DNA of 64,000 nt from Pseudophaeobacter leonis. GTDB taxonomy: Bacteria; Pseudomonadota; Alphaproteobacteria; Rhodobacterales; Rhodobacteraceae. Below are positions 1-64,000 of this stretch, one piece after another. Each line of letters opens with the position of its first letter. Within the stretch, counting starts at the first letter, position 1. The stretch covers positions 1-64,000 of the forward strand of contig NZ_MWVJ01000060.1 of the NCBI RefSeq assembly GCF_002087335.1, in the 5' to 3' direction. The notes below the pieces were generated by a model. It had not been told where the DNA came from and made no database searches. It worked only from the letters and a program-made list of their open reading frames with translations. A program made the position numbers and the translations under genes.

Positions 1-1
1 C

Positions 2-1048
2 CACTCCAACCTCTATATCGGCGGTTTCCGCACTATCGATGACATCGGCCACACTTATGGCACTTTGGCGGCCACTGGCGTGAACGTCCTGCATGACTGG
101 GCCGTTGGCGTTGATCGCGACGCCAAGACTGTTTCCTTGGCTGGCGGCGGCTCTGTCCCTTATGACAAGCTGATCCTTAGCCCCGGCATCGACTTTGTTG
201 ATGGCGCAGTAGAAGGTTGGGACATGAGCGCCCAGAACGCTATGCCCCATGCGTATAAGGCGGGATCACAGACCGAGCTTTTGAAGTCTCAGATCATGGC
301 CATGCCTGCGGGCGGCACCTTTGCAATGGTCGCGCCGCCCAACCCATATCGCTGCCCTCCTGGTCCGTATGAGCGGGTCTCGATGGTGGCGCATCTGTTA
401 AAGGCTCACAATCCGACGGCAAAGATTATCGTCGCTGATCCAAAAGAGAAATTCTCGAAGATGGCCTTGTTCCAAGAAGGTTGGGCAGACCACTACGGCG
501 GTATGATCGACTGGATCGGGGCGGGCTTTGGTGGCGGAGAGGTTTCGGTAGACCCCAGCGCAATGACCCTTACAATCGATGGCGAAGTCACGAACGTGGA
601 CGTCTGCAATGTTATCCCGGCAATGAAGGCGGGGCAGATTGCACATTCGGCGGGTGTCACTGACGGAAATTGGGCGCCAGTCAATGCCGCGGACATGGGC
701 AGCAAAGTGGACGCAGATATCTATGTCCTTGGCGATGCCAGCCAGCAAGGCGATATGCCTAAATCGGGCTTTTCGGCCAACAGCCAGGCCAAGGTCTGTG
801 CAAACGCTGTCCGGGGTGCTCTGACCGGTTCAAAGGTCTTCCCGGCCAAATTCTCCAATACATGTTGGTCGCTGATCGACACCGACAATGGGGTCAAAGT
901 TGGGGCGACCTATGAGGCAACTGAGGAAAAAATCGCAAAAGTTGACGGTTTCATTTCACAAACCGGAGAGAGCGCCGAAGTCCGAAAGGCGACCTACGAG
1001 GAATCCGAGGGCTGGTATGCGGGTATAACCGCAGACATGTTTGGCTGA
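2..1048 (+). CDS. fccB: Flavocytochrome c sulfide dehydrogenase, flavoprotein chain (5' truncated by window edge)
   Basis: The reading frame is open from base 2, so the gene begins upstream of the window. The visible 348 residues match the FAD-binding subunit of flavocytochrome c sulfide dehydrogenase (FccB, called SoxF in sox operons), which oxidises sulfide in the periplasm and passes electrons to a c-type cytochrome. The family's two redox cysteines are visible: one in NPYRCPPGPYERVS (about visible residue 118) and one in SNTCWSLID near the C-terminus. VLGDASQQGDMPKSGFSA is the second FAD contact, and the N-terminal dinucleotide-binding loop is off the window. A hairpin follows 10 bp downstream. 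FccB or SoxF cannot be decided without the upstream genes. Family assignment is firm. Confidence 0.9.
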   Translation, partial: HSNLYIGGFRTIDDIGHTYGTLAATGVNVLHDWAVGVDRDAKTVSLAGGGSVPYDKLILSPGIDFVDGAVEGWDMSAQNAMPHAYKAGSQTELLKSQIMAMPAGGTFAMVAPPNPYRCPPGPYERVSMVAHLLKAHNPTAKIIVADPKEKFSKMALFQEGWADHYGGMIDWIGAGFGGGEVSVDPSAMTLTIDGEVTNVDVCNVIPAMKAGQIAHSAGVTDGNWAPVNAADMGSKVDADIYVLGDASQQGDMPKSGFSANSQAKVCANAVRGALTGSKVFPAKFSNTCWSLIDTDNGVKVGATYEATEEKIAKVDGFISQTGESAEVRKATYEESEGWYAGITADMFG

Positions 1049-1057
1049 TAAATTGGC

Positions 1058-1081
1058 GGGGCTGGTCTCAGGACCGGCCCC
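1058..1081 (+). terminator. Probable terminator after fccB
   Basis: An inverted repeat GGGGCTGGTC / GACCGGCCCC (ten pairs, one G-T) with a 4-base loop starts 10 bp after the fccB stop. There is no clear U-run, so termination is inferred from position and stem strength. Confidence 0.6.
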
Positions 1082-1313
1082 GATCCAATTCGGGGAAATA
1101 GGCGCCAACAGATTTTGGTTTCGACCCGACGATTCAGGCGCTGAGATACCAATCAAATGGATACGACAATCAACAAGACGCGCTTTCGTAGTTTGCCAAA
1201 GCCGTCGTTGGTTCGGCTGTAGCGAATTGGCGCTTCGTCCGCACCTTACCAGTTCCTGCGTTGCGCAGCGAAGGTCAGGTCTGTCACATCCGCTCCTTTT
1301 CCCTTGGGCCCGG

Positions 1314-1557
1314 TTTGGGTTGGCTAAGAACGTTTTCCAGGTCCACGGGATTGATGACAATGGTGAGGTTGCATTCAACCGAGCACTTAGGCGGGCGCAA
1401 GTTCTCACGTTCTTTGAACGTCTTGAGCCATGTCTGGTTGGTATCGAGGCATGTGGGACGAGCCACCATTGGGCGCGTGAGCTAATCAAATTGGGCCATA
1501 ACGTGAAGCTGATCCCACCAGCCTATGTGAAGCCGTACGTCAAACGTGGAAAGTCAG
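1314..1557 (+). pseudogene. IS110-family transposase, N-terminal fragment
   Basis: One frame reads GLAKNVFQVHGIDDNGEV and continues to EACGTSHHWARELIKLGHNV and PPAYVKPYVKRGKSD. This is the start of the DEDD (RuvC-like) catalytic domain of IS110/IS1111 transposases. The normal first residues, with the initial catalytic Asp, are missing: GLAKNVFQ is preceded by unrelated residues. At about 1555 the frame runs straight into IS256-type sequence, so the rest of the gene is lost. It is a dead remnant. The C-terminal half of an IS110-type gene lies at 8025-8450 on the other strand and could come from the same or a related element. Confidence 0.75.
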
Positions 1558-1950
1558 ATGGCGACAGCGCTCAAGGCTGTCTACACCGCTGTGGACGCCG
1601 ATGTGGCAGAGGCTGCGCTGGCCGAGTTCGAAAACAGCGATCTCGCGGCCCGATACCCGGCCATTGCGCCGAGCTGGCGGTGGGCTTGGAACGAGGTGAT
1701 CCCTTTCCTGGATTATCCGCCTGCAGTGCGCAGGTTGATTTACACGACCAATGCGATTGAGGCGTTAAACTCGAAAATCCGCCGGGCAGTCCGAACCCGT
1801 GGCCATTTCCCCGGTGATGACGCCGCAGCAAAATTGATTTATCTGGCGCTGAATGCTACATCTCAGGAGTGGAAGCGCTCAATACGTGAGTGGCACGCGG
1901 TTAAAAGCCAGTTCGCAATCATGTTCGAAGATCGCTTCCCCATGACGTAA
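1558..1950 (+). pseudogene. IS256-family (mutator-type) transposase, C-terminal fragment
   Basis: About 130 residues with the hallmark IS256/mutator C-terminus: YPAIAPSWRWAWNEVIPF, then IYTTNAIEALNSKIRRAVR and GHFPGDDAAAKLIYLAL. The Glu of IEALNSK is the last residue of the DDE triad; the two Asp residues and the DNA-binding N-terminus are missing. The fragment abuts the IS110 remnant upstream. The sequence up to about 1988 (ending near CCGCACAGTCTC) resembles an IS256 right end, after which IS30 sequence begins. This is a nested or recombined insertion scar and is not functional. Confidence 0.8.
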
Positions 1951-1995
1951 CCAAACGCGTCAGAGCACAGAATTCCGCACAGTCTCAGCTGTTGC

Positions 1996-2773
1996 AGGAA
2001 CCTGCGATCAAATCACCTTCCCAGTGCCCTGGTACAGCGCGATCTTCTACCTCCGCAGGCCGCTCACAGATCGAAACATCATCGTTGAACTTCCCCAAAC
2101 CGCTCCGCTTCAACGTGGCATGACGTGACCGCCTGATGGACCGTGTGGCATGTAAATGCGCCTGGAGTTCTTTCTTTAGGACGCCCCGCGTCTGAATGAA
2201 AAGGCTCCGGTAGATCGTCCCCCTCTCGGGACATTGCTGTGCAATGCCCTGCCGGTCAGTGCATGCGAGATACGTTTGTCTTCCTCATCAGGATGTTCGC
2301 GCATGAGCCAACCTGCAATTTGTTGCGGGGACCACTTGCGATGCAGCTTGGTGGATATCATGCGGCAAAGATAGTCGTTGCCGACTAGCTTACAGGGCTT
2401 TGGACGGTGCGCTCGATCCCAGGCCTTCGCGTCGGAACCTGGCTGCACGGTAATGTTTGGTGCCGCCATTGCGGCGAACTTCACGGCTGATAGTTGAGGG
2501 TGCCCGGTGAAGGTTGCGCGCAATGGACCTCAGCGACTGCTTAGCTACAAGGCCCCGTGATATCTCTTCCCGCTCACCGAGTGTCAGCGCCAACCGAGAC
2601 CGCGCCCGGGCTATTGGTCTGATGCCACCAGTGCGCTCAAGTACTGGATAGATAGACGAAGATCCGCGATCAAACACACGTCCAATCGAGCTCATCGACT
2701 CTCCGCGCTGCCACCGACCCCATATCTCCGCCTTCTGCTTCTCTGAGAAAAATATCCGCTTCCGATAGGCCAT
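1996..2773 (-). pseudogene. IS30-family transposase, frameshifted, interrupted and 3' truncated
   Basis: The gene starts at 2773 with MAYRKRIFFSEKQKAEIWGR and an IS30-type HTH (SIARNLHRAPSTISREVRRN). It shifts frame near 2440-2460 and resumes as LHRKWSPQQIAGWLMREHP up to RISH. There a 41-bp hairpin element (2221-2261) interrupts the conserved HETIYRSL motif. Downstream the frame resumes as TIYRSLFIQTRGVLKKELQ and ends at VPGHWEGDLIAGS, which contains the first catalytic Asp of the DDE core. The remainder of the catalytic domain is missing at the junction with IS256 sequence. Bases 2801-2833 (CTAAAGTGTTGCGTCCATCC onward) look like the outer IS30 end. Non-functional. Confidence 0.8.
2221..2261 (-). 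repeat. Two-hairpin GAGAGGG element, copy A (inside IS30 transposase)
   Basis: Read on the minus strand this 41-bp segment begins CACTGACCGGCAG, contains the stem GGGCATTGC / GCAATGTCCC (one bulged T) around an ACA loop, and ends GAGAGGG. It sits between codons for RISH and TIYR of the IS30 transposase, where family members read continuously, so it is an insertion. Three related copies occur at 7771, 7846 and 10921. The stem bases differ from copy B by paired changes that keep the pairing, and the bulged T is shared. Confidence 0.75.
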
Positions 2774-3078
2774 GAGTTACACTCCATCTTTCCAAAAAGA
2801 CTAAAGTGTTGCGTCCATCCGTTGAAACCGCCGGACGAAACGAGCCGAATTCTCGCTGCGCGCTCTCGCAGCAGCACGATTTTTGCTGCATCAGCGCGGA
2901 CTCGAGTATTTCGATACGGCGCAAAAAACCGGCCATTCACATAGAACGCAGAGAGAATAGGGCGTAGGATCAGGTAGCGGGCTATCCCGCTGTTCAGATG
3001 GCAGAAACGGAGGTCTGCTCCGCTACGCTTTGTAGGCTTTCAGAGCCTAGCCACAAACATTTTCACGGCGGGATGTAG

Positions 3079-3850
3079 ATGAACGTTATTGTACTTGGAG
3101 TTTTGGGTAGTCTCGCCGCTGGCCTGATGACCGCGATCGGAGCGTTGCCAATTCTGATTGGCAAAACTGTTTCGCGCAAACTGAACGACAGTTTGCTCGG
3201 GTTTGCGGCTGGTGTTATGCTCTCCGCCTCATACTTCTCGCTTATCATTCCGGGACTGGAAATTTCTGAGGAACAATATGGTGCGGGAGCAATCCCGGCA
3301 CTGATTGCAGTTGGTGGAATCATCCTTGGTGCCGCATCCATCTACTTATTGGATGAAAGAGTGCCGCACCGGCACTTTACCAAAGGCCTTGAAGGTCCAG
3401 AGGCCGTCTCTGTTCGAAAGATCTGGCTTTGTAATCGCGATCACGCTGCACAACATTCCCGAAGGCCTTGCCGTCGGCGTTGGTTTCGGAGGCGGCGACA
3501 TTGCTGCGGCGATATCTCTCGCGGTCGGTATTGGGTTGCAGAACGCGCCGGAGGGTCTGGCAGTCGCGCTGGCACTTCAGTCCGAAGGATACTCAAAAAA
3601 CTACGCTTTCCTCGTCGCTGCCGCGACAGGACTGGTCGAGCCGGTGGCAGGCTTGGCCGGAGTTGTTGCGGTGAGTGCCTCCCAACTTCTCTTGCCATGG
3701 GGGCTGACCTTTGCAGCAGGTGCGATGCTCTACGTGATCAGCAATGAAATAATCCCCGAAACACATCGGCACGGCCACCACAAGGGTGCCACAGCAGGCC
3801 TGATCGTGGGTGTGGTGGTCATGATGTTTCTGGACGTCGTGTTTGGCTGA
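3079..3850 (+). pseudogene. ZIP-family metal transporter, frameshifted
   Basis: The product resembles ZIP (zinc/divalent cation, ZupT-like) inner-membrane importers. It starts MNVIVLGVLGSLAAGLMTAI with several hydrophobic segments, then shifts from the first to the second frame at about 3431 in GGCTTTGTAATC. After the shift the signature motifs ITLHNIPEGLAVGVGFGGG and GIGLQNAPEGLAVALAL appear; their His, Asn and Glu residues form the binuclear metal site in ZIP proteins. Restoring a TTT codon at the run of three Ts would give one protein of about 257 residues. The neighbouring convergent gene is also a ZIP with one indel, so these lesions may be sequence errors. Confidence 0.82.
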
Positions 3851-3907
3851 ACATGCTTTTATCAGTGCCTTGGGCTCGCTAACTGGGAAGCCATTCGAAC
3901 GAGGTGC

Positions 3908-4644
3908 TCAATGAGCCCCCATTGTTATCCCTAGTGCCGTCGCAATCCCCCCACCCAACACGATCAGTGAGAATTTGCGCGGTTCACGTTCGGCCATTGG
4001 AAGCAAATGCGTAGCCCCGACATAAAACAGCGCTCCTGCAGAGCCTGCCATCAAGTTGCCCAAGAACGGTTTATCTATGTTACTGATCCAACCATAGGAC
4101 ATAAGTGTTCCAAGGGGCGTAGTTGCAGCTGCCGACACAAGGGCAAGAACGAGTGCCTTCCTGTCGCCAAAGCCGCTGCGCAGCAAGAGGACATAGGTGA
4201 TGATGCCTTCGGGAAATTCATGCAGCACCATGCCGAGTGTGGACACAACACCAGTGAAAAAGCTGACAGTGATGTGACGGAGTACATCACGCCGTCAACG
4301 AAAGAGTGGAACCCGATCCCGAACATGGCAACCAGGCCAATGGCATAGTCCGCTGTGGTTGGTTTGTCGCAAACCTGTGTTGTCAGAAACCGGTTCATAA
4401 AATGCATCACGAGGTAGCCGGTCAGCATGAAGACAGGGCCCTGGGGGCTCAACTCAAGGCTTGTTGGCATCAGATGTAGGAAAGACACGGCGATCAAGAC
4501 GCCCGCGGCGAAACAGGCAAAATAGACGGCATTTCGGCGCCCCCAATCGCTGAAGCGCCGTACAGTCAGGACCCCAATGGTTGTTACGAGACCGGCAAGC
4601 AGGCTTGCCCACACTGCAAAAGGGATGACTGGTGAAACGACCAA
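3908..4644 (-). pseudogene. Second ZIP-family metal transporter, frameshifted
   Basis: A distinct ZIP-type membrane protein read leftwards from 4644 (MVVSPVIPFAVWASLLAGLV). It contains the first metal motif as FGIGFHSFVDGVMYSVT and, after a frameshift near 4270, the second as LGMVLHEFPEGIITYVLLLRS. Adding one T in ACATCACTG would restore the usual VTFTVSF reading and one protein of about 245 residues with eight hydrophobic segments. It faces the upstream ZIP gene tail to tail and is not closely similar to it, so this is not a local duplication. Substrate (zinc, iron or manganese) cannot be told from sequence. Confidence 0.8.
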
Positions 4645-4648
4645 GTCC

Positions 4649-4963
4649 TCAGGTCTTTCGGTTGGTGCGCCTCAGCGCCTCACGAGACAAGCCGCCCTGC
4701 TTGGTGGGGGGTGTTTCACTTGTATCTATATCGCCAACAAGCATATGCAGGGCCTGCAGTATCTGCTTCAACACCTCACCATTTCGCGCTGGCATGCCTT
4801 CGTCTTCGGCGACACTGACCTCACAGGCATCATACTCCCATCGCCGCAGGATCTCGATCCTTTGCGATGTCGTAAGGCTTTCATCGGTCAAAACGTCCTC
4901 AGGCATATCGAATATGGACGGCGGATCAAGAATGGCTTTGGCAAGGCGCTTTTCGTCCATCAT
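4649..4963 (-). CDS. Conserved hypothetical protein, 104 aa
   Basis: A small soluble acidic protein beginning MMDEKRLAKAILDPPSIFDM. It contains a conserved-looking stretch, DESLTTSQRIEILRRWEYDA, that I associate with small alphaproteobacterial proteins of unknown function; I cannot assign a domain. Its start overlaps the stop of the upstream gene (4960) in an ATGA arrangement, so the two are translationally coupled. It lies immediately downstream of and in the same direction as the second ZIP gene, so 5175 to 3908 may be one transcript. No signal peptide or membrane segment is seen. Confidence 0.7.
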   Translation of the reverse strand: MMDEKRLAKAILDPPSIFDMPEDVLTDESLTTSQRIEILRRWEYDACEVSVAEDEGMPARNGEVLKQILQALHMLVGDIDTSETPPTKQGGLSREALRRTNRKT

Positions 4964-5175
4964 GCGTTCCTTGCGCTGAGTATTGTCAGCACCTCTTTCG
5001 TCGGCCCTGTGAGCACGCGTTCACCTTGGCCAGCAATATCGCTGGTACCATCCGCCAACGACTTGGCCTCGGCGATATCTGCCAGACTCGCGCCCGTCGC
5101 TTCAATCGCGGCAAAATCGTTGTCGTCCAGAACCCCAAGCATGTCCTCGGCAGCTGCCCGTGTAACGTGGCTCAT
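4960..5175 (-). CDS. Small conserved hypothetical protein, 71 aa
   Basis: A 71-residue acidic, helical-looking protein (MSHVTRAAAEDMLGVLDDND) with no cysteines or hydrophobic segments. The start is well supported by an AGGAGATATTC Shine-Dalgarno stretch directly before the ATG. It overlaps the next gene by four bases, so the two products are probably made in similar amounts and may interact. No function can be read from the sequence. The coupling to a metal-transporter gene downstream is the only clue. Confidence 0.7.
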   Translation of the reverse strand: MSHVTRAAAEDMLGVLDDNDFAAIEATGASLADIAEAKSLADGTSDIAGQGERVLTGPTKEVLTILSARNA

Positions 5176-5367
5176 TGAATATCTCCTCTACTTCAAGCCA
5201 GGTTCCATCTCTGGCTTCCGCCTGTCATGGACAACCTGAATTTTCGATCTCTGAGTTATGGTAGGGCACGGCGGGGCGTCGCCCCTTGATGTATCTCAAT
5301 GCATTCGCCTTTCAATTGCATATCATGACATAAAAAATCGATAGCCACGAATGGAATGGAGACCGAA

Positions 5368-5952
5368 ATGGCCGAAGCAGAACCCAAGTCGGACGACAGC
5401 AAGACCACCTATATCAATACTCCAGAAGCGGTCGGCGTTTTTTATACATTCGAAGCGCAACAGGCCGCATTTTACGATCTGCGTTCGGTAGGGTTTCATC
5501 ATTCCGACATCAGCCTTCTCGGTAGCGATGAGGCTCTGCAAGAGAAACTTGGCAAGGCCTATTGGCGCGCGTCCGACCTTGAGGACGATCCGAAAGCGCC
5601 CAGGGCTCATTTCGTATCCGAAGAAGCGATCGGCGAACTTGAAGGGGCCATCACAGGTGGGTTTTTCTTTGTGGGGTCGGCCATCGCAATGACGGCGATG
5701 CTAACGCCTGCGAGTACCCTGGCGGCCTCCATTGCGGCCGTCGCCATCGGCGGCAGTCCCGCCGCCGTCATCGGCACACTTTTGGCGCGACGCGTTGGAA
5801 AGCATCATAAGGAATACTATGAAAATCAAATTCGACACGGCGGTATCCTGATGTGGGTCAGAACGCGGGACAAGGAAAGGGAGGCCCTCGCCGTGAAGAT
5901 CATGAAGGGCCATTCCGGGCGCGATGTGCACCTGCATGGCTGGAGCGAGTGA
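5368..5952 (+). CDS. Membrane-associated conserved protein with a central hydrophobic hairpin
   Basis: About 194 residues. An N-terminal domain of roughly 100 residues starts with a segment like the general-stress-protein-17M/YflT fold (VGVFYTFEAQQAAFYDLRSV). A central glycine- and alanine-rich hydrophobic pair of helices follows (FFFVGSAIAMTAMLTPAS and AASIAAVAIGGSPAAVIG), then a basic, histidine-containing tail. Such proteins are often stress related, but function is unknown and this assignment is tentative. The ATG at 5368 is preferred over 5356 because GGAG lies seven bases before it. It stands alone between divergent small genes and the metallo-hydrolase. Confidence 0.65.
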   Translation: MAEAEPKSDDSKTTYINTPEAVGVFYTFEAQQAAFYDLRSVGFHHSDISLLGSDEALQEKLGKAYWRASDLEDDPKAPRAHFVSEEAIGELEGAITGGFFFVGSAIAMTAMLTPASTLAASIAAVAIGGSPAAVIGTLLARRVGKHHKEYYENQIRHGGILMWVRTRDKEREALAVKIMKGHSGRDVHLHGWSE

Positions 5953-6113
5953 AGGTGGCGCGGGAGCCCGACACCGAGACCAGTTTCCCCAAAGCATATG
6001 CTCCTGACCACAACTCACCAATTCCAGCTGCATCATCATGCGTGCCAATCCGCAGTGGTGACTGTCTGTAGAGCAATCGGCTGAAAGCAACTATCTTAGA
6101 AAGACGCACAAAA

Positions 6114-7049
6114 ATGCAATTTTTTCCCAGTTCGACCGAAACCGGCAGTCCGAATGTCGCTGCATTCTACGAAAAGACGACCGGTTCCTGGCAATACGTG
6201 GCATGGTGCCCGGCAACCAGGGCTGCTGTCATCATCGATCCAGTGCTCGACTTTGATCCGGCTGCCGGTGCGACCTGGACAGCGAGTGCAGACGAGATCC
6301 TGCACTACGTGACGTCCGAGGGGCTCGAAGTAGAAGGGGTGCTCGACACGCATCCGCACGCCGATCATTTCTCATCAGCGGCTTATCTCAAGGAAAAACT
6401 TGGTGGGGTACCCAAACAGGCAATCGGCGAACTGGTAATGAAGGTGCAGGAAATCTGGTCGGATTTCTACGCCGATGACAGTCTGAACGGCCGTGACGAC
6501 TACTGGGACCGCCTGTTTAAGGCGGGTGATACTTTTAAAGTCGGCAAGTGCGACGTGGAGGTATCGCTTTCGACCGGTCACACCCTGGCTTCCATCACAT
6601 ACAAGATTGGCGATGCGGTTTTTGCCCATGACACCTTCATGGCCCCCGATAGCGGAACATCGCGTGCGGATTTTCCTGGTGGTTCCTCGTCTGAACTATG
6701 GGACAGCCTGCAGGCAATCCTCGCACTGCCCGGCCAGATCCGCGTTTTCGTTGGCCACGATTATTGCAAGGGCGGCCGGGCCGAGGCCTGCATGGCAACC
6801 GTTGCGGAGCACAAGGCGTCCAACATTCACGTCAAGGACGGTACTACAAAGGAAGAGTTCATTTCCATACGGGATGCGCGCGATGCTACGCTGCCTCTTC
6901 CCGGTCAAATGCTTTATGCGCTGCAGATCAACATTCGCGGCGGGCGCCTTCCCGAACCCGACCCTCAGGGCCGCGCCGTGCTGCGTGTGCCACTTAATCG
7001 TTTTGCTTCGAAGATTGCATCGAACTTCGAGCATTCGGCCAGAGAATAG
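6114..7049 (+). CDS. MBL-fold metallo-hydrolase, persulfide-dioxygenase (ETHE1/Blh) like
   Basis: A 311-residue metallo-beta-lactamase-fold protein. Metal-ligand motifs in order are DTHPHADHF (H-x-H-x-D-H), STGHTLASI, AHDTFMAPDSGTSRADFPGG and VFVGHDYC. This arrangement and the DSGTSRADFPGGS stretch are typical of ETHE1/Blh-type persulfide dioxygenases, single-iron enzymes that oxidise glutathione persulfide to sulfite. That activity would complement the sulfide dehydrogenase at the window start. The C-terminal 70 residues (PLPGQMLYALQINIRGGRLP) are also typical of Blh-like proteins. No signal peptide is seen, so it should act in the cytoplasm. A glyoxalase II-type thioesterase is the alternative. 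Confidence 0.82.
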   Translation: MQFFPSSTETGSPNVAAFYEKTTGSWQYVAWCPATRAAVIIDPVLDFDPAAGATWTASADEILHYVTSEGLEVEGVLDTHPHADHFSSAAYLKEKLGGVPKQAIGELVMKVQEIWSDFYADDSLNGRDDYWDRLFKAGDTFKVGKCDVEVSLSTGHTLASITYKIGDAVFAHDTFMAPDSGTSRADFPGGSSSELWDSLQAILALPGQIRVFVGHDYCKGGRAEACMATVAEHKASNIHVKDGTTKEEFISIRDARDATLPLPGQMLYALQINIRGGRLPEPDPQGRAVLRVPLNRFASKIASNFEHSARE

Positions 7050-7149
7050 GTAAGCGGGTAGGTCGGGCGGTGGCCTATATCACATTGATATTGTCGAAAT
7101 CTGCTCTCCATCATCGTGTTCGTAAATCAAAGTAAGAAAGTTTTCTGAA

Positions 7150-7632
7150 ATGCCAGATAATGAAACAATGAAATACCTCCAAAAAGCCTTGCACATGGAG
7201 CTCACGGCAGCACATCAATATCAGCTGCATGCCCATGTGCTCGATAATTGGGGGCTGGACAAACTGGCCGCCCAAATGCGGTCGGAAATGCAAGAGGAGC
7301 TGGGTCATTCTGATCTTTATATAGCGAGAATTATGTTCTTTAACGGCAATCCCGATTTGAAATTCTACAAAAAGCCTGTCCAGGCGGATAACCTCGTTAG
7401 CATGTTTAAATCTGATTTGGCCGACGAATTGGAAGCAATCGAGTTTTATACCGCCGCCGCCCAGCACGCAATGAAGACGGGTGATATCGGATCTCGGACG
7501 CTCTTTGAGCAGATCGCACTTGACGAAGAGGGGCACAAAGGTTGGCTTGAGCTCCAGCTCAGTTTGATTGAGCGGCTCGGTGAAAAGGCGTTCAGTGCGA
7601 AATACGTTTCCGGAGTGGCTTCAGAAGAATAG
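7150..7632 (+). CDS. bfr: Bacterioferritin-type ferritin lacking the heme-ligand methionine
   Basis: A 160-residue four-helix ferritin-like protein of bacterioferritin length. Diiron ferroxidase ligands are visible: Glu17, Tyr24, Glu49 and His52 in EELGHSD, a Glu in ADELEAIEFY, and Glu and His in LDEEGHKGW. In heme-binding bacterioferritins the residue after the Glu of E-M-K-H is Met52, which ligates heme at the subunit interface; here it is Leu50 (E-L-G-H). The protein should therefore store and oxidise iron without heme, or pair with a heme-binding subunit encoded elsewhere. No bacterioferritin-associated ferredoxin gene is adjacent. Confidence 0.87.
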   Translation: MPDNETMKYLQKALHMELTAAHQYQLHAHVLDNWGLDKLAAQMRSEMQEELGHSDLYIARIMFFNGNPDLKFYKKPVQADNLVSMFKSDLADELEAIEFYTAAAQHAMKTGDIGSRTLFEQIALDEEGHKGWLELQLSLIERLGEKAFSAKYVSGVASEE

Positions 7633-7770
7633 TTGGTCTGAACAATGATCCCCGTATACGCGACCGTTATTCCCATTATCGCTGCCTTCAATGACCTGTG
7701 TGGATAGCGCCTGCATAGCAAGACATTTTTGAAGAAGATTTAGCACTGGTCAGAAGCAGCGGTGTGTTCC

Positions 7771-7811
7771 CACTGCCCGGCAGGCGATTGCGCAGCAATC
7801 TGCCGAGAGGG
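7771..7811 (+). repeat. Two-hairpin GAGAGGG element, copy B
   Basis: 41 bp beginning CACTGCCCGGCAG, with the stem GGCGATTGC / GCAATCTGCC (one bulged T) around a GCA loop, ending GAGAGGG. Same length and bulge position as copy A, with swapped base pairs at the third and fourth stem positions. It forms a tail-to-tail pair with copy C, like the paired units of REP/BIME sequences. Confidence 0.75.
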
Positions 7812-7845
7812 GCCTGTTTGCGCGGCGCACGCGGCCGCTGGCCCT

Positions 7846-7882
7846 CCCTCTCAGCGATGCAAGAATCGCCTGCCGGGCTGTG
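7846..7882 (-). repeat. Two-hairpin GAGAGGG element, copy C
   Basis: On the minus strand: CACAGCCCGGCAG, then stem GCGAT / ATCGC with loop TCTTGC, then TGAGAGGG; 37 bp. It is inverted relative to copy B, with a 34-bp spacer between their GAGAGGG ends. Confidence 0.7.
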
Positions 7883-8024
7883 GATGGTTTCCGCAGGCAA
7901 AGTCCCAAACCGCTTCTCGGACAAGTGATGTCCCTGACATTGGACGGGGTGTCTTGGGAGACTGGCTGACTGTGCTCCATCATTTCAATGGTCATGCTGT
8001 CTCTGGTGTTCTGTTGTCCTCATA

Positions 8025-8450
8025 TTACGCCGCGTTGGGCCGGTAATGCTGGTTCTTGGTCAGAACTGCCCAAATGATCCGGGCTGTTTTGTTTGCCATT
8101 GCCACAGTGGCAAGACGGGTTGGCTTGCGCTCAAGCAGAGCCCGCGCCCACGGATCAACGCGCTCCGGATGTGTTTTCACCTGCCTCAGTCGCGAGGTCA
8201 TGCCAGTGACCAGCAGCCGTATGATATATCGGCCGCCCATCTTGGAGATACGGCCCAGCCTTTCCTTGCCACCACTTGATCGATTGAGTGGGGTTAGACC
8301 CAACCAGGCTGCAAATTCGCGGCCGTTCTTGAACTGGCGGGCACCACCTGCTGTTGCGACAATTGCGGACGCGGCCACGGGGCCGACACCCGGAATCGGC
8401 CGAAGTAGCATCACGCGAGGATCCTGCTTGGCTTGGACCTGACAGACCTT
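8025..8450 (-). pseudogene. IS110-family transposase, C-terminal fragment
   Basis: Roughly 140 residues containing the transposase-20 (IS116/IS110/IS902) domain: MLLRPIPGVGPVAASAIVAT, FAAWLGLTPLNRSSGGKERL and ISKMGGRYIIRLLVTGM, ending AVLTKNQHYRPNAA. The N-terminal DEDD catalytic half is absent, so the gene cannot be active. The reading frame upstream of VQAKQDP is not family sequence. It may be the missing C-terminal end of the IS110-type fragment at 1314-1557, now on the other strand, with about 100 middle residues lost. Confidence 0.8.
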
Positions 8451-8701
8451 GCGCGAATGCACCGATAGGAAGCAAAACAATGACCACGCTACGGTCGCAA
8501 CATCAACGCGGAGGGTGCTCCCGGTCCGTTGTTCATAGAAGTGGACAATTCCAAAGGGTGGGTCGTGGCTCAGAACCGACCTATTCCCTCCAATTTTAGC
8601 TTTAAGGATTAGTTAAATAATTTACCCGATCCTCCAAAGGAGTCTGTGCGTTCGGGCTGCCTACGATGAAGTTTCCACCGCTGAATATATGGAACAAGAG
8701 T

Positions 8702-9094
8702 ATGGCCTACACGAAATCCAAAGATCCGCGCCCAAAGTGCCTGATCGTCGAAGATGACGAGTTTGATCGGTTGATGATGTTTCGAACTGCAAAAACTGCA
8801 ATAAACAACTTTGTCATCACGGCAGTGACCTCTTTGGAGGCTGCCCGACAGGTGCTCATGGCAGGACCGGCTTCCCTTATTCTGCTGGACAACTCCTTGC
8901 CTGATGGCAAGGGTTCCGACTTTGCTTTGGGACTGGCGCAGTCACCAAGCTTGGCTGAGACCCCGATCATCATTGTTTCTGATTGGCCCTCTCCTTTCAT
9001 GTGGGACAAGGCCAGTGCCGCGGGTGTCAGACGTGTTGTGACAAAGTCGGACCTCAATCCCAACCTGATCTGTGAGATATTGAGGGCTTCTTGA
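8702..9094 (+). CDS. CheY-like single-domain response regulator
   Basis: About 130 residues forming one receiver domain: acidic pocket LIVEDDEFDRL, phospho-acceptor Asp in LILLDNSLPDG, the conserved Ser in IIIVSDW and Lys in VVTKSD. There is no output domain, so it should signal by protein contact. The ATG at 8702 is preferred over 8666 because GGAACAAGAGT precedes it. A soluble histidine kinase follows 186 bp downstream in the same direction and is the likely partner. Confidence 0.85.
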   Translation: MAYTKSKDPRPKCLIVEDDEFDRLMMFRTAKTAINNFVITAVTSLEAARQVLMAGPASLILLDNSLPDGKGSDFALGLAQSPSLAETPIIIVSDWPSPFMWDKASAAGVRRVVTKSDLNPNLICEILRAS

Positions 9095-9280
9095 AGGCCA
9101 AATGGCGCAACTCTCTTGGGCGCCACGAGGCGTAGCGATGGCAGTGCTGAGGAGAACAACCTGAACCGGCTTGACGAGGATGGACGGCGCACTGCTCAAT
9201 AATATCTGGCAAAATTTCATCTCGGAGTTTTTCCGACCACTCAGAAACCTCTCCGCCTGTCAGAACAAGGGTCTCAATCT

Positions 9281-10096
9281 ATGTTACGTGCAGCCATGGG
9301 TACCTCGACTGAATGCAAGAACTGTACCACGCCCGAAGCGGTGAATATGATTACCCACAGAATTGGGCATGATCTGCGCGCGCCCCTTCGCGCTCTGAAA
9401 ATCCTCCCGGAGTGGATTTCTGAAGAGTTTGAGAGCGCAGAAACTGATATTCCCCCAAAGGCCCAACAGTTTCTGGAGATGATCACAAGCAAAGCCGTCC
9501 AAATGGAAGGATTGTTGGCAGGGCTTCTGGAATACGCACTGGTCGCGGACCCGGAGGCGACGGTAAGTTGCGTCGACATTCCTGCAGAGATCGATGAAGT
9601 GGCCCGTAGATATCTCGCCAATGGTGCATATGAGATCGAAGTTGCCCCGGAATTGTCAACCTTAGTGTTAATCCGCGAAGATCTTTCTGCTATCTTCAAG
9701 CACTTGATATCAAACGCTGTTTTGCACAACGATCAATGCGATTCATATGACCGCGTGACAGGTCGGCTACACGACGCAACGGCGATCTTTTGTGTGGAAG
9801 ACAATGGGCCCGGCATCGAAAGGGAATTTCACCAACGCATCTTCGAACCCTTTGCAATACTGAAACCCCGGGATGAGGCCAGAGGTAGCGGGTTGGGATT
9901 GGCAGTTGCCCAAAAAATTGCCGGCTGTTGGGGTGGCCGCATCACTGTAAGGTCTGAATTGGCAAAGGGGTCTCGTTTTCAGTTCGAATTTCCGGTTGAG
10001 GCTTGCGAATTAGCATCAGAAGAACTCGTGCCTGCCGAGATCCAATGCAAGGGGCTGGTGCTTTGGGCAAACACTCAGGAGAGGCACCCCGAATGA
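9281..10096 (+). CDS. Soluble sensor histidine kinase
   Basis: A 271-residue histidine kinase with no membrane segment and almost no sensor region. The H-box is RIGHDLRAPLRALKILP (about residue 29 onward), followed by the N-box ISNAVLHN, G1 box VEDNGPGI, F-box RIFEPF and G2 box RGSGLGLAVAQKIA. The ATPase domain is complete. With so short an N-terminus it probably senses through a partner or is controlled by the receiver protein just upstream (8702). A CTNCTTPE-like cysteine pair near the start (ECKNCTTP) could be redox- or metal-sensitive; that is speculation. The last 30 residues (ELVPAEIQCKGLVLW) are not part of the kinase fold. Confidence 0.85.
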   Translation: MLRAAMGTSTECKNCTTPEAVNMITHRIGHDLRAPLRALKILPEWISEEFESAETDIPPKAQQFLEMITSKAVQMEGLLAGLLEYALVADPEATVSCVDIPAEIDEVARRYLANGAYEIEVAPELSTLVLIREDLSAIFKHLISNAVLHNDQCDSYDRVTGRLHDATAIFCVEDNGPGIEREFHQRIFEPFAILKPRDEARGSGLGLAVAQKIAGCWGGRITVRSELAKGSRFQFEFPVEACELASEELVPAEIQCKGLVLWANTQERHPE

Positions 10097-10425
10097 AGTA
10101 GTCCTTTCCTATGTTTGGGAAAGCGATTGCCCAATAGGTCAGCATCGGTCCACTGGCGGCCTTTGCCTGAAGGGTGATCAATGAACTTCCTTTTGAAAAT
10201 ATGTCTGCCTTGAAAACGCCCCCTCCAGCTCGAACGGCTCAACAGCTTGGCTCGTCCGTTGCTTAGGTTCAAGCATCCGCCGCAGAGACCCGTTTGATCC
10301 GCTCGAAGCCTGAAACTGGGACCGAACGCCGCGTCGGCATGACGGGCAGCTTCGGGCTTATTCTGTTGAAAAAATCGCGGTTTTCGCGGCACTGCATCAC
10401 AGGATGAATGGCTTCCGCCTCGATT

Positions 10426-11853
10426 TCACAGGACTGTTCTGGCCTGACCAGGGTTTGGAGCCAATTTGGCTAACTTTTTGAGGTTCTGGGCGGTTGCGGC
10501 GAGGATAAATTCGTCATGAGCGCCACATGGTCCACGTAATCTGAGCCGACCTAAGCCGTGAATGCGTTTTAGATGGGCGAATGACATTTCGACTTTTTTG
10601 CGCAGCTTGCATGAGATGGCATATTGCTGGGTTTGCGATAAAGCGCGTGCGACATTGCGAGAGGCCTCATAGATGGATTGCGTAACTTTACGCTGTGGCG
10701 ATTTGGGACAACAACCTTCTTTTAGATCGCACAAATCGCAGTCGGCTTTAGGGGCTCGGTAACGAATTGTCTCATCTTTGTTTGCGCCAGTTGTTCCTGT
10801 TTTATATGCACGTAGCGGCTTTCTCAGCTCTTTGCCACCGGGGCAAATATAAAGATCATTGTCGGCATCATATGTGAAGTCAGCACGTTCAAACGTGCCA
10901 TCCTTTCGGCCAGGTTTATCCCCTCTCATGCATTTTCAATGCATTGCCGGGCAATGAATGACAGGAATATGCGGTGCGATCCCACGCTTCTCAACAAGCC
11001 ACTCCAACATTGGGCCGGATCCATACGCCGTATCTGCAATCAGGCGCTCGGGCTTCAAGTCATGTACCGTTTTCACACGATCAATCATGGTTTTGACGGC
11101 ATCCACCTCAGCTTGACGGACAGACCGCGTAGGTTCCACATCAAGGATGACTGCGTTGTCTGTATCGATCAAATAGTTCGTGGAATACGCAAAAAATGCA
11201 GACCCACCACGTGCTCCCGTCCACTGCGATGCTGGATCTGCATGTGAGATGAACTTTGGAACCACGGGGCTGGCGGCCCCAAACGCTGCATCATCAAGTG
11301 TTTCCAAATACTCGCGAACCGCGCGCGGAGCATCATCTGGATTGATAGCCTCAGGGTTCCAATCAGCCTTCGGCGTGGAGTGTTGGCGATTGGCATCGGC
11401 GGCAATAATACTTGCGCCTGCAGCGTATCGCTGCCCGCTTGCGAGACCTGCATCGATGCATTGCGCTACAACGTTTTCAAACACATGCCGGAGTAAATCA
11501 CTATCGCGGAAGCGACCATGCCGGTTCTTGGAAAACGTCGGATGATCAGGAATAGCATCTGTCAAATCCAGCTTGTAAAACCAACGATACGCCAGATTGA
11601 GGTGAACCTCATCACACCAGCGCCGTTTAGCACCAATGCCCATGATATAGCCAACCAACAACATGCGCATCATCAGCTCAGGGTCAATCGAAGGACGCCC
11701 GGTTGAGCTATAAAATTTGGCCAAATGCCGACGCACGCCAGACAAGTTAATGATGCCATCAATAGCCCGCAGGACATGGTCGGACGGGCTATGATCCTCT
11801 ATCGAAAAGTCATAAAACAGCGCGCTTTGTGCTTCTTGCCTCGGCCCCAACAT
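10426..11853 (-). pseudogene. IS1182-family transposase interrupted by a 36-bp hairpin insertion with an in-frame stop
   Basis: The N-terminal part (MLGPRQEAQSALFYDFSIED) carries the DUF772-type region (RPSIDPELMMRMLLVGYIMG) and the catalytic core, with LIADTAYGSG as a DDE motif. It reads into IPVIHCPAMH and stops at a TGA. After the stop the same frame continues as RGDKPGRKDGTFERADF and runs to the normal C-terminus (KVEMSFAHLKRIHGLGRLRL). Removing bases 10921-10956 (36 bp, 12 codons) rejoins IPVI to DKPGRKDG, the expected family sequence. The gene is therefore broken only by the small element. An earlier in-frame ATG at 11874 is possible. Confidence 0.88.
10921..10956 (-). repeat. Two-hairpin GAGAGGG element, copy D (inside IS1182 transposase)
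   Basis: 36 bp, minus strand: perfect palindrome CATTGCCCGGCAATG, then perfect stem ATGCATT / AATGCAT with loop GAA (the two hairpins share bases), then GAGAGGG. It lies exactly between the IPVI and DKPG codons of the transposase. Its length is a multiple of three, so the frame is kept, but it brings one TGA codon. Confidence 0.85.
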
Positions 11854-12026
11854 CGCTCCAGCCTCCCATATCAATAAGGAAATTGAATCAGTCAGATATC
11901 CCTAAATCAACAAGAGTTTTTCAACAGAATAGGCTGGGACCGGTCATTGGTATAGAGCTTTCTCAAGCAAGAAAAAAGCAAAGTGATCGCCCCGGCCAGC
12001 ACGAAGCCAGCCGAGGGTGTTGCTAT

Positions 12027-12206
12027 TTAACCTTCCGGGTCAGCACCTATTCCGCCAACCATCGTCAGTAGTCGCCAGTAGTCGTCAGCATCGTCGAAGC
12101 CCAGAGCCCGAGCAGCGAGATCTTCAGCACCCTCACGAGAAAGGCCGCCATCGTATTCAGCGATAGCGGCCCTCTTTTCGAATGCGTCTATGTCCGGTGC
12201 CGTCAT
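12027..12206 (-). CDS. Small accessory protein, 59 aa, function unknown
   Basis: A 59-codon frame reading MTAPDIDAFEKRAAIAEYDG, then GLSREGAEDLAARALGFDD, ending MVGGIGADPEG. It is acidic and helical. I associate the AAIAEYDGGLSREGAEDLAA-type pattern with small proteins of plasmids, phages and integrative elements in alphaproteobacteria. Its ATG overlaps the stop of another short frame to its right (ending EEVSRLLGAIVDQIRLPDS), which has no start and looks truncated. The pair is probably a remnant of a mobile-element operon between the IS1182 copy and the sugar locus. Confidence 0.55.
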   Translation of the reverse strand: MTAPDIDAFEKRAAIAEYDGGLSREGAEDLAARALGFDDADDYWRLLTMVGGIGADPEG

Positions 12207-12363
12207 GAATCCGGTAGCCTGATCTGGTCTACAATGGCCCCCAGAAGTCTAGAGACCTCTTCAGCGCTCGGCTCCGCATAGGGTCGTGGTCGTATCTTCT
12301 GATCGACCCAAAGGCGCTGACGTCAGGCACGCGGCCCTTTGGACTGCCCCCCGAAACAGTTTC

Positions 12364-13134
12364 TCAGGACAGGCGACGCAGGAAGCCGTCGCGGGCGACT
12401 GTGATCAGCAGCCGGTCGTGGATCTGGCGGTCGATCTCAAAGCTCCCGTTCTCCCTCAAGTAGGACTGGATTGCAGTATGGGGATTATCCCCCTTGCCCC
12501 AGGGGCGGTCGCTGTATGTGTCGGGTGCCATATCCTCGATCAATGTGTCAAAGACCACACAATAGCTGCCTTCAGAGGCGAGCGGTGCATAGGCGTGCAA
12601 CTCCTCTAAAACGTGCTCATGGGTGTGGTTGCTGTCCAGGCAGACAAGCACTTTCTTGTAGCCCTGTGCGATCTGCTTGACCTGGTTCACCACATCGCTG
12701 TCCACCGAAGAGCCCTGGATCATCTCAATTCTGGAGCGCATGGGGTGCGCGTCGATCGCGGCGCGGTTCTGGGCGCGGATATCAATGTCGATGCCCAGCA
12801 CTTTGCGTTTGGGCTGGTTGGGGTCAAAAATAGTGCCTGCTTCGATCGCCTCGGTCATCTCCAGCAGCGCCAGCATGGAGGCGGAGAAAATCAACGAGCC
12901 ACCATGGGCAATACCGGTCTCGATAATCAGGTCAGGCTTGATGTCGAAGATCAGCTCCTGCATGGCAACAATATCCTGCGGATACTGAATGATCGGGCGG
13001 CCCATCCAATGGAAGTTGTAGGAATACTGCGCCTTGGCGGAGGCCTGCAGGAAATCCATAGCGGCTGATTGCAGGGCGGTATTGTCCCGCATTTCCTGAG
13101 TACGTTCAGTGATTTCAGTCTGGAAGGGGGTCAT
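12364..13134 (-). CDS. CmcI-family (cephalosporin hydroxylase-like) methyltransferase-fold protein
   Basis: A 256-residue soluble protein matching the CmcI/RmpM-type family, a Rossmann methyltransferase fold found in polysaccharide and antibiotic clusters. Visible motifs are LIIETGIAHGGSLIFSASML (the SAM-type glycine loop), KVLGIDIDIRAQNRAAIDAH, IQGSSVDSDVV and VCLDSNHTHEHVLEEL. Family members act as O-methyltransferases of sugars or as hydroxylases; in this locus a sugar methyltransferase is more likely. It is the last gene of the leftward operon, 11 bp after the SDR gene. A Gly-rich loop and acidic metal-binding residues (DSNHTHEH) are intact. Confidence 0.82.
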   Translation of the reverse strand: MTPFQTEITERTQEMRDNTALQSAAMDFLQASAKAQYSYNFHWMGRPIIQYPQDIVAMQELIFDIKPDLIIETGIAHGGSLIFSASMLALLEMTEAIEAGTIFDPNQPKRKVLGIDIDIRAQNRAAIDAHPMRSRIEMIQGSSVDSDVVNQVKQIAQGYKKVLVCLDSNHTHEHVLEELHAYAPLASEGSYCVVFDTLIEDMAPDTYSDRPWGKGDNPHTAIQSYLRENGSFEIDRQIHDRLLITVARDGFLRRLS

Positions 13135-13145
13135 TTGTCATCCTT

Positions 13146-14066
13146 TCAACAAGGGGCAGTGGCAGCGCCGGGCGCTGTCGCAATAGGGGTGGGAAGAGGG
13201 CGGTGCGGCGCGGGGTCGCGCTGTCCGATCACGCAGGGCGGATCGTCAGGATTGTCAGGGCGGGTGCCGAACTGCAGCAAATCGCGGCGGCCGTAACGGT
13301 CGGCGATCTGTTCGGCCAGGCTCCGCACGGTGATGCCGGTCTGCGAGCAGATATTGCTCACACCACTAAGGTCCGAGAGAGCATCTGCCACCAGCATTTC
13401 AGCCGCCTCGGACACCTCGAGGAAATCGCGGATCTGGCGGCCAGAGGTCAGCGCAATGGGCTCTCCTTTGGAGAGGCTTTCATGCAGTGCGGCCACCAGG
13501 CGGCGGGGGTCTTCACCCTCGCCGTGGAGGTAAAACAATCGTGCCCAAAGGAAATCCACGCCAGATTGTGGAAGGTTCTGACCCAGGGCGAGGGCGCAGG
13601 CGGCCTTGGCGGCCGCATAGGGCGATTGCGGGTTCAGCGGGCTGTCGGGCCCCACACTGCGCGACACTCCCTGTGGGTTGCGCAAATCATATTCAAGACA
13701 GGTCCCAACCCCGACAAAGCGGCGCAGCTGTGCCTGTGCTGCTCCCTGCGCCATAGCCAGCGTCCCTGCCAGACAATCGAGATTTCGCGGTGAGGTCTGG
13801 TATTTTCCCGCCTCGGCATACCAGGCCATGTGCAACACAAGGTCTTGATCCTGCATCACATGCGCCCACCAGTCAGAGCTCTGCGCAAAAAGATCGTCGA
13901 CCGGGATCAGTCGGTCCTGTGGGCCCAGGATGGGGATGCGATCATCACTGCCGCAGCGCACCACATGGGACAGCCGGTGGCCCGCGCTGTGCAAGACACG
14001 CGTCACGGCCCGGCCGACAAAACCGGTGGAGCCGGTCAGCAGGATATCCCGAGCGGGCTCACTCAT
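13146..14066 (-). CDS. NAD-dependent epimerase/dehydratase (extended SDR), probable nucleotide-sugar reductase
   Basis: A 306-residue extended short-chain dehydrogenase. The cofactor loop is LLTGSTGFVGRAV (T-G-x-x-G-x-x-G) at residues 9-21. The catalytic Tyr and Lys are in SPYAAAKAACAL. VGVGTCLEYD supplies the expected Thr/Ser region. In this locus the likely job is reduction of the 4-keto group of a CDP-6-deoxysugar, but epimerase activity is also possible. The proline- and alanine-rich last 25 residues (PHRPLPTPIATAPGAATAPC) look non-native and could reflect a frameshift near the 3' end. Its start overlaps the glycosyltransferase stop by four bases. Confidence 0.82.
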   Translation of the reverse strand: MSEPARDILLTGSTGFVGRAVTRVLHSAGHRLSHVVRCGSDDRIPILGPQDRLIPVDDLFAQSSDWWAHVMQDQDLVLHMAWYAEAGKYQTSPRNLDCLAGTLAMAQGAAQAQLRRFVGVGTCLEYDLRNPQGVSRSVGPDSPLNPQSPYAAAKAACALALGQNLPQSGVDFLWARLFYLHGEGEDPRRLVAALHESLSKGEPIALTSGRQIRDFLEVSEAAEMLVADALSDLSGVSNICSQTGITVRSLAEQIADRYGRRDLLQFGTRPDNPDDPPCVIGQRDPAPHRPLPTPIATAPGAATAPC

Positions 14067-15279
14067 GGGAATTTCTTCAGCAGATTAGCTTCAAGCATAT
14101 GGCCCAGGGCCAGGGTGCTGGCCTGTTTTGCAAGAGCATCATCCTTGCACCCAATATCAAAAACCAGGTCTGTCTCGCAGATATCTTCGGCACGGCTCAC
14201 ATGGCGCACCGGCAGGTTAGCTATGTCGTTGAGCTGCTGCACGGCTTTCTGCGGGCAGTCGCCTATGATCACCACACCTTTGGCCTTTAGGGTGTCAGGC
14301 AGTTTCACACATACAAAGTAGATCACCGCCGAATTGCGTATATGCTCCATTGGTACCGGCAAATTATTGACCCATCCGCGTCCCCGCAGCCGCGCGGCCA
14401 GCGCGTAATTTTCCAACGGATCTCCTTCGCCCGACGCCAGTCGCAGCTGAAGCGCCTTGGCCATCCGCTCCACCGGCAAATTCGACACGAAGGCCGCAAC
14501 CTGTTTGTGCCGGGTCAGCCCGCCATGTTGCAGGGCAAGACCATACATATAATCCACCCCGCCGCGGTAGATGTCCCAGGCGCTCATCACATCGCGGATC
14601 CCTTGCTGCGAACGATTGTCCCCAGGAAAGTGCCGGCTGATAGAGCTATAGAAGGGTGTGCTTGCATAGATCAGGTCACCATAGCCAAGGTATTCGCAGG
14701 GAATCGTGAAGGCCCAGAAGGCAAGATCGTTTATCATGGGCTGCAACGCCCGGAAGGCCTCGCCGCGCAGGATGCAGATTTCGGAAAAAATTGCGTGTTC
14801 GGCAACGTGCTCCATGAGCTTGGCGTAATTTCCCTGCGGGATTGTAACGTCTTTCGACTGTTTGTAGCCGTAGCTCGTGACCTCGTTCTTGACCAGATCT
14901 AGCACCTCCCAGGGCGCATAGAGCCCAGCGGCCTGCGGGTTGGCCTCCAGTTGCGTGATGCTGTCGACCAGTGCTGCAGGTTTCAGCCGGTCATCATCAC
15001 CGAGATAGACCAGATATGTCCCTTTGGCCGCGCGCATAGTGGCACTGATGTTGCGGACCGCACCCAGGTTCTCGGTCTGACGCAGCACGACCAGCGGCAG
15101 CCTGTCACAGGCCGTCTGCAACAGCTCCAGAGTATTGTCGCTTGAGGCATTGTCGGAAATCACGACTTCCACGGCAAAGGGCAGCTCGGCCACCACCTCT
15201 TCCAGGTGATAAGCAGCCGTGGCCAGATAAGATGCCCGTTGTAGGTCGGTATGCAGATGCTCAGTTTTGGCGACAGCAT
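14063..15279 (-). pseudogene. Glycosyltransferase family 2, single-base frameshift near the start
   Basis: Starts at 15279 (MLSPKLSICIPTYN, after GGAGAGAGAAA) and loses frame within AACGGGC at about 15236. One extra C would give TYNRASYLATAAYHLEEVV and run without break into VEVVISDNASSDNTLELLQ, the donor-binding region of GT-A fold family 2 enzymes. YLVYLGDDDRLKPAAL holds the metal-binding DxD. The C-terminal 130 residues are unlike standard GT2 (VIIGDCPQKAVQQLN, VFDIGCKDDALAKQAS) and may be a separate Rossmann-like domain. It probably transfers the locus sugar to a polysaccharide or lipid carrier. The homopolymer-type lesion suggests sequence error. Confidence 0.8.
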
Positions 15280-15304
15280 TTTCTCTCTCCTGTAGTCATG
15301 TGCG

Positions 15305-16585
15305 TCATGCCGAAAGCGCGGCCGCTGACGCTGACAAGGGGACGGAGGGTTGGTCCAGACGTTTAGGGTAGGGCAGGATGGTCCAGAACGTGGTGCCATG
15401 CTCCTGGGACAGCCAGGCCAGGTCGCGGGCGATCTCATCCTTGATATTCCAGGGCAGGATCAGCAAATGCTGCGGCGGGGAGCTGTCGAGCGCAGTGGGG
15501 GGCGCACCGGGACATGGCAGCCCGGCAGGTAGCGCCCCTGTTTGAAGGGCGCCGCATCGCAGATAAATGGCAACAGCCGGTCGCTGATGCGGGGATAGTT
15601 GAGCAGGGTTGTCCCCTTGGCTGCGGCGCCATAGGCGGCGACGGTTTCGCCTTTTGCCTTGCAGTCCAGCAGGAAGGAGAGCAGCGCTTCGGCTGCCTGG
15701 TCCGCCTGACCCTGCAGATCGGTAAAAAAGGCGCCCGTGGTGATGCCAACCGCGCGCTCCTGATCCAGAATTGCCTCCACGGCCGCAGTTGTTGCATGGT
15801 CCGCCGGTGTCCGGCAGCCCCAGACACGCAAACTGCCGCCGTGGGTAGAGAGCTGCTCGACATCGAAGATGCGCAGGTTGGCGGCGGCAAAGATCTGTTG
15901 GACCGTCGTCAGCGAAAGATAGGAGAAATGTTCGTGGTAGACCGTGTCAAATTGGCTCTGTTCGACCAGTTCCAGCAAATGCGGGAACTCCAGCGAGATC
16001 ACGCCCTGTTCTGCCAGAAGCTGTTCCAGCCCACGGGTGAAATCATTGATGTCCGGCACATGGGCATAAACATTGTTGCCGATGATCAGATCGGCTCCGC
16101 GCTTGCGTTCGTCACGCAGCGTCGTGGCCTCGGTTGCACCAAGAAAAGGCCAGCCGACTGTCAACGCCCTTGCGCGCGGCGATCTCGGCGGTGCTGGCTG
16201 TGGGCTCGAACCCGAGGCAGGGAATACCGGCACTCACGAAATTCTGTAAAAGATAGCCATCATTCGAGGCGACCTCTACGACAAAGCTTTCGGGTGTCAG
16301 GCCAAAACGATCAATAGCACTGTCGACGAAACGTGCCGCATGGGCGCACCAGCTGCTGGACGTCGATGAGAAATAGACATAATTTTCGTCGAACAACTGA
16401 TCCGCAGCGCAAAAATCCTCGGTCTGGACCAATCCGCAGCTTTCGCAGAGCAACAGGCGCAGAGGGAAATGCACCTCCGGTTGTCGCAGCTGCTCTTTTT
16501 TCAGATAGGCGTTTGAGGGCGGAGCATGCGCAAGGTCAAGCACAGTGAGAGAGAGCGGCGTTTCGCAATGGCGGCACTGCATCAC
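15305..16585 (-). pseudogene. Zinc-finger class I SAM C-methyltransferase for deoxysugars, two frameshifts
   Basis: Begins MMQCRHCETPLSLTVLDL with a Cys4 zinc site (CRHC and CESCG), as in Methyltransf_13/Methyltransf_14 proteins such as the TylC3-type sugar C-methyltransferases. The SAM loop is VVEVASNDGYLLQNF. The frame breaks at a run of four Ts (about 16145; removing one restores AFLGATEATTLRDE) and at a run of six Cs (15497-15502; adding one restores RPPTALDSSPPQHLLILPWN). Between them lies the family core IIGNNVYAHVPDINDF and EFPHLLELVEQSQFDTVYHE. Both lesions are in homopolymers, so the gene may be intact in reality. It is ATGA-coupled to the epimerase gene. Confidence 0.85.
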
Positions 16586-17136
16586 AAGGCCTCCTTTATG
16601 TGGGTCAGAAAGGGCAGGGCGTCATCGCGTTCAGACAGGGCGGTGACCGGCAGCGGCCAGTCAATTGCGACCTCTGGATCACGGTGGGACAGGCCCGCCT
16701 GATGATCTGGGCTGAAGGCTGTCGAATGGCTGTAGTGCAGCATGACCCCTTCGCTCAGGGTTTGAAAACCATGTGCAATGCCCTGAGGGATATAGACTGT
16801 GTCAGCGGCCGTTCCGTCCAGCTCTAAGCTGGTCCATTGCCCATAGGTGGGCGAGGCCGGGCGCAGGTCCACCAGTACGTCATAGACCCGGCCCGCCAGA
16901 CAGGTCAGGAGCTTTATCTCGGCAAAGGGCGGGGTCTGATAGTGCATCCCGCGCAGCGCGCCGCAGGCGAGAGTGCGCGACAGGTTGGTCTGAACACCCA
17001 CTGGGTTCAGACCGGCAGCTGCCAGGGTCTCGGCACAGCTCAGGCGGGCGAAACTGCCGCGGTGGTCCTGCAGCGGTCGGGGGCGATAGTGAAACGCCCC
17101 GGCCAGCGGCAGTTCTGTAAGGGCAGAGTTTGCCAT
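16582..17136 (-). CDS. dTDP/CDP-4-keto-6-deoxysugar 3,5-epimerase (RfbC family)
   Basis: 184 residues, the normal length of RfbC/RmlC cupin epimerases. Conserved segments are FARLSCAET, GALRGMHYQTPP (with the catalytic His), DVLVDLRPASPTYGQW and VYIPQGIAHGFQTLSEGVML. The enzyme inverts C3 and/or C5 of a nucleotide-4-keto-6-deoxyhexose. Because the adjacent genes make CDP-4-keto-6-deoxyglucose, the substrate is probably a CDP-sugar rather than dTDP. It sits between RfbF and the C-methyltransferase, overlapping the latter by four bases. Confidence 0.85.
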   Translation of the reverse strand: MANSALTELPLAGAFHYRPRPLQDHRGSFARLSCAETLAAAGLNPVGVQTNLSRTLACGALRGMHYQTPPFAEIKLLTCLAGRVYDVLVDLRPASPTYGQWTSLELDGTAADTVYIPQGIAHGFQTLSEGVMLHYSHSTAFSPDHQAGLSHRDPEVAIDWPLPVTALSERDDALPFLTHIKEAL

Positions 17137-17139
17137 CTT

Positions 17140-18004
17140 TCAGTGTCTGGTCGTTCTGGATGGCCACCGCAGGATCCTTGGATGTAGCCGGGGCTTTTGG
17201 TAATTGGGGTGCGCAGAATGGCAGTTGGGATTCCGGGCATTTCCAGGTTTTCCAGGGCGCCTTGCCACTGCTCCAGAGCTCTTCCAGATGCTTTTTGTCA
17301 CGCATGGTATCCATGGCGCTCCAGAAGCCGTGATGCTTGTAGACCGAGAGCTGTCCGTCGCGGGTCAGCGCTTCCAGGGGGCCCTTTTCCCAGACCGTGT
17401 CCAGGCTTGTGACATGGTCCAGCGCCTCTGCCTCACAGACCAAGAAGCCGCCACTGATCCAGTTGTTGTCGCCAGCCGGCTTTTCCACGAAACGGCTTAC
17501 GGCCGTGCCTTCAGTCTCGATGCTTCCGAAACGGCCCGCAGGCTGCACGGCTGTAACGGTTGCGGTGCGCCCCTCGGCCTTGTGGAATTCTATCAAGCGT
17601 TTGACATCGATGGCCGCGAGCCCGTCGCCGTAGGTGACGCAGAAGCGGTCGCCCAGATGCGGCCGCGCCAGCGCAAGGCGGCCGCCGGTCTGGGTCATCT
17701 CGCCGGTGTCGAGCATGGTAATGCGCCAGGGTTCGGCATTGTGGCTCAGTATATTAAAATCACCGGCGGCCAGATCCACCTGCACATCGGCATTATAGAG
17801 CAGATAGTTGGTGAAATATTCCTTGATCATATGACCCTTGTAGCCGCAACAGATCACGAAATCCGTGAGCCCATGGGCGCTGAAGGTTTTCATGATGTGC
17901 CACAGAATCGGCTTACCACCGATTTCGATCATTGGCTTGGGGCGCAGATGGGATTCTTCACTGATGCGGGTGCCCAGACCACCGGCTAGAATAACAACTT
18001 TCAT
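17140..18004 (-). CDS. rfbF: Glucose-1-phosphate cytidylyltransferase
   Basis: First committed step to CDP-glucose. MKVVILAGGLGTRISEES is the nucleotidyltransferase signature; LRPKPMIEIGGKPILWHIMK, FVICCGYKGHMIKEYF, VTYGDGLAAIDV and GFWSAMDTMRDKKHLEELW match RfbF closely over about 255 residues. After APWKTWK the frame leaves family sequence and would continue to 16880 inside the next gene. I therefore place the end near 17140, where another frame stops just before the epimerase start. A frameshift near 17240 is likely. The gene opens the leftward operon and is divergent from the methyltransferase at 18226. Confidence 0.82.
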
Positions 18005-18225
18005 TTTGCGTTCCTGCCTGAAAAAAATGCCTCGTTACGTTCAATTCCTACAAGTACGCAGTTAATTATTCGTTGATTTGTAAAAAGTTTTAGGCTTTCC
18101 GTCCGCCCGATCTGTAATTGCGATATTTCTAATTTAGTAAGAATTGTACTCTAGCTTTCGACCATCAGATGCTTCCGGGGCGACCCGAGTATGCATAGCT
18201 GACTGCTCTAAATAGTGAGGTTTCC
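18005..18225. promoter_or_regulatory. Divergent promoter region of the sugar locus
   Basis: A 221-bp AT-rich gap (for example GTTAATTATTCGTTGATTTG) in an otherwise GC-rich region separates rfbF (leftward) from the methyltransferase (rightward). Both transcripts must start here or nearby. I see no clear operator. Confidence 0.4.
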
Positions 18226-19503
18226 ATGGCCGAGACGCAATCGCACGCCTGCCCCCTGTGCAGCAGTGATGTGACCACCGTGATTGAACGCAGGCTTAAT
18301 GTGCCGACTCTGCAAAACGTCACGCTGCCGGATCGCAAGAGCGCGCAGAATTTCAGCTGTGGAGCACTGACCATGGTGCAATGCAGCGACTGTGGCTTTG
18401 TCTGGAATGCTGCCTTTGACGCCGGGCTGATATCTTATGACGGGGGCTACAACAACGATGTCTCCGCCTCTGGGTTCTACCAGGCGCATCTGTGCGAGAT
18501 GGCGGATCGGATTTTGGCCTCAGTGCCGCCGGATCAGGACATACACTATGTGGAGATCGGCTGCGGCGAGGGCGATTTTCTGCGGCTTTTACATGACCGT
18601 TCCAAAGGGCGCGTTGTTTCGGCTGTCGGGTTCGACCCGTCCTGCACAACCGCGTCCCCGCTGCCTGAGGGGGTTGTGATCCACCGCTGTTTCTTCACCC
18701 CGCAGGAGGTGTCGAAAATACCGCCTCAGGCCAATGTCATCTGTTCACGCCACACAATTGAGCACGTCAGCGATGTGCAGGGGTTTGCCGCCAATCTATA
18801 CGCAGCCATGGCGCCTGGTCGGCAACTGTTTGTGGAAACACCGGATGTCGACTGGATCCTGCGACATGGCGCCTTTCAGGATTTCTTCTACGAACACTGC
18901 GCGCTTTACAATCCACGCTCCATGCGCAGGCTTCTCGCTGCCCATGGGCTACAGGCCCAGGTCAGCCGGGTCTATGACGACCAGTACATGTGGATCGAAG
19001 CCAGTATGCCTGCCGCAGCCCCAGCGGCTGCTCCCAATGACGCACCCCGCGACGCACCCCGCGACGAAACCAGCGCGGCGCCCGCAGACCTGGGCCAGCA
19101 TTATCTTGCGCGACGGGACGCGCTGCTCGACCAGTGGGCCAAATACCTGGGAGAGCGCCGCCAGACAGGCGGCGTGGCCATTTGGGGGGCGGCCTCAAAA
19201 GGCGTGACATTCAGCCTGCTGATGAACGCCCGTGCTGCGGGTCTGATCGACCTGGGCATTGATCTCAATTCGGCTAAACAGGGCTGTTTCATGCCCGTGA
19301 GCGCCACGCCGATTGTTGATCCCGCCACCGCCATGGCACAAGGCATAGCAACGGTTGTGGTCATGAACCCAAATTACGAGGCCGAGATTCGGGCCCAGAT
19401 CGCTGCCATGGGCTGGCAGGCCGAGGTGGTGGTGCTGAACGACCGGGACAGCGCGCCGGAGCGCCCCGAGGCCTCAGCAGAGCTCTGCCAAAAAGCGTCT
19501 TAA
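18226..19503 (+). CDS. Second zinc-finger class I SAM methyltransferase (C-methyltransferase family)
   Basis: 425 residues: N-terminal Cys4 zinc site (ACPLCSS and CSDCGFVW), the SAM-binding loop VEIGCGEGDFLRLL around residue 108, CSRHTIEHVSDVQGFA, and a C-terminal C-methyltransf_14-like Rossmann domain (GGVAIWGAASKGVTFSLLM, DLGIDLNSAKQGCFMPV). It is related in plan to the gene at 15305 but clearly divergent. An alanine/proline-rich linker between the domains contains the tandem repeat DAPRDAPRDE, encoded by a perfect 12-bp duplication. It is probably a sugar C-methyltransferase or a related transferase. It is followed 51 bp later by rfbG. Confidence 0.83.
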   Translation: MAETQSHACPLCSSDVTTVIERRLNVPTLQNVTLPDRKSAQNFSCGALTMVQCSDCGFVWNAAFDAGLISYDGGYNNDVSASGFYQAHLCEMADRILASVPPDQDIHYVEIGCGEGDFLRLLHDRSKGRVVSAVGFDPSCTTASPLPEGVVIHRCFFTPQEVSKIPPQANVICSRHTIEHVSDVQGFAANLYAAMAPGRQLFVETPDVDWILRHGAFQDFFYEHCALYNPRSMRRLLAAHGLQAQVSRVYDDQYMWIEASMPAAAPAAAPNDAPRDAPRDETSAAPADLGQHYLARRDALLDQWAKYLGERRQTGGVAIWGAASKGVTFSLLMNARAAGLIDLGIDLNSAKQGCFMPVSATPIVDPATAMAQGIATVVVMNPNYEAEIRAQIAAMGWQAEVVVLNDRDSAPERPEASAELCQKAS

Positions 19504-19554
19504 CCCGATACCCGACACGAACCACCCCGACACGACCCTGACACGACCCAGACT

Positions 19555-20768
19555 GTGGAGACCAGAGTATTGCGCACCCCCGATCCCAATCCCAGCGAGG
19601 CCTTTTGGCGGGGCCGCCGCGTGTTTGTCACCGGGCATACCGGCTTCAAGGGCAGCTGGCTCACCGCTTGGCTGTTGCAGATGCAGGCCCAGGTGTGCGG
19701 ATTTGCGCTGCCTGCGTCGCGCGAGGGTGTGCCACAAAGCGGCACGCACCAGAGCCCCTTTTTGAGGAACTGGAACTGGCCACGCGGATTGACCATATCA
19801 CAGGCGACATTCGCGATGCCGAAGCTTTACGCAAGGCTGTTGCCGACTTCGACCCCGAGGTGGTCATTCACATGGCGGCCCAGCCGTTGGTGCGCCTGTC
19901 CTATGCCACGCCGGTCGAGACCTATGCCACCAACGTCATGGGCACCGTACATCTGCTTGAGGCCTGTCGCATGGCGGCACCTTCGCTGCGCTCTGTCGTC
20001 GTGGTGACCAGCGACAAATGCTACGAGAACCGCGAACAGATCTGGGGGTACCGGGAAAGCGATCCCATGGGGGGGCATGATCCCTATTCCAACTCCAAGG
20101 GCTGCGCCGAGCTGGTCACCGCAGCCTATCGCAACTCTTATTTTCAGCATGCCACCGCGCAACAGGACGGGGCGCAACAGGACGGCGGGCAGCCCGTGGC
20201 GGTGGCCTCGGCGCGGGCGGGCAATGTGATTGGGGGAGGCGACTGGAGTCTGGACCGCCTGATCCCGGATGCCATGCGCGCCTTTGCCGCCGGTGACAGT
20301 CTTTCACTGCGCCATCCGGCGGCGCTGCGTCCATGGCAGCACGTTCTGGATCCGGTCGCGGGCTACCTGTTGCTGGCCGAGCGAAGCTGCTCAGGGGCGG
20401 GGCAGCTGTCGCAGGGTTGGAATTTCGGCCCGCCGGACAATATGACACTGAGCGTCGAAGAGGTGATCTCGGCCCTTGGAGACAGGCTTGGCCCCGGCTT
20501 TGAGTGGCGCCAGGAGGCAGGAGACGGGCTGCACGAGGCGACGCTGCTGCGCCTCGATTGTGCTGCGGCGCGTGAATATCTGGGATGGCGACCCCAGCTG
20601 GATGCTGCCGATATGTTGGCCTGGACTGCCGAATGGTACCGAGGCCGCCATGGAGCGCAACGTGCAGATGTGGTGGAGCGGCAGATTACCGAGTATCGCA
20701 AAAAACTGGCCCAGATTGGCTCTGCACCAGCCAAAGATCACAGCGGCGCGTCTCACATTCTGGCATGA
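19555..20768 (+). pseudogene. rfbG: CDP-glucose 4,6-dehydratase, frameshifted
   Basis: Converts CDP-glucose to CDP-4-keto-6-deoxyglucose. A GTG start leads to the NAD loop FVTGHTGFKGSWLTAWLLQM, typical of RfbG. The frame shifts between about 19735 and 19760; downstream EELELATRIDHITGDIRD, HMAAQPLVRLSYATPVETYA, VTSDKCYEN, DPYSNSKGCAELV (the YxxxK equivalent) and RAGNVIGGGDWSLDRLIPDA follow in one frame to the stop. A 15-bp tandem duplication gives AQQDGAQQDG, which interrupts the family sequence just before PVAVASARAGN. The 5' flank has repeated ACACGACCC units. The lesion may be a sequence error. Confidence 0.85.
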
Positions 20769-21202
20769 TGCCCGCAGGCGGCTTTAGCGAGACAGGGTTG
20801 AGCTGCGCCCTCGGTAAAAGGGCGTAAAATGTGCCGGATGGGTCCCTGGGCAGCACCTTTGTTCAGAACAAATCCGGCGCCCGGCTTGGGCGATCAGCGC
20901 CTCGCTTCAAATCTCCTAAGTGCTCTCTTTGAACGGGTGCAATCTTAGCCTTTTTCCATATGCTTAAGTGACGAAGTACTGGCACGGCCCTGGGAGGAGG
21001 TCGGATTTTCATCCGGCAGATCGACCGTCGCCTTCGGTGGTCTATTGGCACAGAAATGAAGTATCCCAAACCGAGCAGCGGGTGCAAAGAGTAGCTTAAA
21101 AAGGTCGGATCCTGTCCAATAATTGCGGTGTAGCCCAAATCCCATTGTTTTTGATTGAAGCTTCTCTACGATACCTGTGATGTAGCACTCAGTGGGGCGG
21201 TG
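20769..21202. other. 434-bp stretch without a recognised gene
   Basis: Short frames exist on the minus strand but none has family-like sequence or a good ribosome-binding site. No repeat or terminator with a U-run is evident. The right end is the probable promoter region of the YiaW/YiaV-like pair. Confidence 0.4.
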
Positions 21203-21460
21203 ATGAGCGGATTGGATATTTTTGCGGGGATCGTGCTGATCGTACTTATCTGTACTGCCCTGGCTATTTTTGTTTTTCTGGCGATGTTGCCGGGGCGTAT
21301 TGCGCGCGAGCGTAATCACCCCCAGCACGAAGCTATCAATGTTGCAGGTTGGTTAGGCGCTATTGCGCTTGGCATATTCTGGCCTCTTGCTCTGGTCTGG
21401 GCCTTTTATGTTTCGCCAGATCAGAAGCTCCCTTCCAGCGAAGCAAAGGCGGCCTCATGA
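21203..21460 (+). CDS. DUF3302 (YiaW-like) small inner-membrane protein
   Basis: An 85-residue protein with two hydrophobic helices (FAGIVLIVLICTALAIFVFL, then LGAIALGIFWPLALVWAFYV) separated by a basic loop containing PGRIARERNHPQHEAINVAG, which matches the DUF3302/YiaW family. In Escherichia coli yiaW sits next to yiaV, a HlyD-like membrane fusion gene; the same pairing is seen here. Its stop overlaps the next start (ATGA). It is likely a partner subunit of the HlyD-like protein. The ATG at 21203 gives the family-like start MSGLDIFAG; a longer start at 21155 is less likely. Confidence 0.78.
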   Translation: MSGLDIFAGIVLIVLICTALAIFVFLAMLPGRIARERNHPQHEAINVAGWLGAIALGIFWPLALVWAFYVSPDQKLPSSEAKAAS

Positions 21461-22583
21461 TTGTTTTCCTGACATTGATTTATGTGGCTGTTCTGTTTGT
21501 GTTGATGCGCGTAAAAGTTTTACCCAACACAAAACCGGTTTGGGCCACCACTGGCCTATGGATGGTTTTGTTACTGATCTTTCTTTTTATTCCAATGCAA
21601 TGGGGCGCTCCGACGGGACCTGTGCGCATCATGACCCGCGTGGTGCAGATTGTGCCGAATGTTTCTGGGCAAGTCGTCGAAGTTGTCGCTGAACCCAATG
21701 TGGCGTTGAAAAAGGGAGACATTCTTTTTCGCATTGATCCCGTGCCTTTCCAGCAGGCACTGGACATTGCCAAGGCCAACCTGGTGCGCATGCAGGCGCA
21801 GTCAAAACAGGATTTGGATGCCCTGGCCACGGCACAGGCGAATTTGCGTCAATCTGTTGCCCGCAAGGTGCTGGCCCAGTCACGCTATGACGATGACAAG
21901 AGCCTGGTAGACAGCGGCACCTATTCGGAAAACAGGCTTGAACGTCGTGCCAGCGATTTGGCTCAGGCAGTGGCGGCAGTGGACCCGGCACGGGCTTGGT
22001 CATGCGCGCTGAAACTGAATTGGGCGCGCTTATGCCGAACGGTCAGGTTGCCAAAGTCGCCGAGGCCGAAACGAAACTGGAGCAGGCAGAGTGGAACCTG
22101 GATCAGACCATCGTGCGGGCGCCCGGCGATGGGTTCATTACCAATCTGGCACTCGCGGTCGGACAGAGGGTGGTCAATTTGCCCTTTGCGCCCTCGATGG
22201 CGTTTGTCGATACCTCCGAATCTGCACCCGTCGCACAGGTTCACCAGATTTACCTGCGTCATATCAAGCCAGGTCAACAGGTTGAAATTGCTATGAAGAC
22301 CCGTCCAGGGACGCTCATTTTCGGAACAGTGGATCGTGTTCTGCCGGCAGCCTCTGGTGGTCAGGCGCAGGTTTCAGGCTCAATTGCCGCTGCCGCGCAG
22401 GTGGCTCCAGAGCCCTTCTTGGTGCGGATCAAAACAGACGAGCCCGAAGACGCCGTTTACCTGCGCGCGGGATCAGTCGGCACTGTGGCCATCTATACTG
22501 AAAGTGCCGGCGCCACCCATGTCATCCGTAAGGTTATGATGCGTATGAGCGCCATTCTGAATTTCCTTCGCCCGGCTTTGTAG
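21457..22583 (+). pseudogene. HlyD/EmrA-type membrane fusion protein (YiaV-like), frameshifted
   Basis: N-terminal membrane anchors (VFLTLIYVAVLFVLMRV, LWMVLLLIFLFIPM) are followed by the biotinyl-lipoyl half VQIVPNVSGQVVEVVAEPNV and a coiled-coil region (ALDIAKANLVRMQAQSKQDL). The frame breaks at about 21984 (GTGGACCCGG; one base missing). It resumes with LEQAEWNLDQTIVRAPGDGF, the second lipoyl half, and a beta-barrel region to the stop. The intact protein would be about 375 residues. It probably forms an inner-membrane complex with the DUF3302 protein. No outer-membrane or pump gene is adjacent. Confidence 0.8.
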
Positions 22584-22601
22584 TTTCGAAACCACTGGCG
22601 A

Positions 22602-23699
22602 CTATAGCTGGCGAACTGTAGCTGGTGGCCTGCAAGTGGTCGGCCTACAAGTGGGGGATGAGCGTCGCTCGGCTTCGGCTATCGCGCTTTTGGAAGGCGA
22701 TCCCAGCCGCTCTCTGTAGCGTACCGGCGGGACGCCCATTGTCTTGCGGAATTCGCGGCGAAAGGTTTCTGCAGAGCCAAAGCCACCAACGTCCCAGACG
22801 TCCGACAGCGGGATGGATCCGTTCTCAAGCAGCTCTGCCGCGCGCGACACCCGCTCAACCTTTAGCCAGTTTAACGGTGTTGTGCCAACTTCCTCGTGAA
22901 AACGCCGCGCCAGCGTGCGTGCGCTTGTGGCCGCCACATTGGCCATACGCTCGATCGGCCAGTTCTCGTCAATAGCGCCACGGATGCGGTCTTGCAGGGC
23001 TGCCAAACTAGAGCCGGCACGCGCCTTTGGTTCCGGGCGCGGCACAAATTGACGCTGGCCACCATCCCTTTGGGCGGGCAAAACAAGCCGTCTTGCAACG
23101 GATGCTGCGGCCTGCGCTCCGTAATCCTGCCGAATGATATGCAGGCCCAAATCCAGGCCAGCGGCGGAACCGGCTGAGGTATAAACGCGGTCTGCCTCAA
23201 CGAATAAAACATCGGGATCAACCTCCACATCGGGGTAGCGCGCAGCCAGCGTGTCAGTATAGCGCCAATGGGTTGTCGCGCGTTTGCCATTCAGTAGTCC
23301 AGCAGCGGCCAGCACAAAGACCCCCGAACAGATTGAGGCTACACGCGCGCCCCTGCGATATGCGGCACGCAATGCAGCACACAGCGCCTCTGGCACGGGG
23401 GTGTCCGCGCCGCGCCAGCCCGGAACGATGATCAGGCTGGCGTCAGCCAACAGATCAAGATTTTCGTCTGCATCCAAAGTGATGCCCCCAAGGGCGCGGA
23501 TGGGCCCCGGTTCCGCCTTTACGGTCGCAAACCGGTACCAGTTTTCGAACTCGGGTCGCGGCAGCGCGAATAGCTCGACCGCTATGCCGAACTCGAACGT
23601 GCACAAGCCATCATAGGCGATGGCGCAGACCAGCAGTTTTTGTGGCGACGCAGAGGCAGGTTTTGTCATGTTGGCAGAATCTGTGTGAATGTTGTCCAT
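22602..23699 (-). CDS. GlxA/FtrA-type regulator: DJ-1/PfpI domain plus AraC DNA-binding domain
   Basis: 365 residues. Residues 20-190 form a DJ-1/PfpI-like domain with IVPGWRGADTPVPEALCAAL and VASICSGVFVLAAAGLLNGK, where Cys sits at the nucleophile elbow. Residues 230-330 form an AraC/XylS domain with ERMANVAATSARTLARRFHE and DVGGFGSAETFRREFRKTMG as the two helix-turn-helices. This architecture is typical of GlxA-family activators of amine or amide catabolism. The last 30 residues are low complexity. It is convergent with the YiaV-like gene and divergent from the NTF2-like gene, which it may regulate. Confidence 0.88.
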   Translation of the reverse strand: MDNIHTDSANMTKPASASPQKLLVCAIAYDGLCTFEFGIAVELFALPRPEFENWYRFATVKAEPGPIRALGGITLDADENLDLLADASLIIVPGWRGADTPVPEALCAALRAAYRRGARVASICSGVFVLAAAGLLNGKRATTHWRYTDTLAARYPDVEVDPDVLFVEADRVYTSAGSAAGLDLGLHIIRQDYGAQAAASVARRLVLPAQRDGGQRQFVPRPEPKARAGSSLAALQDRIRGAIDENWPIERMANVAATSARTLARRFHEEVGTTPLNWLKVERVSRAAELLENGSIPLSDVWDVGGFGSAETFRREFRKTMGVPPVRYRERLGSPSKSAIAEAERRSSPTCRPTTCRPPATVRQL

Positions 23700-23768
23700 T
23701 CTGCCAGTATCGTGATTTTCCCTTTGATGGCAAGTCTAAGGGATCACCCTGAAACCGAGGACCTGACC

Positions 23769-24227
23769 ATGACACTCCAAACTGACTTGCTTGCCGCCAT
23801 CGAGACCTATTTTGACGCGATCCATCACTGTGACACCACAAAGCTGAACGCAGTGTTCCACCCGCAGTCCAGCCTGTTTGACGCAGACAACGGCACAGTA
23901 TTTGTAGAGCCGATTGACAGCTTCAGCAGCGATGTTGCGGGGCGCATATCGCCTGCCAGCACGGGCCAGCCCCGTGAAGCCGAGGTGCTGATGATTGACC
24001 ATCTGTCTCCCCTTAGCGCCACGGTCAAAATCCGAATTCGGGCACATCAAACTGTGTTTGTCGACCATCTTGGCTTTGTGAAGGGGGCGCAGGGTTGGCA
24101 GATCGTGTCCAAGATCTGGCACCTGAAAGCACCGTTGAAGCGGATCAGCTCGCCTGACGACAGCCGATTGCAAACACTGCAAAATTGGAAAACCCCACAC
24201 AAAAGGATTAGGAAATGGCCAAGATGA
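23769..24227 (+). CDS. NTF2-like / lumazine-binding-type small protein
   Basis: 152 residues: TLQTDLLAAIETYFDAIHHC, KLNAVFHPQSSLFDADNGT and DHLSPLSATVKIRIRAHQT then DHLGFVKGAQGWQIVSKIW match the putative lumazine-binding (DUF4440-like, NTF2 fold) family. Such proteins have a cone-shaped pocket and varied, usually unknown, functions. The last 15 residues overlap the start of the next gene by 13 bp in another frame. It is divergent from the GlxA-type regulator gene with 69 bp between, so a shared control region is likely. Confidence 0.72.
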   Translation: MTLQTDLLAAIETYFDAIHHCDTTKLNAVFHPQSSLFDADNGTVFVEPIDSFSSDVAGRISPASTGQPREAEVLMIDHLSPLSATVKIRIRAHQTVFVDHLGFVKGAQGWQIVSKIWHLKAPLKRISSPDDSRLQTLQNWKTPHKRIRKWPR

Positions 24228-24595
24228 ACGCAGTTGGATGGTTCGACATAAATGTCGATGATATGGAGCGGGCCGTGGCCTTTTATGAGGCAATGCTCGG
24301 GGCCAAACTTGACCCAATGGTTGATCCAACAGGCGAGACCCAGATGATGAGCTTCCCTGCCGAAATGAGCGCCTACGGCGCAGGTGGAGCCCTGACTAAG
24401 GCCCCCTATGCCGCTCCTGGCATCGGCGGGACGGTCCTTTACTTCATGGTCGAGGATTGCGCAACTCAACAACAGCGTGTGGCCGAAGCCGGCGGCTGTG
24501 TCGTCAGACCAAAGTTCTCAATCGGAGATTTCGGTTGGGTTCTTTTGTGCAAGGACACCGAAGGCAACATAGTGGGCTTTAACTCGATGAAGTAA
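24215..24595 (+). CDS. VOC-family (glyoxalase-like) protein
   Basis: A 126-residue vicinal-oxygen-chelate fold protein: NAVGWFDINVDDMERAVAFY begins the first betaalphabetabetabeta module and LLCKDTEGNIVGFNSM closes the second. It resembles the YdeM/predicted-enzyme-related-to-lactoylglutathione-lyase group. Expected metal ligands are incomplete, so it may not be a lyase. It overlaps the upstream NTF2-like gene by 13 bp, so the pair is co-transcribed. Confidence 0.8.
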   Translation: MAKMNAVGWFDINVDDMERAVAFYEAMLGAKLDPMVDPTGETQMMSFPAEMSAYGAGGALTKAPYAAPGIGGTVLYFMVEDCATQQQRVAEAGGCVVRPKFSIGDFGWVLLCKDTEGNIVGFNSMK

Positions 24596-24903
24596 GAGCG
24601 CCAAACAAGGATATAGGGCGTGGCGGGTTTGCTGGTTACTTCAGTTCAATACGCCACTTGCAGCAGGTGGAGCTTTCGAGCCCGTCTGCTATTCAAGATC
24701 GTTCTGAATAGCTTAGGCTGAACCGAACCCACGGTGAGAGATACATTTATTTTAAGTTCGCTGATAAAATGGAACCCTCAGCTAAGTTGCTGTGCAGGGT
24801 CGCAGAGTGGGTTTTCATCTGTCACGGGGCTCTGTGGCCGATGAAAACTCCGCCGACCGAAGACACCCCTGCCTGTGTCAGACCCTTTGGAGAGAATGCG
24901 GAT
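24596..24903. other. 308-bp leader of the monooxygenase gene
   Basis: No gene is seen. It holds a perfect inverted repeat CTATTCA-N9-TGAATAG (24689-24711) that runs directly into GCTTAGGC (24711-24718), the half-site also present in the two CTTAG/CTAAG palindromes further along the locus. The monooxygenase frame is open upstream of its chosen start, so translation could begin earlier. Confidence 0.4.
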
Positions 24904-26181
24904 ATGCCAGTCGAAAAAGTGAATACTCTTGTGGTCGGTGGTGGGCAGGCAGGCATCGCGATGAGCGAGCATCTGAGCAAGGCCGACATTCCCCATCTGG
25001 TGCTGGAGAAAAACCGCATCGCCGAACAATGGCGTTCGGGGCGTTGGGACAACCTTGTTGCAAACGGCCCAGCCTGGCACGACCGGTTTCCGGGGATGGA
25101 GTTCAAAGATGTCGACCCTGACGGGTTTCCGGCCAAAGAGGTGGTTGCGGACTATCTGGTCGACTACGCCAAAATGATCAACGCGCCGGTACGTGCAGGC
25201 GTCGAAGTCACCAAAGCGGAGCGCATAGCGGGGGCAGGCGGTTTTCGGGTTGAGACATCGCAAGGGGTGATTGAAGCGCAGAATATTGTCTGTGCGACGG
25301 GTGCTTTCCAAAAGCCGGTAATCCCGCCGGTCATACCTGAAACGGCACAGGTGTCTCAGATGCATTCCTACGACTACCGCAACCCTGACCAGTTGGCCCA
25401 GGGGGCGGTGATGGTTGTGGGAGCAGGATCGTCTGGCGGCCAGATCGCGCGCGAGCTGATGGAGGCGGGGCGCAAAGTCTATCTGTCTGTTGGCCCGCAT
25501 GACCGCCCGCCGCGGTCCTATCGGGGGCGCGACTTTTGTTGGTGGCTGGGGGTGCTGGGCCTGTGGGATGTGGCCGCGATGGCACCTGGAACCGAGCATG
25601 TGACCATTTCCGTCAGCGGCGCCAAGGGTGGCGAGACGGTTGATTTTCGCAAACTCGCTGCTGGTGGCATGACCCTGGTGGGACGGACCGAGAGCTACGC
25701 GGATGGTGTCGTGAGATTTGCCGCTGATCTGTGCGAAAACGTTGCAAATGGCGATGCCAACTACCTTGCGATGCTGGATGCGGCAGATGCCTATGTTGTA
25801 CGCACTGGCATTGATCTGCCGCCTGAACCCGAGGCGCGGGTCTTTATGGCTGATCCCGAGTGCATGACCATGCCGCTGACAGAACTTGATCTGGCCGCCG
25901 CAGGTGTCACCACAGTCATTTGGGCAACCGGGTTTGCGCGGGACTATAGCTGGCTCAAGGTCGATGCCTTTGACGCGCAAGGCGCGCCCAGGCACCAGCG
26001 CGGCGTCTCAGTTGAGCCGGGTGTGTTCTTTCTCGGGCTGCCCTGGCAGTCGCGCCGTGGATCGTCGTTTATTTGGGGGGTCTGGCATGATGCGAAACAT
26101 CTGGCGGATCATATCCATACGCAGCGCAAGTATCTCGACTATCACAAAACGACGCTGGAAAAGCAGCGACACAAGGCATGA
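24904..26181 (+). CDS. Flavin-containing monooxygenase (FMO/CzcO-like)
   Basis: 425 residues from the ATG at 24904, which follows GGAGAGAATGCGGAT. FAD loop: LVVGGGQAGIAMSEHL (residues 9-24). NADPH loop: VMVVGAGSSGGQIARELMEA. GAFQKPVIPP and the C-terminal VIWATGFARDYSWLK match class B FMO-like proteins of the CzcO/YUCCA type. These enzymes oxygenate an amine, sulfide or ketone with NADPH and O2. Being followed by RidA, DUF1028, an aldehyde dehydrogenase and a dimethylamine-dehydrogenase-like flavoprotein, it probably acts on a nitrogen compound. The substrate is unknown. It is first of the operon. Confidence 0.85.
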   Translation: MPVEKVNTLVVGGGQAGIAMSEHLSKADIPHLVLEKNRIAEQWRSGRWDNLVANGPAWHDRFPGMEFKDVDPDGFPAKEVVADYLVDYAKMINAPVRAGVEVTKAERIAGAGGFRVETSQGVIEAQNIVCATGAFQKPVIPPVIPETAQVSQMHSYDYRNPDQLAQGAVMVVGAGSSGGQIARELMEAGRKVYLSVGPHDRPPRSYRGRDFCWWLGVLGLWDVAAMAPGTEHVTISVSGAKGGETVDFRKLAAGGMTLVGRTESYADGVVRFAADLCENVANGDANYLAMLDAADAYVVRTGIDLPPEPEARVFMADPECMTMPLTELDLAAAGVTTVIWATGFARDYSWLKVDAFDAQGAPRHQRGVSVEPGVFFLGLPWQSRRGSSFIWGVWHDAKHLADHIHTQRKYLDYHKTTLEKQRHKA

Positions 26182-26238
26182 AATGACGGGCGGCTTTCGC
26201 CTGTCAAAATTCACGGTTTAAGATCGGACAGCACTCAA

Positions 26239-26655
26239 ATGGCTCATACGCGTATACGCAAGTTCAACACCTCTGATACCTACCCAGAACAAAACCTCGA
26301 CAATGATCTTTGTCAGGCCGTGGTGACCCGCGGCGGCAGTACCGTCTATCTGCGCGGCCAATGTCCGCAGAACCTTGAGGATGCGAAAAACATCGCAAGC
26401 CATGATCCGGTCGAACAGACACACAAAGTGATGCAAAACATCCAGCAGCTGATCGAAGAAGCCGGCGGGCAGATGGAGCACCTGGTCAAAGTCGTGGTCT
26501 ATATCACCGATGTGCGCCACCGCGAGGCCGTTTACCGCACCATGGGGCAATATATCAAAGGGGTTCACCCGGTCTCGACGGGGTTGGTGGTGCAGGCGCT
26601 GGCGCGTCCTGATTGGCTGGTTGAAATTGACGGCACTGCCGTCATTCCGGATTAA
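26239..26655 (+). CDS. RidA-family (YjgF/YER057c/UK114) protein
   Basis: 138 residues; QAVVTRGGSTVYLRGQCPQN, VMQNIQQLIEEAGGQMEHLV and VVVYITDVRHREAVYRTM are RidA-type. Archetypal RidA deaminates reactive enamine/imine intermediates through a conserved Arg; an Arg is present at VYLRGQ in place of the usual YxSGQ, and the exact catalytic Arg (normally near residue 105) is not clear in PVSTGLVVQALARPDW, so this is likely a Rid2-7-type member. It overlaps nothing and is 4 bp from the DUF1028 gene. Likely role: hydrolysing an imine made by the monooxygenase or dehydrogenase of the locus. Confidence 0.83.
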   Translation: MAHTRIRKFNTSDTYPEQNLDNDLCQAVVTRGGSTVYLRGQCPQNLEDAKNIASHDPVEQTHKVMQNIQQLIEEAGGQMEHLVKVVVYITDVRHREAVYRTMGQYIKGVHPVSTGLVVQALARPDWLVEIDGTAVIPD

Positions 26656-26659
26656 GCCG

Positions 26660-27333
26660 ATGACATTTTCACTGGTCGCCCGCTGTGCCGAAACCGGAAT
26701 GTTGGGTTTGGCAATTTCATCCTCCTCACCCGCTGTTGCCGCGCGGTGCTCTTTTGCGCGCGCAGGCGTGGGCGCCGTTGCGTCGCAAAACGTGACGGAT
26801 CCCTCATTGGGGCCTGCGACGCTGGACCTGATGCAACGTGGCCTGTCTGCACGCGCCGCCGTCGATGAGGTCATTCGCAGCAGCCAGTTCACCGAATACC
26901 GGCAGGTGATCGCCATCGACAAAGAGGGGTCTTCGGCTATTCATTCCGGGCCAAATTCGCTGGGCATCTGGACGCAGGCCAGCGGTCTGGACGTGGCCTC
27001 GGGGGGCAACCTCTTGGCCAACGATAGGGTGCCGCAGGCAATTGTAGACGGGTTCATGGCCTCAAAGGGACATATCGGCGACCGTTTGATCGCGGCTATG
27101 CGGGCGGGTCTGGCAGCGGGCGGTGAGGCGGGTCCAATCCATTCTGCAGGCATGAAGATCGTCGACAAAGTCAGCTGGCCGGTTGCCGATCTGCGCTGTG
27201 ACTGGACCGAGGACTGCCCAATCGAAACATCGCCGCCGCATGGCAGATCTATAAACCCCAACTGGATGCCTACATCCAGCGGGCCTTGGACCCGCGCGAA
27301 GCGCCCTCTTACGGCGTGCCCGGCGACGTATAA
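26660..27333 (+). pseudogene. DUF1028 (Ntn-hydrolase-fold) protein, frameshifted near the C-terminus
   Basis: Begins MTFSLVARCAETGMLGLAIS and contains SPAVAARCSFARAGVGAVAS, TDPSLGPATLDLMQRGLSAR and DRLIAAMRAGLAAGGEAGPI, all typical of DUF1028 proteins, which have an Ntn-hydrolase-like fold and often sit with M20 peptidases and RidA in amide catabolism loci. The frame slips at about 27230 (GAAACATCGCC). Adding one base gives IAAAWQIYKPQLDAYIQRAL and ends DPREAPSYGVPGDV at 27333. Without correction the frame would run on to 27436 over the next gene. Probable sequence error. Confidence 0.83.
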
Positions 27334-27348
27334 ACAGAGAGTTGAGAC

Positions 27349-28845
27349 ATGCTTGAGTACACCCTTAGCGATTGGAAATCCCGCGCAGCAGCCCTGCGGT
27401 TTCGCAATCAGGCCTTCATCAACGGAAAATTCGTAGACGCTGCATCGGGCAGGGTTTTTCAAAGCATCAATCCCGCGACCGACGCCGTTTTGACTGAGGT
27501 TGCAGAATGTGATGCCGAAGACGTGGACCGTGCTGTCAAGGCCGCGCGCCAGGCGTTTGAGGCGGGCAGTTGGTCGCGGGCGGAACCGGCGCATCGCAAG
27601 GCCGTCATGTTAAAACTGGCCGATCTGATCCGTGAAAACCTCGCGGAAATGGCGCTGCTCGATAGTTTGGACATGGGTAAGCTGATCACCGATGCGGTGA
27701 CGATTGATGCCCCCGGCTCGGCACATTTTTTTCAATGGTATGCGGAAGCCATCGACAAGATTTACGATGAAGTCGCCCCAACCGGGCCCGGTGATTTGGC
27801 GCTGGTGCGCCGGGTCCCATTGGGGGTTGTCGGGGCGGTGACGCCGTGGAATTTTCCGCTGGATATGGCAACGTGGAAATCGGCGGCGGCGCTTGCTGCC
27901 GGGAATTCGGTTGTCCTAAAACCGGCGGAGCAGTCTCCACTCTCTGCGTTGCGGTTGGCCGAACTTGCCTCAGAGGCAGGGGTGCCTGACGGGGTGTTGA
28001 ATGTGGTTCCCGGATATGGTGCCACAGCTGGGAGGGCGCTGGGCCTGCATATGGATGTTGATTGTCTTGCCTTTACCGGCTCGACCGCCATCGGCAAGGT
28101 CTTCATGCAGTATTCCGGCCAATCCAATCTGAAACAGGTCTGGCCGGAAACAGGTGGCAAAAGCCCCAACCTTGTGTTTGCCGATTGCGAGAACCTGGAT
28201 GCGGCCGCTGACATGGCGGCCTTTGGCATCTTTTTTAATCAGGGCGAAGTCTGTTCGGCCAATTCACGGCTATATGTTGAGCGGTCTATCAAGGATGAAT
28301 TTGTCGAAAAGCTGATTGCCCGGGCGCAGGGGATGCAGCCGGGGGACCCGCTGGATCCGGCCTCCAAAATGGGGGCGATTGTTGATAAAACGCAAACCGA
28401 AGGCATCATGCGGTTTGTTGAAGAGGGGAAGAAAACCGCCAAGCTGGTCACGGGCGGTGCGCAGGTGGCGATCAACGGCAAGGGGTCGTTTGTGCAGCCG
28501 ACGATCTTTGATGATGTATCACATGACGATCCGCTGGCGCGCGACGAGATTTTTGGCCCCGTGTTGTCGATCATTCCATTCGACGATGAGGCGGACGCGG
28601 TGCGCATGGCAAACGACAGTATCTATGGGCTTGCTGCGTCTGTCTGGACAGATAACCTGAGCCGGGCGTTGCGGGTGTCAGAGGGGTTGATGGCGGGTAC
28701 GGGGTCGGGCAACACGGTTGATGCCTTGTCGGCAATGACGCCATTTGGGGGGATGAAGCAGTCAGGATTTGGTCGTGATCTGTCCCTGCATTCGCTGGAC
28801 AAATACACAGCACTCAAGACAACATGGATAAAATATCAAACCTGA
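27349..28845 (+). CDS. Aldehyde dehydrogenase, PuuC/gamma-aminobutyraldehyde type
   Basis: A full-length 498-residue NAD(P)-dependent aldehyde dehydrogenase. VVGAVTPWNFPLDMATWKSA (active-site Asn), WPETGGKSPNLVFADCENLD (the catalytic Glu region, with PETGGK where LELGGK is usual), and FFNQGEVCSANSRLYVERSI (nucleophilic Cys) are intact, and GGMKQSGFGRDLSLHSLDKY closes the domain. It is closest in feel to gamma-glutamyl-aminobutyraldehyde dehydrogenases of polyamine breakdown. The Pro for Leu change in the Glu motif recurs in that group. It lies 15 bp after DUF1028 and 28 bp before the LysR gene, so all are probably one transcript. Confidence 0.9.
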   Translation: MLEYTLSDWKSRAAALRFRNQAFINGKFVDAASGRVFQSINPATDAVLTEVAECDAEDVDRAVKAARQAFEAGSWSRAEPAHRKAVMLKLADLIRENLAEMALLDSLDMGKLITDAVTIDAPGSAHFFQWYAEAIDKIYDEVAPTGPGDLALVRRVPLGVVGAVTPWNFPLDMATWKSAAALAAGNSVVLKPAEQSPLSALRLAELASEAGVPDGVLNVVPGYGATAGRALGLHMDVDCLAFTGSTAIGKVFMQYSGQSNLKQVWPETGGKSPNLVFADCENLDAAADMAAFGIFFNQGEVCSANSRLYVERSIKDEFVEKLIARAQGMQPGDPLDPASKMGAIVDKTQTEGIMRFVEEGKKTAKLVTGGAQVAINGKGSFVQPTIFDDVSHDDPLARDEIFGPVLSIIPFDDEADAVRMANDSIYGLAASVWTDNLSRALRVSEGLMAGTGSGNTVDALSAMTPFGGMKQSGFGRDLSLHSLDKYTALKTTWIKYQT

Positions 28846-28873
28846 ATAAGTCACTCCGTAGGGGACAGACAAA

Positions 28874-29800
28874 ATGCCACTGCGGTTCACATTGCGACAG
28901 CTTGAATATTTCGTCGCCGTTGGCGCCTTGGGGTCAATCGCGCAAGCTGCGGAAAAGGTGAACGTGTCATCGCCGTCGATTTCGGCGGCAATTACGCAGT
29001 TGGAAAAAGAATTCGGTCTGCCATTGTTTGTGCGCCAACACGCGCAGGGGCTGTCGTTGACGCAGGCAGGGCGGCGCATGATGGAACAGGCAGAGCATAT
29101 TTTGCAAGCCTCGGACCTGCTTGTGGATCTGGCGGGCGACATTTCCGGATCCGTGCGTGGCCCGCTGAACATCGGCTGTCTGGTTACCTTTGCGCAGGTT
29201 GTGTTGCCCGCCGTCCGGCGCAGTTTTGAAGCAGAGTTTCGGGAAGTACGTATCCGGCAGCTAGAGTTGAACAAATCCGAGATTTTCAGCGCGCTGCGCC
29301 GTGCAGAGATTGACGTGGCGCTGACCTATGATCTTGATCTGCCTGCAGATCTGGTCTTTGAGGGGCTGCTTGAACTCCCGCCATATGTCATCGTCGCCCC
29401 GGATCACCCTTTGGCGCAGAACAGCTCGGTTACGCCGGTAGAGCTTGTGCAACATGCCATGGTGCTGCTTGATCTGCCGTTTAGTGCCGAATATTTCATG
29501 TCTTTTGTTGCCGGGCTTGATATCAAGCCGCAGATTGCCGAGCGTACAAAAGACATGGCCGTCATGCGCAGCCTTGTGGCAAATGGCTTTGGCTATTCCA
29601 TCGCGAACATTCGCCCGTTGAACGACCTGTCACCAGATGGAAAACCGCTAAGGTTCATTCCGCTGCAACAACCTGTGCGGCCCATGCGGATGGGTCTTTT
29701 GATGCCTACGGATGCGGAGCGCGCAAATGTCATCCGTGCCTTTGTCGCCCATTGCAAAGATCAGCGCGGGGCCGGCAGCATTCCTCACCTCACGGTTTAA
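28874..29800 (+). CDS. LysR-family transcriptional regulator
   Basis: 308 residues: an N-terminal winged HTH (RQLEYFVAVGALGSIAQAAE and VSSPSISAAITQLEKEFGLP) followed by a periplasmic-binding-like effector domain (GPLNIGCLVTFAQVVLPAVR). It lies within the catabolic locus, in line with the aldehyde dehydrogenase. LysR regulators often bind partly palindromic T-N11-A sites; the CTTAG-N7-CTAAG repeat just downstream at 29815-29833 and the related cluster at 33227 are candidate operators. This link is inferred from position only. Confidence 0.9.
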   Translation: MPLRFTLRQLEYFVAVGALGSIAQAAEKVNVSSPSISAAITQLEKEFGLPLFVRQHAQGLSLTQAGRRMMEQAEHILQASDLLVDLAGDISGSVRGPLNIGCLVTFAQVVLPAVRRSFEAEFREVRIRQLELNKSEIFSALRRAEIDVALTYDLDLPADLVFEGLLELPPYVIVAPDHPLAQNSSVTPVELVQHAMVLLDLPFSAEYFMSFVAGLDIKPQIAERTKDMAVMRSLVANGFGYSIANIRPLNDLSPDGKPLRFIPLQQPVRPMRMGLLMPTDAERANVIRAFVAHCKDQRGAGSIPHLTV

Positions 29801-29814
29801 GGCAGATCTCTGCG

Positions 29815-29833
29815 GCTTAGCCTTTTCCTAAGC
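29815..29833. promoter_or_regulatory. GCTTAG-N7-CTAAGC inverted repeat upstream of the flavoprotein gene
   Basis: Perfect 6-bp arms GCTTAG and CTAAGC separated by CCTTTTC, 77 bp before the TTG start of the flavoprotein gene and 14 bp after the LysR gene. The same half-sites recur before potA. Likely an operator of the locus regulator. Confidence 0.5.
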
Positions 29834-29910
29834 GGCGATTTTGCAAGCACGTCTTTCGGTGTCTGGTCAGTGCGTTATCGTGATCCCGACCAACTTTTGA
29901 GGAGGCGGAA

Positions 29911-31980
29911 TTGCGCGACCCACGCTTTGATATTTTGTTCGAACCTATGGCCATCGGTCCTGTGGTCGCCAAGAACCGGTTCTATCAGGTTCCCCATTGC
30001 AACGGGGGCGGCTATCGCGATCCTTCTGCGGCGGCAGAAATGCGTGCCGTAAAGGCCGAGGGCGGCTGGGGCGTCATTTTCACCGAACAGTGCGAGATGC
30101 ACCATACCTCTGAAATCACACCTTTTATCGAATTGCGCCTGTGGGAAGACAAGGACATTCCCATGTTGCGTAAAATGTCCGAGCGGATGAAAACGCATGG
30201 CGGTTTGGCAGGAATCCAATTGGCCTATTCTGGCATCAATGGGCCGAACCTTTATACCAAAGAGGTGCCTCTGGCGCCTTCGGCAATGCCGATCCGGACC
30301 TTTACCAATGATCCTGTTCAGGCGCGTGCGCTTGATAAAAGCGACATCAAGGATTTGCGCCGTTGGTTCGTCAATGCCGCAAAGCGCTCTAAGGCGGCTG
30401 GATTTGATCTGATCTGCCTCTATGGCGCGCATGGCTTCGGGATTTTCCAGCACTTCCTGAGCCGGGCCACCAATCAGCGCAGCGATGAATACGGCGGCAG
30501 TCTGGAAAACCGCGCGCGCTTCGTGAACGAGGTGATTGGGGACATCAGGGATGCGGTTGGTGATACCATGGGGATCACCCTGCGGGTCAGCCTTGATGAA
30601 ACCATCGGTGATCTTGGTTTTTCCAACGCCGAGCTGCGTGATTTTATCGAGATGAACAAAGACCTGCCCGATCTGTGGGACCTGGCCCATGGCACCTGGG
30701 AGGATTGCTCGGGGCCGTCACGGTTCAAGGAAGAAGCCGCGCAAGAGCAATTGGTGCGCGGTATTCACGAGCTGACTGACAAGCCGATTGTGGGCGTCGG
30801 GCGGTTCACCAGTCCGGATGTCATGGCCAGGATGGTCAAGACCGGAACACTGGATTTCATCGGCTGTGCGCGCCCCTCGATTGCGGATCCGTTCCTGCCC
30901 AAAAAGGTCGAAGAAGGCCGCATTGAAGACATCCGCGAATGTATCGGCTGTAACATGTGCATCACCGGCGACATGACCATGTCGATTAGCCGCTGCACGC
31001 AAAATCCGACTTTCATGGAAGAGTGGCGCAAAGGCTGGCATCCCGAAAAGATGAACACCAAGGGCGATAGCAATAACGTGCTGGTGGTCGGGTCCGGCCC
31101 CGCCGGGCTAGAGGCTGCATGGGCGCTGTGCCGCCGTGGTTATGATGTGGCCGTGGCCGAAGCCAAGACCGAAATTGGCGGTCGTGTGGTGCGCGAAGCC
31201 AAGCTGCCGGGTCTTTCGGCATGGGGGCGTGTGGTCGACTATCGGCAGTATCAGCTGTCGCAGCGTGCAAACGTCGATATCTACCTTGAAAGCGAGCTGG
31301 ACGCCGACAGCATCCTTGAATTCGGCTTTGAAAACGTTTGTATCGCGACGGGTGCGAAATGGCGCGCCGATGGTGTTGCACGGCAGCACGTCGTGCCCAT
31401 GCCCATCGCATCCGGGGCCAAGATCTATACGCCGGATGACTTGATGGATGGCACTATCCCCCAGGGAAAGGTCATCGTGTTTGACGATGATCACTATTAC
31501 ATGGGCGGCGTTCTGGCCGAACTTTTGGCCAAGGCTGGCGCAGAGGTGACATTGGTGACCCCCTCGGCCTATGTGTCGGACTGGACCAATAACACGTTAG
31601 AGCAAATCGCAATTCATCCGCGTCTGGTGGAGGCTGGCGTCGACATCGTGCTGAACCGCGGCATCAGTGAAATCCATGCCGGATACGTGGTCAGCAATTG
31701 CGTCTACACAGATCGCACCCAGCAGTTTGAATGTGATGCAGTGGTTATGGTCGCATCGCGCAAAGAGGAAAACGCTGTGTTTGAGGACCTCAAGGCCCGC
31801 GAGGCCGACTGGGCGGATGCGGGTCTCAAATCGGTCAAGATTATTGGCGACGCCAACGCGCCGGGGCCCATCGCCTGGGCAACCTACGCGGGCCACCGCT
31901 ATGCGCGCGAACTGGATGGCGACGACATTGGCGATGCATTGCCGTTCCGCCGGGAAATCACCGAGCTGGCACTGGATTGA
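29911..31980 (+). CDS. Dimethylamine/trimethylamine-dehydrogenase-like FMN, 4Fe-4S, FAD oxidoreductase
   Basis: 689 residues in three parts. Residues 1-340 form an Old Yellow Enzyme-type FMN barrel (FDLICLYGAHGFGIFQHFLS, RSDEYGGSLENRARFVNEVI). Residues about 345-365 hold the 4Fe-4S site CIGCNMC with a fourth Cys in SRCTQNP. From about 385 a Rossmann domain (VLVVGSGPAGLEAAWALCRR) binds a nucleotide. This is the plan of dimethylamine/trimethylamine dehydrogenases and of N-methylproline demethylases. It probably oxidatively N-demethylates the locus substrate. The start is TTG, chosen because GAGGAGGCGGAA lies directly before it and the first residues RDPRFDILFEPMAIG are family-like. Confidence 0.87.
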   Translation: MRDPRFDILFEPMAIGPVVAKNRFYQVPHCNGGGYRDPSAAAEMRAVKAEGGWGVIFTEQCEMHHTSEITPFIELRLWEDKDIPMLRKMSERMKTHGGLAGIQLAYSGINGPNLYTKEVPLAPSAMPIRTFTNDPVQARALDKSDIKDLRRWFVNAAKRSKAAGFDLICLYGAHGFGIFQHFLSRATNQRSDEYGGSLENRARFVNEVIGDIRDAVGDTMGITLRVSLDETIGDLGFSNAELRDFIEMNKDLPDLWDLAHGTWEDCSGPSRFKEEAAQEQLVRGIHELTDKPIVGVGRFTSPDVMARMVKTGTLDFIGCARPSIADPFLPKKVEEGRIEDIRECIGCNMCITGDMTMSISRCTQNPTFMEEWRKGWHPEKMNTKGDSNNVLVVGSGPAGLEAAWALCRRGYDVAVAEAKTEIGGRVVREAKLPGLSAWGRVVDYRQYQLSQRANVDIYLESELDADSILEFGFENVCIATGAKWRADGVARQHVVPMPIASGAKIYTPDDLMDGTIPQGKVIVFDDDHYYMGGVLAELLAKAGAEVTLVTPSAYVSDWTNNTLEQIAIHPRLVEAGVDIVLNRGISEIHAGYVVSNCVYTDRTQQFECDAVVMVASRKEENAVFEDLKAREADWADAGLKSVKIIGDANAPGPIAWATYAGHRYARELDGDDIGDALPFRREITELALD

Positions 31981-32010
31981 CCCCAAAGCAAGAGAGGCAC
32001 AAATCAGAGC

Positions 32011-33159
32011 ATGACACAGACTTTGGACATTCTTGAGCGCTTGATCGGCTTTGAGACGGTCAGCGCCAACTCGAACCTTGCGTTGGTTGACTATGTTCAA
32101 TCCTTTTTGATCGAGCGCGGCTTTCAGGTGCACCGTTTGCCAGATGCTAGTGGGCAAAAGGCGGGGCTTTTTGCGGTGCTTGGCCCCGCTGGCAAAGGGG
32201 TGCTGTTGTCGGCGCATTCCGATGTGGTGCCGGTGGCAGGGCAGGACTGGAGCCGCGATCCTTTTCAGCTGCATGTCGATGCTGGCCGTGCCTATGGGCG
32301 CGGCACCACGGATATGAAGGGCTATCTGGCCAGCATGCTGGCGCTGGCCGACCGGGCCTCAAAGGTGACGTTGCACGAGCCTCTCAAGATTGCGCTGTCT
32401 TATGACGAAGAAATAGGCTGCGTTGGTATCCAGCATATGATTAGCGAGTTGGCGTGCACAATTGGGGCGCCACGGGCGTGTTTTGTGGGCGAGCCGACCG
32501 AAATGCAGGTTGCGGTGGGACACAAGGGCAAGGCGGCATTGCGTGCGGTCTTTCACGGCCAAGCCGGTCATTCAGCGCTGGCGCCAAAGTTTTTGAATGC
32601 GCTGCATATGGCCGGTGATTTCCTTGCTGAACTGCGCAGGGTTCAAGATACGCTGGCGATGGTTGGTGCGCGCGATGAAGCCTATGATATTCCCTATTCA
32701 ACCATCCATGTCGGGCAGCTTTCGGGGGGCACCGCGCTGAATATCGTGCCGGATCGCGCGGAGATGTTATTTGAATACAGGCATTTGGCCGCTGATGTGC
32801 CGCAGGATATTCTTGGGCGCATTCAAAATGGCGCCACCAGTGTTCTGGAACCATACCAGCGACGCTTTCCAGCTGCCGCACTCGAGATTGATCCCTACAA
32901 CACCTATCCCGGGCTGGAGGTTTCGTCTGATGCAGAGGTTGTCCAGATGGCGCAACGTCTGGCGCAAAGCAATAGCACGACCAAGGTGGCATTTGGCACC
33001 GAGGCCGGGGTCTTTGACGCATTGGATATCCCAACGGTTGTCTGTGGTCCCGGCTCAATGGAAGGGCAGGGACATAAGCCGGATGAGTTTGTGACGCTTG
33101 AGCAGCTCGCCCTGTGTGATGGCATGATGGACCGGCTGCTAGAAGAGCTGGCGGCATAG
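32011..33159 (+). CDS. M20-family deacylase, acetylornithine deacetylase (ArgE) like
   Basis: 382 residues of the ArgE/DapE M20A peptidase family. Metal and catalytic motifs are present: LLSAHSDVVPVAGQDW (first His and catalytic Asp), YGRGTTDMKGYLASML (bridging Asp), SYDEEIGCVGIQHM (Glu-Glu pair), CFVGEPTEM and CGPGSMEGQGHKPDEFV (last His). It hydrolyses an N-acyl group from an amino acid or amine. Because it lies in a catabolic locus rather than beside arginine genes, biosynthetic ArgE function is unlikely. It follows the flavoprotein gene by 30 bp. Confidence 0.88.
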   Translation: MTQTLDILERLIGFETVSANSNLALVDYVQSFLIERGFQVHRLPDASGQKAGLFAVLGPAGKGVLLSAHSDVVPVAGQDWSRDPFQLHVDAGRAYGRGTTDMKGYLASMLALADRASKVTLHEPLKIALSYDEEIGCVGIQHMISELACTIGAPRACFVGEPTEMQVAVGHKGKAALRAVFHGQAGHSALAPKFLNALHMAGDFLAELRRVQDTLAMVGARDEAYDIPYSTIHVGQLSGGTALNIVPDRAEMLFEYRHLAADVPQDILGRIQNGATSVLEPYQRRFPAAALEIDPYNTYPGLEVSSDAEVVQMAQRLAQSNSTTKVAFGTEAGVFDALDIPTVVCGPGSMEGQGHKPDEFVTLEQLALCDGMMDRLLEELAA

Positions 33160-33226
33160 GCATACCTCTGAGGGGGTTTTCAAACCGGCGAAACTTTGGG
33201 CGCATGCGCCTTAATTTTATTGCTCA

Positions 33227-33302
33227 CCTTAGACTAAGGCTAAGCAACGCTAAGAGACACCGTTCTTAGAGAAGTTGCCTGCCGTTCGTATGCTTTCCTT
33301 AG
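33227..33302. promoter_or_regulatory. Cluster of CTTAG/CTAAG half-sites upstream of potA
   Basis: A perfect palindrome CCTTAGACTAAGG (33227-33239) is followed by further CTAAG copies at 33240 and near 33250 and by CTTAG near 33264 and 33298. Five or six half-sites within 76 bp just before potA suggest multi-site binding by one regulator. The same half-sites form the inverted repeat at 29815-29833. Confidence 0.5.
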
Positions 33303-33325
33303 TCAAGCTCAATAGGGAAGTAGCC

Positions 33326-34417
33326 ATGTCAGACAGCAGGCAAATAGCGATTGATGTGCGCGGCGCCGTAAAGCGGTACGGAGATTTCACTGCCTTGAAG
33401 ACGATCTCACTGTCGATCTATGACAATGAGTTTTTCACCCTGTTGGGTCCTTCTGGCTGCGGCAAGACCACATTGTTGCGGATGATTGCCGGATTTGAGG
33501 AGGTGACCGAAGGCGAGATACTGCTGTACGGCGATGCAATCGCGAACCTGCCCCCGAACAAGCGCCCGATAAACACGGTCTTCCAGAATTATGCGCTGTT
33601 TCCACAGATGAGTGTTTTGGACAATGTCGCCTTTGGGCTTGAGATGCGCGGCCAGTCAAAATCTCAGGCCCGCACCGCGGCAGCTGAGATGCTTGAGCTG
33701 GTGCAGCTTTCTCAATTCGCGGCGCGCAAGCCCGCACAGCTGTCAGGGGGACAGCAACAGCGGGTTGCCCTTGCACGCGCCCTGGCGCCAAAGCCCAAAG
33801 TTCTGCTGCTGGATGAGCCGCTCTCGGCGCTTGATCTCAAGTTGCGCAAGGCCATGCAGCTTGAGCTGAAGCACCTGCAGCGCGAAACCGGCATTACCTT
33901 CATCTTGGTGACCCACGACCAGGAAGAAGCGCTCACCATGTCCGACCGCATCGCGGTAATGTCTGCGGGTGAGTTGCAGCAACTGGGCGAGGCCCGCAGA
34001 CATTAAGAGCGTCCGCGCCACCGGTTTGTCGCCGATTTCATCGGAGAGACCAACCTGCTGGAGGTCTCGGTTGACGCCATCCATGCCGGACGCGCGACAT
34101 GCCATCTTGGGGGGGGACATGAGCTGAGTTGCAACGCGGTGGAGGGGATAAACGCTGGCGCCAAGGTCCATATGTCTGTCCGGCCCGAACGGCTTTTTAT
34201 GTCCGAGCAGCCAACGGATTCCGAAGGGCTGAAAGGCACAGTGCGCGAGAATATATTTGTCGGCACAGACATCTCGACGCTGGTTGATCTGGATGAAGGC
34301 CCGAATTTCATCGTGCGCACCTCAAATTCGGATCGCGGCAACAAACGCATTTTTGAGCCCGGCTGCGAAGTCTACGTCAACATGGAGATGGAGGCGGCCC
34401 GCCTCCTGGTTGACTGA
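33326..34417 (+). pseudogene. potA: Spermidine/putrescine-type ABC transporter ATPase (PotA-like) with an in-frame stop
   Basis: Walker [22 protein letters not shown]-loop [10 protein letters not shown], signature [15 protein letters not shown], Walker [13 protein letters not shown] and switch [10 protein letters not shown] are all intact. At 34004-34006 a TAA follows GEARRH, where relatives read an acidic residue, Ile and Tyr before ERP. The same frame then continues ERPRHRFVADFIGETNLLEV through a full TOBE-type regulatory domain to the stop at 34417. The lesion may be a paired indel (extra A before GACATT, missing base after). It energises uptake of a polyamine-like substrate. The next gene starts within its stop codon. 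Confidence 0.85.
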
Positions 34418-35346
34418 TGGCAGGCGGAGCAGCGAGCGGCGGCAGCGCCACCACAGACACCTACAAAGAAGCCCGTAACTGGCTGTTGTTGCCTGCCTGG
34501 GTGTATCTGGGGGCTTTTGTCTTAATTCCGGTCATCATGATGTTGATCTATTCATTCCTGACCAAGGAATTTCGCGGCGGCATTATTTGGGACTTCAGCC
34601 TCGCCGCCTATGGCCAGTTCTTTTTTGATCGCGGCCTGTTTGGCGATGAGCCCGCCAAAATTGAATGGACCTACATTACAATTTTTTGGCGTTCCATCTG
34701 GCAGGCGGCGGTTGCGACCTTGCTCGCCCTGGCGATCGGATTTCCCACCGCCTATTTCATCGCAACCCGCCCGCAAAAGGCACGCCCGATGTGGGTTTTC
34801 CTGATCACGATTCCGTACTGGGTCAACCTGCTGATCCGCACCGTGTCGATGAAATTTATGTTGCGCGACACGGGGCCGCTGAACGATTTCCTGATGGGGA
34901 CCGGGCTGATCAACGACCCGATCACGATCATTAACACCAACTTTGCAGTGCAACTGGGACTGTTCTATTCCTACCTACCGTTCATGGTGCTGCCGATTTA
35001 TGCCTGCGTCGAGCGCTATAATTTTAGCCTCAGTGAAGCCGCCGCAGATCTGTATGCCTCTAAATGGGTCACTCTGCGGCGCATCCTGCTGCCGGCAGTC
35101 AAACCCGGTGTGATCGCGGGCTGTATCCTCGTGTTTGTGCCCTCGATGGGCTCGTTTCTTGCGCCGGATCTGCTGGGCGGGGCCAAGAACTTTATGATCG
35201 GCTCGCTAATCGAGGAGCAGTTCAAAGGCAACGCCGGGAACTGGCCCTTTGGGGCCGCGGCTTCGATGGTTCTGCTGTCGATGGTTCTGATTATCCTGAT
35301 GGTATTTGCCCGCCAGCAAGCCAGGGCCGAAAAGGAGGCCAGCTGA
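34417..35346 (+). CDS. potB: Polyamine-type ABC transporter permease, PotB-like
   Basis: 309 residues with six hydrophobic segments. The first is [20 protein letters not shown] and the last [19 protein letters not shown]. The permease EAA loop that docks on the ATPase is seen as [25 protein letters not shown]. The motif set matches the PotB/YdcU group of spermidine/putrescine permeases. The ATG overlaps the potA stop (TGATG) and its own stop overlaps potC in the same way, so the four genes are tightly coupled. Confidence 0.9.
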
Positions 35347-36179
35347 TGCGCCCACTAATGCGTCGTTTTATGCACCAGTCACAAACTGACATCAAAACCC
35401 TGCCGGGGTTTTACACTGTCACCCTTCTGTGCCTTGTGATCCTCTATGCGCCACTCTTGGTGGTCACGGTTTATTCCCTGAATGACAGCACCTCGATCAC
35501 CAACTGGGAAGGCGTCAGTTTTCGCTGGTATGTGGATGTCTTCACCGGCCCCGAAAGCCAGAAGTTCAAGATCGCGGCGTGGAATTCGTTTACCATCGCA
35601 ATAGCCGCCGCCACCATAGCCGCCACGATTGCAACACTGGCCGCAACCGCGATGGTCAGAGGCGGCAAATTCAAGCTGCGCACGGTCTCACTTGGTCTGA
35701 TCAGCCTGCCGCTGATGGTGCCCGAAATCGTGCTGGCGGTCGCCACGCTGATCTTTTTCAACGCGATTGATTTCACCCGCGGATATGCCACAATTCTGAT
35801 CGCGCATATCGCTTTTTGTATTCCCTTTGCCTACTTGCCGATTTCGGCGCGGATGCAGGGCATTGACGATAGCTATGAGCAGGCCGCGCAAGACCTTTAT
35901 GCCACCAAACGGCAGGCCTTTACCCGTATCCTGCTGCCAATGATGATACCTGGGATCATCTCCGGCTACCTGCTCGCCTTTATCGTTTCCCTGGATGATT
36001 TCATCATTACCAATTTCGTCAAAGCCGCCGGTGTTGAAACCCTTCCGACGGCAATCTTTGGCTCCGTCAAACAAGGCATCAAACCAAACATCATGGCGAT
36101 TTCAACGATGTTGCTTGGTGTCTCGATCCTCCTTGTGACGATCTCGTATTTCGTAAGCAAAACCGACAGCAAAAAATAA
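35346..36179 (+). CDS. potC: Polyamine-type ABC transporter permease, PotC-like
   Basis: 277 residues. TM1 is [20 protein letters not shown], and the EAA-type loop is [40 protein letters not shown] is a strong PotC/YdcV family marker. It pairs with PotB to form the membrane channel. It starts in the PotB stop (TGATG) and is followed 19 bp later by the binding-protein gene with AGGAG-like spacing (GGAGAGAACA). Confidence 0.9.
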
Positions 36180-36198
36180 CCAGCAGATGGAGAGAACA

Positions 36199-37235
36199 AT
36201 GAAAAACCTACTGAAATCCGGCGTCGCGGCTCTGGCGCTCAGCACTGTGGCATCCGCTGCCGCCGCAGAGGGCAAAGTGGTGGTCTACCCCTGGTTCGAA
36301 TACATGCCGCAAGAGCTGGTTGACAAGTTCACCGCCGAAACGGGCATGAGGTGGTGATCGACACCTACGATTCAAACGAGGCCATGCTGGCGTCGCTGAA
36401 GGCGGGCGGCATGGGCACCTATGATGTCGCAGTCCCTGGCGACTATATGGTCAAGATCATGGCAGGCGCCGGATTGTTGGATACGATGGCAGAGGGCGAG
36501 CTGGCCAACAAAGGCAACATCGCCGCAGAATGGGCTGACCCAAACTTTGATCCCGGTCGCCAGCATTCGATCCCCTACCAGTGGGGCTCTACCAGCTTTG
36601 CGGTGAACCGCGATGTCTATACTGGTGACATCAACAACACTGATATTCTGTTCAACCCGCCAGCTGAGCTGCAGGGCAAGATCAACGTGCTCGACAGTCA
36701 GGGCGAGGTCATGGCCTTGGCGGCGCTGCATATGGATATCCCGCAGTGCAGCACGGACCGTGACCAGCTCAAGGCGCTGAATGCAATGCTGCTGGGGGCC
36801 AAGGCGAACTGGGTGTCGTTCAACTCGGACACGGCCAAAGAGGTGCTGGTTTCAGGCGATGCCGCAGCCGGTATGATCTATGACGGTTTCAGCGCCAAAG
36901 CCCGCGAGGAAGGGGCCAATGTGGAATACGCCTTTCCAACGCAGGGCTACATCGCCTGGATGGATAATGTCGTTTTGTTGAACGATGCCCCGAACCGGGA
37001 AAATGCGCTGAAGTTCATGGATTTTCTGCTGGTTCCCGAAAATGTCGCGCAGCTGACCAACTGGACACGATATGCTGCGGGTGTCGAAGGTGTCGCGCCG
37101 CTGCTGGACGAAGCGCTGCGCACCTTGCCCGAGGCGAACCCGCATGAGGGGGCTGGCCAGGCGGTGTTTATTGATGCCTGTGACGAAGAGGTTCAGGCGG
37201 TCTATGATACCATCTGGACAAACCTTAAGAAGTAA
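36199..37235 (+). pseudogene. potD: Polyamine-type periplasmic binding protein, PotD-like, frameshifted
   Basis: Starts MKNLLKSGVAALALSTVASA with a signal peptide ending near AAA-EG, then VVVYPWFEYMPQELVDKF. The frame breaks at about 36349 in GGGCATGAGG; one base added after CAT gives EVVIDTYDSNEAMLASLKAG, continuous with YDVAVPGDYMVKIM and the rest to 37235. AYPTQGYIAWMDN-type substrate-closing residues are present as YAFPTQGYIAWMDNVVLL. The intact protein would be about 345 residues. Ligand class (polyamine or related cation) is inferred from family only. A strong hairpin follows the stop. Confidence 0.85.
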
Positions 37236-37241
37236 GCAGAT

Positions 37242-37284
37242 GGCGGCCTGGCTATCTTTTGCCTTTTGCAGTTTCCAGGCCGCC
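37242..37284 (+). terminator. Terminator-like hairpin after potD
   Basis: Perfect 10-bp stem GGCGGCCTGG / CCAGGCCGCC with a 23-base loop, 7 bp after the potD stop. There is no U-run. It probably ends the transport operon transcript. Confidence 0.6.
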
Positions 37285-37686
37285 GTGGTGTTGCCGCCGT
37301 CTCAGGATCCGTAAACCGGAGAGCGCAGCCGCTCGTTCTCTTGCTGCGGCCGCTATAGTGCCTTGAGACGCCCTGCGTCCCATCAGAGCTTCAAGCGGCC
37401 TTAAGTTCACGTCACCCTCTTGGGCCTTGCGTCTCTGAAGAGCCAGGTCTGGCTCTGTGCTTTCCCAGCTCTAGGGGCGGAGCCCTTCACAGGGCGAGGC
37501 TCTGCTTGTGTGGGATTGCTACATATTGATGCGGCAAATTTGGATGTATCGCCTATCGAACCACCCCCGGGGCTGTGATGTGATCTCAGGGTGAGCCTTT
37601 GTGATGTGGCCATAGTGTGATTTGGCCAAAGGCTCAGGCACCTTGACCAAAGGTTCGGACAACGGGGACTTCTAAGGGAGAAGAAA
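37285..37686. other. 402-bp leader of the tannase-family gene, no gene seen
   Basis: The right half has related short blocks: TGTGATGTG twice, TTTGGCCAAAGG (palindromic TTTGGCCAAA) and TTGACCAAAGGTTCGG. They could be operator half-sites for the esterase gene. GGGGACTTCTAAGGGAG before the ATG supplies a ribosome-binding site. Nothing else is evident. Confidence 0.4.
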
Positions 37687-39142
37687 ATGCAAATGCTCAA
37701 GAAACGAGGCGGGCTTTCCGCGCTCGCAGTTTTGTTCAGTTTGGCGGCAACGGCAAGCTACGCGCAGAGCGACGGGGATGCAGACAAATGCGCGGCGCTG
37801 GCTAATCACCGGATCGATGGCGGCTTTGTGACCTCGGCCCAGATCATCGCGGCAAGCGATAAACTGCCCGCCTATTGCGAGGTGCGTGCAACCGCATTGC
37901 CCGCAATTTCATCGAAACCCGCCTGCCTCTCTCGGGCTGGAACGGCAAGTTTTATCAGGTCGGATGTGGCGGCTGGTGCGGCATTCTTGGGCGCAGCGAT
38001 GCCGGTGGCCGGTGGGTCAACGCGATGGCTCCAGGTCTGGCAAAGGGCTATGCAACGGCCACTTCAGACAGCGGCCATCATGGACTTTCGGTGGTGGACG
38101 GTGCCTGGGCAGAAGGCAACGGCCATGCAGAACGCGACTGGGGATGGCGCGCCATCGGTGAGACCTATCGCGTGTCGCAGGATCTGATCCAGGCCTTCTA
38201 CGAAGAAAAACACGACAAGGCGATTTTCCAGGGCTGTTCAACAGGCGGGCGCCTGGCGCATATGGCCTCGCTGCGTTAACCGGAAAACTATCAGGGTATT
38301 ATTTCGGGTGCCCCGGCGATGAATGAAACCGCGCTTGCAGGTGCGGCGATTGCCTGGATCGTGCAGGCCAATACCGGCCCGGACGGTCAGCCCATTTTGA
38401 AACCGGGCAAAGAGACGTTGATTGGCGACGAAGTCATGCGCCAGTGTGACGGGCTGGACGGGACCACAGACGGGCTCATTTCGGACCCGCGCCAATGTAC
38501 GCCGGATGTGTCGGCCCTGCGGTGCGAAACCGGCCAGGATGCATCTCAATGCCTGAATTCGGATGAGATTGCAGTGCTGGACAAGTGGTATCAGCCTGCT
38601 GTCAATTCGGCCGGCGAAGAGCTGTTTCCCGGTGGTGTTCCTGCCGGATCTGAGCCGTTCTGGTGGCTTTGGATGACCGGAAAAGAAGACGGAACCTTGC
38701 CTTTGAACCCGATGTTCGGCCAGTCATTTGGTGCCTATCTGGCCTTTGATCCCGATCCCGGTCCGGATTGGAAAGTGACCGATTTCGACTTTGACAAAGA
38801 CCCCGCGCGCATGAGCCGGGCGGCCGAGAATTACAATGCGGATTCTCCGGACATTTCAAAATTCCGGGATGCGGGTGGCAAAATGATTGTCTGGCATGGC
38901 TGGGCGGATGCTATCGTTTTTCCGGGGAAAACCGTGGAATGGTATGAGCAGGTCAAAGCCAAAGCTGGGGGCGAAGATGAGATTTCGAAAAATGTCGCAC
39001 TCTTCATGATCCCGGGGATGGATCATTGCGGACTTTGCCCGGCGCGGGCGGTATTGTGATGGAAAGCATCGATCCCTTTGCCGCGCTCGAAGGCTGGATG
39101 GAAACGGGTGAGACGCCCATTTCCATTGCGGCAGGAAACTAA
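37687..39142 (+). pseudogene. Tannase/feruloyl esterase family protein with two frameshifts and one stop
   Basis: A secreted alpha/beta-hydrolase. The signal peptide is MQMLKKRGGLSALAVLFSLA to about ASYA-QS. After YCEVRATALPAIS the frame shifts (about 37905). LPLSGWNGKFYQVGCGGWCG and AIFQGCSTGGRLAHMASLR (nucleophile Ser in G-C-S-T-G-G, with the adjacent Cys typical of the family) follow. Then a TAA replaces the usual Tyr codon before PENYQGIISGAP. Near the C-terminus the family motif IPGMDHCG (catalytic His) is followed by another single-base loss (about 39034), after which GAGGIVMESIDPFAALEGW ends at 39142. It would release aromatic acids from esters. With three lesions it is either degenerating or poorly sequenced. 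Confidence 0.83.
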
Positions 39143-39150
39143 AGAAACCT

Positions 39151-39179
39151 GCGGAAAACCCAGTCTTTGGGTTTTCCGC
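39151..39179 (+). terminator. Terminator hairpin after the tannase-family gene
   Basis: Perfect 12-bp stem GCGGAAAACCCA / TGGGTTTTCCGC with loop GTCTT, starting 8 bp after the stop codon. The A- and T-runs within the stem make it look like a usable terminator on either strand. Confidence 0.7.
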
Positions 39180-39281
39180 GCCCTGTTTCAGCCAGCCCTG
39201 TTTCGGCCTGTCTGTGTCTGCAACTGTCATGTGTGGTTGATGCGTCCTGCCCCTAAGGTACAACAGTCAAAGGGACTACGT

Positions 39282-40295
39282 TCAGGGGTGCTTTTGAATG
39301 ACGGAATCTTCCCATTCAGCAAGAAACTTGCGCCTCTTTAAGGTGTCCAGAAATGTCATCAACGCAGGCTCCAACGTGATCGTTGCGCGCTCATCGTCAT
39401 TCAGCGTCGAATTCAGCGGCGGCCGCGGAAGGCTATGTGCCTCCGTTCCTGACTGCAGAGCAATCAAGTGCCGGAGGAATTCCGACGCTTGTTCGGGATG
39501 CGGGGCCTGGCTCGAAACCATGGCTGTCCGCATCATTGTCGTCGGGAAATCCGAAGGCAGGATGACTTCGATGCTGTCTTTCATCTCAACACGGACGGTC
39601 GCGTAACTTCCCAACACATTGTATGCAACTGCGAGGGTGCCATCGGCCAATCGTCGATCATGCTGCCCGAGCAACAATACAATCGCACGTCCAATGCGCC
39701 CATGACCTCCATCAGGCGCCAATAGGTTTCAGAGGCGCGCGCGTCCTGGGTTGCGAGCAGGTATCCAAGGCCGGAGTCTCTCACATCATAGGTGCCAACC
39801 CGGCCGTGAAATGTTTCGGGCCGTGCCCGCAGGGCTTCGATGAGCTCTTGCCGGGTTTTGGGGATCACGTGACCCGCAAAGGCCGCGCGGTTGATCACAA
39901 TGGCCGCAGGCTCGGACGTGAAGGCCAAACAGACTGTGACGCCATTGCGCCCAGGCCGGATGAGGCACATCCGAAACCGGGCGCGCCAGCCCGTCATTGG
40001 CGGCTTTCAGCTGCAAATCCATGGCACTGGAAACGACCAAATCAAATGCTTCCGGATTTGCCCGGAATATCTCGTTGGTATCGTTGGTTCTCATCTCCAG
40101 ATACTCAACGCCAATATCGGGGTATTGTGCCACGAAACTCTCGATGACAGGCGCAAAGAAGGAGGTATCAGTCGAGGAGATAATCCGCAGGTGGAGCGCT
40201 GTTTCCTGCGTGTTGAACAGGCGCTGATCTTCCCAGTCCTGCGCAACAAGAGCCACTGGGATGACCCAGAAAATTATAGCGATAACAATGCGCAT
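39282..40295 (-). pseudogene. ABC-type extracellular solute-binding protein, two frameshifts
   Basis: Starts at 40295 with a signal peptide (MRIVIAIIFWVIPVALVAQD) and TALHLRIISSTDTSFFAPVI, then FDLVVSSAMDLQLKAANDGL. The frame shifts near 39985 to FTSEPAAIVINRAAFAGHVI, TRQELIEALRARPETFHGRV and VGTYDVRDSGLGYLLATQDA. It shifts again near 39625 to GSYATVRVEMKDSIEVILPS and continues to 39282. The pattern is that of iron/AfuA-like binding proteins often encoded beside TctE/TctD-type two-component genes. It starts within the last 22 bases of the kinase gene, so it is co-transcribed and may act as a co-sensor. Confidence 0.75.
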
Positions 40296-41638
40296 GCGCC
40301 GCCTTTCGTCTGGTTTGACAGGTGTAAATCGCCGCCGTGGGCGCGTGCCACGTCCATTGCAATCGTCAGGCCAAGGCCAGAGCCGATGGTGCCTTCGGCG
40401 TTTTTCCCACGTTTGAAGCGCGCTGCGAGTGTGATGAGCTCTTCACTGGGAAAACCCTTTCCACTGTCACACACACAGATTTGGACGTCTGGTTTGGCCG
40501 AGACACTGATATCGATCTTGCCATCGCTGGGGGCGTATTTCATCGCATTATCAATCAGATTTCGAACTGCATTCTGTATCAGGACCGGATCGCCTGAATA
40601 GGAAACCTTCGCCTCACTTTGCAGGCATATCTCGAGGGCTTTCATGTCGGCAATTGGCGTCAGGCTCACCACCAGTTCATGGACCAGTTCAACCAGATCA
40701 ATGTCCTGTCTCTCAAGGTGGTCGGCGCGAAAGGTGATCATGGCATGATCCAAAAGCTGGACTGCAGCGCGCGAGCTTTCGTCGATGGCGCGGATCATGG
40801 ATCGTACTGCCTGCCTGTTTTCTTCCCTGTCGACGCGTTGCAGCGTTGCTTCTGCATAGGACCGGACGGTGGCAAGCGGTGTGCGCACGCGGTGGGCTGC
40901 TTCTGCGATAAAATCCTCTGACTGGCTCAGCGAATAGTCCAGCCGCCCCATCAGTGAATTTAGGGAGGTGACCAGCGGCATCATCTCGGAGGGGACCGGT
41001 TTTTCGAACGGGCGCAGGTCTTGTGGTCCACGTCTGGTGATCGAATGCGCCAGGGCCTTTAGCTGACCAATCGTCGTGGATGTCGCCCAAAAGGACAGGA
41101 TGGCCGCAAGCGCAAAAAAGCAGGCCCCGAACAAAGCTGCAGTGCGGGAAATCTGGGCCAGTGTGCCTGACAGGGCATCCTGGGTCTGCGCCAGTGCGAC
41201 GCGAATTTGGATACGCCTATCACTGCCAATCAGGGTGCGGTTTGCACTGACGACGCGGACAACTTCGCCCTGATACAAAACAGAGTAAAAATCTCTTTCG
41301 CGACCAGAGGAAGGGGGGAGCGACAGGTCACGATAGCCAGACAGAAAGTGATCATCCTGGTAAATGGCGTAAAAAATCCGATCATCAAGCGGAGTGCTGA
41401 GCATCGAAAAAGACGCATAGGGAATATCAATCTCAACCTCGCCATTCCGGATCGATGCCGCATCCAATATCGACGTAACCGAGGCTCCCAGAATGCTGTC
41501 CTGTCCCTGTAGGGCAACCTGGGTTGCGTAATTTCGGATGGCAAAAAACAGCAGCAACCCAAGGATTGCCGCGCCACTGATAAGGGTGAAAGCCAAGCGG
41601 TTTCTGAGGGAGCCGGAGGTTTGCAAGCTAGGCGTCAT
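40274..41638 (-). CDS. tctE: TctE-like membrane sensor histidine kinase
   Basis: 454 residues. TM1 is AFTLISGAAILGLLLFFAIR and TM2 AALFGACFFALAAILSFWAT, enclosing a 140-residue periplasmic domain (2CSK_N-like). The H-box is EAAHRVRTPLATVRSYAEAT. The ATPase boxes are NLIDNAMKYAP (N), VCDSGKGFP (G1), RFKRGKN (F region) and GSGLGLTIAMDVARAHGGDL (G2). It overlaps the response-regulator gene by 11 bp. Together with TctD it should control the divergent tricarboxylate transporter operon in response to a carboxylate sensed in the periplasm. Confidence 0.88.
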   Translation of the reverse strand: MTPSLQTSGSLRNRLAFTLISGAAILGLLLFFAIRNYATQVALQGQDSILGASVTSILDAASIRNGEVEIDIPYASFSMLSTPLDDRIFYAIYQDDHFLSGYRDLSLPPSSGRERDFYSVLYQGEVVRVVSANRTLIGSDRRIQIRVALAQTQDALSGTLAQISRTAALFGACFFALAAILSFWATSTTIGQLKALAHSITRRGPQDLRPFEKPVPSEMMPLVTSLNSLMGRLDYSLSQSEDFIAEAAHRVRTPLATVRSYAEATLQRVDREENRQAVRSMIRAIDESSRAAVQLLDHAMITFRADHLERQDIDLVELVHELVVSLTPIADMKALEICLQSEAKVSYSGDPVLIQNAVRNLIDNAMKYAPSDGKIDISVSAKPDVQICVCDSGKGFPSEELITLAARFKRGKNAEGTIGSGLGLTIAMDVARAHGGDLHLSNQTKGGACALLSL

Positions 41639-42296
41639 TGTCGAGACGATAGCCCAGCCCGCGCAGGGTGGTGATCTTCAGATCTGAGGGGTCCAGGTGC
41701 TTGCGCAAGCGGGCGATATAGACCTCGATTGCATTCTCCGAAACGTCATCGTCGTATGAAAACAACCGGTCGGACAGCTTTTGCTTTGAGAATATTTGCC
41801 CGGGCGCGTTGATCAACAGCTCCAGCAGGCGCAGCTCCCGATTGCGCAGTGTCACGGGCTGACCCTGCACGGCCATACTGCCTGCGACCGGATCAAATTC
41901 TACCCCGCCTGACCTGATGATCGTCTGGGATTTGCCAGCCCTTCGACGCAAAACCGCGCGGCAACGTGCTGCAAGTTCGGCGTGATCAAACGGTTTTGTA
42001 ACATAGTCATCAGCCCCCAGATCAAGTGAGCCGATTCGATCCGAGATCTGGCTGCGCGCGGTCAAAACGATCACTGGCGTGTCCAAATCACTGGCCCTGT
42101 GTGTCTTTAAAAAGGAGCGCCCGTCGCCATCGGGCAGCATGATGTCGAGCAGTATCAAATCATATTCACCGGTTTCCACAAAGGCGGTAGCATCCTTCAA
42201 ATTTGAAGCATGTTCAACAACATGCCCGTCCAATTGCATGCGTGAGGAAATTGCATGTGCAAGCTCTTGGTTGTCTTCAACAAGGAGAAATTTCAT
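41628..42296 (-). CDS. tctD: TctD-like OmpR-family response regulator
   Basis: 222 residues. The receiver domain has FLLVEDNQELAHAI, the phospho-acceptor Asp in DLILLDIMLPDGDG, Thr in VIVLTARS and Lys in DYVTKPFDHAEL. The OmpR-type winged helix has NRELRLLELLINAPGQIFSK and ENAIEVYIARLRKHLDPSDL. The length and sequence are those of the TctD/QseB group. It is divergent from tctC with 107 bp between; that gap holds paired GGTGTCAGGT direct repeats, its probable binding site. Confidence 0.9.
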   Translation of the reverse strand: MKFLLVEDNQELAHAISSRMQLDGHVVEHASNLKDATAFVETGEYDLILLDIMLPDGDGRSFLKTHRASDLDTPVIVLTARSQISDRIGSLDLGADDYVTKPFDHAELAARCRAVLRRRAGKSQTIIRSGGVEFDPVAGSMAVQGQPVTLRNRELRLLELLINAPGQIFSKQKLSDRLFSYDDDVSENAIEVYIARLRKHLDPSDLKITTLRGLGYRLDNDA

Positions 42297-42320
42297 GGAT
42301 GGTGACTGCCATTTATCGGG

Positions 42321-42341
42321 GGTGTCAGGTCGGTGTCAGGT
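42321..42341. promoter_or_regulatory. Direct repeats GGTGTCAGGT x2, probable TctD operator
   Basis: Two identical 10-bp copies (42321-42330 and 42332-42341) lie in the tctD-tctC gap with an 11-bp period, one helical turn. OmpR-family regulators typically bind tandem direct repeats with this spacing. Confidence 0.6.
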
Positions 42342-42403
42342 TAACGTGTTTTAGTCCTCTAAATTGAGCCGCAGAGCGGTCAGTTGTCAAACGGGAGGAT
42401 AAC

Positions 42404-43390
42404 ATGACAACATTTAGCATGGGCCGCAGGGCCCTAATCGCAGCGGCTATGGCCGCGTTGAGTTTTGGATCTGCCGCACAGGCGGACGGCCAAAAGGTTC
42501 TGGACAGCATTCACTTTCTGATCCCCGGCGGTGCTGGTGGCGGCTGGGACGGCACCGCACGCGGCACAGGTGAGGCGCTGACAAAGGCGGGTCTCGTGGG
42601 CTCGGCCTCTTATGAAAACATGTCAGGCGGCGGCGGCGGTAAGGCCATCGGCTTCTTGATTGAAAACGCCGCAAGCAACGAAGGCACGTTGATGGTCAAC
42701 TCCACGCCCATCGTGATCCGGTCGCTGACCGGCGTGTTCCCACAAAGCTTTCGTGATCTGACATTGGTTGCAGGCACGATTGGCGACTACGCCGCAATTG
42801 TTGTGGGCAAAGACAGCCCTGTCAACAACATGTCAGACCTGCTGGCGGCCTATGATGCAGATCCTTCGGCAACGGCCATCGGTGGCGGCTCGGTGCCGGG
42901 CGGTATGGATCACCTCGTTGCTGCAATGGCCATGGAGGCCGCAGGCAAAGACGCTTTGGATGTCAAATACATCCCTTATGACGCCGGTGGCAAAGCCATG
43001 GCGGCCCTGCTGTCAGGTGAGATCGCGGCCTTGTCTACCGGTCTGTCAGAGGCCATCGATCTGGCGAATGCTGGCGAGGTCAAGATCATCGGTGTAACAG
43101 CCGACGCGCGTGTCCCGGCGGCTGCTGATGCGATGACCATGAAAGAGCAGGGCATCGACATGAGCTTTGTGAACTGGCGCGGCTTCTTTGGCGCACCTGG
43201 CCTGTCTGCTGAAAAGACCGCCGTCTATCAGGAGGCGATTGCCAAAATGTACGACACCCCTGAATGGGAAGAGGTGCGGGCACGCAACGGTTGGGTGAAC
43301 ATCCATAACTCCGGCGACGACTTCAAAACCTTCCTTGAGAGCCAAGAGAAAACCATTGGTGATCTGATGAAAAAACTGGGCTTCCTGTAA
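42404..43390 (+). CDS. tctC: Tripartite tricarboxylate transporter substrate-binding protein (TctC/Bug family)
   Basis: 328 residues with a signal peptide (GRRALIAAAMAALSFGSAAQ-A). LIPGGAGGGWDGTARGTGEA is the first TctC/Bug ligand loop, followed by GKAIGFLIENAASNEGTLMV, GGGSVPGGMDHLVAAMAMEA and VNWRGFFGAPGLSAEKTAVY. It captures a di- or tricarboxylate in the periplasm for the TctA/TctB membrane unit. It is the first gene of the rightward operon and is followed by a hairpin that probably raises its expression over the membrane genes. Confidence 0.92.
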   Translation: MTTFSMGRRALIAAAMAALSFGSAAQADGQKVLDSIHFLIPGGAGGGWDGTARGTGEALTKAGLVGSASYENMSGGGGGKAIGFLIENAASNEGTLMVNSTPIVIRSLTGVFPQSFRDLTLVAGTIGDYAAIVVGKDSPVNNMSDLLAAYDADPSATAIGGGSVPGGMDHLVAAMAMEAAGKDALDVKYIPYDAGGKAMAALLSGEIAALSTGLSEAIDLANAGEVKIIGVTADARVPAAADAMTMKEQGIDMSFVNWRGFFGAPGLSAEKTAVYQEAIAKMYDTPEWEEVRARNGWVNIHNSGDDFKTFLESQEKTIGDLMKKLGFL

Positions 43391-43402
43391 ACGGAAACCT
43401 GT

Positions 43403-43430
43403 TTGGCAGAGCGCTGCGTCGCTCTGCCAA
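43403..43430 (+). terminator. Intercistronic hairpin between tctC and tctB
   Basis: Perfect 11-bp stem TTGGCAGAGCG / CGCTCTGCCAA with loop CTGCGT, 12 bp after tctC. In binding-protein operons such hairpins attenuate or stabilise the upstream mRNA, giving more binding protein than permease. That role is inferred. Confidence 0.65.
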
Positions 43431-43454
43431 TCTGAATTTGGGGGGGGCAAGATC

Positions 43455-43937
43455 ATGGCTCTTGATCGTTGGATCGCACTTATCTTATTGGGCATCTGTC
43501 TGGTTTATGGCTACACCGCCTGGTTCACGATGGACGCAGGCCTCGCTCCTTTCATGAAGCGCAACCCGATCTGGCCCAGCACCTTTCCCAAGGTCCTGTC
43601 GATCCTTGGTATTGTCGCCTGCCTTATCATCCTGTCCGGCGTGGAAAAATCTGAGGTAAAAATTGCCGAGATCGACTACCGCCGCCTGCACGAATACAAG
43701 CTGGGCCAAGCGCTCTTGCTGCTGGCACTGATGGTTGCTTACGCGCTGTGCCTGCGCCCCGTCGGCTTCCTGCCCTCGACCACTGCTTTCCTGTTTCTTG
43801 GTGCGTTTATCCTGGGGGAGCGCAAGTGGGTTCTGATGCTCAGTGTCGCTGTCATTGCGACGATGATCGTCTGGTATCTGGTGCAACAGGTTTTGGGCAT
43901 CTACATGCGCCCGCTGCCCGGATTTTTTGGAGGTTGA
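43455..43937 (+). CDS. tctB: Tripartite tricarboxylate transporter small membrane protein TctB
   Basis: 160 residues with four hydrophobic segments: RWIALILLGICLVYGYTAWF, VLSILGIVACLIILSGV, ALLLLALMVAYALCLRPVGF and LMLSVAVIATMIVWYLVQQV. This is the standard TctB topology. It is preceded by a G-run (GGGGGGG) with ribosome-binding potential and is 1 bp from tctA. It supports TctA in the inner membrane. Confidence 0.88.
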   Translation: MALDRWIALILLGICLVYGYTAWFTMDAGLAPFMKRNPIWPSTFPKVLSILGIVACLIILSGVEKSEVKIAEIDYRRLHEYKLGQALLLLALMVAYALCLRPVGFLPSTTAFLFLGAFILGERKWVLMLSVAVIATMIVWYLVQQVLGIYMRPLPGFFGG

Positions 43938-43938
43938 T

Positions 43939-45449
43939 ATGCTAGAGGGTCTTCTTATTGGTCTGCAAACGGCCATGTCATTCCAAAACCTTGCGATGGT
44001 CATTGCGGGGTGCCTCATTGGTACGTTCATCGGCATGTTGCCGGGGCTTGGCCCAATGTCGATCATCGCGATCATGATCCCCATCGCGATCTCAATGGGC
44101 GACCCCTCTGCTGCTTTGATCCTGCTTGCAGGGGTCTATTACGGGGCCATCTTTGGCGGCTCCACGTCGTCAATTCTGCTGAATGCGCCCGGTGTTGCAG
44201 GCACGGTAGCCTCCAGTTTTGATGGCTACCCCATGGCGCAGCAGGGCAGGGCAGGTAAGGCGCTGACCATCGCTGCCGTCTGCAGTTTTGCCGGGGGCAC
44301 AATTGGGGCGATCCTGTTGATGATTTTTGCGCCGATGCTGTCGTCTGTCGCCCTGCTGTTTCATTCTGCCGAGTATTTTGCGCTGATGGTGGTCGGGCTT
44401 TCAGCCATCGCGGCCTTCGCGGGCACCGGCCAGGTCGCCAAGGCGATGATCATGACCGTGTTTGGCCTGATTTTGGCCACGGTCGGCGAAGGCGCTCTGT
44501 TCAGTCTGCCACGCTTTACCGGGGGGGTCATGGACCTGCAGTCGGGCTTTGGCTTTATCACCCTGGCCATGGCCATGTTCGCCCTGCCCGAAGCCTTGTT
44601 CCTGGTGCTCAAACCTAAAGACGCGGGCAGCGTTGAAGCTGACATCACGGACCTGCGCATCACGCGGGTCGAGGCCCGTTCCATTGCGCCAATCATCGGA
44701 CGTCAGTCTGTCCAGGGTTTCTTTATTGGGGTTTTGCCCGGTGCCGGCGCGACGATTGCCAGCTTTCTGGGCTATGCCGTTGAACGCAATCTGGCGACAA
44801 AAGAAGAGCAGGCCGAGTTCGGCAAAGGCTCAATCACAGGCCTCGCAGCTCCCGAGACCGCAAACAACGCCGCCTGCACTGGCTCCTTTGTGCCGCTGTT
44901 GACGCTGGGCATCCCCGGCTCCGGCACCACAGCGCTCCTGCTGGGGGCTCTCGTGGCCCAAACGTCTCGCCTGGGCCACGGCTGATGATTGACGAGCCGC
45001 AGATTTTCTGGGCTGTGATCATGTCGATGTTCATTGGCAATCTGGTCCTGCTGATTTTGAACCTGCCCCTGATTCCCTATATCGCCAAAGTCCTGTCGAT
45101 CCCGCGCAACTATCTGATCCCGTTCATTTTGTTCTTTACCTTGATGGGGGCCTACATTGGTCAGAACAATGCAACGGAATTGCTTATCCTTGTGGGATTT
45201 GGCGTCTGTGCGACAGCTTTGAAATTCGCAGACTACCCTTTGGCCCCTCTGTTGATCGGGTTCATTCTGGGTGGCATGCTCGAGAACAACTTTGCGCGTT
45301 CGATGCAACTTTACGACGGTGTTTCGTTCATCTGGGAGCGGCCTATGACGCTTGGTCTGCTGGTGATCGCTGCGATCCTGATCCTCCTGCCCAGCTACCG
45401 GGCAAGGCGGGCGCGGGCGCGTGCTGAGGGGGTTGCTGATGGTGACTAA
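43939..45449 (+). pseudogene. tctA: Tripartite tricarboxylate transporter large membrane protein TctA, frameshifted
   Basis: Starts MLEGLLIGLQTAMSFQNLAM after GGAGGTTGAT. GCLIGTFIGMLPGLGPMSII and YGAIFGGSTSSILLNAPGVA are TctA hallmarks in the N-terminal repeat; AAPETANNAACTGSFVPLLT and LGIPGSGTTALLLGALVA mark the second. The frame is lost at about 44959 in GCCCAAACG. One extra base gives NVSPGPRLMIDEPQIFWAVI and continues to the stop at 45449. The intact protein would be about 503 residues with 11-12 membrane segments. A single lesion in a conserved operon suggests a sequence error. Confidence 0.87.
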
Positions 45450-45527
45450 GGTGTGGGTGTTTGGCTGAGCCGCAGCCAGGCGCACAGGAAGCTGAAGGGG
45501 ATACTGAGATCTCAACTCTGTGAGGCC

Positions 45528-45965
45528 TCAACCCTGTAATTTGCCGGCAAGCTGTTCGAGATGAGCTTTCGGGATCGCGCAGTGAACCTGCGCAGCCAGT
45601 GACATTTCGGAATGGCGTTGACGCCATTGTCGGCAATGAGGCCCCGAAAGGGGTTCCGGGGCTTTGCTGGAGACTGGAAATTGTCGCGTCATCCACGGCC
45701 AGATTACAGGCAATCCCTGCGGATGTTTCTTCGGCCAACAGGACCTCGACCAGCTCTGAAACATTCAACAGGTTCAGGCGTTCCCGCAATGTCACCCACA
45801 GATCAATACGACCCGCTTTGAGCTTTTTGATGTTCAGCTCTTCCTTGGGCGTGGACACGATATTCATGCCTGCGTCGGTCATGAAGGTTTCGGTGACGTC
45901 GCTTGTGTAGGTGCCGATGCTATAGGCACGGGCGTCCGAACCTTGATCCGGAACACAGGCCCAGC
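45528..45965 (-). pseudogene. Periplasmic amino-acid-type binding protein, C-terminal remnant
   Basis: The frame reads SDARAYSIGTYTSDVTETFM, then AGMNIVSTPKEELNIKKLKA and GRIDLWVTLRERLNLLN, the second lobe of SBP_bac_3-type proteins. It slips near 45660 and ends in another frame as VHCAIPKAHLEQLAGKLQG. The N-terminal lobe and signal peptide are absent. The upstream side has a 14-bp direct repeat (CACAGGCCCAGCTC twice) and other CCCAGCTC copies. It is distantly like the binding protein at 58331 in style. Broken and not expected to function. Confidence 0.55.
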
Positions 45966-46398
45966 TCGGTCACAGGCCCAGCTCTCAGTGGTCCAGCACT
46001 CAGGGGGCCAGCTCTTGGTGGCGCAGCTGCATGGATTGCATCGCCATCACCGTCCTTCGCTCGACGCAGAGCCTTTGACACTTTAGCCTCACAGCTGTCC
46101 TGCGGCGGTGCAGCGCGAGGGGGCGTATTACGAACAGTTGCAGGCTGGAACATTGCCCGAATGTGGACTTTGGCTGAAACTTCAAGTAGGGTCACCCACT
46201 AGAAAAACTGCGATACAGGCTAAGCCGCTCACTTTGCCCGAAAGCCCACTGCCCCCACAACATTGCGATATGACCGGCTGCCCCCCGCATTCGAGGTGTT
46301 GGCAGGCACGTGAAACTGCACTTGGAAACAGATAAGAAATTGATGGAACGGACCACGCAGTGCCTGCTCAAGGACCTGATAAAGGTAGGGGGTTCTCT
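45966..46398. other. 433-bp stretch without a gene; short GGCCCAGCTC-type repeats at its left edge
   Basis: Bases 45954-46025 contain several imperfect copies of CAGGCCCAGCTC/CCAGCTCTTGG. No coding frame with family-like sequence is seen in either strand. The right part precedes the hybrid kinase and should hold its promoter. Confidence 0.4.
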
Positions 46399-49276
46399 AT
46401 GCTTGCTTCAATGGACTCGCTAGAGTCCTATTGCTCAACCTTGGCAGAGTTCGCCAAGGTTGGTCGCATATCGGTCTGGCCGTACGGGACCGGGCAGCAG
46501 GATCTGTCGTGCCTGTTTGAATGGAACGCCGACAGTAGCGCCGACAGCAAGGTCCGACCACAAGGCCGTAAAGTTGCCAATACGGTGTTCCAATCCTTAT
46601 GGACGGCCCTTGAGGCGCAGGGCAGTCGTGGCCTTTGACGATGTCAGCATCACCGCTGAGTGCGCCGCACTTGCGCAATTCTTCCTTTCGGAGAATGAGG
46701 TGCGCTCGGTCCTCGCATGCCGCCTGGGATCTGCCGACCAGAGCCTCGGAATTCTTCTCCTCGAACATACCGGCATGCCGCGCATATGGACCGGTGAGGA
46801 CAAGGTCCTCGCGCAATACGTCGCCAGTCTGATTGCAACCTCTTTTGACAAGACCCGCAACCCGGCCTCTCAGTCCAGCGACAGTGTCGCAGGCCGAAGA
46901 TCCTCGTATTACGATAAACTCGTATTCGATCAGTACTGGGAGATGGATGCCGAATTCAGGTTGCAGAACTACCTACCCGGTGCTGCGAATAGCGCGCGGG
47001 ATTTGGGTCAGGTCAAGGGGTTGAGGCTGTGGGAGATGCCACAGATTGACCCCGCGAACGGGTCCTGGAACGAATTGCAAAGGGATGTTGCAGACCAGAG
47101 AAACATTGACGACTGCATCTTTGCATCAGTCAACACTGCAGGCGAAAGGATCTTTCTGGAGCTTTCCGCGCGGCCATCATATGCGCAGGATGGGGATTTT
47201 CTGGGATATTTCGGGGTCGTACGCGACATCACAAAGCGTGTTATTCGGGAGCAGGATCTCAAGTCCAGTGAGAATAAATACCTCAATGCGGCGCGGCTGG
47301 CGAATGTGGTGACATGGGTCTGGGATGAAGTCGAGGCGCGTATCACCTACTGCTCTCCTGAGCTTGCCGAGATCTATGGTATTGCGCCGGAAGAGTTGAT
47401 GAAAAGGACCGTCGCGCAAAAGCACAATGATGCTCCGGAGGGACCCAGCAACGGGTTGCAATACGAAAAAAATCTCAGCTGGATCCACCCGGATGATCGA
47501 GACCGTTACCGTGCGGTGGTTGAGGGGGCCTCCAAGGCTCAGACTGGCTACGATGTTGTCACCCGGATCATTCGTGACGACGGTGGCGTTCGGGTTCTTC
47601 ACGAACGCGGTGAGCCGGTTTTCGACATCACGGGCCGATTGATCGAAACGACGGGTGTCCTGCTGGATGTGACGGAACAGGAAGACAGAAAATCGGAACT
47701 TGAGTTGAAACGCGCCCAACTGGAGAACCTGATGGACAATATTCCAGGCGCAATCTACCGGGTGAAGAATGATGAAAACTGGACGCCAATCTACAAAAGT
47801 GCAGGATTTGACACGCTGTTTGATCCTGAACTGCAAAACAGCCAGGACGGTGAACGTTTCAGCATAGATTACGGCTCGATCTTTGCAGAAAGCGACATGA
47901 AGACCATGAACGATGCCGTCGCCAAGGCTATTGCGAACGGCACCGAATTTTCCTTTGAGTATCCCGTCAAAAGGCGCGATGGCAGCGAAATCTGGCTCAG
48001 TGAACGGGGCCGGCCGGTCATCGCGGAAAATGGGGAGATTGAACTTGAAGGAGTGCTGATCGATGTCACCGAAAAGCACAAGGTCAAAGAGGCATTGGCT
48101 CAGGCGCAAAAAATGGAAGCCATCGGAAAACTAACCGGTGGAATTGCCCATGATTTCAATAATCTTCTGGCAGTCACCCTGGGAAATCTTGAGCTGCTTA
48201 AAGATGACGTAAGCAATCCTGACCATCTTGAATTCATTGATAAAAGCATCGCTGCCACTCTGCGCGGCGCTGACCTTACCAAAAACATGCTTCTGTTTGC
48301 GAGGCAGGCACGTCTTGAGCCCACCAGGGTTAACCTCAACACTGTCATCAAAGACACCCATAGCTGGATCAGTCGGGCCTTGCCGGAAAACATCGAGATC
48401 CACACCTCTCTCAGTAGCGAGTTGTGGGAGGTTTCGGTTGATCAAAGCTCTACCGAAAGCGCCTTTCTGAACCTCATATTGAACGCCCGGGATTCGATGC
48501 CGCAGGGTGGAAAAATGACCATCGAATCCCGTAACATCGAGAGAGATCAGGACTTTACGGATGCAAGCGGTGAGCTGGTTGAACAGGGCAGATATGCGGT
48601 TCTTTCGGTCACTGATACCGGTCACGGCATTGCGAAAGATGAGTTGGGGAAAATATTTGAGCCCTTCTACACCACCAAGGAAGTGGGAAGCGGCTCCGGG
48701 CTTGGCCTCTCTATGATTCAGGGCTTTGTCAAACAAACAGGAGGATCGGTTCAGGTTCATTCAGAGCCGGGGGTCGGCACGACGTTCAGGATATACTTCA
48801 GAGCGCTTGAGGCAGGCGGCGCCGACTTGTCCCAACCCGCAGCGCAGACCGAGGCGGCACCAGAACATTTTGGGGCAAAGGTTCTTGTTGCCGAAGATGA
48901 GCCAGAGGTTCTGGAGATCATCCAGAGAACGCTGCAGGGAATGGGATGCCTGGTTACGCCTGCGGCCAGTGGCGATGACGCGCTGAGGATATTCCAGCAC
49001 GATTGTGACTTTGATTTGCTTGTGACCGACATTGTCATGCCGGGCGAGCATATGGGAACGCACCTGGCAAAGGCCGCGCGCGCATTGAAGCCGGATCTGC
49101 CTGTGATCTTCATGTCAGGCTACGCAAACGAGGCCAAGGCCCACGGGAACGGAATGCGTCCCGAAGATTTGCAGCTGAGCAAACCGGTGCCAAGAAATGA
49201 ACTGGTTGCAGCCGTCAAACAGGCGTTGAAAGCCGTCGAACACCGTCCATTCAGAGAGATAGGAGACCAGTCTTGA
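46399..49276 (+). pseudogene. Soluble GAF-PAS-PAS-PAS hybrid histidine kinase with receiver, frameshifted near the start
   Basis: About 960 residues. The N-terminal GAF domain begins MLASMDSLESYCSTLAEFAK and is broken by an indel near 46622 (CGCAGGGCAGTC), resuming VVAFDDVSITAECAALAQFF. Three PAS-like domains follow (YWEMDAEFRLQNYLPG; NVVTWVWDEVEARITYCSPE; DNIPGAIYRVKNDENW). The H-box is LTGGIAHDFNNLLAVTLGNL, with the ATPase boxes NLILNARDSMPQGG, DTGHGIAKDELGKIFEPF and GSGLGLSMIQGFVKQTGG. The C-terminal receiver has VLVAEDEPEVLEII and the acceptor Asp in LLVTDIVMPG. No membrane segment is seen, so it senses a cytoplasmic signal. No separate response regulator is adjacent. Confidence 0.85.
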
Positions 49277-49349
49277 CGTTTGGCTGCGATATCCTGTCAA
49301 CTTAAAGGTGCAATGGCTTACTTTTGACAATTCAGATTTGGAGATTGCT

Positions 49350-50443
49350 ATGCCCTTTTATCATGACCTCAAAGACTACGGCCAAGATACGATCTATCCA
49401 GACAAGGCCGCCTGGATTGCCCGCCGCCTGCTGACCCTGCGCTACGATCTGGCACAGGCAATCACAAAGACGAGACGTCCCAATTCCCTCATCATCGGCT
49501 CATGGAATATCCGTGCGTTCGACGGCGGCATGCCCCGGCTGGATGAGAGCTTCCACTACATTGCTGAAATCATTGCAACCTTCGATATTTGTGCCATCCA
49601 AGAGCTGCGCGCTGATCTCGCACCGCTCAAGCGGCTCATGGCTCTGCTCGGACCAAACTGGGATTACTTCGTCACTGATGTAGGCAACCATGAGGGCGCA
49701 AATTACGAGCGTATGGGGTTCATCTACAACAAGGACAAAGTGTTCTTCCGCAATGTCATCGGTGAGATCGTGATCCCTTCTGACGCGCTAAGCGATGGCA
49801 GCCAGATTGCCCGAACGCCCTTTTTTGCCGCCTTTCAATCCGGCTGGTTTCGCTTCACGCTCTGTTCAAACCATATCATATATGGCGACGATCTTGGCAT
49901 GCGTGCGCAAGAGATCACGGCCATCACAAACGCCCTGGTGAAACGCGCCAAAAAGGAAGACCAGTCTTTGTCTTTCTTGGTGACATGAACATTGAAAGCC
50001 GCGATGGCGAGGTCTGGCAGGCCCTCATCGACAGCGGCATGACGGTGCCGCATTTTGAGGCGACCAACATGAAGGGGGACAAGTTCTACGACCAGATCGC
50101 ATATACCGAAAAAGGGGCCTCTACCCGCAAAACCCGCCTGCTGCGCCACGGGGTGTTCGACTGGCGCAATGCGGTCTTCGGCCCTGCGCAGCCCCGTGAC
50201 CCAGCGGCGCCGGATGATCCTGAATTCATAACCCGGATAACCGATGCCGAGCACCGCGCGCACTACGAGCCCATCAACGCAGCAACGCGTACGGACTACG
50301 GAAAATCCCCCTACGCCGATTTCGCGTCGCAATATGCCACCAATTTCATGACCTTTGAGATGTCAGACCACTTGCCGATCTGGGTCGAGCTTGAGGTCGA
50401 CTATTCCGACGCCTACCTCGCGCGCTTTCTCATGGACAGCTGA
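49350..50443 (+). pseudogene. Endonuclease/exonuclease/phosphatase-family protein, frameshifted
   Basis: Starts MPFYHDLKDYGQDTIYPDKA after GGAGATTGCT. The EEP motifs are IIGSWNIRAFDGG (metal Asn), CAIQELRADLAPLKRLM (catalytic Glu) and, after a frameshift at about 49960 (CCAGTCTTTG; one G missing), VFVFLGDMNIESRDGE (Asp/Asn pair). The C-terminal MTFEMSDHLPIWVELEVD holds the Ser-Asp-His catalytic triad of the fold. The intact protein would be about 364 residues. The family cleaves phosphodiesters or phosphomonoesters in nucleic acids, lipids or small molecules; the substrate is not evident. It follows the hybrid kinase by 73 bp. Confidence 0.83.
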
Positions 50444-50758
50444 TCGGGTCAGGCAGTAGGGACGAAAGGGGGCGGAATACGCCGGTCGTGCGTCTTGCGC
50501 TATTCTGGTTTTATAACGTGTCGCTCGCGCCATTCTTGGCCCGCGCAAGAGCAATGCATTGCCATCAGGGATGGAAAAATGTACTGAACAAATTAAGCGA
50601 CTACGCCTTCTATATGTGTTTGGCCATTGCTCTGCGCCATAGATTTCGATCTCGCTCCCACAATGAAGGTGCTGAAATTTGCTGATAAACAGCCGGTTTA
50701 TTCGTCCGTCACATCAACACCAAGATGACGCAAAACGCCTTTGCCTGAGGGATCCAGT
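50444..50758. other. 315-bp stretch without a gene
   Basis: It contains a 12-bp palindrome GCAATGCATTGC (50552-50563) followed by CATCAGGG, loosely like the GAGAGGG elements but not convincing. No coding frame is supported. It is the probable promoter region of the DMT exporter gene. Confidence 0.4.
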
Positions 50759-51631
50759 ATGACGTCGCAAAGTCGTGCAATCCTGTTGATGATAAGTGCT
50801 ATTTTTTGCTTTTCGATCATGGATGCAGCGGTCAAGGCACTGGCGCCTGATGTTGGCGTGCTGCCGGCACTCTGGGCGCGCTATACCGGACAGATGCTGT
50901 TGGTTTTGGTCCTGGTGCTGCCGCGTCTGAAACAGGTGGTGCGCAGCCGATATCCGGGGCTGCAATTTCTGCGATCTATCCTGCTGATGCGCGCGACCGC
51001 GTTCTTTTTCACCGGTTTGAGCCTGATCCCCCTAACGGATGCGGCGGCGCTGATGTCGACCAATCCGGTTCTGATCACCCTGGGCGCTGCGATCTTTCTT
51101 GGCGAGTCCCTTGGCATACGCCGCGTTGCGGGTATCGCAGTGGCGCTGGTTGGAGCGACGATTATCATGCGCCCCGGTAGCGATGTCTTCAGCCTGTCTG
51201 CCTTGTTCCCTCTGGCGGCCGCCGTCTGCTATTCAGGCTACGCATTGCTGACGCGGCGTGTCGGAGCCGACGAAGATGTCTGGACGTCGCTTTTTTACAC
51301 GGGACTGGTCGGAACCGTGTTGCTGAGCCTTGCGGTGCCCTTCAGATGGCAATCTCCGGATCTGGCCGGTTTTGCCTTGATGATTGCCATCGCGCTGGCC
51401 GGAACAATTGGACAACTGGCGTTGATCAAGGCCTTTTCGCAAGGCGAAGCCGGGATGTTGGCACCTTATTCCTACACAGGACTGGCATTTGCAGCTTTCT
51501 GGGGCTTTGTGTTTTTCTCGGAAGTACCAGATTTATGGACGGTCTTGGGCAGCTGTGTGATCGCAGGAGCGGGGCTTTATGTCTGGCACCGCGAAAACTA
51601 CAAAAAGGCCAGGTTGCCTGACCGCAAATGA
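50759..51631 (+). CDS. DMT-superfamily transporter (two EamA domains)
   Basis: 290 residues with ten hydrophobic segments in two EamA repeats: RAILLMISAIFCFSIMDAAV opens the first, LFPLAAAVCYSGYALLTRRV the second. SLIPLTDAAALMSTNPVLIT and LALAGTIGQLALIKAFSQGE are typical RhaT/EamA loops. These proteins export or import metabolites with unknown specificity; this one is of the RarD/S-adenosylmethionine-uptake-like type but the substrate cannot be told. The ATG at 50759 gives the natural start MTSQSRAILL. Confidence 0.85.
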   Translation: MTSQSRAILLMISAIFCFSIMDAAVKALAPDVGVLPALWARYTGQMLLVLVLVLPRLKQVVRSRYPGLQFLRSILLMRATAFFFTGLSLIPLTDAAALMSTNPVLITLGAAIFLGESLGIRRVAGIAVALVGATIIMRPGSDVFSLSALFPLAAAVCYSGYALLTRRVGADEDVWTSLFYTGLVGTVLLSLAVPFRWQSPDLAGFALMIAIALAGTIGQLALIKAFSQGEAGMLAPYSYTGLAFAAFWGFVFFSEVPDLWTVLGSCVIAGAGLYVWHRENYKKARLPDRK

Positions 51632-51834
51632 CGGCCCGGAGCCTGCGTTCGACAGACCTGGATGACAGCGGGCGGGCTGATATTCTGGGGCACAGGTAAA
51701 TGCTGTCTTGCAGGGTGGCAGCGCCAAGCCTACGGTCACTGTATGCTTTGCGAGACCGAATTCCTGTTTAAGTTTGGCCTGAGACGCTGGCAGGCTGGTT
51801 GATTGTACTGACGCGGGTCGCCCTATGCGGGGCC

Positions 51835-53451
51835 ATGAAACGGGAGTTTTCCATCTGGAGAATGTCTCATTTAAGGTATCTGATGGAGAAATTAGGACGG
51901 TTTTTTCTGGTTCGACCGTATTGGCTGATCGTCGTTGTTGTCGTTGCACTGGTCGGTCTGCCCACCGCGATCTGGCTTGATCTTCGCAACCTGTCGGATG
52001 AAACGCTGCGCCGGCAGGCGAGCAGCCTCAATGGAATAATCACCTCCGTCAGGTCCTATTACGCCAAAAACGTCGTGGCGCGGGTGGTGAATTCTGACGC
52101 GGAAACACAGGCCCTGCACAACTATCTTGACGTAGTTGGCGCGATCCCAATACCTGCAACGCTGTCGCTGGAACTGGGCGCTGAGATCGGCTCGCGTGAG
52201 GGCGATGTCCAGTATCGCTTTGTTTCGGATTATGCCTTTGCCAATCGCCCCCCGCATATGCTCAACAAATTTGAACGGGCTGCCTTGAGCGCGTTTCGCG
52301 CGGACCCGCAGGGGGCGCAGTACATTGTCAATTCGACAGGCAATGTGTGGAACCGCGAAATTACCTTGGCGACCCCGGTGATTATGGCAGGCGGAGGCGT
52401 CAGTTGCCACAACTCCCATGCCGAGAGCCCCAAGACGGATTGGCGCGTGGGCGACATCCGCGCCTTGCAGACCGTCACCGTGCGTCAGCCGGTGACGCTC
52501 AATCTGTGGTCCTTTAAGTGGTTGCTGCTGTATTTCGCCATCGCCGGAACCATCGGACTGCTTTTTGCAGCGATGCAATACAAGCTTGCAGGCCGGTTCA
52601 GCAAAATGAACGACGAGCTGACTGCAAACAATGAGTTTCTTGCGGGGGTGTCGCTGAAGATCTCAAAGTACCTGTCGCCACAGGTCTATAAGTCGATCTT
52701 TTCGGGGGACAAGGATGCTTCAATTTCGACCGAGCGGAAAAAGCTGACGGTCTTCTTTTCCGACATAAAGGATTTCACCGCCACAACAGAACGTATGCAG
52801 CCAGAAGAGCTGACAACGTTGTTGAACGAATACTTCACAGAGATGTCCCAAATCGCCGAGGCGCATGGGGCCACCATCGACAAGTTCATTGGCGATGCGA
52901 TTGTCGCATTCTTTGGCGATCCCGAAACCAAAGGCACCACCGAGGATGCGCGCGCCTGCGTCCGCATGGCATTGGATATGCAGCGACGGCTGTTGGATCT
53001 GGGCAAGGTCTGGAACCAAAAGGGATTGGAGCACCCGTTCAAAGCCCGCATGGGCATCAACACGGGGTTTTGCAACGTCGGGAATTTTGGCTCCAGCGAG
53101 CGGATGGACTATACGATCATTGGAGCCGAGGCCAATTTGGCCGCACGTCTGGAAAGCATTGCAGAGCCGGGAGGCATTGTTCTGAGCTATGAGACCTATG
53201 CCCATGTGCGTGACATTGTTGAGGCCGAGCCTTCTGAGCCCGTAAGCTTTAAGGGCATCGCCCGCGAAATTATCCCCTACCACATCAAGGTTCAGGCACC
53301 CGCAGCGGATTTGGCTGAGGCCTTGCCGGGGGAAGAGGGCGATAGGCTGACGGGGGATTTAGGCGCTTTGGATGAAACTGCGCGCGCCAGGCTCCGCGCG
53401 ACCATTCAAGACGCCCTGCACAAGGCGCGCCCGCCGCATAGAGCTGACTGA
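51835..53451 (+). CDS. Membrane class III adenylate/guanylate cyclase with a Tll0287-like (DUF3365) periplasmic sensor
   Basis: About 538 residues: TM1 WLIVVVVVALVGLPTAIWLD; periplasmic domain of DUF3365/Tll0287 type ending PKTDWRVGDIRALQTVTV; TM2 WLLLYFAIAGTIGLLFAAMQ; then a class III cyclase domain. The cyclase metal Asp pair is in VFFSDIKDFTATTERM and GDAIVAFFGDPE, and MGINTGFCNVGNFGS holds the transition-state region. DUF3365 proteins normally carry a CxxCH heme-c motif; here it reads GGGVSCHNSHAESP, lacking the first Cys. Heme may be held by a single thioether or not at all. Nearby starts at 51862 and 51883 are possible. Confidence 0.85.
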   Translation: MKREFSIWRMSHLRYLMEKLGRFFLVRPYWLIVVVVVALVGLPTAIWLDLRNLSDETLRRQASSLNGIITSVRSYYAKNVVARVVNSDAETQALHNYLDVVGAIPIPATLSLELGAEIGSREGDVQYRFVSDYAFANRPPHMLNKFERAALSAFRADPQGAQYIVNSTGNVWNREITLATPVIMAGGGVSCHNSHAESPKTDWRVGDIRALQTVTVRQPVTLNLWSFKWLLLYFAIAGTIGLLFAAMQYKLAGRFSKMNDELTANNEFLAGVSLKISKYLSPQVYKSIFSGDKDASISTERKKLTVFFSDIKDFTATTERMQPEELTTLLNEYFTEMSQIAEAHGATIDKFIGDAIVAFFGDPETKGTTEDARACVRMALDMQRRLLDLGKVWNQKGLEHPFKARMGINTGFCNVGNFGSSERMDYTIIGAEANLAARLESIAEPGGIVLSYETYAHVRDIVEAEPSEPVSFKGIAREIIPYHIKVQAPAADLAEALPGEEGDRLTGDLGALDETARARLRATIQDALHKARPPHRAD

Positions 53452-53927
53452 CGGGGATGGCTTTACCGGCCCCACAACGGGGCTCCCGCCAACAGGGGCC
53501 CCGTCATCAGAGATCTGTTTCGTCAACAGCTGGAGTGCCGATGCAGCCTGCGGTTTGGCGCGCAGAATGCGCCTTGGTTTAGAGAATACGTCCGCTTGTT
53601 TTGGGGAGTAAGTCTGTTGAGCGAGCAGCCCGGATTCAGGGAGGAGAACACCCGGGCTGCTGCTTCGTTAGGCTCTCCTGATCCTAGGGTTTGAGTGCTT
53701 ACCGAGGGGTTAACGCCTTGAACGTTTAACGCACATTTTATGATGCATAGGTTTTTGCCCTGCCGAATCCCGTCGCATCCTGTCGCGTCCTGTCGATATC
53801 GGCGGCATCGCTGCAGGCTTTGGCCGGGGGTGAATTGCACCTCGCTTCTGGGGTTGAGTATCGGTATAGACAGGGTTGACAGAGGGCGGCGTGGGGACTC
53901 TTCTGAACCAGGAAAGGGCAGGGCGAG
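53452..53927. other. 476-bp stretch without a gene
   Basis: Besides the hairpin at 53624-53661, bases 53770-53795 hold a 10-bp tandem repeat (GTCGCATCCT GTCGCGTCCT then GTCG). No supported frame is present. The last 60 bp should contain the promoter or leader of the NeuD-like gene. Confidence 0.4.
53624..53661. terminator. Terminator-like hairpin after the cyclase gene
   Basis: Perfect 10-bp stem AGCAGCCCGG / CCGGGCTGCT with an 18-base loop, followed by GCTTCGTTAGG. It lies 170 bp after the cyclase stop with no other gene between, so it probably ends that transcript. Confidence 0.6.
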
Positions 53928-54602
53928 ATGTCCAAGAGACTATTGATCATCGGGGCCGGCGAATTTGCCGATATCGCCTATGAATATTTCACCGTCGATA
54001 GCGACTATGAAGTTGTGGGCTTTGCCGTTGAACGAGAGTACCTGACCGAAGACACCAAATTCGGCCTGCCGGTGGTGGCGCTGGACGAGGCAGACGCGAC
54101 CTTTGACCCCAGGGATACAGAGGCGCATGTGGCAGTGACCTCAACACAATTGAACCGGGTGCGTGCCCGGCTGATAGGGGCGGCCAGGGCCAAGGGCTAC
54201 AGGCTGGCCAGCTTTATCAGCCCGCATGCCTTTGTCTGGCGCACGGCCGAGATCGGCGAGAATGCCTTTATCTTTGAGGACAATACGATCCAGCACGGAG
54301 TCAGGATCGGAGATGGCTGTGTGCTGTGGTCTGGCAATCACATCGGTCACCAGACCCGGATTGGCGACCACTGCTTTTTGTCGTCGCATGTGGTGATCTC
54401 GGGCTATTGCTCCATTGGAGCCAGCTGCTTTTTGGGGGTGAACGCCACCTTTGCCGACAATGTCACGCTGGGCGATGACTGCTTTGTTGGCATGGCGGCG
54501 GTGGTCAACAAAAGCTTTGAGGCAAAGGGCCTCATCCTGAATGGCCACCCGGCAGAGGCTTCAAAGGTCTCGTCCTACCGCTACTTCAGGATCAAGGTCT
54601 GA
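53928..54602 (+). CDS. NeuD/PglD-type sugar O- or N-acyltransferase (left-handed beta-helix)
   Basis: 224 residues. The N-terminal Rossmann-like PglD_N domain is LLIIGAGEFADIAYEYFTVD; the C-terminal left-handed beta-helix has hexapeptide repeats (IGENAFIFEDNTIQHGVRIG, GHQTRIGDHCFLSSHVVISG, ADNVTLGDDCFVGMAAVV). The catalytic His/Asp arrangement of NeuD and PglD is approximated by NHIGHQTRIGDHC. It should acetylate (or otherwise acylate) a sugar such as a sialic-acid-like or amino sugar. It begins a three-gene operon with the genes at 54604 and 55530. Confidence 0.83.
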   Translation: MSKRLLIIGAGEFADIAYEYFTVDSDYEVVGFAVEREYLTEDTKFGLPVVALDEADATFDPRDTEAHVAVTSTQLNRVRARLIGAARAKGYRLASFISPHAFVWRTAEIGENAFIFEDNTIQHGVRIGDGCVLWSGNHIGHQTRIGDHCFLSSHVVISGYCSIGASCFLGVNATFADNVTLGDDCFVGMAAVVNKSFEAKGLILNGHPAEASKVSSYRYFRIKV

Positions 54603-54603
54603 G

Positions 54604-55533
54604 ATGGTCTGGCGTAAAGAGGGCCTGGTCTATTGCCCCGAAGCCGCGTCAAGCTGGGCGCAGCATTCCTTTATGACGCCCTGTCCCTGGATGCGGGACG
54701 ACGAGACAATTCGCCTGTTTGGCGGCATGCGCGATGCGCAGGGGATCAGCCGTATCGGCTGGATTGATGTGGATGCCACCGACCCCACCCGGGTCAAAGC
54801 CGTGTCGCCAGATCCCGTGCTGGATCTTGGCGCACCAGGCATGTTTGACGATAATGGCGTGATCCTTGGCGATGTGATCGAGGTGGCTCCGGATGAGCTG
54901 CGAATGTATTATGTCGGCTTCCAGCTGGTGGCCAAGGCCAAGTTTCTCGCCTTTACCGGCGTGGCAATCAGCCGGGATCGCGGCGAGAGCTTTCAGCGAC
55001 TGCAACAAACTCCGGTCATTGATCGTTGCCCTCAGGGACAATTTATCGGCGCGCTGCATTCCATCGCACAGCTGGAAGATGGCAGTTTTCGCGCTTGGAT
55101 CTCTCGGGGGCATGGCTGGCAAGACATCGACGGACGGCTGTACCCGCAGTATGATTGCTGGACGCTGACCTGTGCTGATGGGCTGCGGTTTGACAACAAT
55201 CAGGCGGTGCAGATCATTACGCCAAACGCGCAGGAATACCGCATTGGCCGACCGCGAGCGACGCAGCTGCCAGATGGCTCATGGGAGCTGCGGGCCACCT
55301 CGGACACGCTGTCCAAACAATACGAGAGCTTTCGGTTCATATCCCCTGATGGCGTCAGTTTCAGCCGCACCGATGAGGTTGAGCTGCCCCGCGGCGATAC
55401 CGGAGCCTGGGACAGCGACATGACCTGCTATCCGGCAAAGATCACAACGCCTGCGGGCGCGCAGTACCTGTTCTTTAATGGCAATGACATGGGACGCACA
55501 GGAGTGGGTGTCGCCCGCTGGACAGCAGCATGA
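54604..55533 (+). CDS. Five-bladed beta-propeller, glycoside-hydrolase-like protein
   Basis: 309 residues with repeated blades of the GH32/43/62/130-like propeller: LVYCPEAASSWAQHSFMTPC, DETIRLFGGMRDAQGISRIG, DELRMYYVGFQLVAKAKFLA, DGSFRAWISRGHGWQDIDGR and GAQYLFFNGNDMGRTGVGVA. Such proteins occur in surface-glycan loci, sometimes without hydrolase activity. There is no signal peptide, so it acts in the cytoplasm, perhaps on a lipid- or nucleotide-linked sugar. The ATG is 1 bp after the NeuD-like stop, and its own stop overlaps the GNAT start (ATGA). Confidence 0.75.
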   Translation: MVWRKEGLVYCPEAASSWAQHSFMTPCPWMRDDETIRLFGGMRDAQGISRIGWIDVDATDPTRVKAVSPDPVLDLGAPGMFDDNGVILGDVIEVAPDELRMYYVGFQLVAKAKFLAFTGVAISRDRGESFQRLQQTPVIDRCPQGQFIGALHSIAQLEDGSFRAWISRGHGWQDIDGRLYPQYDCWTLTCADGLRFDNNQAVQIITPNAQEYRIGRPRATQLPDGSWELRATSDTLSKQYESFRFISPDGVSFSRTDEVELPRGDTGAWDSDMTCYPAKITTPAGAQYLFFNGNDMGRTGVGVARWTAA

Positions 55534-56504
55534 CTGAGACCCTGACGATCCGCCGCTACGGGGCCGGGGATGCTGAAGTTTGGAACAGGTTTGTGGCGCA
55601 GTCGCGCAATGGCACCTTTCTGCTCAACCGGGGCTTTATGGAGTATCACGCGCATCTGTTTGAGGATCATTCCATGATCATTGAACGGGGCGGCAAGGTG
55701 CTGGCGCTTTTGCCTGCCAATCTGGCCAAAAAGGTCGCTGGTGACCAGGGCCCTGCGCGCCAGTTGCACGCACATGGCGGGCTGACCTATGGCGGGTTGA
55801 TCTATGGCACTGCGATGTCTGCGGCGCTGATGGTCGAGATCATCGCGGCGTTGCGCCAGAGCCTTCGCAGCCTTGGTATCTCAGAGGTGCTGTACAAACC
55901 GGTGCCGCATATCTTTCATCAGGCAGCCAGCGAAGAGGATCTCTATGCCTTGCTGCAGGATGGGGCACGTCTGGTTCGTACGGATCTGTCATCAGCCCTG
56001 GCGATTGGCGGCCCGGTTGCCTTTTCCAAATCAAAACGCCAGGGCGCGCGGCGGGCCGAAAAGGCAGGGTTAAGCGTCCAGCGTTCAGAGGATTTTGCCG
56101 CGTTCTGGCAGATCCTGACAGCGCGTCTGGACGAGGCGCATGATGCCGCGCCGACCCACAGCCTGGCTGAGATTGAATTGCTCAAGGCGCGCTTTGACGC
56201 TGAAATCCAGCTGTTTGTCGCCCAGGGCGATGACGCAGTGCAGGGCGGGCTGGTGGTGTTTGACTGCGGCCAGGTGGTGCATGTGCAATATATGGCAACC
56301 ACCGAGGCAGGGCGCAACAATGCCGCTCTGGATCTGATCATCGAACATCTTGTGACCGAGGTTTACGCGGATCGGGCCTGGTTGAACTTTGGCATTTCGA
56401 CCACCGATGCAGGGCGGAATTTGAATGTGGGTCTGTCGCGGCAAAAAGAGATGTTTGGTGCCCGTGGCATCCTGTTTCAACACTACGCCTGGGATCTGTC
56501 ATAA
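55530..56504 (+). CDS. FemAB-like GNAT acyltransferase (Acetyltransf_6 type)
   Basis: 324 residues with the two-lobe GNAT fold of FemAB/CelD-like proteins: NRFVAQSRNGTFLLNRGFME opens lobe one, GGLVVFDCGQVVHVQYMATT and LDLIIEHLVTEVYADRAWLN lie in lobe two, and FGISTTDAGRNLNVGLSRQK ends with the conserved near-C-terminal Lys. These enzymes transfer acyl or aminoacyl groups in polysaccharide and peptidoglycan loci. It is coupled by ATGA to the propeller gene, forming a tight three-gene unit for glycan modification. Confidence 0.82.
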   Translation: MTETLTIRRYGAGDAEVWNRFVAQSRNGTFLLNRGFMEYHAHLFEDHSMIIERGGKVLALLPANLAKKVAGDQGPARQLHAHGGLTYGGLIYGTAMSAALMVEIIAALRQSLRSLGISEVLYKPVPHIFHQAASEEDLYALLQDGARLVRTDLSSALAIGGPVAFSKSKRQGARRAEKAGLSVQRSEDFAAFWQILTARLDEAHDAAPTHSLAEIELLKARFDAEIQLFVAQGDDAVQGGLVVFDCGQVVHVQYMATTEAGRNNAALDLIIEHLVTEVYADRAWLNFGISTTDAGRNLNVGLSRQKEMFGARGILFQHYAWDLS

Positions 56505-56563
56505 CCCGAGGGACGCAGCAGGCGGATCGCTGGATGTTTTTTCCGCGCCAAAACAGGGGCTGT

Positions 56564-57529
56564 TTATGGCGCGGTGGTTTGGCGGCTGCGTCTTAGGTTC
56601 TTTCCCATCCGGCGGCGTTCTGAGATCAAGAGCCGCAGCGCCAATACGGGCTGCGAAACATGCCTGAACAAAAAGGCCATCAGCGGCAGATCGTTGGCCT
56701 CTAGCCGCAGCTGAGCCTCGTTCAGGCAGTGTTCCAACACCGCGAACACCGCATGCGTAGGCTCTAGACCGGCCGTTTTGGCATCTGCCTGGCGCAGTTT
56801 GAACGTATTGCAAATACGTGTGAGCTCACGGTGGCGATGCGCGGTCCAGTCGGCGCGGTTTTTGAGTGTCGCGGCAGCTTGCTGATGCCGACCTCGGTGC
56901 GGTAGGCGACCAGCGGGGCGTCAATAAACCCAACCCGGTCCAGCAAACTGGCGCGAAAGCCAAGGATCAGATCCTCAAAAACGCCCAGATTGGGTACTGG
57001 CCCGAAAAATGTCGAACAATTCCCGCGACCAGCAGGCCGTGGCTCCGATATAGAGCGACTGGGACCTGGCCGCAGCGCACAGATCGCGGGGCTGCTGCAG
57101 TTGTATCCCTGTGTGGCGGCTGTCGTCCTGCACGCCGTGCTCTGTCAGAATGTCGACACGGGCGTGCACCAGCAGCGGTTTTTGCGCGTCGAACATCTGC
57201 AGAACCCGCGCAACCCGATCCGGGTAGGAGACATCGTCGCCAGAGCCCGCAATATGGATGTCGCCCTTTGCCATTGCGATGCAGGCATTCAAATGCGGGT
57301 TCACGCCCATGTTCCGGGCGTTTTGGTTCAGGGTGACCAGATGTGGCCCTGAATAGTTTGCAGCGACCTTCTGGATAATTTCCCATGTTCGGTCGGTCGA
57401 GCGATCATCCGAAATCAGAATTTCGACCGGCTCGCAGTCCTGCGCCAAGGCTGCACTGAAGGCCTCCTCAATATAGGCCTCCTGGTTGTAGACAAGGAGG
57501 ATAAAGGACGCCCGGGGATTGGCTACCAT
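56564..57529 (-). pseudogene. Glycosyltransferase family 2, two homopolymer frameshifts
   Basis: From 57529: MVANPRASFILLVYNQEAYI, VEILISDDRSTDRTWEIIQK (donor-binding Asp) and GSGDDVSYPDRVARVLQMFD (DxD region) define GT2. The frame breaks at a run of five Ts on the coding strand (genomic 57005-57009; removing one gives FGPVPNLGVFEDLILGFRAS). It breaks again at a run of five As (genomic 56859-56863; adding one gives NRADWTAHRHRELTRICNTF) and then runs cleanly to RRRMGKNLRRSRQTTAP. Restoring both gives about 322 residues. It is convergent with the NeuD-propeller-GNAT operon. The lesions look like base-calling errors. Confidence 0.83.
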
Positions 57530-58330
57530 TGGAAGTTCCTTGCAGGCATTCACGGATCCAGTACCAGTTTGCCCCGTTAATAGGCAGGCATCGGGACATG
57601 TCAAGCCGGTAGGCACGCGCGAGATGGGCTGCTTCGTGCACGGGTCTCTTCAGGTTTTGCGAGGGCCCGCCAGACGCCGCTGACCGGATGTGCTGGGTGA
57701 CATGTTCCAGATAAGGAGCGTTGGTTTGATCGCGACCCTGTAAAATGGCTGAGGTACTGGCCCGGCTCACAGCTCTCACGGCCTTGCCTGTTTGGCAGGC
57801 ATAGATAGATACAACGGCCTAGGTGGAATCATGGAAACCGGACTGGCTTTCCCTATTGTTGAAAAGGCAAAGCCTTGGTCTTTCAGGGGTATTTTCATTA
57901 AAATTGGAATTGGAAAGAGGCGCAGAGAGGGACCGCCTGGCCGCGAATGCGACCCCTTGATCAGACCATTGCGCAGCGGGTCCTGATCCAAGGCTCTTTC
58001 ACTTGCCAAAGTCCTGTTTCCGCTATTCGGAAGGCTTTCGCAAACAGGGAGGATATTATTTTGTGATCTGTTTCAGGAGTTTATGGAACTTTTACGATTG
58101 AGGCTGCGCTTTTGGAAAGTGCGGTATTTCAACATGGAGCGCCTGGAGCCTGAAACGGGCCCCGAAACGGGACCTCAAGATGGCCCTCTGGCCTGCCTTG
58201 ATCAGGCACAGGCAAGAGGCGCATGCGCTAAGGTCAAAAACACTCAGAAGCTGAGTGTCTGCATTAAGGTAATCCTGTATTAAGGAGACTATGGTCCTGT
58301 GCCCGTATAGGTTTTTTTGAGGAGCGAAAC
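57530..58330. other. 801-bp stretch without a recognised gene
   Basis: Short frames on both strands have no family-like sequence. Features seen: an inverted repeat TGCCTG-TTTGG-CAGGCA (57785-57801), a tandem GAAACGGG(N) pair near 58153-58170, and a perfect 19-bp palindromic hairpin at 58240-58258. The region upstream of the binding-protein gene probably has a long leader. Confidence 0.45.
58240..58258. promoter_or_regulatory. Perfect hairpin/operator ACACTCAG-AAG-CTGAGTGT
   Basis: Eight-base perfect arms around AAG, 73 bp before the binding-protein start. It could be an operator or an RNA stem in the leader; the sequence does not say which. Confidence 0.45.
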
Positions 58331-59107
58331 ATGAAGTTCGGAATTGCAGCAATTATGTCTGCGTCATTATTTTCTCTTTCGAGCACCGCAATGGCAGCCG
58401 AGGTCAAGGTAATGGCAGGTGATCTGCCTCCTATGGTTCAAAAAGACGGAACCGGGCGGGAAGCCGAAATCATTTCGACCGTGCTTGGGCATTGCGGACA
58501 TACAGCGGTTTTTGTTGTGCAGCCTTTTACCCGTCATTGGCAGTCCTTTGAAAGTGGCACCGGTGATGCCGTTGCGACCGTGCCTGTTGGAATGCCAACT
58601 GCCGGAACGCAAACCCAATCTTATATTTCGTACCAGAATGGGGTTTCGTATTTGACCTCTTCCGATCATGAGGCAGCGTCTCTGTCTGACCTGAATGGCT
58701 GGAACATTGTCGCCTTTGAGGGCGCCAGCAATATTATTCCGGGCCTTGGCGGCGAAACTTCCGCGTTCAAATCCTATCGTGAAATGGCGGATCAGAAAAC
58801 CCAGAGCAAACTGCTCTATGGCAAGCGCGTCGACGGTATCCTGGGCGACGGTATGCTGTTCGCTGAGTTCGCGCGCCAGCTGCAGGAGGCAGGGGCCTCT
58901 GCGGGTGTCGATGCAAGCCAGGCCATTGAATTTCGAGCAATTTTTGAGCCAAGCCCCTATGCTATGAGCTTTAGGGATCCGGCAATGGCAGCCGATTTTG
59001 ATCGCTGTTTTTCTGAGCTGGATCAGGCCGGGACAATTGCCGAAATCAACACAAGGTGGACAGACAAGTATCGTGCCGCTTTGGGCGACAACTACATGTC
59101 TTACTAA
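58331..59107 (+). CDS. Periplasmic solute-binding protein (SBP_bac_3 type)
   Basis: 258 residues with a signal peptide (MKFGIAAIMSASLFSLSSTA to MAA-EV). VMAGDLPPMVQKDGTGREAE, VVQPFTRHWQSFESGTGDAV, LSDLNGWNIVAFEGASNIIP and YAMSFRDPAMAADFDRCFSE follow the two-lobe pattern of amino-acid-like binding proteins. There are no permease or ATPase genes beside it; instead a chemoreceptor gene follows, so it may act as a ligand-presenting protein for chemotaxis or as an orphan binding protein. A nested hairpin separates the two genes. Confidence 0.82.
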   Translation: MKFGIAAIMSASLFSLSSTAMAAEVKVMAGDLPPMVQKDGTGREAEIISTVLGHCGHTAVFVVQPFTRHWQSFESGTGDAVATVPVGMPTAGTQTQSYISYQNGVSYLTSSDHEAASLSDLNGWNIVAFEGASNIIPGLGGETSAFKSYREMADQKTQSKLLYGKRVDGILGDGMLFAEFARQLQEAGASAGVDASQAIEFRAIFEPSPYAMSFRDPAMAADFDRCFSELDQAGTIAEINTRWTDKYRAALGDNYMSY

Positions 59108-59114
59108 GGGTGTA

Positions 59115-59160
59115 CCGCTGTTCTTTGACCTGTTTGCATAAACAGAGATCTGAACAGCGG
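59115..59160 (+). terminator. Nested hairpin after the binding-protein gene
   Basis: Outer stem CCGCTGTTC / GAACAGCGG (9 bp) encloses an inner stem CTGTTT-GCAT-AAACAG (6 bp), starting 8 bp after the stop codon. It is a probable terminator or mRNA-stabilising structure. Confidence 0.6.
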
Positions 59161-59323
59161 CGCCTTCTCTTTTAGCCAGAGCCACAGCAAGGCCAAACCC
59201 GGTCTGGAGCGTTTGCGAGCCGTCGCATGCTTTGCCAGAATGCTACGCAGACCAAACTATCGCAGCAGACCAGCCCCCACAATTGGAGCAGAAAATGATA
59301 CGCCGGATAAAAAGCCTTTTGGT

Positions 59324-61099
59324 ATGTCCATAAAGAAGAAACTGCTCCTGCCAATTTTGGCCTGCATCGTCGTTTCAAATGTCGCCTATACGGTTTTTTG
59401 GGCGTCAAAACACAGCAGCGCATTGATCGAGGCTTTTGATAAAGAGGTGCGATTGGCACAACGGTTCGTCAATCCGCCTGTTGCTGCTGCGGTTTGGGAT
59501 TTTAACAGTGACGCCGCCCTCGGGGCCATTCAGGGTGTGGCCGAGATGAAAACTGCACTATTCGCCCAGGCGGTTGTGGACAATGCAAGTTTCGCCGAAG
59601 TCTTCGTGAATGAAGAGCGGCGCGAAGAGTTTACACAAGAAATTGCGACCATTCTGGCAGACGAGAGTGCTGAAAAAACGATAGAGATCAACAAGGTCGT
59701 CTATGTGAAGTTTCCGCTGGTACTGGCTGATGGAACCTTGGTCGGGCAGATGGTGATGGGTTTTGACATCAGCGGCATTCATGAAACCGTGTCATCTCTC
59801 TATATCCAATGTGCCATTATCGGTCTGGCTGTCGTGCTGCTGATTGGGGTGATTGTCTACCTGTCTGCGGCCTCCGCTACGCGTCCGCTGGATCGCATTG
59901 TTGACCGGATTGACACCCTGCGCAGTGGTGATTTGGAAAGCCTGGTCCCTGAAAAGCGCCGTAGTGATGAGGCTGGGGCGTTTGGCGGCTGCGGTTGTCG
60001 AATTTGTTGACGCCATGCGTGCCAATGCGGACATGGAAGAAAAATCCCGTGCCGATGCGGCTGAACAGGCCGGTGTGGTTGTTGAATTGGCAAATGGCCT
60101 GAACAACTTGTCCAAGGGCAATCTTTCGTACCGTATCAACAAAGAGATGAGCCCCCAATATACCTCCCTGCGCTCTGACTTTAACAAGACCGCAGAAACG
60201 CTTGATGATCTGATTGGCCGGGTTCTGGTCACCATTTCGCAGATGGACCAGCAGATTGGCGAAATGGCCTCCGGGACGGATGATTTGTCGCAACGCACCG
60301 AAAATCAGGCTGCAACTCTCGAAGAGACGGCGGCTGCAATGGACAGCATTACCTCAAGCGTCCGCACAGCGACCACGCAGACAAAAGAGGCGAAGGCACA
60401 ATTCAGGACACCACAACCGAAGCGCTGCGCAGTGGCGACATCGTGAAACGTACGGTGCAGGCAATGAAGGAAATTGATGAATCCTCTGAACAGATCTCTG
60501 CGATCAACAGTGTGATAGATGATATTTCCTTCCAGACCAGTCTCCCGGCGCTGAACGCCGGGGTAGAAGCGGCCAGAGCCGGCGAAGTTGGCCGTGGCTT
60601 TGCGGTTGTTGCCTCCGAAGTACGCTCGCTGGCGCTCAAATCGGCCAATTCGGCCAATGAAATTCGTGAACTCATTCGAACCAGTTCGGAAAAGGTAAAA
60701 GTGGGTGTGGAATTGGTCGATGAGGCCGGTAAGTCTCTGGATGAGATCATTGCGAAAATCCAGTCGGTCTCCGCGCTTACGACCCAGATTGCAGCCTCCT
60801 CTGGCGAACAGGCCTCGACGATCTCTGAGATCAACGCAGGCATGATAGAGCTGGACCGGGTCACGCAACAAAACGCCAGTATGGTGCTGAAGTCGAGCGA
60901 TCAGGGCAAAAGCCTCCAGCAGGCCGCCTCTGAGCTGGCGGAACTTGTGGCGGGGCTGAAACCTTCGGCACAGGGGGCTGTCACGGAGACGCAGGCTGAC
61001 AGTGGAGCCGAGACGCACAGCGACGCCGGTTGGGGAGACGAAGGCTGGGACGATGGTTTTGACCCCCAGGGCTTTGATCAGGACAAAAAGGCGGGCTAA
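59324..61099 (+). pseudogene. Methyl-accepting chemotaxis protein, two frameshifts
   Basis: N-terminus MSIKKKLLLPILACIVVSNV is TM1; a periplasmic domain of about 140 residues follows; CAIIGLAVVLLIGVIVYLSA is TM2, then HAMP (ATRPLDRIVDRIDTLRSGDL). The frame shifts at about 59973 (GATGAGGCTGGGG; one extra base) and again near 60403 (GGCACAATTCAGG; one missing). The second lesion is just before the signalling hairpin [20 protein letters not shown] and [20 protein letters not shown], the MCP core. The C-terminus [15 protein letters not shown] is acidic with no NWxxF-type CheR tether. The intact length would be about 590 residues. It is preceded by a periplasmic binding protein. Confidence 0.86.
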
Positions 61100-61107
61100 G
61101 CCCCGCC
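61090..61107 (+). terminator. Hairpin overlapping the chemoreceptor stop
   Basis: GGCGGG-CTAAGC-CCCGCC, a 6-bp perfect stem spanning the TAA stop codon. It is a short candidate terminator. Confidence 0.4.
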
Positions 61108-61341
61108 AGGCGGCGCAGCAGGAGAGCTGCTCGCGCCCGTAGCTTGCCTGTGGGTTGCCTGAGTTTGGGCGGGCTTGACCTGATAATCTCTCCAAGTCAC
61201 GCGCTCAACTGAGCGCTCAGGTAAGTGCTTCGCCTAAGACTGCAGCGCGCGACGATATTGATCGGGCGCGCGCTGCTATTACGGTCTGTCAAAAGAGTGC
61301 CTGTAAACCCCACGATATCTGGGGGGCGACAAGGAGGCACT

Positions 61342-62097
61342 ATGAAGCTGAGTTCAAACTGGAAAACCATTTTGTTCGGATCCTGGTCTGTCTGGTGCAT
61401 CACCGCAGGCCTTATCTCGCTGATGGGTTTTTTCTTCGCCCTTGTCAGTCCCGGCCTTCTGGGGTGGAATTCACTATATTTCGCAATCACATCGGCGGTT
61501 TTTCAGGCCCTGGCTATTCCTGCCCGGCTGATCCTGCAGAGGCGGTTTTCGGGGTTGTCTCAATTTCGCAGTGACCTCAGCGGCATGGTGAAAACCCGCA
61601 GGGTGGGGGCGATCGCCGGCAGTGGTGTTGCGCTGGCGGCTGCGATCACCTTTATCGGCGGCTGGGAGGGTCTGCGCACCGAGGCCTACCGCGACGTGGT
61701 CGGAGTCTGGACCGTTTGCTACGGCGAGACCCGCGGCGTGCGCGCACAAGATCGCTACAGCGAGGTCGAGTGTGATGAGAAACTGGCGTTGCAGATCACG
61801 CGCTATGAGGCCGCGCTGGATAAATGTCTCCGGGTGCAAGTTCCTTTGGGGATGAAAATTGCTCTGGTCTCCTGGACGTATAATGTCGGGGCAGGGGCTG
61901 CCTGCAGCTCTACCTTGGTGCGCAAAGCCAATGCCGGAGATCTTGCCGGAGCCTGCGACGAGCTAAAGCGCTGGAACAAGGCGGGCGGGCGTGTCTGGCG
62001 TGGCCTCACCAGGCGACGGTTTTCGGAAATGGAAATGTGCCATGCTGCCCTGAGAGAGGCCGGCCTGAGAAACACTGGCCTGAGAGAGCCCGCATGA
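61342..62097 (+). CDS. Signal-anchored GH24 (phage-type) lysozyme/endolysin
   Basis: 251 residues from an ATG preceded by AAGGAGGCACT. Residues 10-65 contain two hydrophobic segments (ILFGSWSVWCITAGLISLMG; SLYFAITSAVFQALAIPARL), and a third (VGAIAGSGVALAAAITFIGG) runs into the catalytic domain. The GH24 active site is visible as GWEGLRTEAYRDVVGVWTVC (Glu-x8-Asp-type) with YGETRG (the Thr region), then WTYNVGAGAACSSTLVRKAN and RWNKAGGRVWRGLTRRRFSE. It cleaves peptidoglycan for host lysis. Phage structural genes are absent; Rz and Rz1 genes follow directly. Confidence 0.87.
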   Translation: MKLSSNWKTILFGSWSVWCITAGLISLMGFFFALVSPGLLGWNSLYFAITSAVFQALAIPARLILQRRFSGLSQFRSDLSGMVKTRRVGAIAGSGVALAAAITFIGGWEGLRTEAYRDVVGVWTVCYGETRGVRAQDRYSEVECDEKLALQITRYEAALDKCLRVQVPLGMKIALVSWTYNVGAGAACSSTLVRKANAGDLAGACDELKRWNKAGGRVWRGLTRRRFSEMEMCHAALREAGLRNTGLREPA

Positions 62098-62428
62098 TCC
62101 CGTTCTGAGCGCGCGCGCGCTTCCGGCGCTGACGCTCGCGCTCGCTCTGGCAGGTGCCGGGTGGTGGCTGATTGATGTGCTCTCCGACCGGACCCGGCTG
62201 CGCGGTGAGCTGCGGCAAACGCAACCCCGCCTGACGCAGGCCCATGCCGCGCTGGAGCGCGCCGCCGATGTCGCCCGCATTCACCGTGCGCATCTGTCCC
62301 GTGCGGCCAATGAGAGCCGCCGCTGGTCTGATCTGTTCCATGAATTACAACTGATGGAGGGCCGCGATGCGCCTTTGTCTCCTTTGCTTGGCGCCACTGC
62401 TGAGCGCCTGTTCGCAACCGCTCCCTGA
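62094..62428 (+). pseudogene. Rz-like inner-membrane spanin, likely frameshifted at codon 3-4
   Basis: The frame encodes a short N-terminal hydrophobic segment (LPALTLALALAGAGWWLIDV) followed by a long charged, Arg/Gln-rich coiled coil (TRLRGELRQTQPRLTQAHAA and LERAADVARIHRAHLSRAAN), the plan of Rz i-spanins. The only upstream ATG (62094, overlapping the lysozyme stop) is one base out of frame at CCCGTTCTG; one added base gives a start MIPVLSARALP. Alternatively translation starts at a non-ATG codon. Its 3' end overlaps the Rz1-like gene by 62 bp. Confidence 0.7.
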
Positions 62429-62627
62429 CCCAATTCTGCAGCCGCCCAGTGTGCCGCAGGATCTGCTGGAGCCTTGTCCCGGATACACGGGTCTGGTGCC
62501 GCGCACAGAAGGACAGCTCTCGGATGCTCTGCTTGCCGAAGCGCAGGGGCGGGCCTGTGCCAATGGCAGGCTTGCGCCCCTGGCTGAGATCCTGACAGAC
62601 CCGGAACACCCGCAAGGCCATCCCTAG
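62367..62627 (+). CDS. Rz1-like outer-membrane lipoprotein spanin, embedded in Rz
   Basis: 86 residues with a lipoprotein signal MRLCLLCLAPLLSACSQPLP (lipobox L-S-A-C, Cys15), followed by a proline-rich region PDPILQPPSVPQDLLEP. It starts inside the Rz-like gene in the +1 frame, exactly the nested arrangement of Rz/Rz1 spanin pairs. The spanin pair fuses inner and outer membranes in the last step of lysis. The mature part is longer than lambda Rz1 and has a C-terminal extension (RACANGRLAPLAEILTDPEH) also seen in prophage genes of alphaproteobacteria. Confidence 0.78.
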   Translation: MRLCLLCLAPLLSACSQPLPDPILQPPSVPQDLLEPCPGYTGLVPRTEGQLSDALLAEAQGRACANGRLAPLAEILTDPEHPQGHP

Positions 62628-62760
62628 GCATTCACTGGTTCTCACCGGATGAAACCTGTTGCGACGGAAGGGAACTAGGCGCAACGCCTGCGCGCTGGCG
62701 ATGAAGCCTTGACCTCGCTCACGCGGTGCTTAACCTTTGGGCAAAATCAAAGGAAAAGTT

Positions 62761-63132
62761 ATGATTGGATATGTGACTGTTGGCGTCTCGGACATGGAAA
62801 AGGCCAAGGCGTTTTACTGCGATCTCTTTGCCGACCGTGGTGCAAAAGTAATTATCGATGCCGGACGCATTGCGATGATCGGAGCAACCCCAAAAGAGCC
62901 GATGATCTCGGTTTGTGTTCCCTATGATAGCAATGACCCTCAGCCGGGGAACGGAACCATGGTGGCGTTTCGGGCCGAGAGCAAGGAAGAGGCGGATGCG
63001 CTTTATGCCAAGGCAATTTCTCTGGGGGCGAGCTGCGAAGGCGCGCCAGGTCAGCGTATTCCGGACCGGTTTTACGGGGCCTATGTGCGTGACCCTGACG
63101 GCAACAAAATGACCTTCTACGTCTTTGGCTGA
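62761..63132 (+). CDS. VOC-family (glyoxalase-like) protein
   Basis: 123 residues: GYVTVGVSDMEKAKAFYCDL begins and DRFYGAYVRDPDGNKMTFYV ends a vicinal-oxygen-chelate fold of the small glyoxalase-like group common in proteobacteria. The closing DPDGNK is the second metal-site strand. The ATG at 62761 follows AAAGGAAAAGTT, a fair ribosome-binding site, and gives the family-like start MIGYVTVG. No partner gene is evident. Confidence 0.82.
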   Translation: MIGYVTVGVSDMEKAKAFYCDLFADRGAKVIIDAGRIAMIGATPKEPMISVCVPYDSNDPQPGNGTMVAFRAESKEEADALYAKAISLGASCEGAPGQRIPDRFYGAYVRDPDGNKMTFYVFG

Positions 63133-63320
63133 TGCGCCGGTGATGCTGGCCGGCAAATTTGCCGCATTCGCGAAGATCTGATCGGGGCTGGACCCCGGAC
63201 CGAAGTCCTGCGTGCATACCGGCGGGCTTTTGCGGGCCGCAGGGAAGGCGGCCTTGCTTGCCAGCGCCCTGGTTTGTGCCTAGGACTGATCCAGTCCTGC
63301 TCATTTGAAGTGATCCCTTT

Positions 63321-64000
63321 ATGTTTGATCTTGGTGTTGTTGTTCTTGGGCTTTTTTGCCTGATTTTTCTGCTTGGTGTGCCCTATCTTCTGTGTCACAT
63401 GCGCGGCTTAAGACGCGCGTCGGTGCTCTGGAGGCTGAACTGCAACGCCGCAACGCGGCTGCGGCTCAGGACCTGACCTCAGATGAGGCGCACAGCGCCA
63501 AGGCGGCGCCACCGGCTGCCAAACCCGCGACGCCCTGGGGCGAGGCCCAGTCGGTTCAGGCGGCCAAGGCGGTCCAGTCGGCCACTGAGACTGCTGAGGC
63601 TGCGGTGGCGGATGGGAATGCGGCGCAGATCCAGCCAGACCACAAGAGCCCTTCTGGTGATCTGACTGATACCGCGCCAGAGGCAGTGCTGCCTCCCCGG
63701 GCTTTTGTTTTACGGCAAGACCTCCTTGAGGGATTAAAGCTCTGGTTGCGGGAAAACTGGGTGCTGGCAGCCGGGGCAGCCTCGCTGGCGCTGGCCGGGG
63801 TGTTTTTGGTGCAATATGGCGCGGAACACGGCATGCTGACCCCGTTCTGGCGGGTCATGGCAGCTCTGGCCTTTGGCATTGCGCTTATCGCGGGCGCCGA
63901 GGTGATCCGACGGCGTTTTGGCGATGAAACAGAGGGCGCGGCGCAGTATCTCCCCTCGGCTTTGGCCGGAGCCGGGCTGATTACTCTGTTTGCCGGGTTG
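63321..64000 (+). pseudogene. DUF2339 membrane protein, 5' part, frameshifted (runs off the window)
   Basis: Starts MFDLGVVVLGLFCLIFLLGV, a TM anchor, loses frame at about 63405 (GCGGCTTAAGACG) and resumes as VGALEAELQRRNAAAAQDLT. An alanine/proline-rich linker of about 80 residues follows, then LWLRENWVLAAGAASLALAG and VMAALAFGIALIAGAEVIRR, the start of the polytopic DUF2339 domain. DUF2339 proteins have 20 or more membrane segments and unknown function. The frame is open to the window end. One missing base explains the break. Confidence 0.75.

Follow-up and report, generated by a model that had tools for sequence, protein, structure and literature searches.

REP and REPIN sequences, which are moved by RAYT transposases, and the ends of IS200/IS605 elements such as IS608 are the closest described analogues of the element reported here. 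The excerpts of two reports attribute to IS608 and REP sequences a folded strand, a fixed foot, a short flanking target, and no target duplication (PMC6006769, PMC8266576), and in the excerpt of the latter the IS608 hairpins contain an unpaired base, T17 (PMC8266576). An excerpt of a third report defines GTAG REPs by an unpaired GTAG-type tetranucleotide at the foot, and describes the CGTC REPs of Alphaproteobacteria as having stems of 8–9 bp, loops of 4–5 nt, a CGTC, TGTC, or CCTC tag, a CCA tail, and AT in the first two pairs (Di Nocera et al., 2013; PMC3733652). According to the same excerpt, no transposase appears to be dedicated to CGTC repeats, and REPs can be set within other palindromes, so that a missing enzyme and the nesting of one repeat in another both have parallels (PMC3733652).

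The present element appears, by analogy, to function in the manner of a REP sequence or of a single IS608 end. It shares with REP/REPIN sequences a short hairpin with a fixed foot, a variable but compensated stem, an arrangement in inverted pairs, and the lack of its own transposase. Unlike them, it has no GTAG/GGAG-type foot, its own genome encodes no recognized RAYT, and it occurs in few copies per genome, mostly within insertion sequences (IS) rather than in extragenic DNA, with one genome (G159) as an exception in location. Like the CGTC REPs, as far as these are covered by the excerpt, it is alphaproteobacterial, has stems of 8–9 bp, forms inverted dimers, and has no reported dedicated transposase, whereas it lacks their tag, tail, and leading AT pairs, and its loops are of 2–3 nt in the two main classes (PMC3733652). 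By the features tested, and on the excerpted definitions, the element is outside both the GTAG and the CGTC superfamilies, as the unpaired GTAG-type tetranucleotide is also absent (PMC3733652). With the IS200/IS605 ends it has in common a subterminal hairpin, a short target beside the left end, and the absence of target duplication, and an extrahelical T in one of its classes recalls T17 as described in the excerpt (PMC8266576). In contrast, it carries neither tnpA nor tnpB, a single hairpin makes up the whole unit, and its target is about five bases plus a G instead of the TTAC of IS608. It is non-autonomous and multi-copy like MITEs, but without target duplication and without recognized terminal inverted repeats of known IS. 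A literature search returned no title or abstract opening describing the element, subscription papers being outside that search.

Copies of the element in the window

The window is the whole stretch of 64,000 nt that was analyzed, and the pattern CCGGCAN{4,30}GAGAGGG matched it at exactly four positions, compared with a mean of 0.15 in shuffled sequences and with none of 100 shuffles reaching four. These are the four copies, on the same strands, that an initial annotation had reported. The copies and the genes around them are as follows.

Copy A, 2221..2261, minus strand: 41-nt class, within an IS30-family transposase gene
Copy B, 7771..7811, plus strand: 41-nt class, in non-coding DNA adjoining an IS110-family gene fragment; element-free homologue in locus L294
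Copy C, 7846..7882, minus strand: 37-nt class, inverted relative to copy B, with a stem that differs from that of B
Copy D, 10921..10956, minus strand: 36 nt, within an IS1182-family transposase gene
IS30-family transposase gene broken by copy A, 1988..2773, minus strand: frames 2390-2773, 2263-2529, and 1988-2218 scanned, with a family match on 1988-2218 only
IS110-family transposase fragment near copies B and C, 8028..8480, minus strand: NF033542, 3.6e-40
IS1182-family transposase gene broken by copy D, 10429..11874, minus strand: profile matches of both flanks

The interruption of two transposase genes, and the possibility of reconstructing their uninterrupted reading, were both upheld. The flanks of copy D matched NF033551 at profile positions 2-341 and 348-488, and joined flush they formed one open frame of 479 codons. 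For copy A, the right flank matched NF033563 (5.8e-14), the left flank had no NCBIfam match in the two frames scanned, and the flush join gave a frame of 167 codons. Copies B and C formed an inverted pair outside the IS110-family fragment. In L294, a Sulfitobacter plasmid locus annotated as IS110, homologous DNA lacked copy B and the site was empty. DNA related to the surroundings of copy C was found in L012, L210, and L278, where other stems, three that are unrelated to one another, occupy this same IS110-type site.

In the whole genome, the same pattern had 20 matches and its reversed control had five; when the 20 were read by eye, 16 had a hairpin and four did not. A search of the window with the Rfam 15 covariance models gave no match over the copies at gathering score, and in 10 loci searched at E values up to 5, the sole match that lay over an element was isrB (E 0.5, below its cut-off).

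Anatomy and stem covariation

The 216 distinct sequences collected had unit lengths of 34–45 nt. The element has one layout, in which the preferred target YC[A/G]T[C/T] is followed by the 5' foot CRYTGCCCGGCA, the hairpin, the 3' foot GAGAGGG, and a G; the ends were fixed, and the stem was variable but paired. Two main length classes were present. The 37-nt class has eight pairs and a 2-nt loop without a bulge, and the 41-nt class has nine pairs, a 3-nt loop, and one extrahelical base, which is T in 51 of its 58 sequences. In alignments A4 and A5, the stem was flanked by GGCA on the plus strand and TCTC on the minus strand. The two-hairpin anatomy of the initial annotation did not hold, as each copy is one hairpin whose outer CCC and GGG are able, in the predicted fold, to pair across an internal loop; since both triplets are nearly invariant, this outer pairing is without covariation support. 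The single hairpin, the target motif, and the preference for IS DNA had been missed in that annotation. Among 405 loci, solitary halves of the element numbered 27 for the five-prime and four for the three-prime end, mostly decayed whole copies or chance matches, and an unsystematic look at the same loci revealed no gene flanked by a pair of halves.

In copies A and B, the exchange of the third and fourth pairs and the bulged T common to both were as first described, and the selection for structure over sequence that had been proposed from them was borne out in gap-free alignments with one sequence per distinct stem. In the 37-nt class (n = 38), the proportion of paired stem cells was 97.4%, compared with 72.8% for shuffled alignments, and cells changed on both sides numbered 69, compared with 25.4. 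In the 41-nt class (n = 58), the corresponding values were 94.8% against 69.8% and 106 against 30.6. The percentages paired are raised by the filter of at least six predicted pairs with which the stems were collected. None of 500 shuffles reached these values, and sliding the partner by 1–3 columns came nowhere near them. In the 37-nt class, six pairs had a double change, an ordinary value that 229 of 500 shuffles reached. The stem is conserved as pairing and not as sequence, and its structure is under selection. Mutual information between target and element positions was strongest within the target or within the stem, and weak across the border.

Insertion junctions, target, and orientation

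An element-free homologue, namely another locus with the same flanks, was found for 87 of 183 insertion sites, in a comparison that accepted differences of up to 12 bases. The junction was flush at 61 of these sites, one base was missing beside the element at 15, one was extra at seven, and two were extra at two; net differences other than flush, minus one, or plus one amounted to four sites. The flush junctions indicate that the unit enters whole and without target duplication, which agrees with the earlier proposal of a discrete block with exact ends, and the one-base losses may reflect an ambiguity at the last G. Neither of the two findings that the initial annotation had named as refuting it occurred, since further copies are present and there are homologous transposases that lack the segment.

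The 95 unique sites derived from 152 copies revealed a preference for YC[A/G]T[C/T] before the unit and G after it, with T at -2 in 59, C at -1 in 62, and G at +1 in 67 of the 95. The motif is a preference, not a rule.

As the longest open frame proved an unreliable guide to orientation in GC-rich DNA, it was replaced by cross-homology, by which the coding strand was called at 66 of the 95 sites. The element had the same orientation as the gene at 26 sites and the opposite orientation at 40, with 29 not callable. These counts bear on the idea that the element acts at the RNA level, as a tiny intron or a translationally skipped hairpin, leaving the interrupted genes functional. In favor of it, removal of the unit gives an otherwise open frame in several of these genes, and the structure is conserved. 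Nevertheless, many lengths within 34–45 nt shift the frame, copies also occur in non-coding DNA, and a splicing or bypass element needs one orientation, so that RNA splicing and translational bypass were rejected on the mixed orientation and we regard the RNA-level reading as a whole as scarcely credible.

Distribution among bacterial genomes

Copies extended well beyond the window, as expected of the dispersed element initially proposed. The exact pattern was found in 66 of 246 genomes of the family, sampled as one genome per genus at 90% completeness or more, while the reversed pattern was absent from the matches listed. Positive genomes contained from one to 29 exact matches, the most being in G018, with about 29–30 copies (29 by the exact pattern). 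With a looser pattern, matches were found in 30 of 100 genomes including the genome of origin, which comprised 28 of 60 from the family and two of 40 from outside it, and the reversed control had 11 matches in nine of the 100. A scan of GTDB included, among the matches listed, Ruegeria, Sulfitobacter, Puniceibacterium, Sagittula, Salipiger, Tritonibacter, Jannaschia, and others, and is not a census, as 80 of the 118 stretches were listed. Matches from distant phyla, among those listed, were mostly without a stem. Copies were also present in contigs of a viral collection, and of the 183 matches in the listed GTDB and viral loci together, 138 had at least six pairs, a cut that a few chance matches pass, and 45 had fewer. 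The element is thus a family-wide element of the Rhodobacteraceae, marine Roseobacter-type bacteria.

Candidate mobilizing enzymes

For the most part, no RAYT or other Y1 transposase of the kind suggested in the initial annotation was found alongside the element. The RAYT/Y1 family PF01797 had no match in the genome of origin (assembly 92% complete), and it was present in 16 of 100 genomes, in five of 60 from the family (a set that includes the genome of origin), and in two of 12 element-rich genomes, being absent from the other 10. The Y2 family PF04986 was found in eight of 60 genomes, the genome of origin not among them. Pointing toward a Y1 link, G018, which has the most copies among the first 100 genomes, encodes a Y1 gene, and G005, also rich in copies, encodes a fragment. 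Homologues of one IS200 TnpA were identified in 27 of 295 genomes, and in the surroundings of 30 such loci, only G018 had a 7-bp stem followed by GAGAGGG near the gene. Because the other homologues fetched had no such shared end, the G018 stem was treated as chance or a one-off. One of the 30 loci carried a separate complete element. The Y1 and Y2 families were rejected as the enzyme, since their presence does not follow that of the element, and the suggestion of an HUH enzyme is a conjecture based on how the unit is inserted. No autonomous version of the element was found.

The rarity of Y1 genes in the family also bears on whether the element might be an undescribed subfamily of the GTAG or CGTC REPs whose RAYT has been lost from most genomes. 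Size, stem length, inverted pairs, and the alphaproteobacterial host are similar, and in the excerpt of PMC3733652 the CGTC REPs likewise apparently come without a dedicated transposase. We nonetheless consider this improbable. Neither foot (GGCA, and GAGAGGG or, on the opposite strand, TCTC) corresponds to GTAG, CGTC, TGTC, or CCTC, the unit has no CCA tail, and the AT that the excerpt gives for the first two pairs is missing (PMC3733652). In addition, the few copies per genome lie mostly within IS.

Landing sites in insertion sequences

A homologous flank in another locus was found for 121 of 181 testable sites. Control positions at a distance of over 2.5 kb on the same contigs had one in 11 of 214 cases, and those in the window in 0 of 60. 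As many of the compared loci had been fetched for the element, this reflects shared, repeated flanks rather than IS as such. The density of the target motif was 6.63 per kb in element flanks and 6.88 in controls, and the GC content was 58.3% and 58.7%, respectively, hence neither explains the excess of homologous flanks.

Flanking genes were classified by family matching; frame choice by codon usage was too weak for IS genes, and a transposase library from annotated plasmid stretches held too few families. For 72 of 206 sites drawn at random, 130 of 134 flank frames were submitted, after exclusion of the frames from L182, an archaeal chance match, and from one L142 site out of two. In the best 25 of 36 and the best 25 of 48 families matched, nearly all were transposases, with family members that overlap between models: IS3 (at least 13), IS5 (at least seven), IS1182 (at least four), IS21 (at least three), IS66, IS982, IS256, and IS30 (at least two each), and IS110 (at least one). 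The non-transposase families listed were ornithine cyclodeaminase, RecF, RelE, and an ACT domain. Transposases dominated again at the 60 sites without a homologous flank (98 of 118 frames submitted), where the best 25 of 33 and the best 25 of 26 families included IS3 (at least 11), IS5_3 (at least six), IS66 (at least four), ISNCY, IS21, IS1182, and IS630 (at least three each), IS982, IS4, and IS30 (at least two each), and IS91 and IS256 (at least one each), with RecF and RelE as the listed non-transposases. These tallies count frames and not sites, and many frames were unmatched, so an exact fraction of sites in IS is not given. Most classified insertions are inside insertion sequences of more than 10 families.

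The IS hosts of the element can be repeated themselves. In G024, six IS-borne copies share one stem, and a second, oppositely oriented element accompanies four of them; G008 has five IS-borne copies of another stem. Besides, 24 of 217 clusters of same-site flanks contained two or more stems; of the 16 examined, one was a stemless chance pair and one was only loosely similar. Two transposase sites had five stems each, some of them related to one another. We read several stems at one site as repeated insertion at the same base, with stem exchange by recombination as a possible alternative.

The G159 genome differs in that its copies are intergenic, and convergent open frames surround at least two of them. 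These copies are located in a repeat, TTCATCTTGCNAAATAAACTC...CCGCC^GGAGGC, which had 36 matches at one mismatch or fewer in G159 and no matches in G000, G118, and G018. Nine of 30 such loci contained an element and a tenth a remnant, and at least three stem types occupied the same position; in L375, L401, and L403, the motif was present without an element. A larger unit in G159 with TTCATCTTGCNAAATAAACTC upstream of the hairpin was rejected, as some of the 30 loci lack the element; the repeat was read as a target repeat and not as part of the element, which therefore is in repeated DNA in this genome too.

This distribution could arise without any insertion directed at IS. Within a small number of donor lineages possessing the enzyme, elements would insert at any location, and the IS-borne copies would then be multiplied and transferred, leaving other genomes with mostly IS-borne copies. 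We consider this quite possible, though short of an even chance. It accords with the multi-copy nature of the element-bearing IS, the equal motif density in IS and control DNA, the intergenic copies of G159, and the absence of a visible Y1 enzyme gene from most element-rich genomes. Against it, the more than 200 distinct sites across more than 10 IS families, together with unrelated stems at the same site, suggest many insertions within IS, and in the part of the family searched no donor genome full of non-IS copies was found. A dedicated hyperparasite of transposons, in which a non-Y1/Y2 enzyme would pick the DNA of more than 10 IS families and read a five-base target and the shape of the hairpin instead of its sequence, is a more tentative proposal that we hold to be rather unlikely.

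The concentration in IS of unrelated families would also suit a host weapon or brake, by which hairpins are put into transposase genes to silence them. This seems very improbable to us, as the interrupted IS still exist in several identical copies, the element is also present in non-coding IS DNA, between the genes of G159, and in viral contigs, and neither a guide nor a gene was found.

Discussion

We consider the element probably to be a REP-type, non-autonomous mobile hairpin of the single-strand type, nested mostly in IS and moved by an enzyme encoded elsewhere. The flush junctions, target motif, covariation, spread, unrelated stems at the same site, homologous flanks, and multi-copy IS count for this explanation, and so does the resemblance of the extrahelical T of the 41-nt class to T17 in the excerpted account of IS608 (PMC8266576). 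The scarcity of Y1 and Y2 genes, the bulge-free 37-nt class, the lack of an autonomous version, and the filter that raised the percentage paired count against it. The initial interpretation was therefore partly supported.

In the proposed mechanism, one strand would fold into a hairpin with the feet CRYTGCCCGGCA (5') and GAGAGGG (3'). The enzyme would be a single-strand nuclease or transposase that acts in trans, most likely an HUH enzyme. It would recognize the feet and the hairpin shape, cleave immediately outside the unit, and insert it between YC[A/G]T[C/T] on the 5' side and G on the 3' side, with no duplication of the target. The IS hosts would carry and multiply most of the copies.

The element adds a REP-like family of mobile hairpins, in which the sequence of the stem is almost free while the fold and feet are fixed. 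Its dozens of natural compensatory variants may serve as ready substrates in a search for the enzyme. The nesting in many IS families, which neither the motif nor base composition explains, raises the question of why IS DNA is the usual home of the element, and if the hyperparasite proposal were true, such an element would both ride on and break IS across a whole bacterial family. For the Rhodobacteraceae, the element offers one common cause for many of the broken transposase genes of the family.

Hairpin element in viral-collection contigs and partial copies

Three different stems of the mobile hairpin element were found in contigs from the IMG/VR viral collection (loci L249, L268, and L273), where their flanks were similar and ended in cgatatcc. 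In three further loci (L145:4574, L211:2952, and L259:9347), the 5' half of the element was kept and the sequence ended within the stem, such that these partial units look as if they were truncated at the hairpin. The Rhodobacteraceae genome G018, which had the highest element copy number among the first 100 genomes, also contained a 7-bp stem followed by GAGAGGG adjoining an IS200 tnpA gene (L285:2081-2105), possibly a chance occurrence.

Other features of the window

Over its first 12 kb, the window carries remnants of four or more IS families. Individual features included:

1546-1947, plus strand: IS256-family transposase fragment (NF033543, 3.7e-27)
44973-45100, minus strand: Ruegeria cis8 sRNA (Rfam Cis8_sRNA, 90.1 bits, E 8e-15)

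Intergenic motif

An intergenic motif, TTCATCTTGCNAAATAAACTC, had 36 matches with up to one mismatch in a single Rhodobacteraceae genome (G159, loci L375-L404), often with a small GC palindrome on its 3' side, and no match in the three other genomes searched. One exact match was located in a viral-collection contig (L372, 8440-8460).
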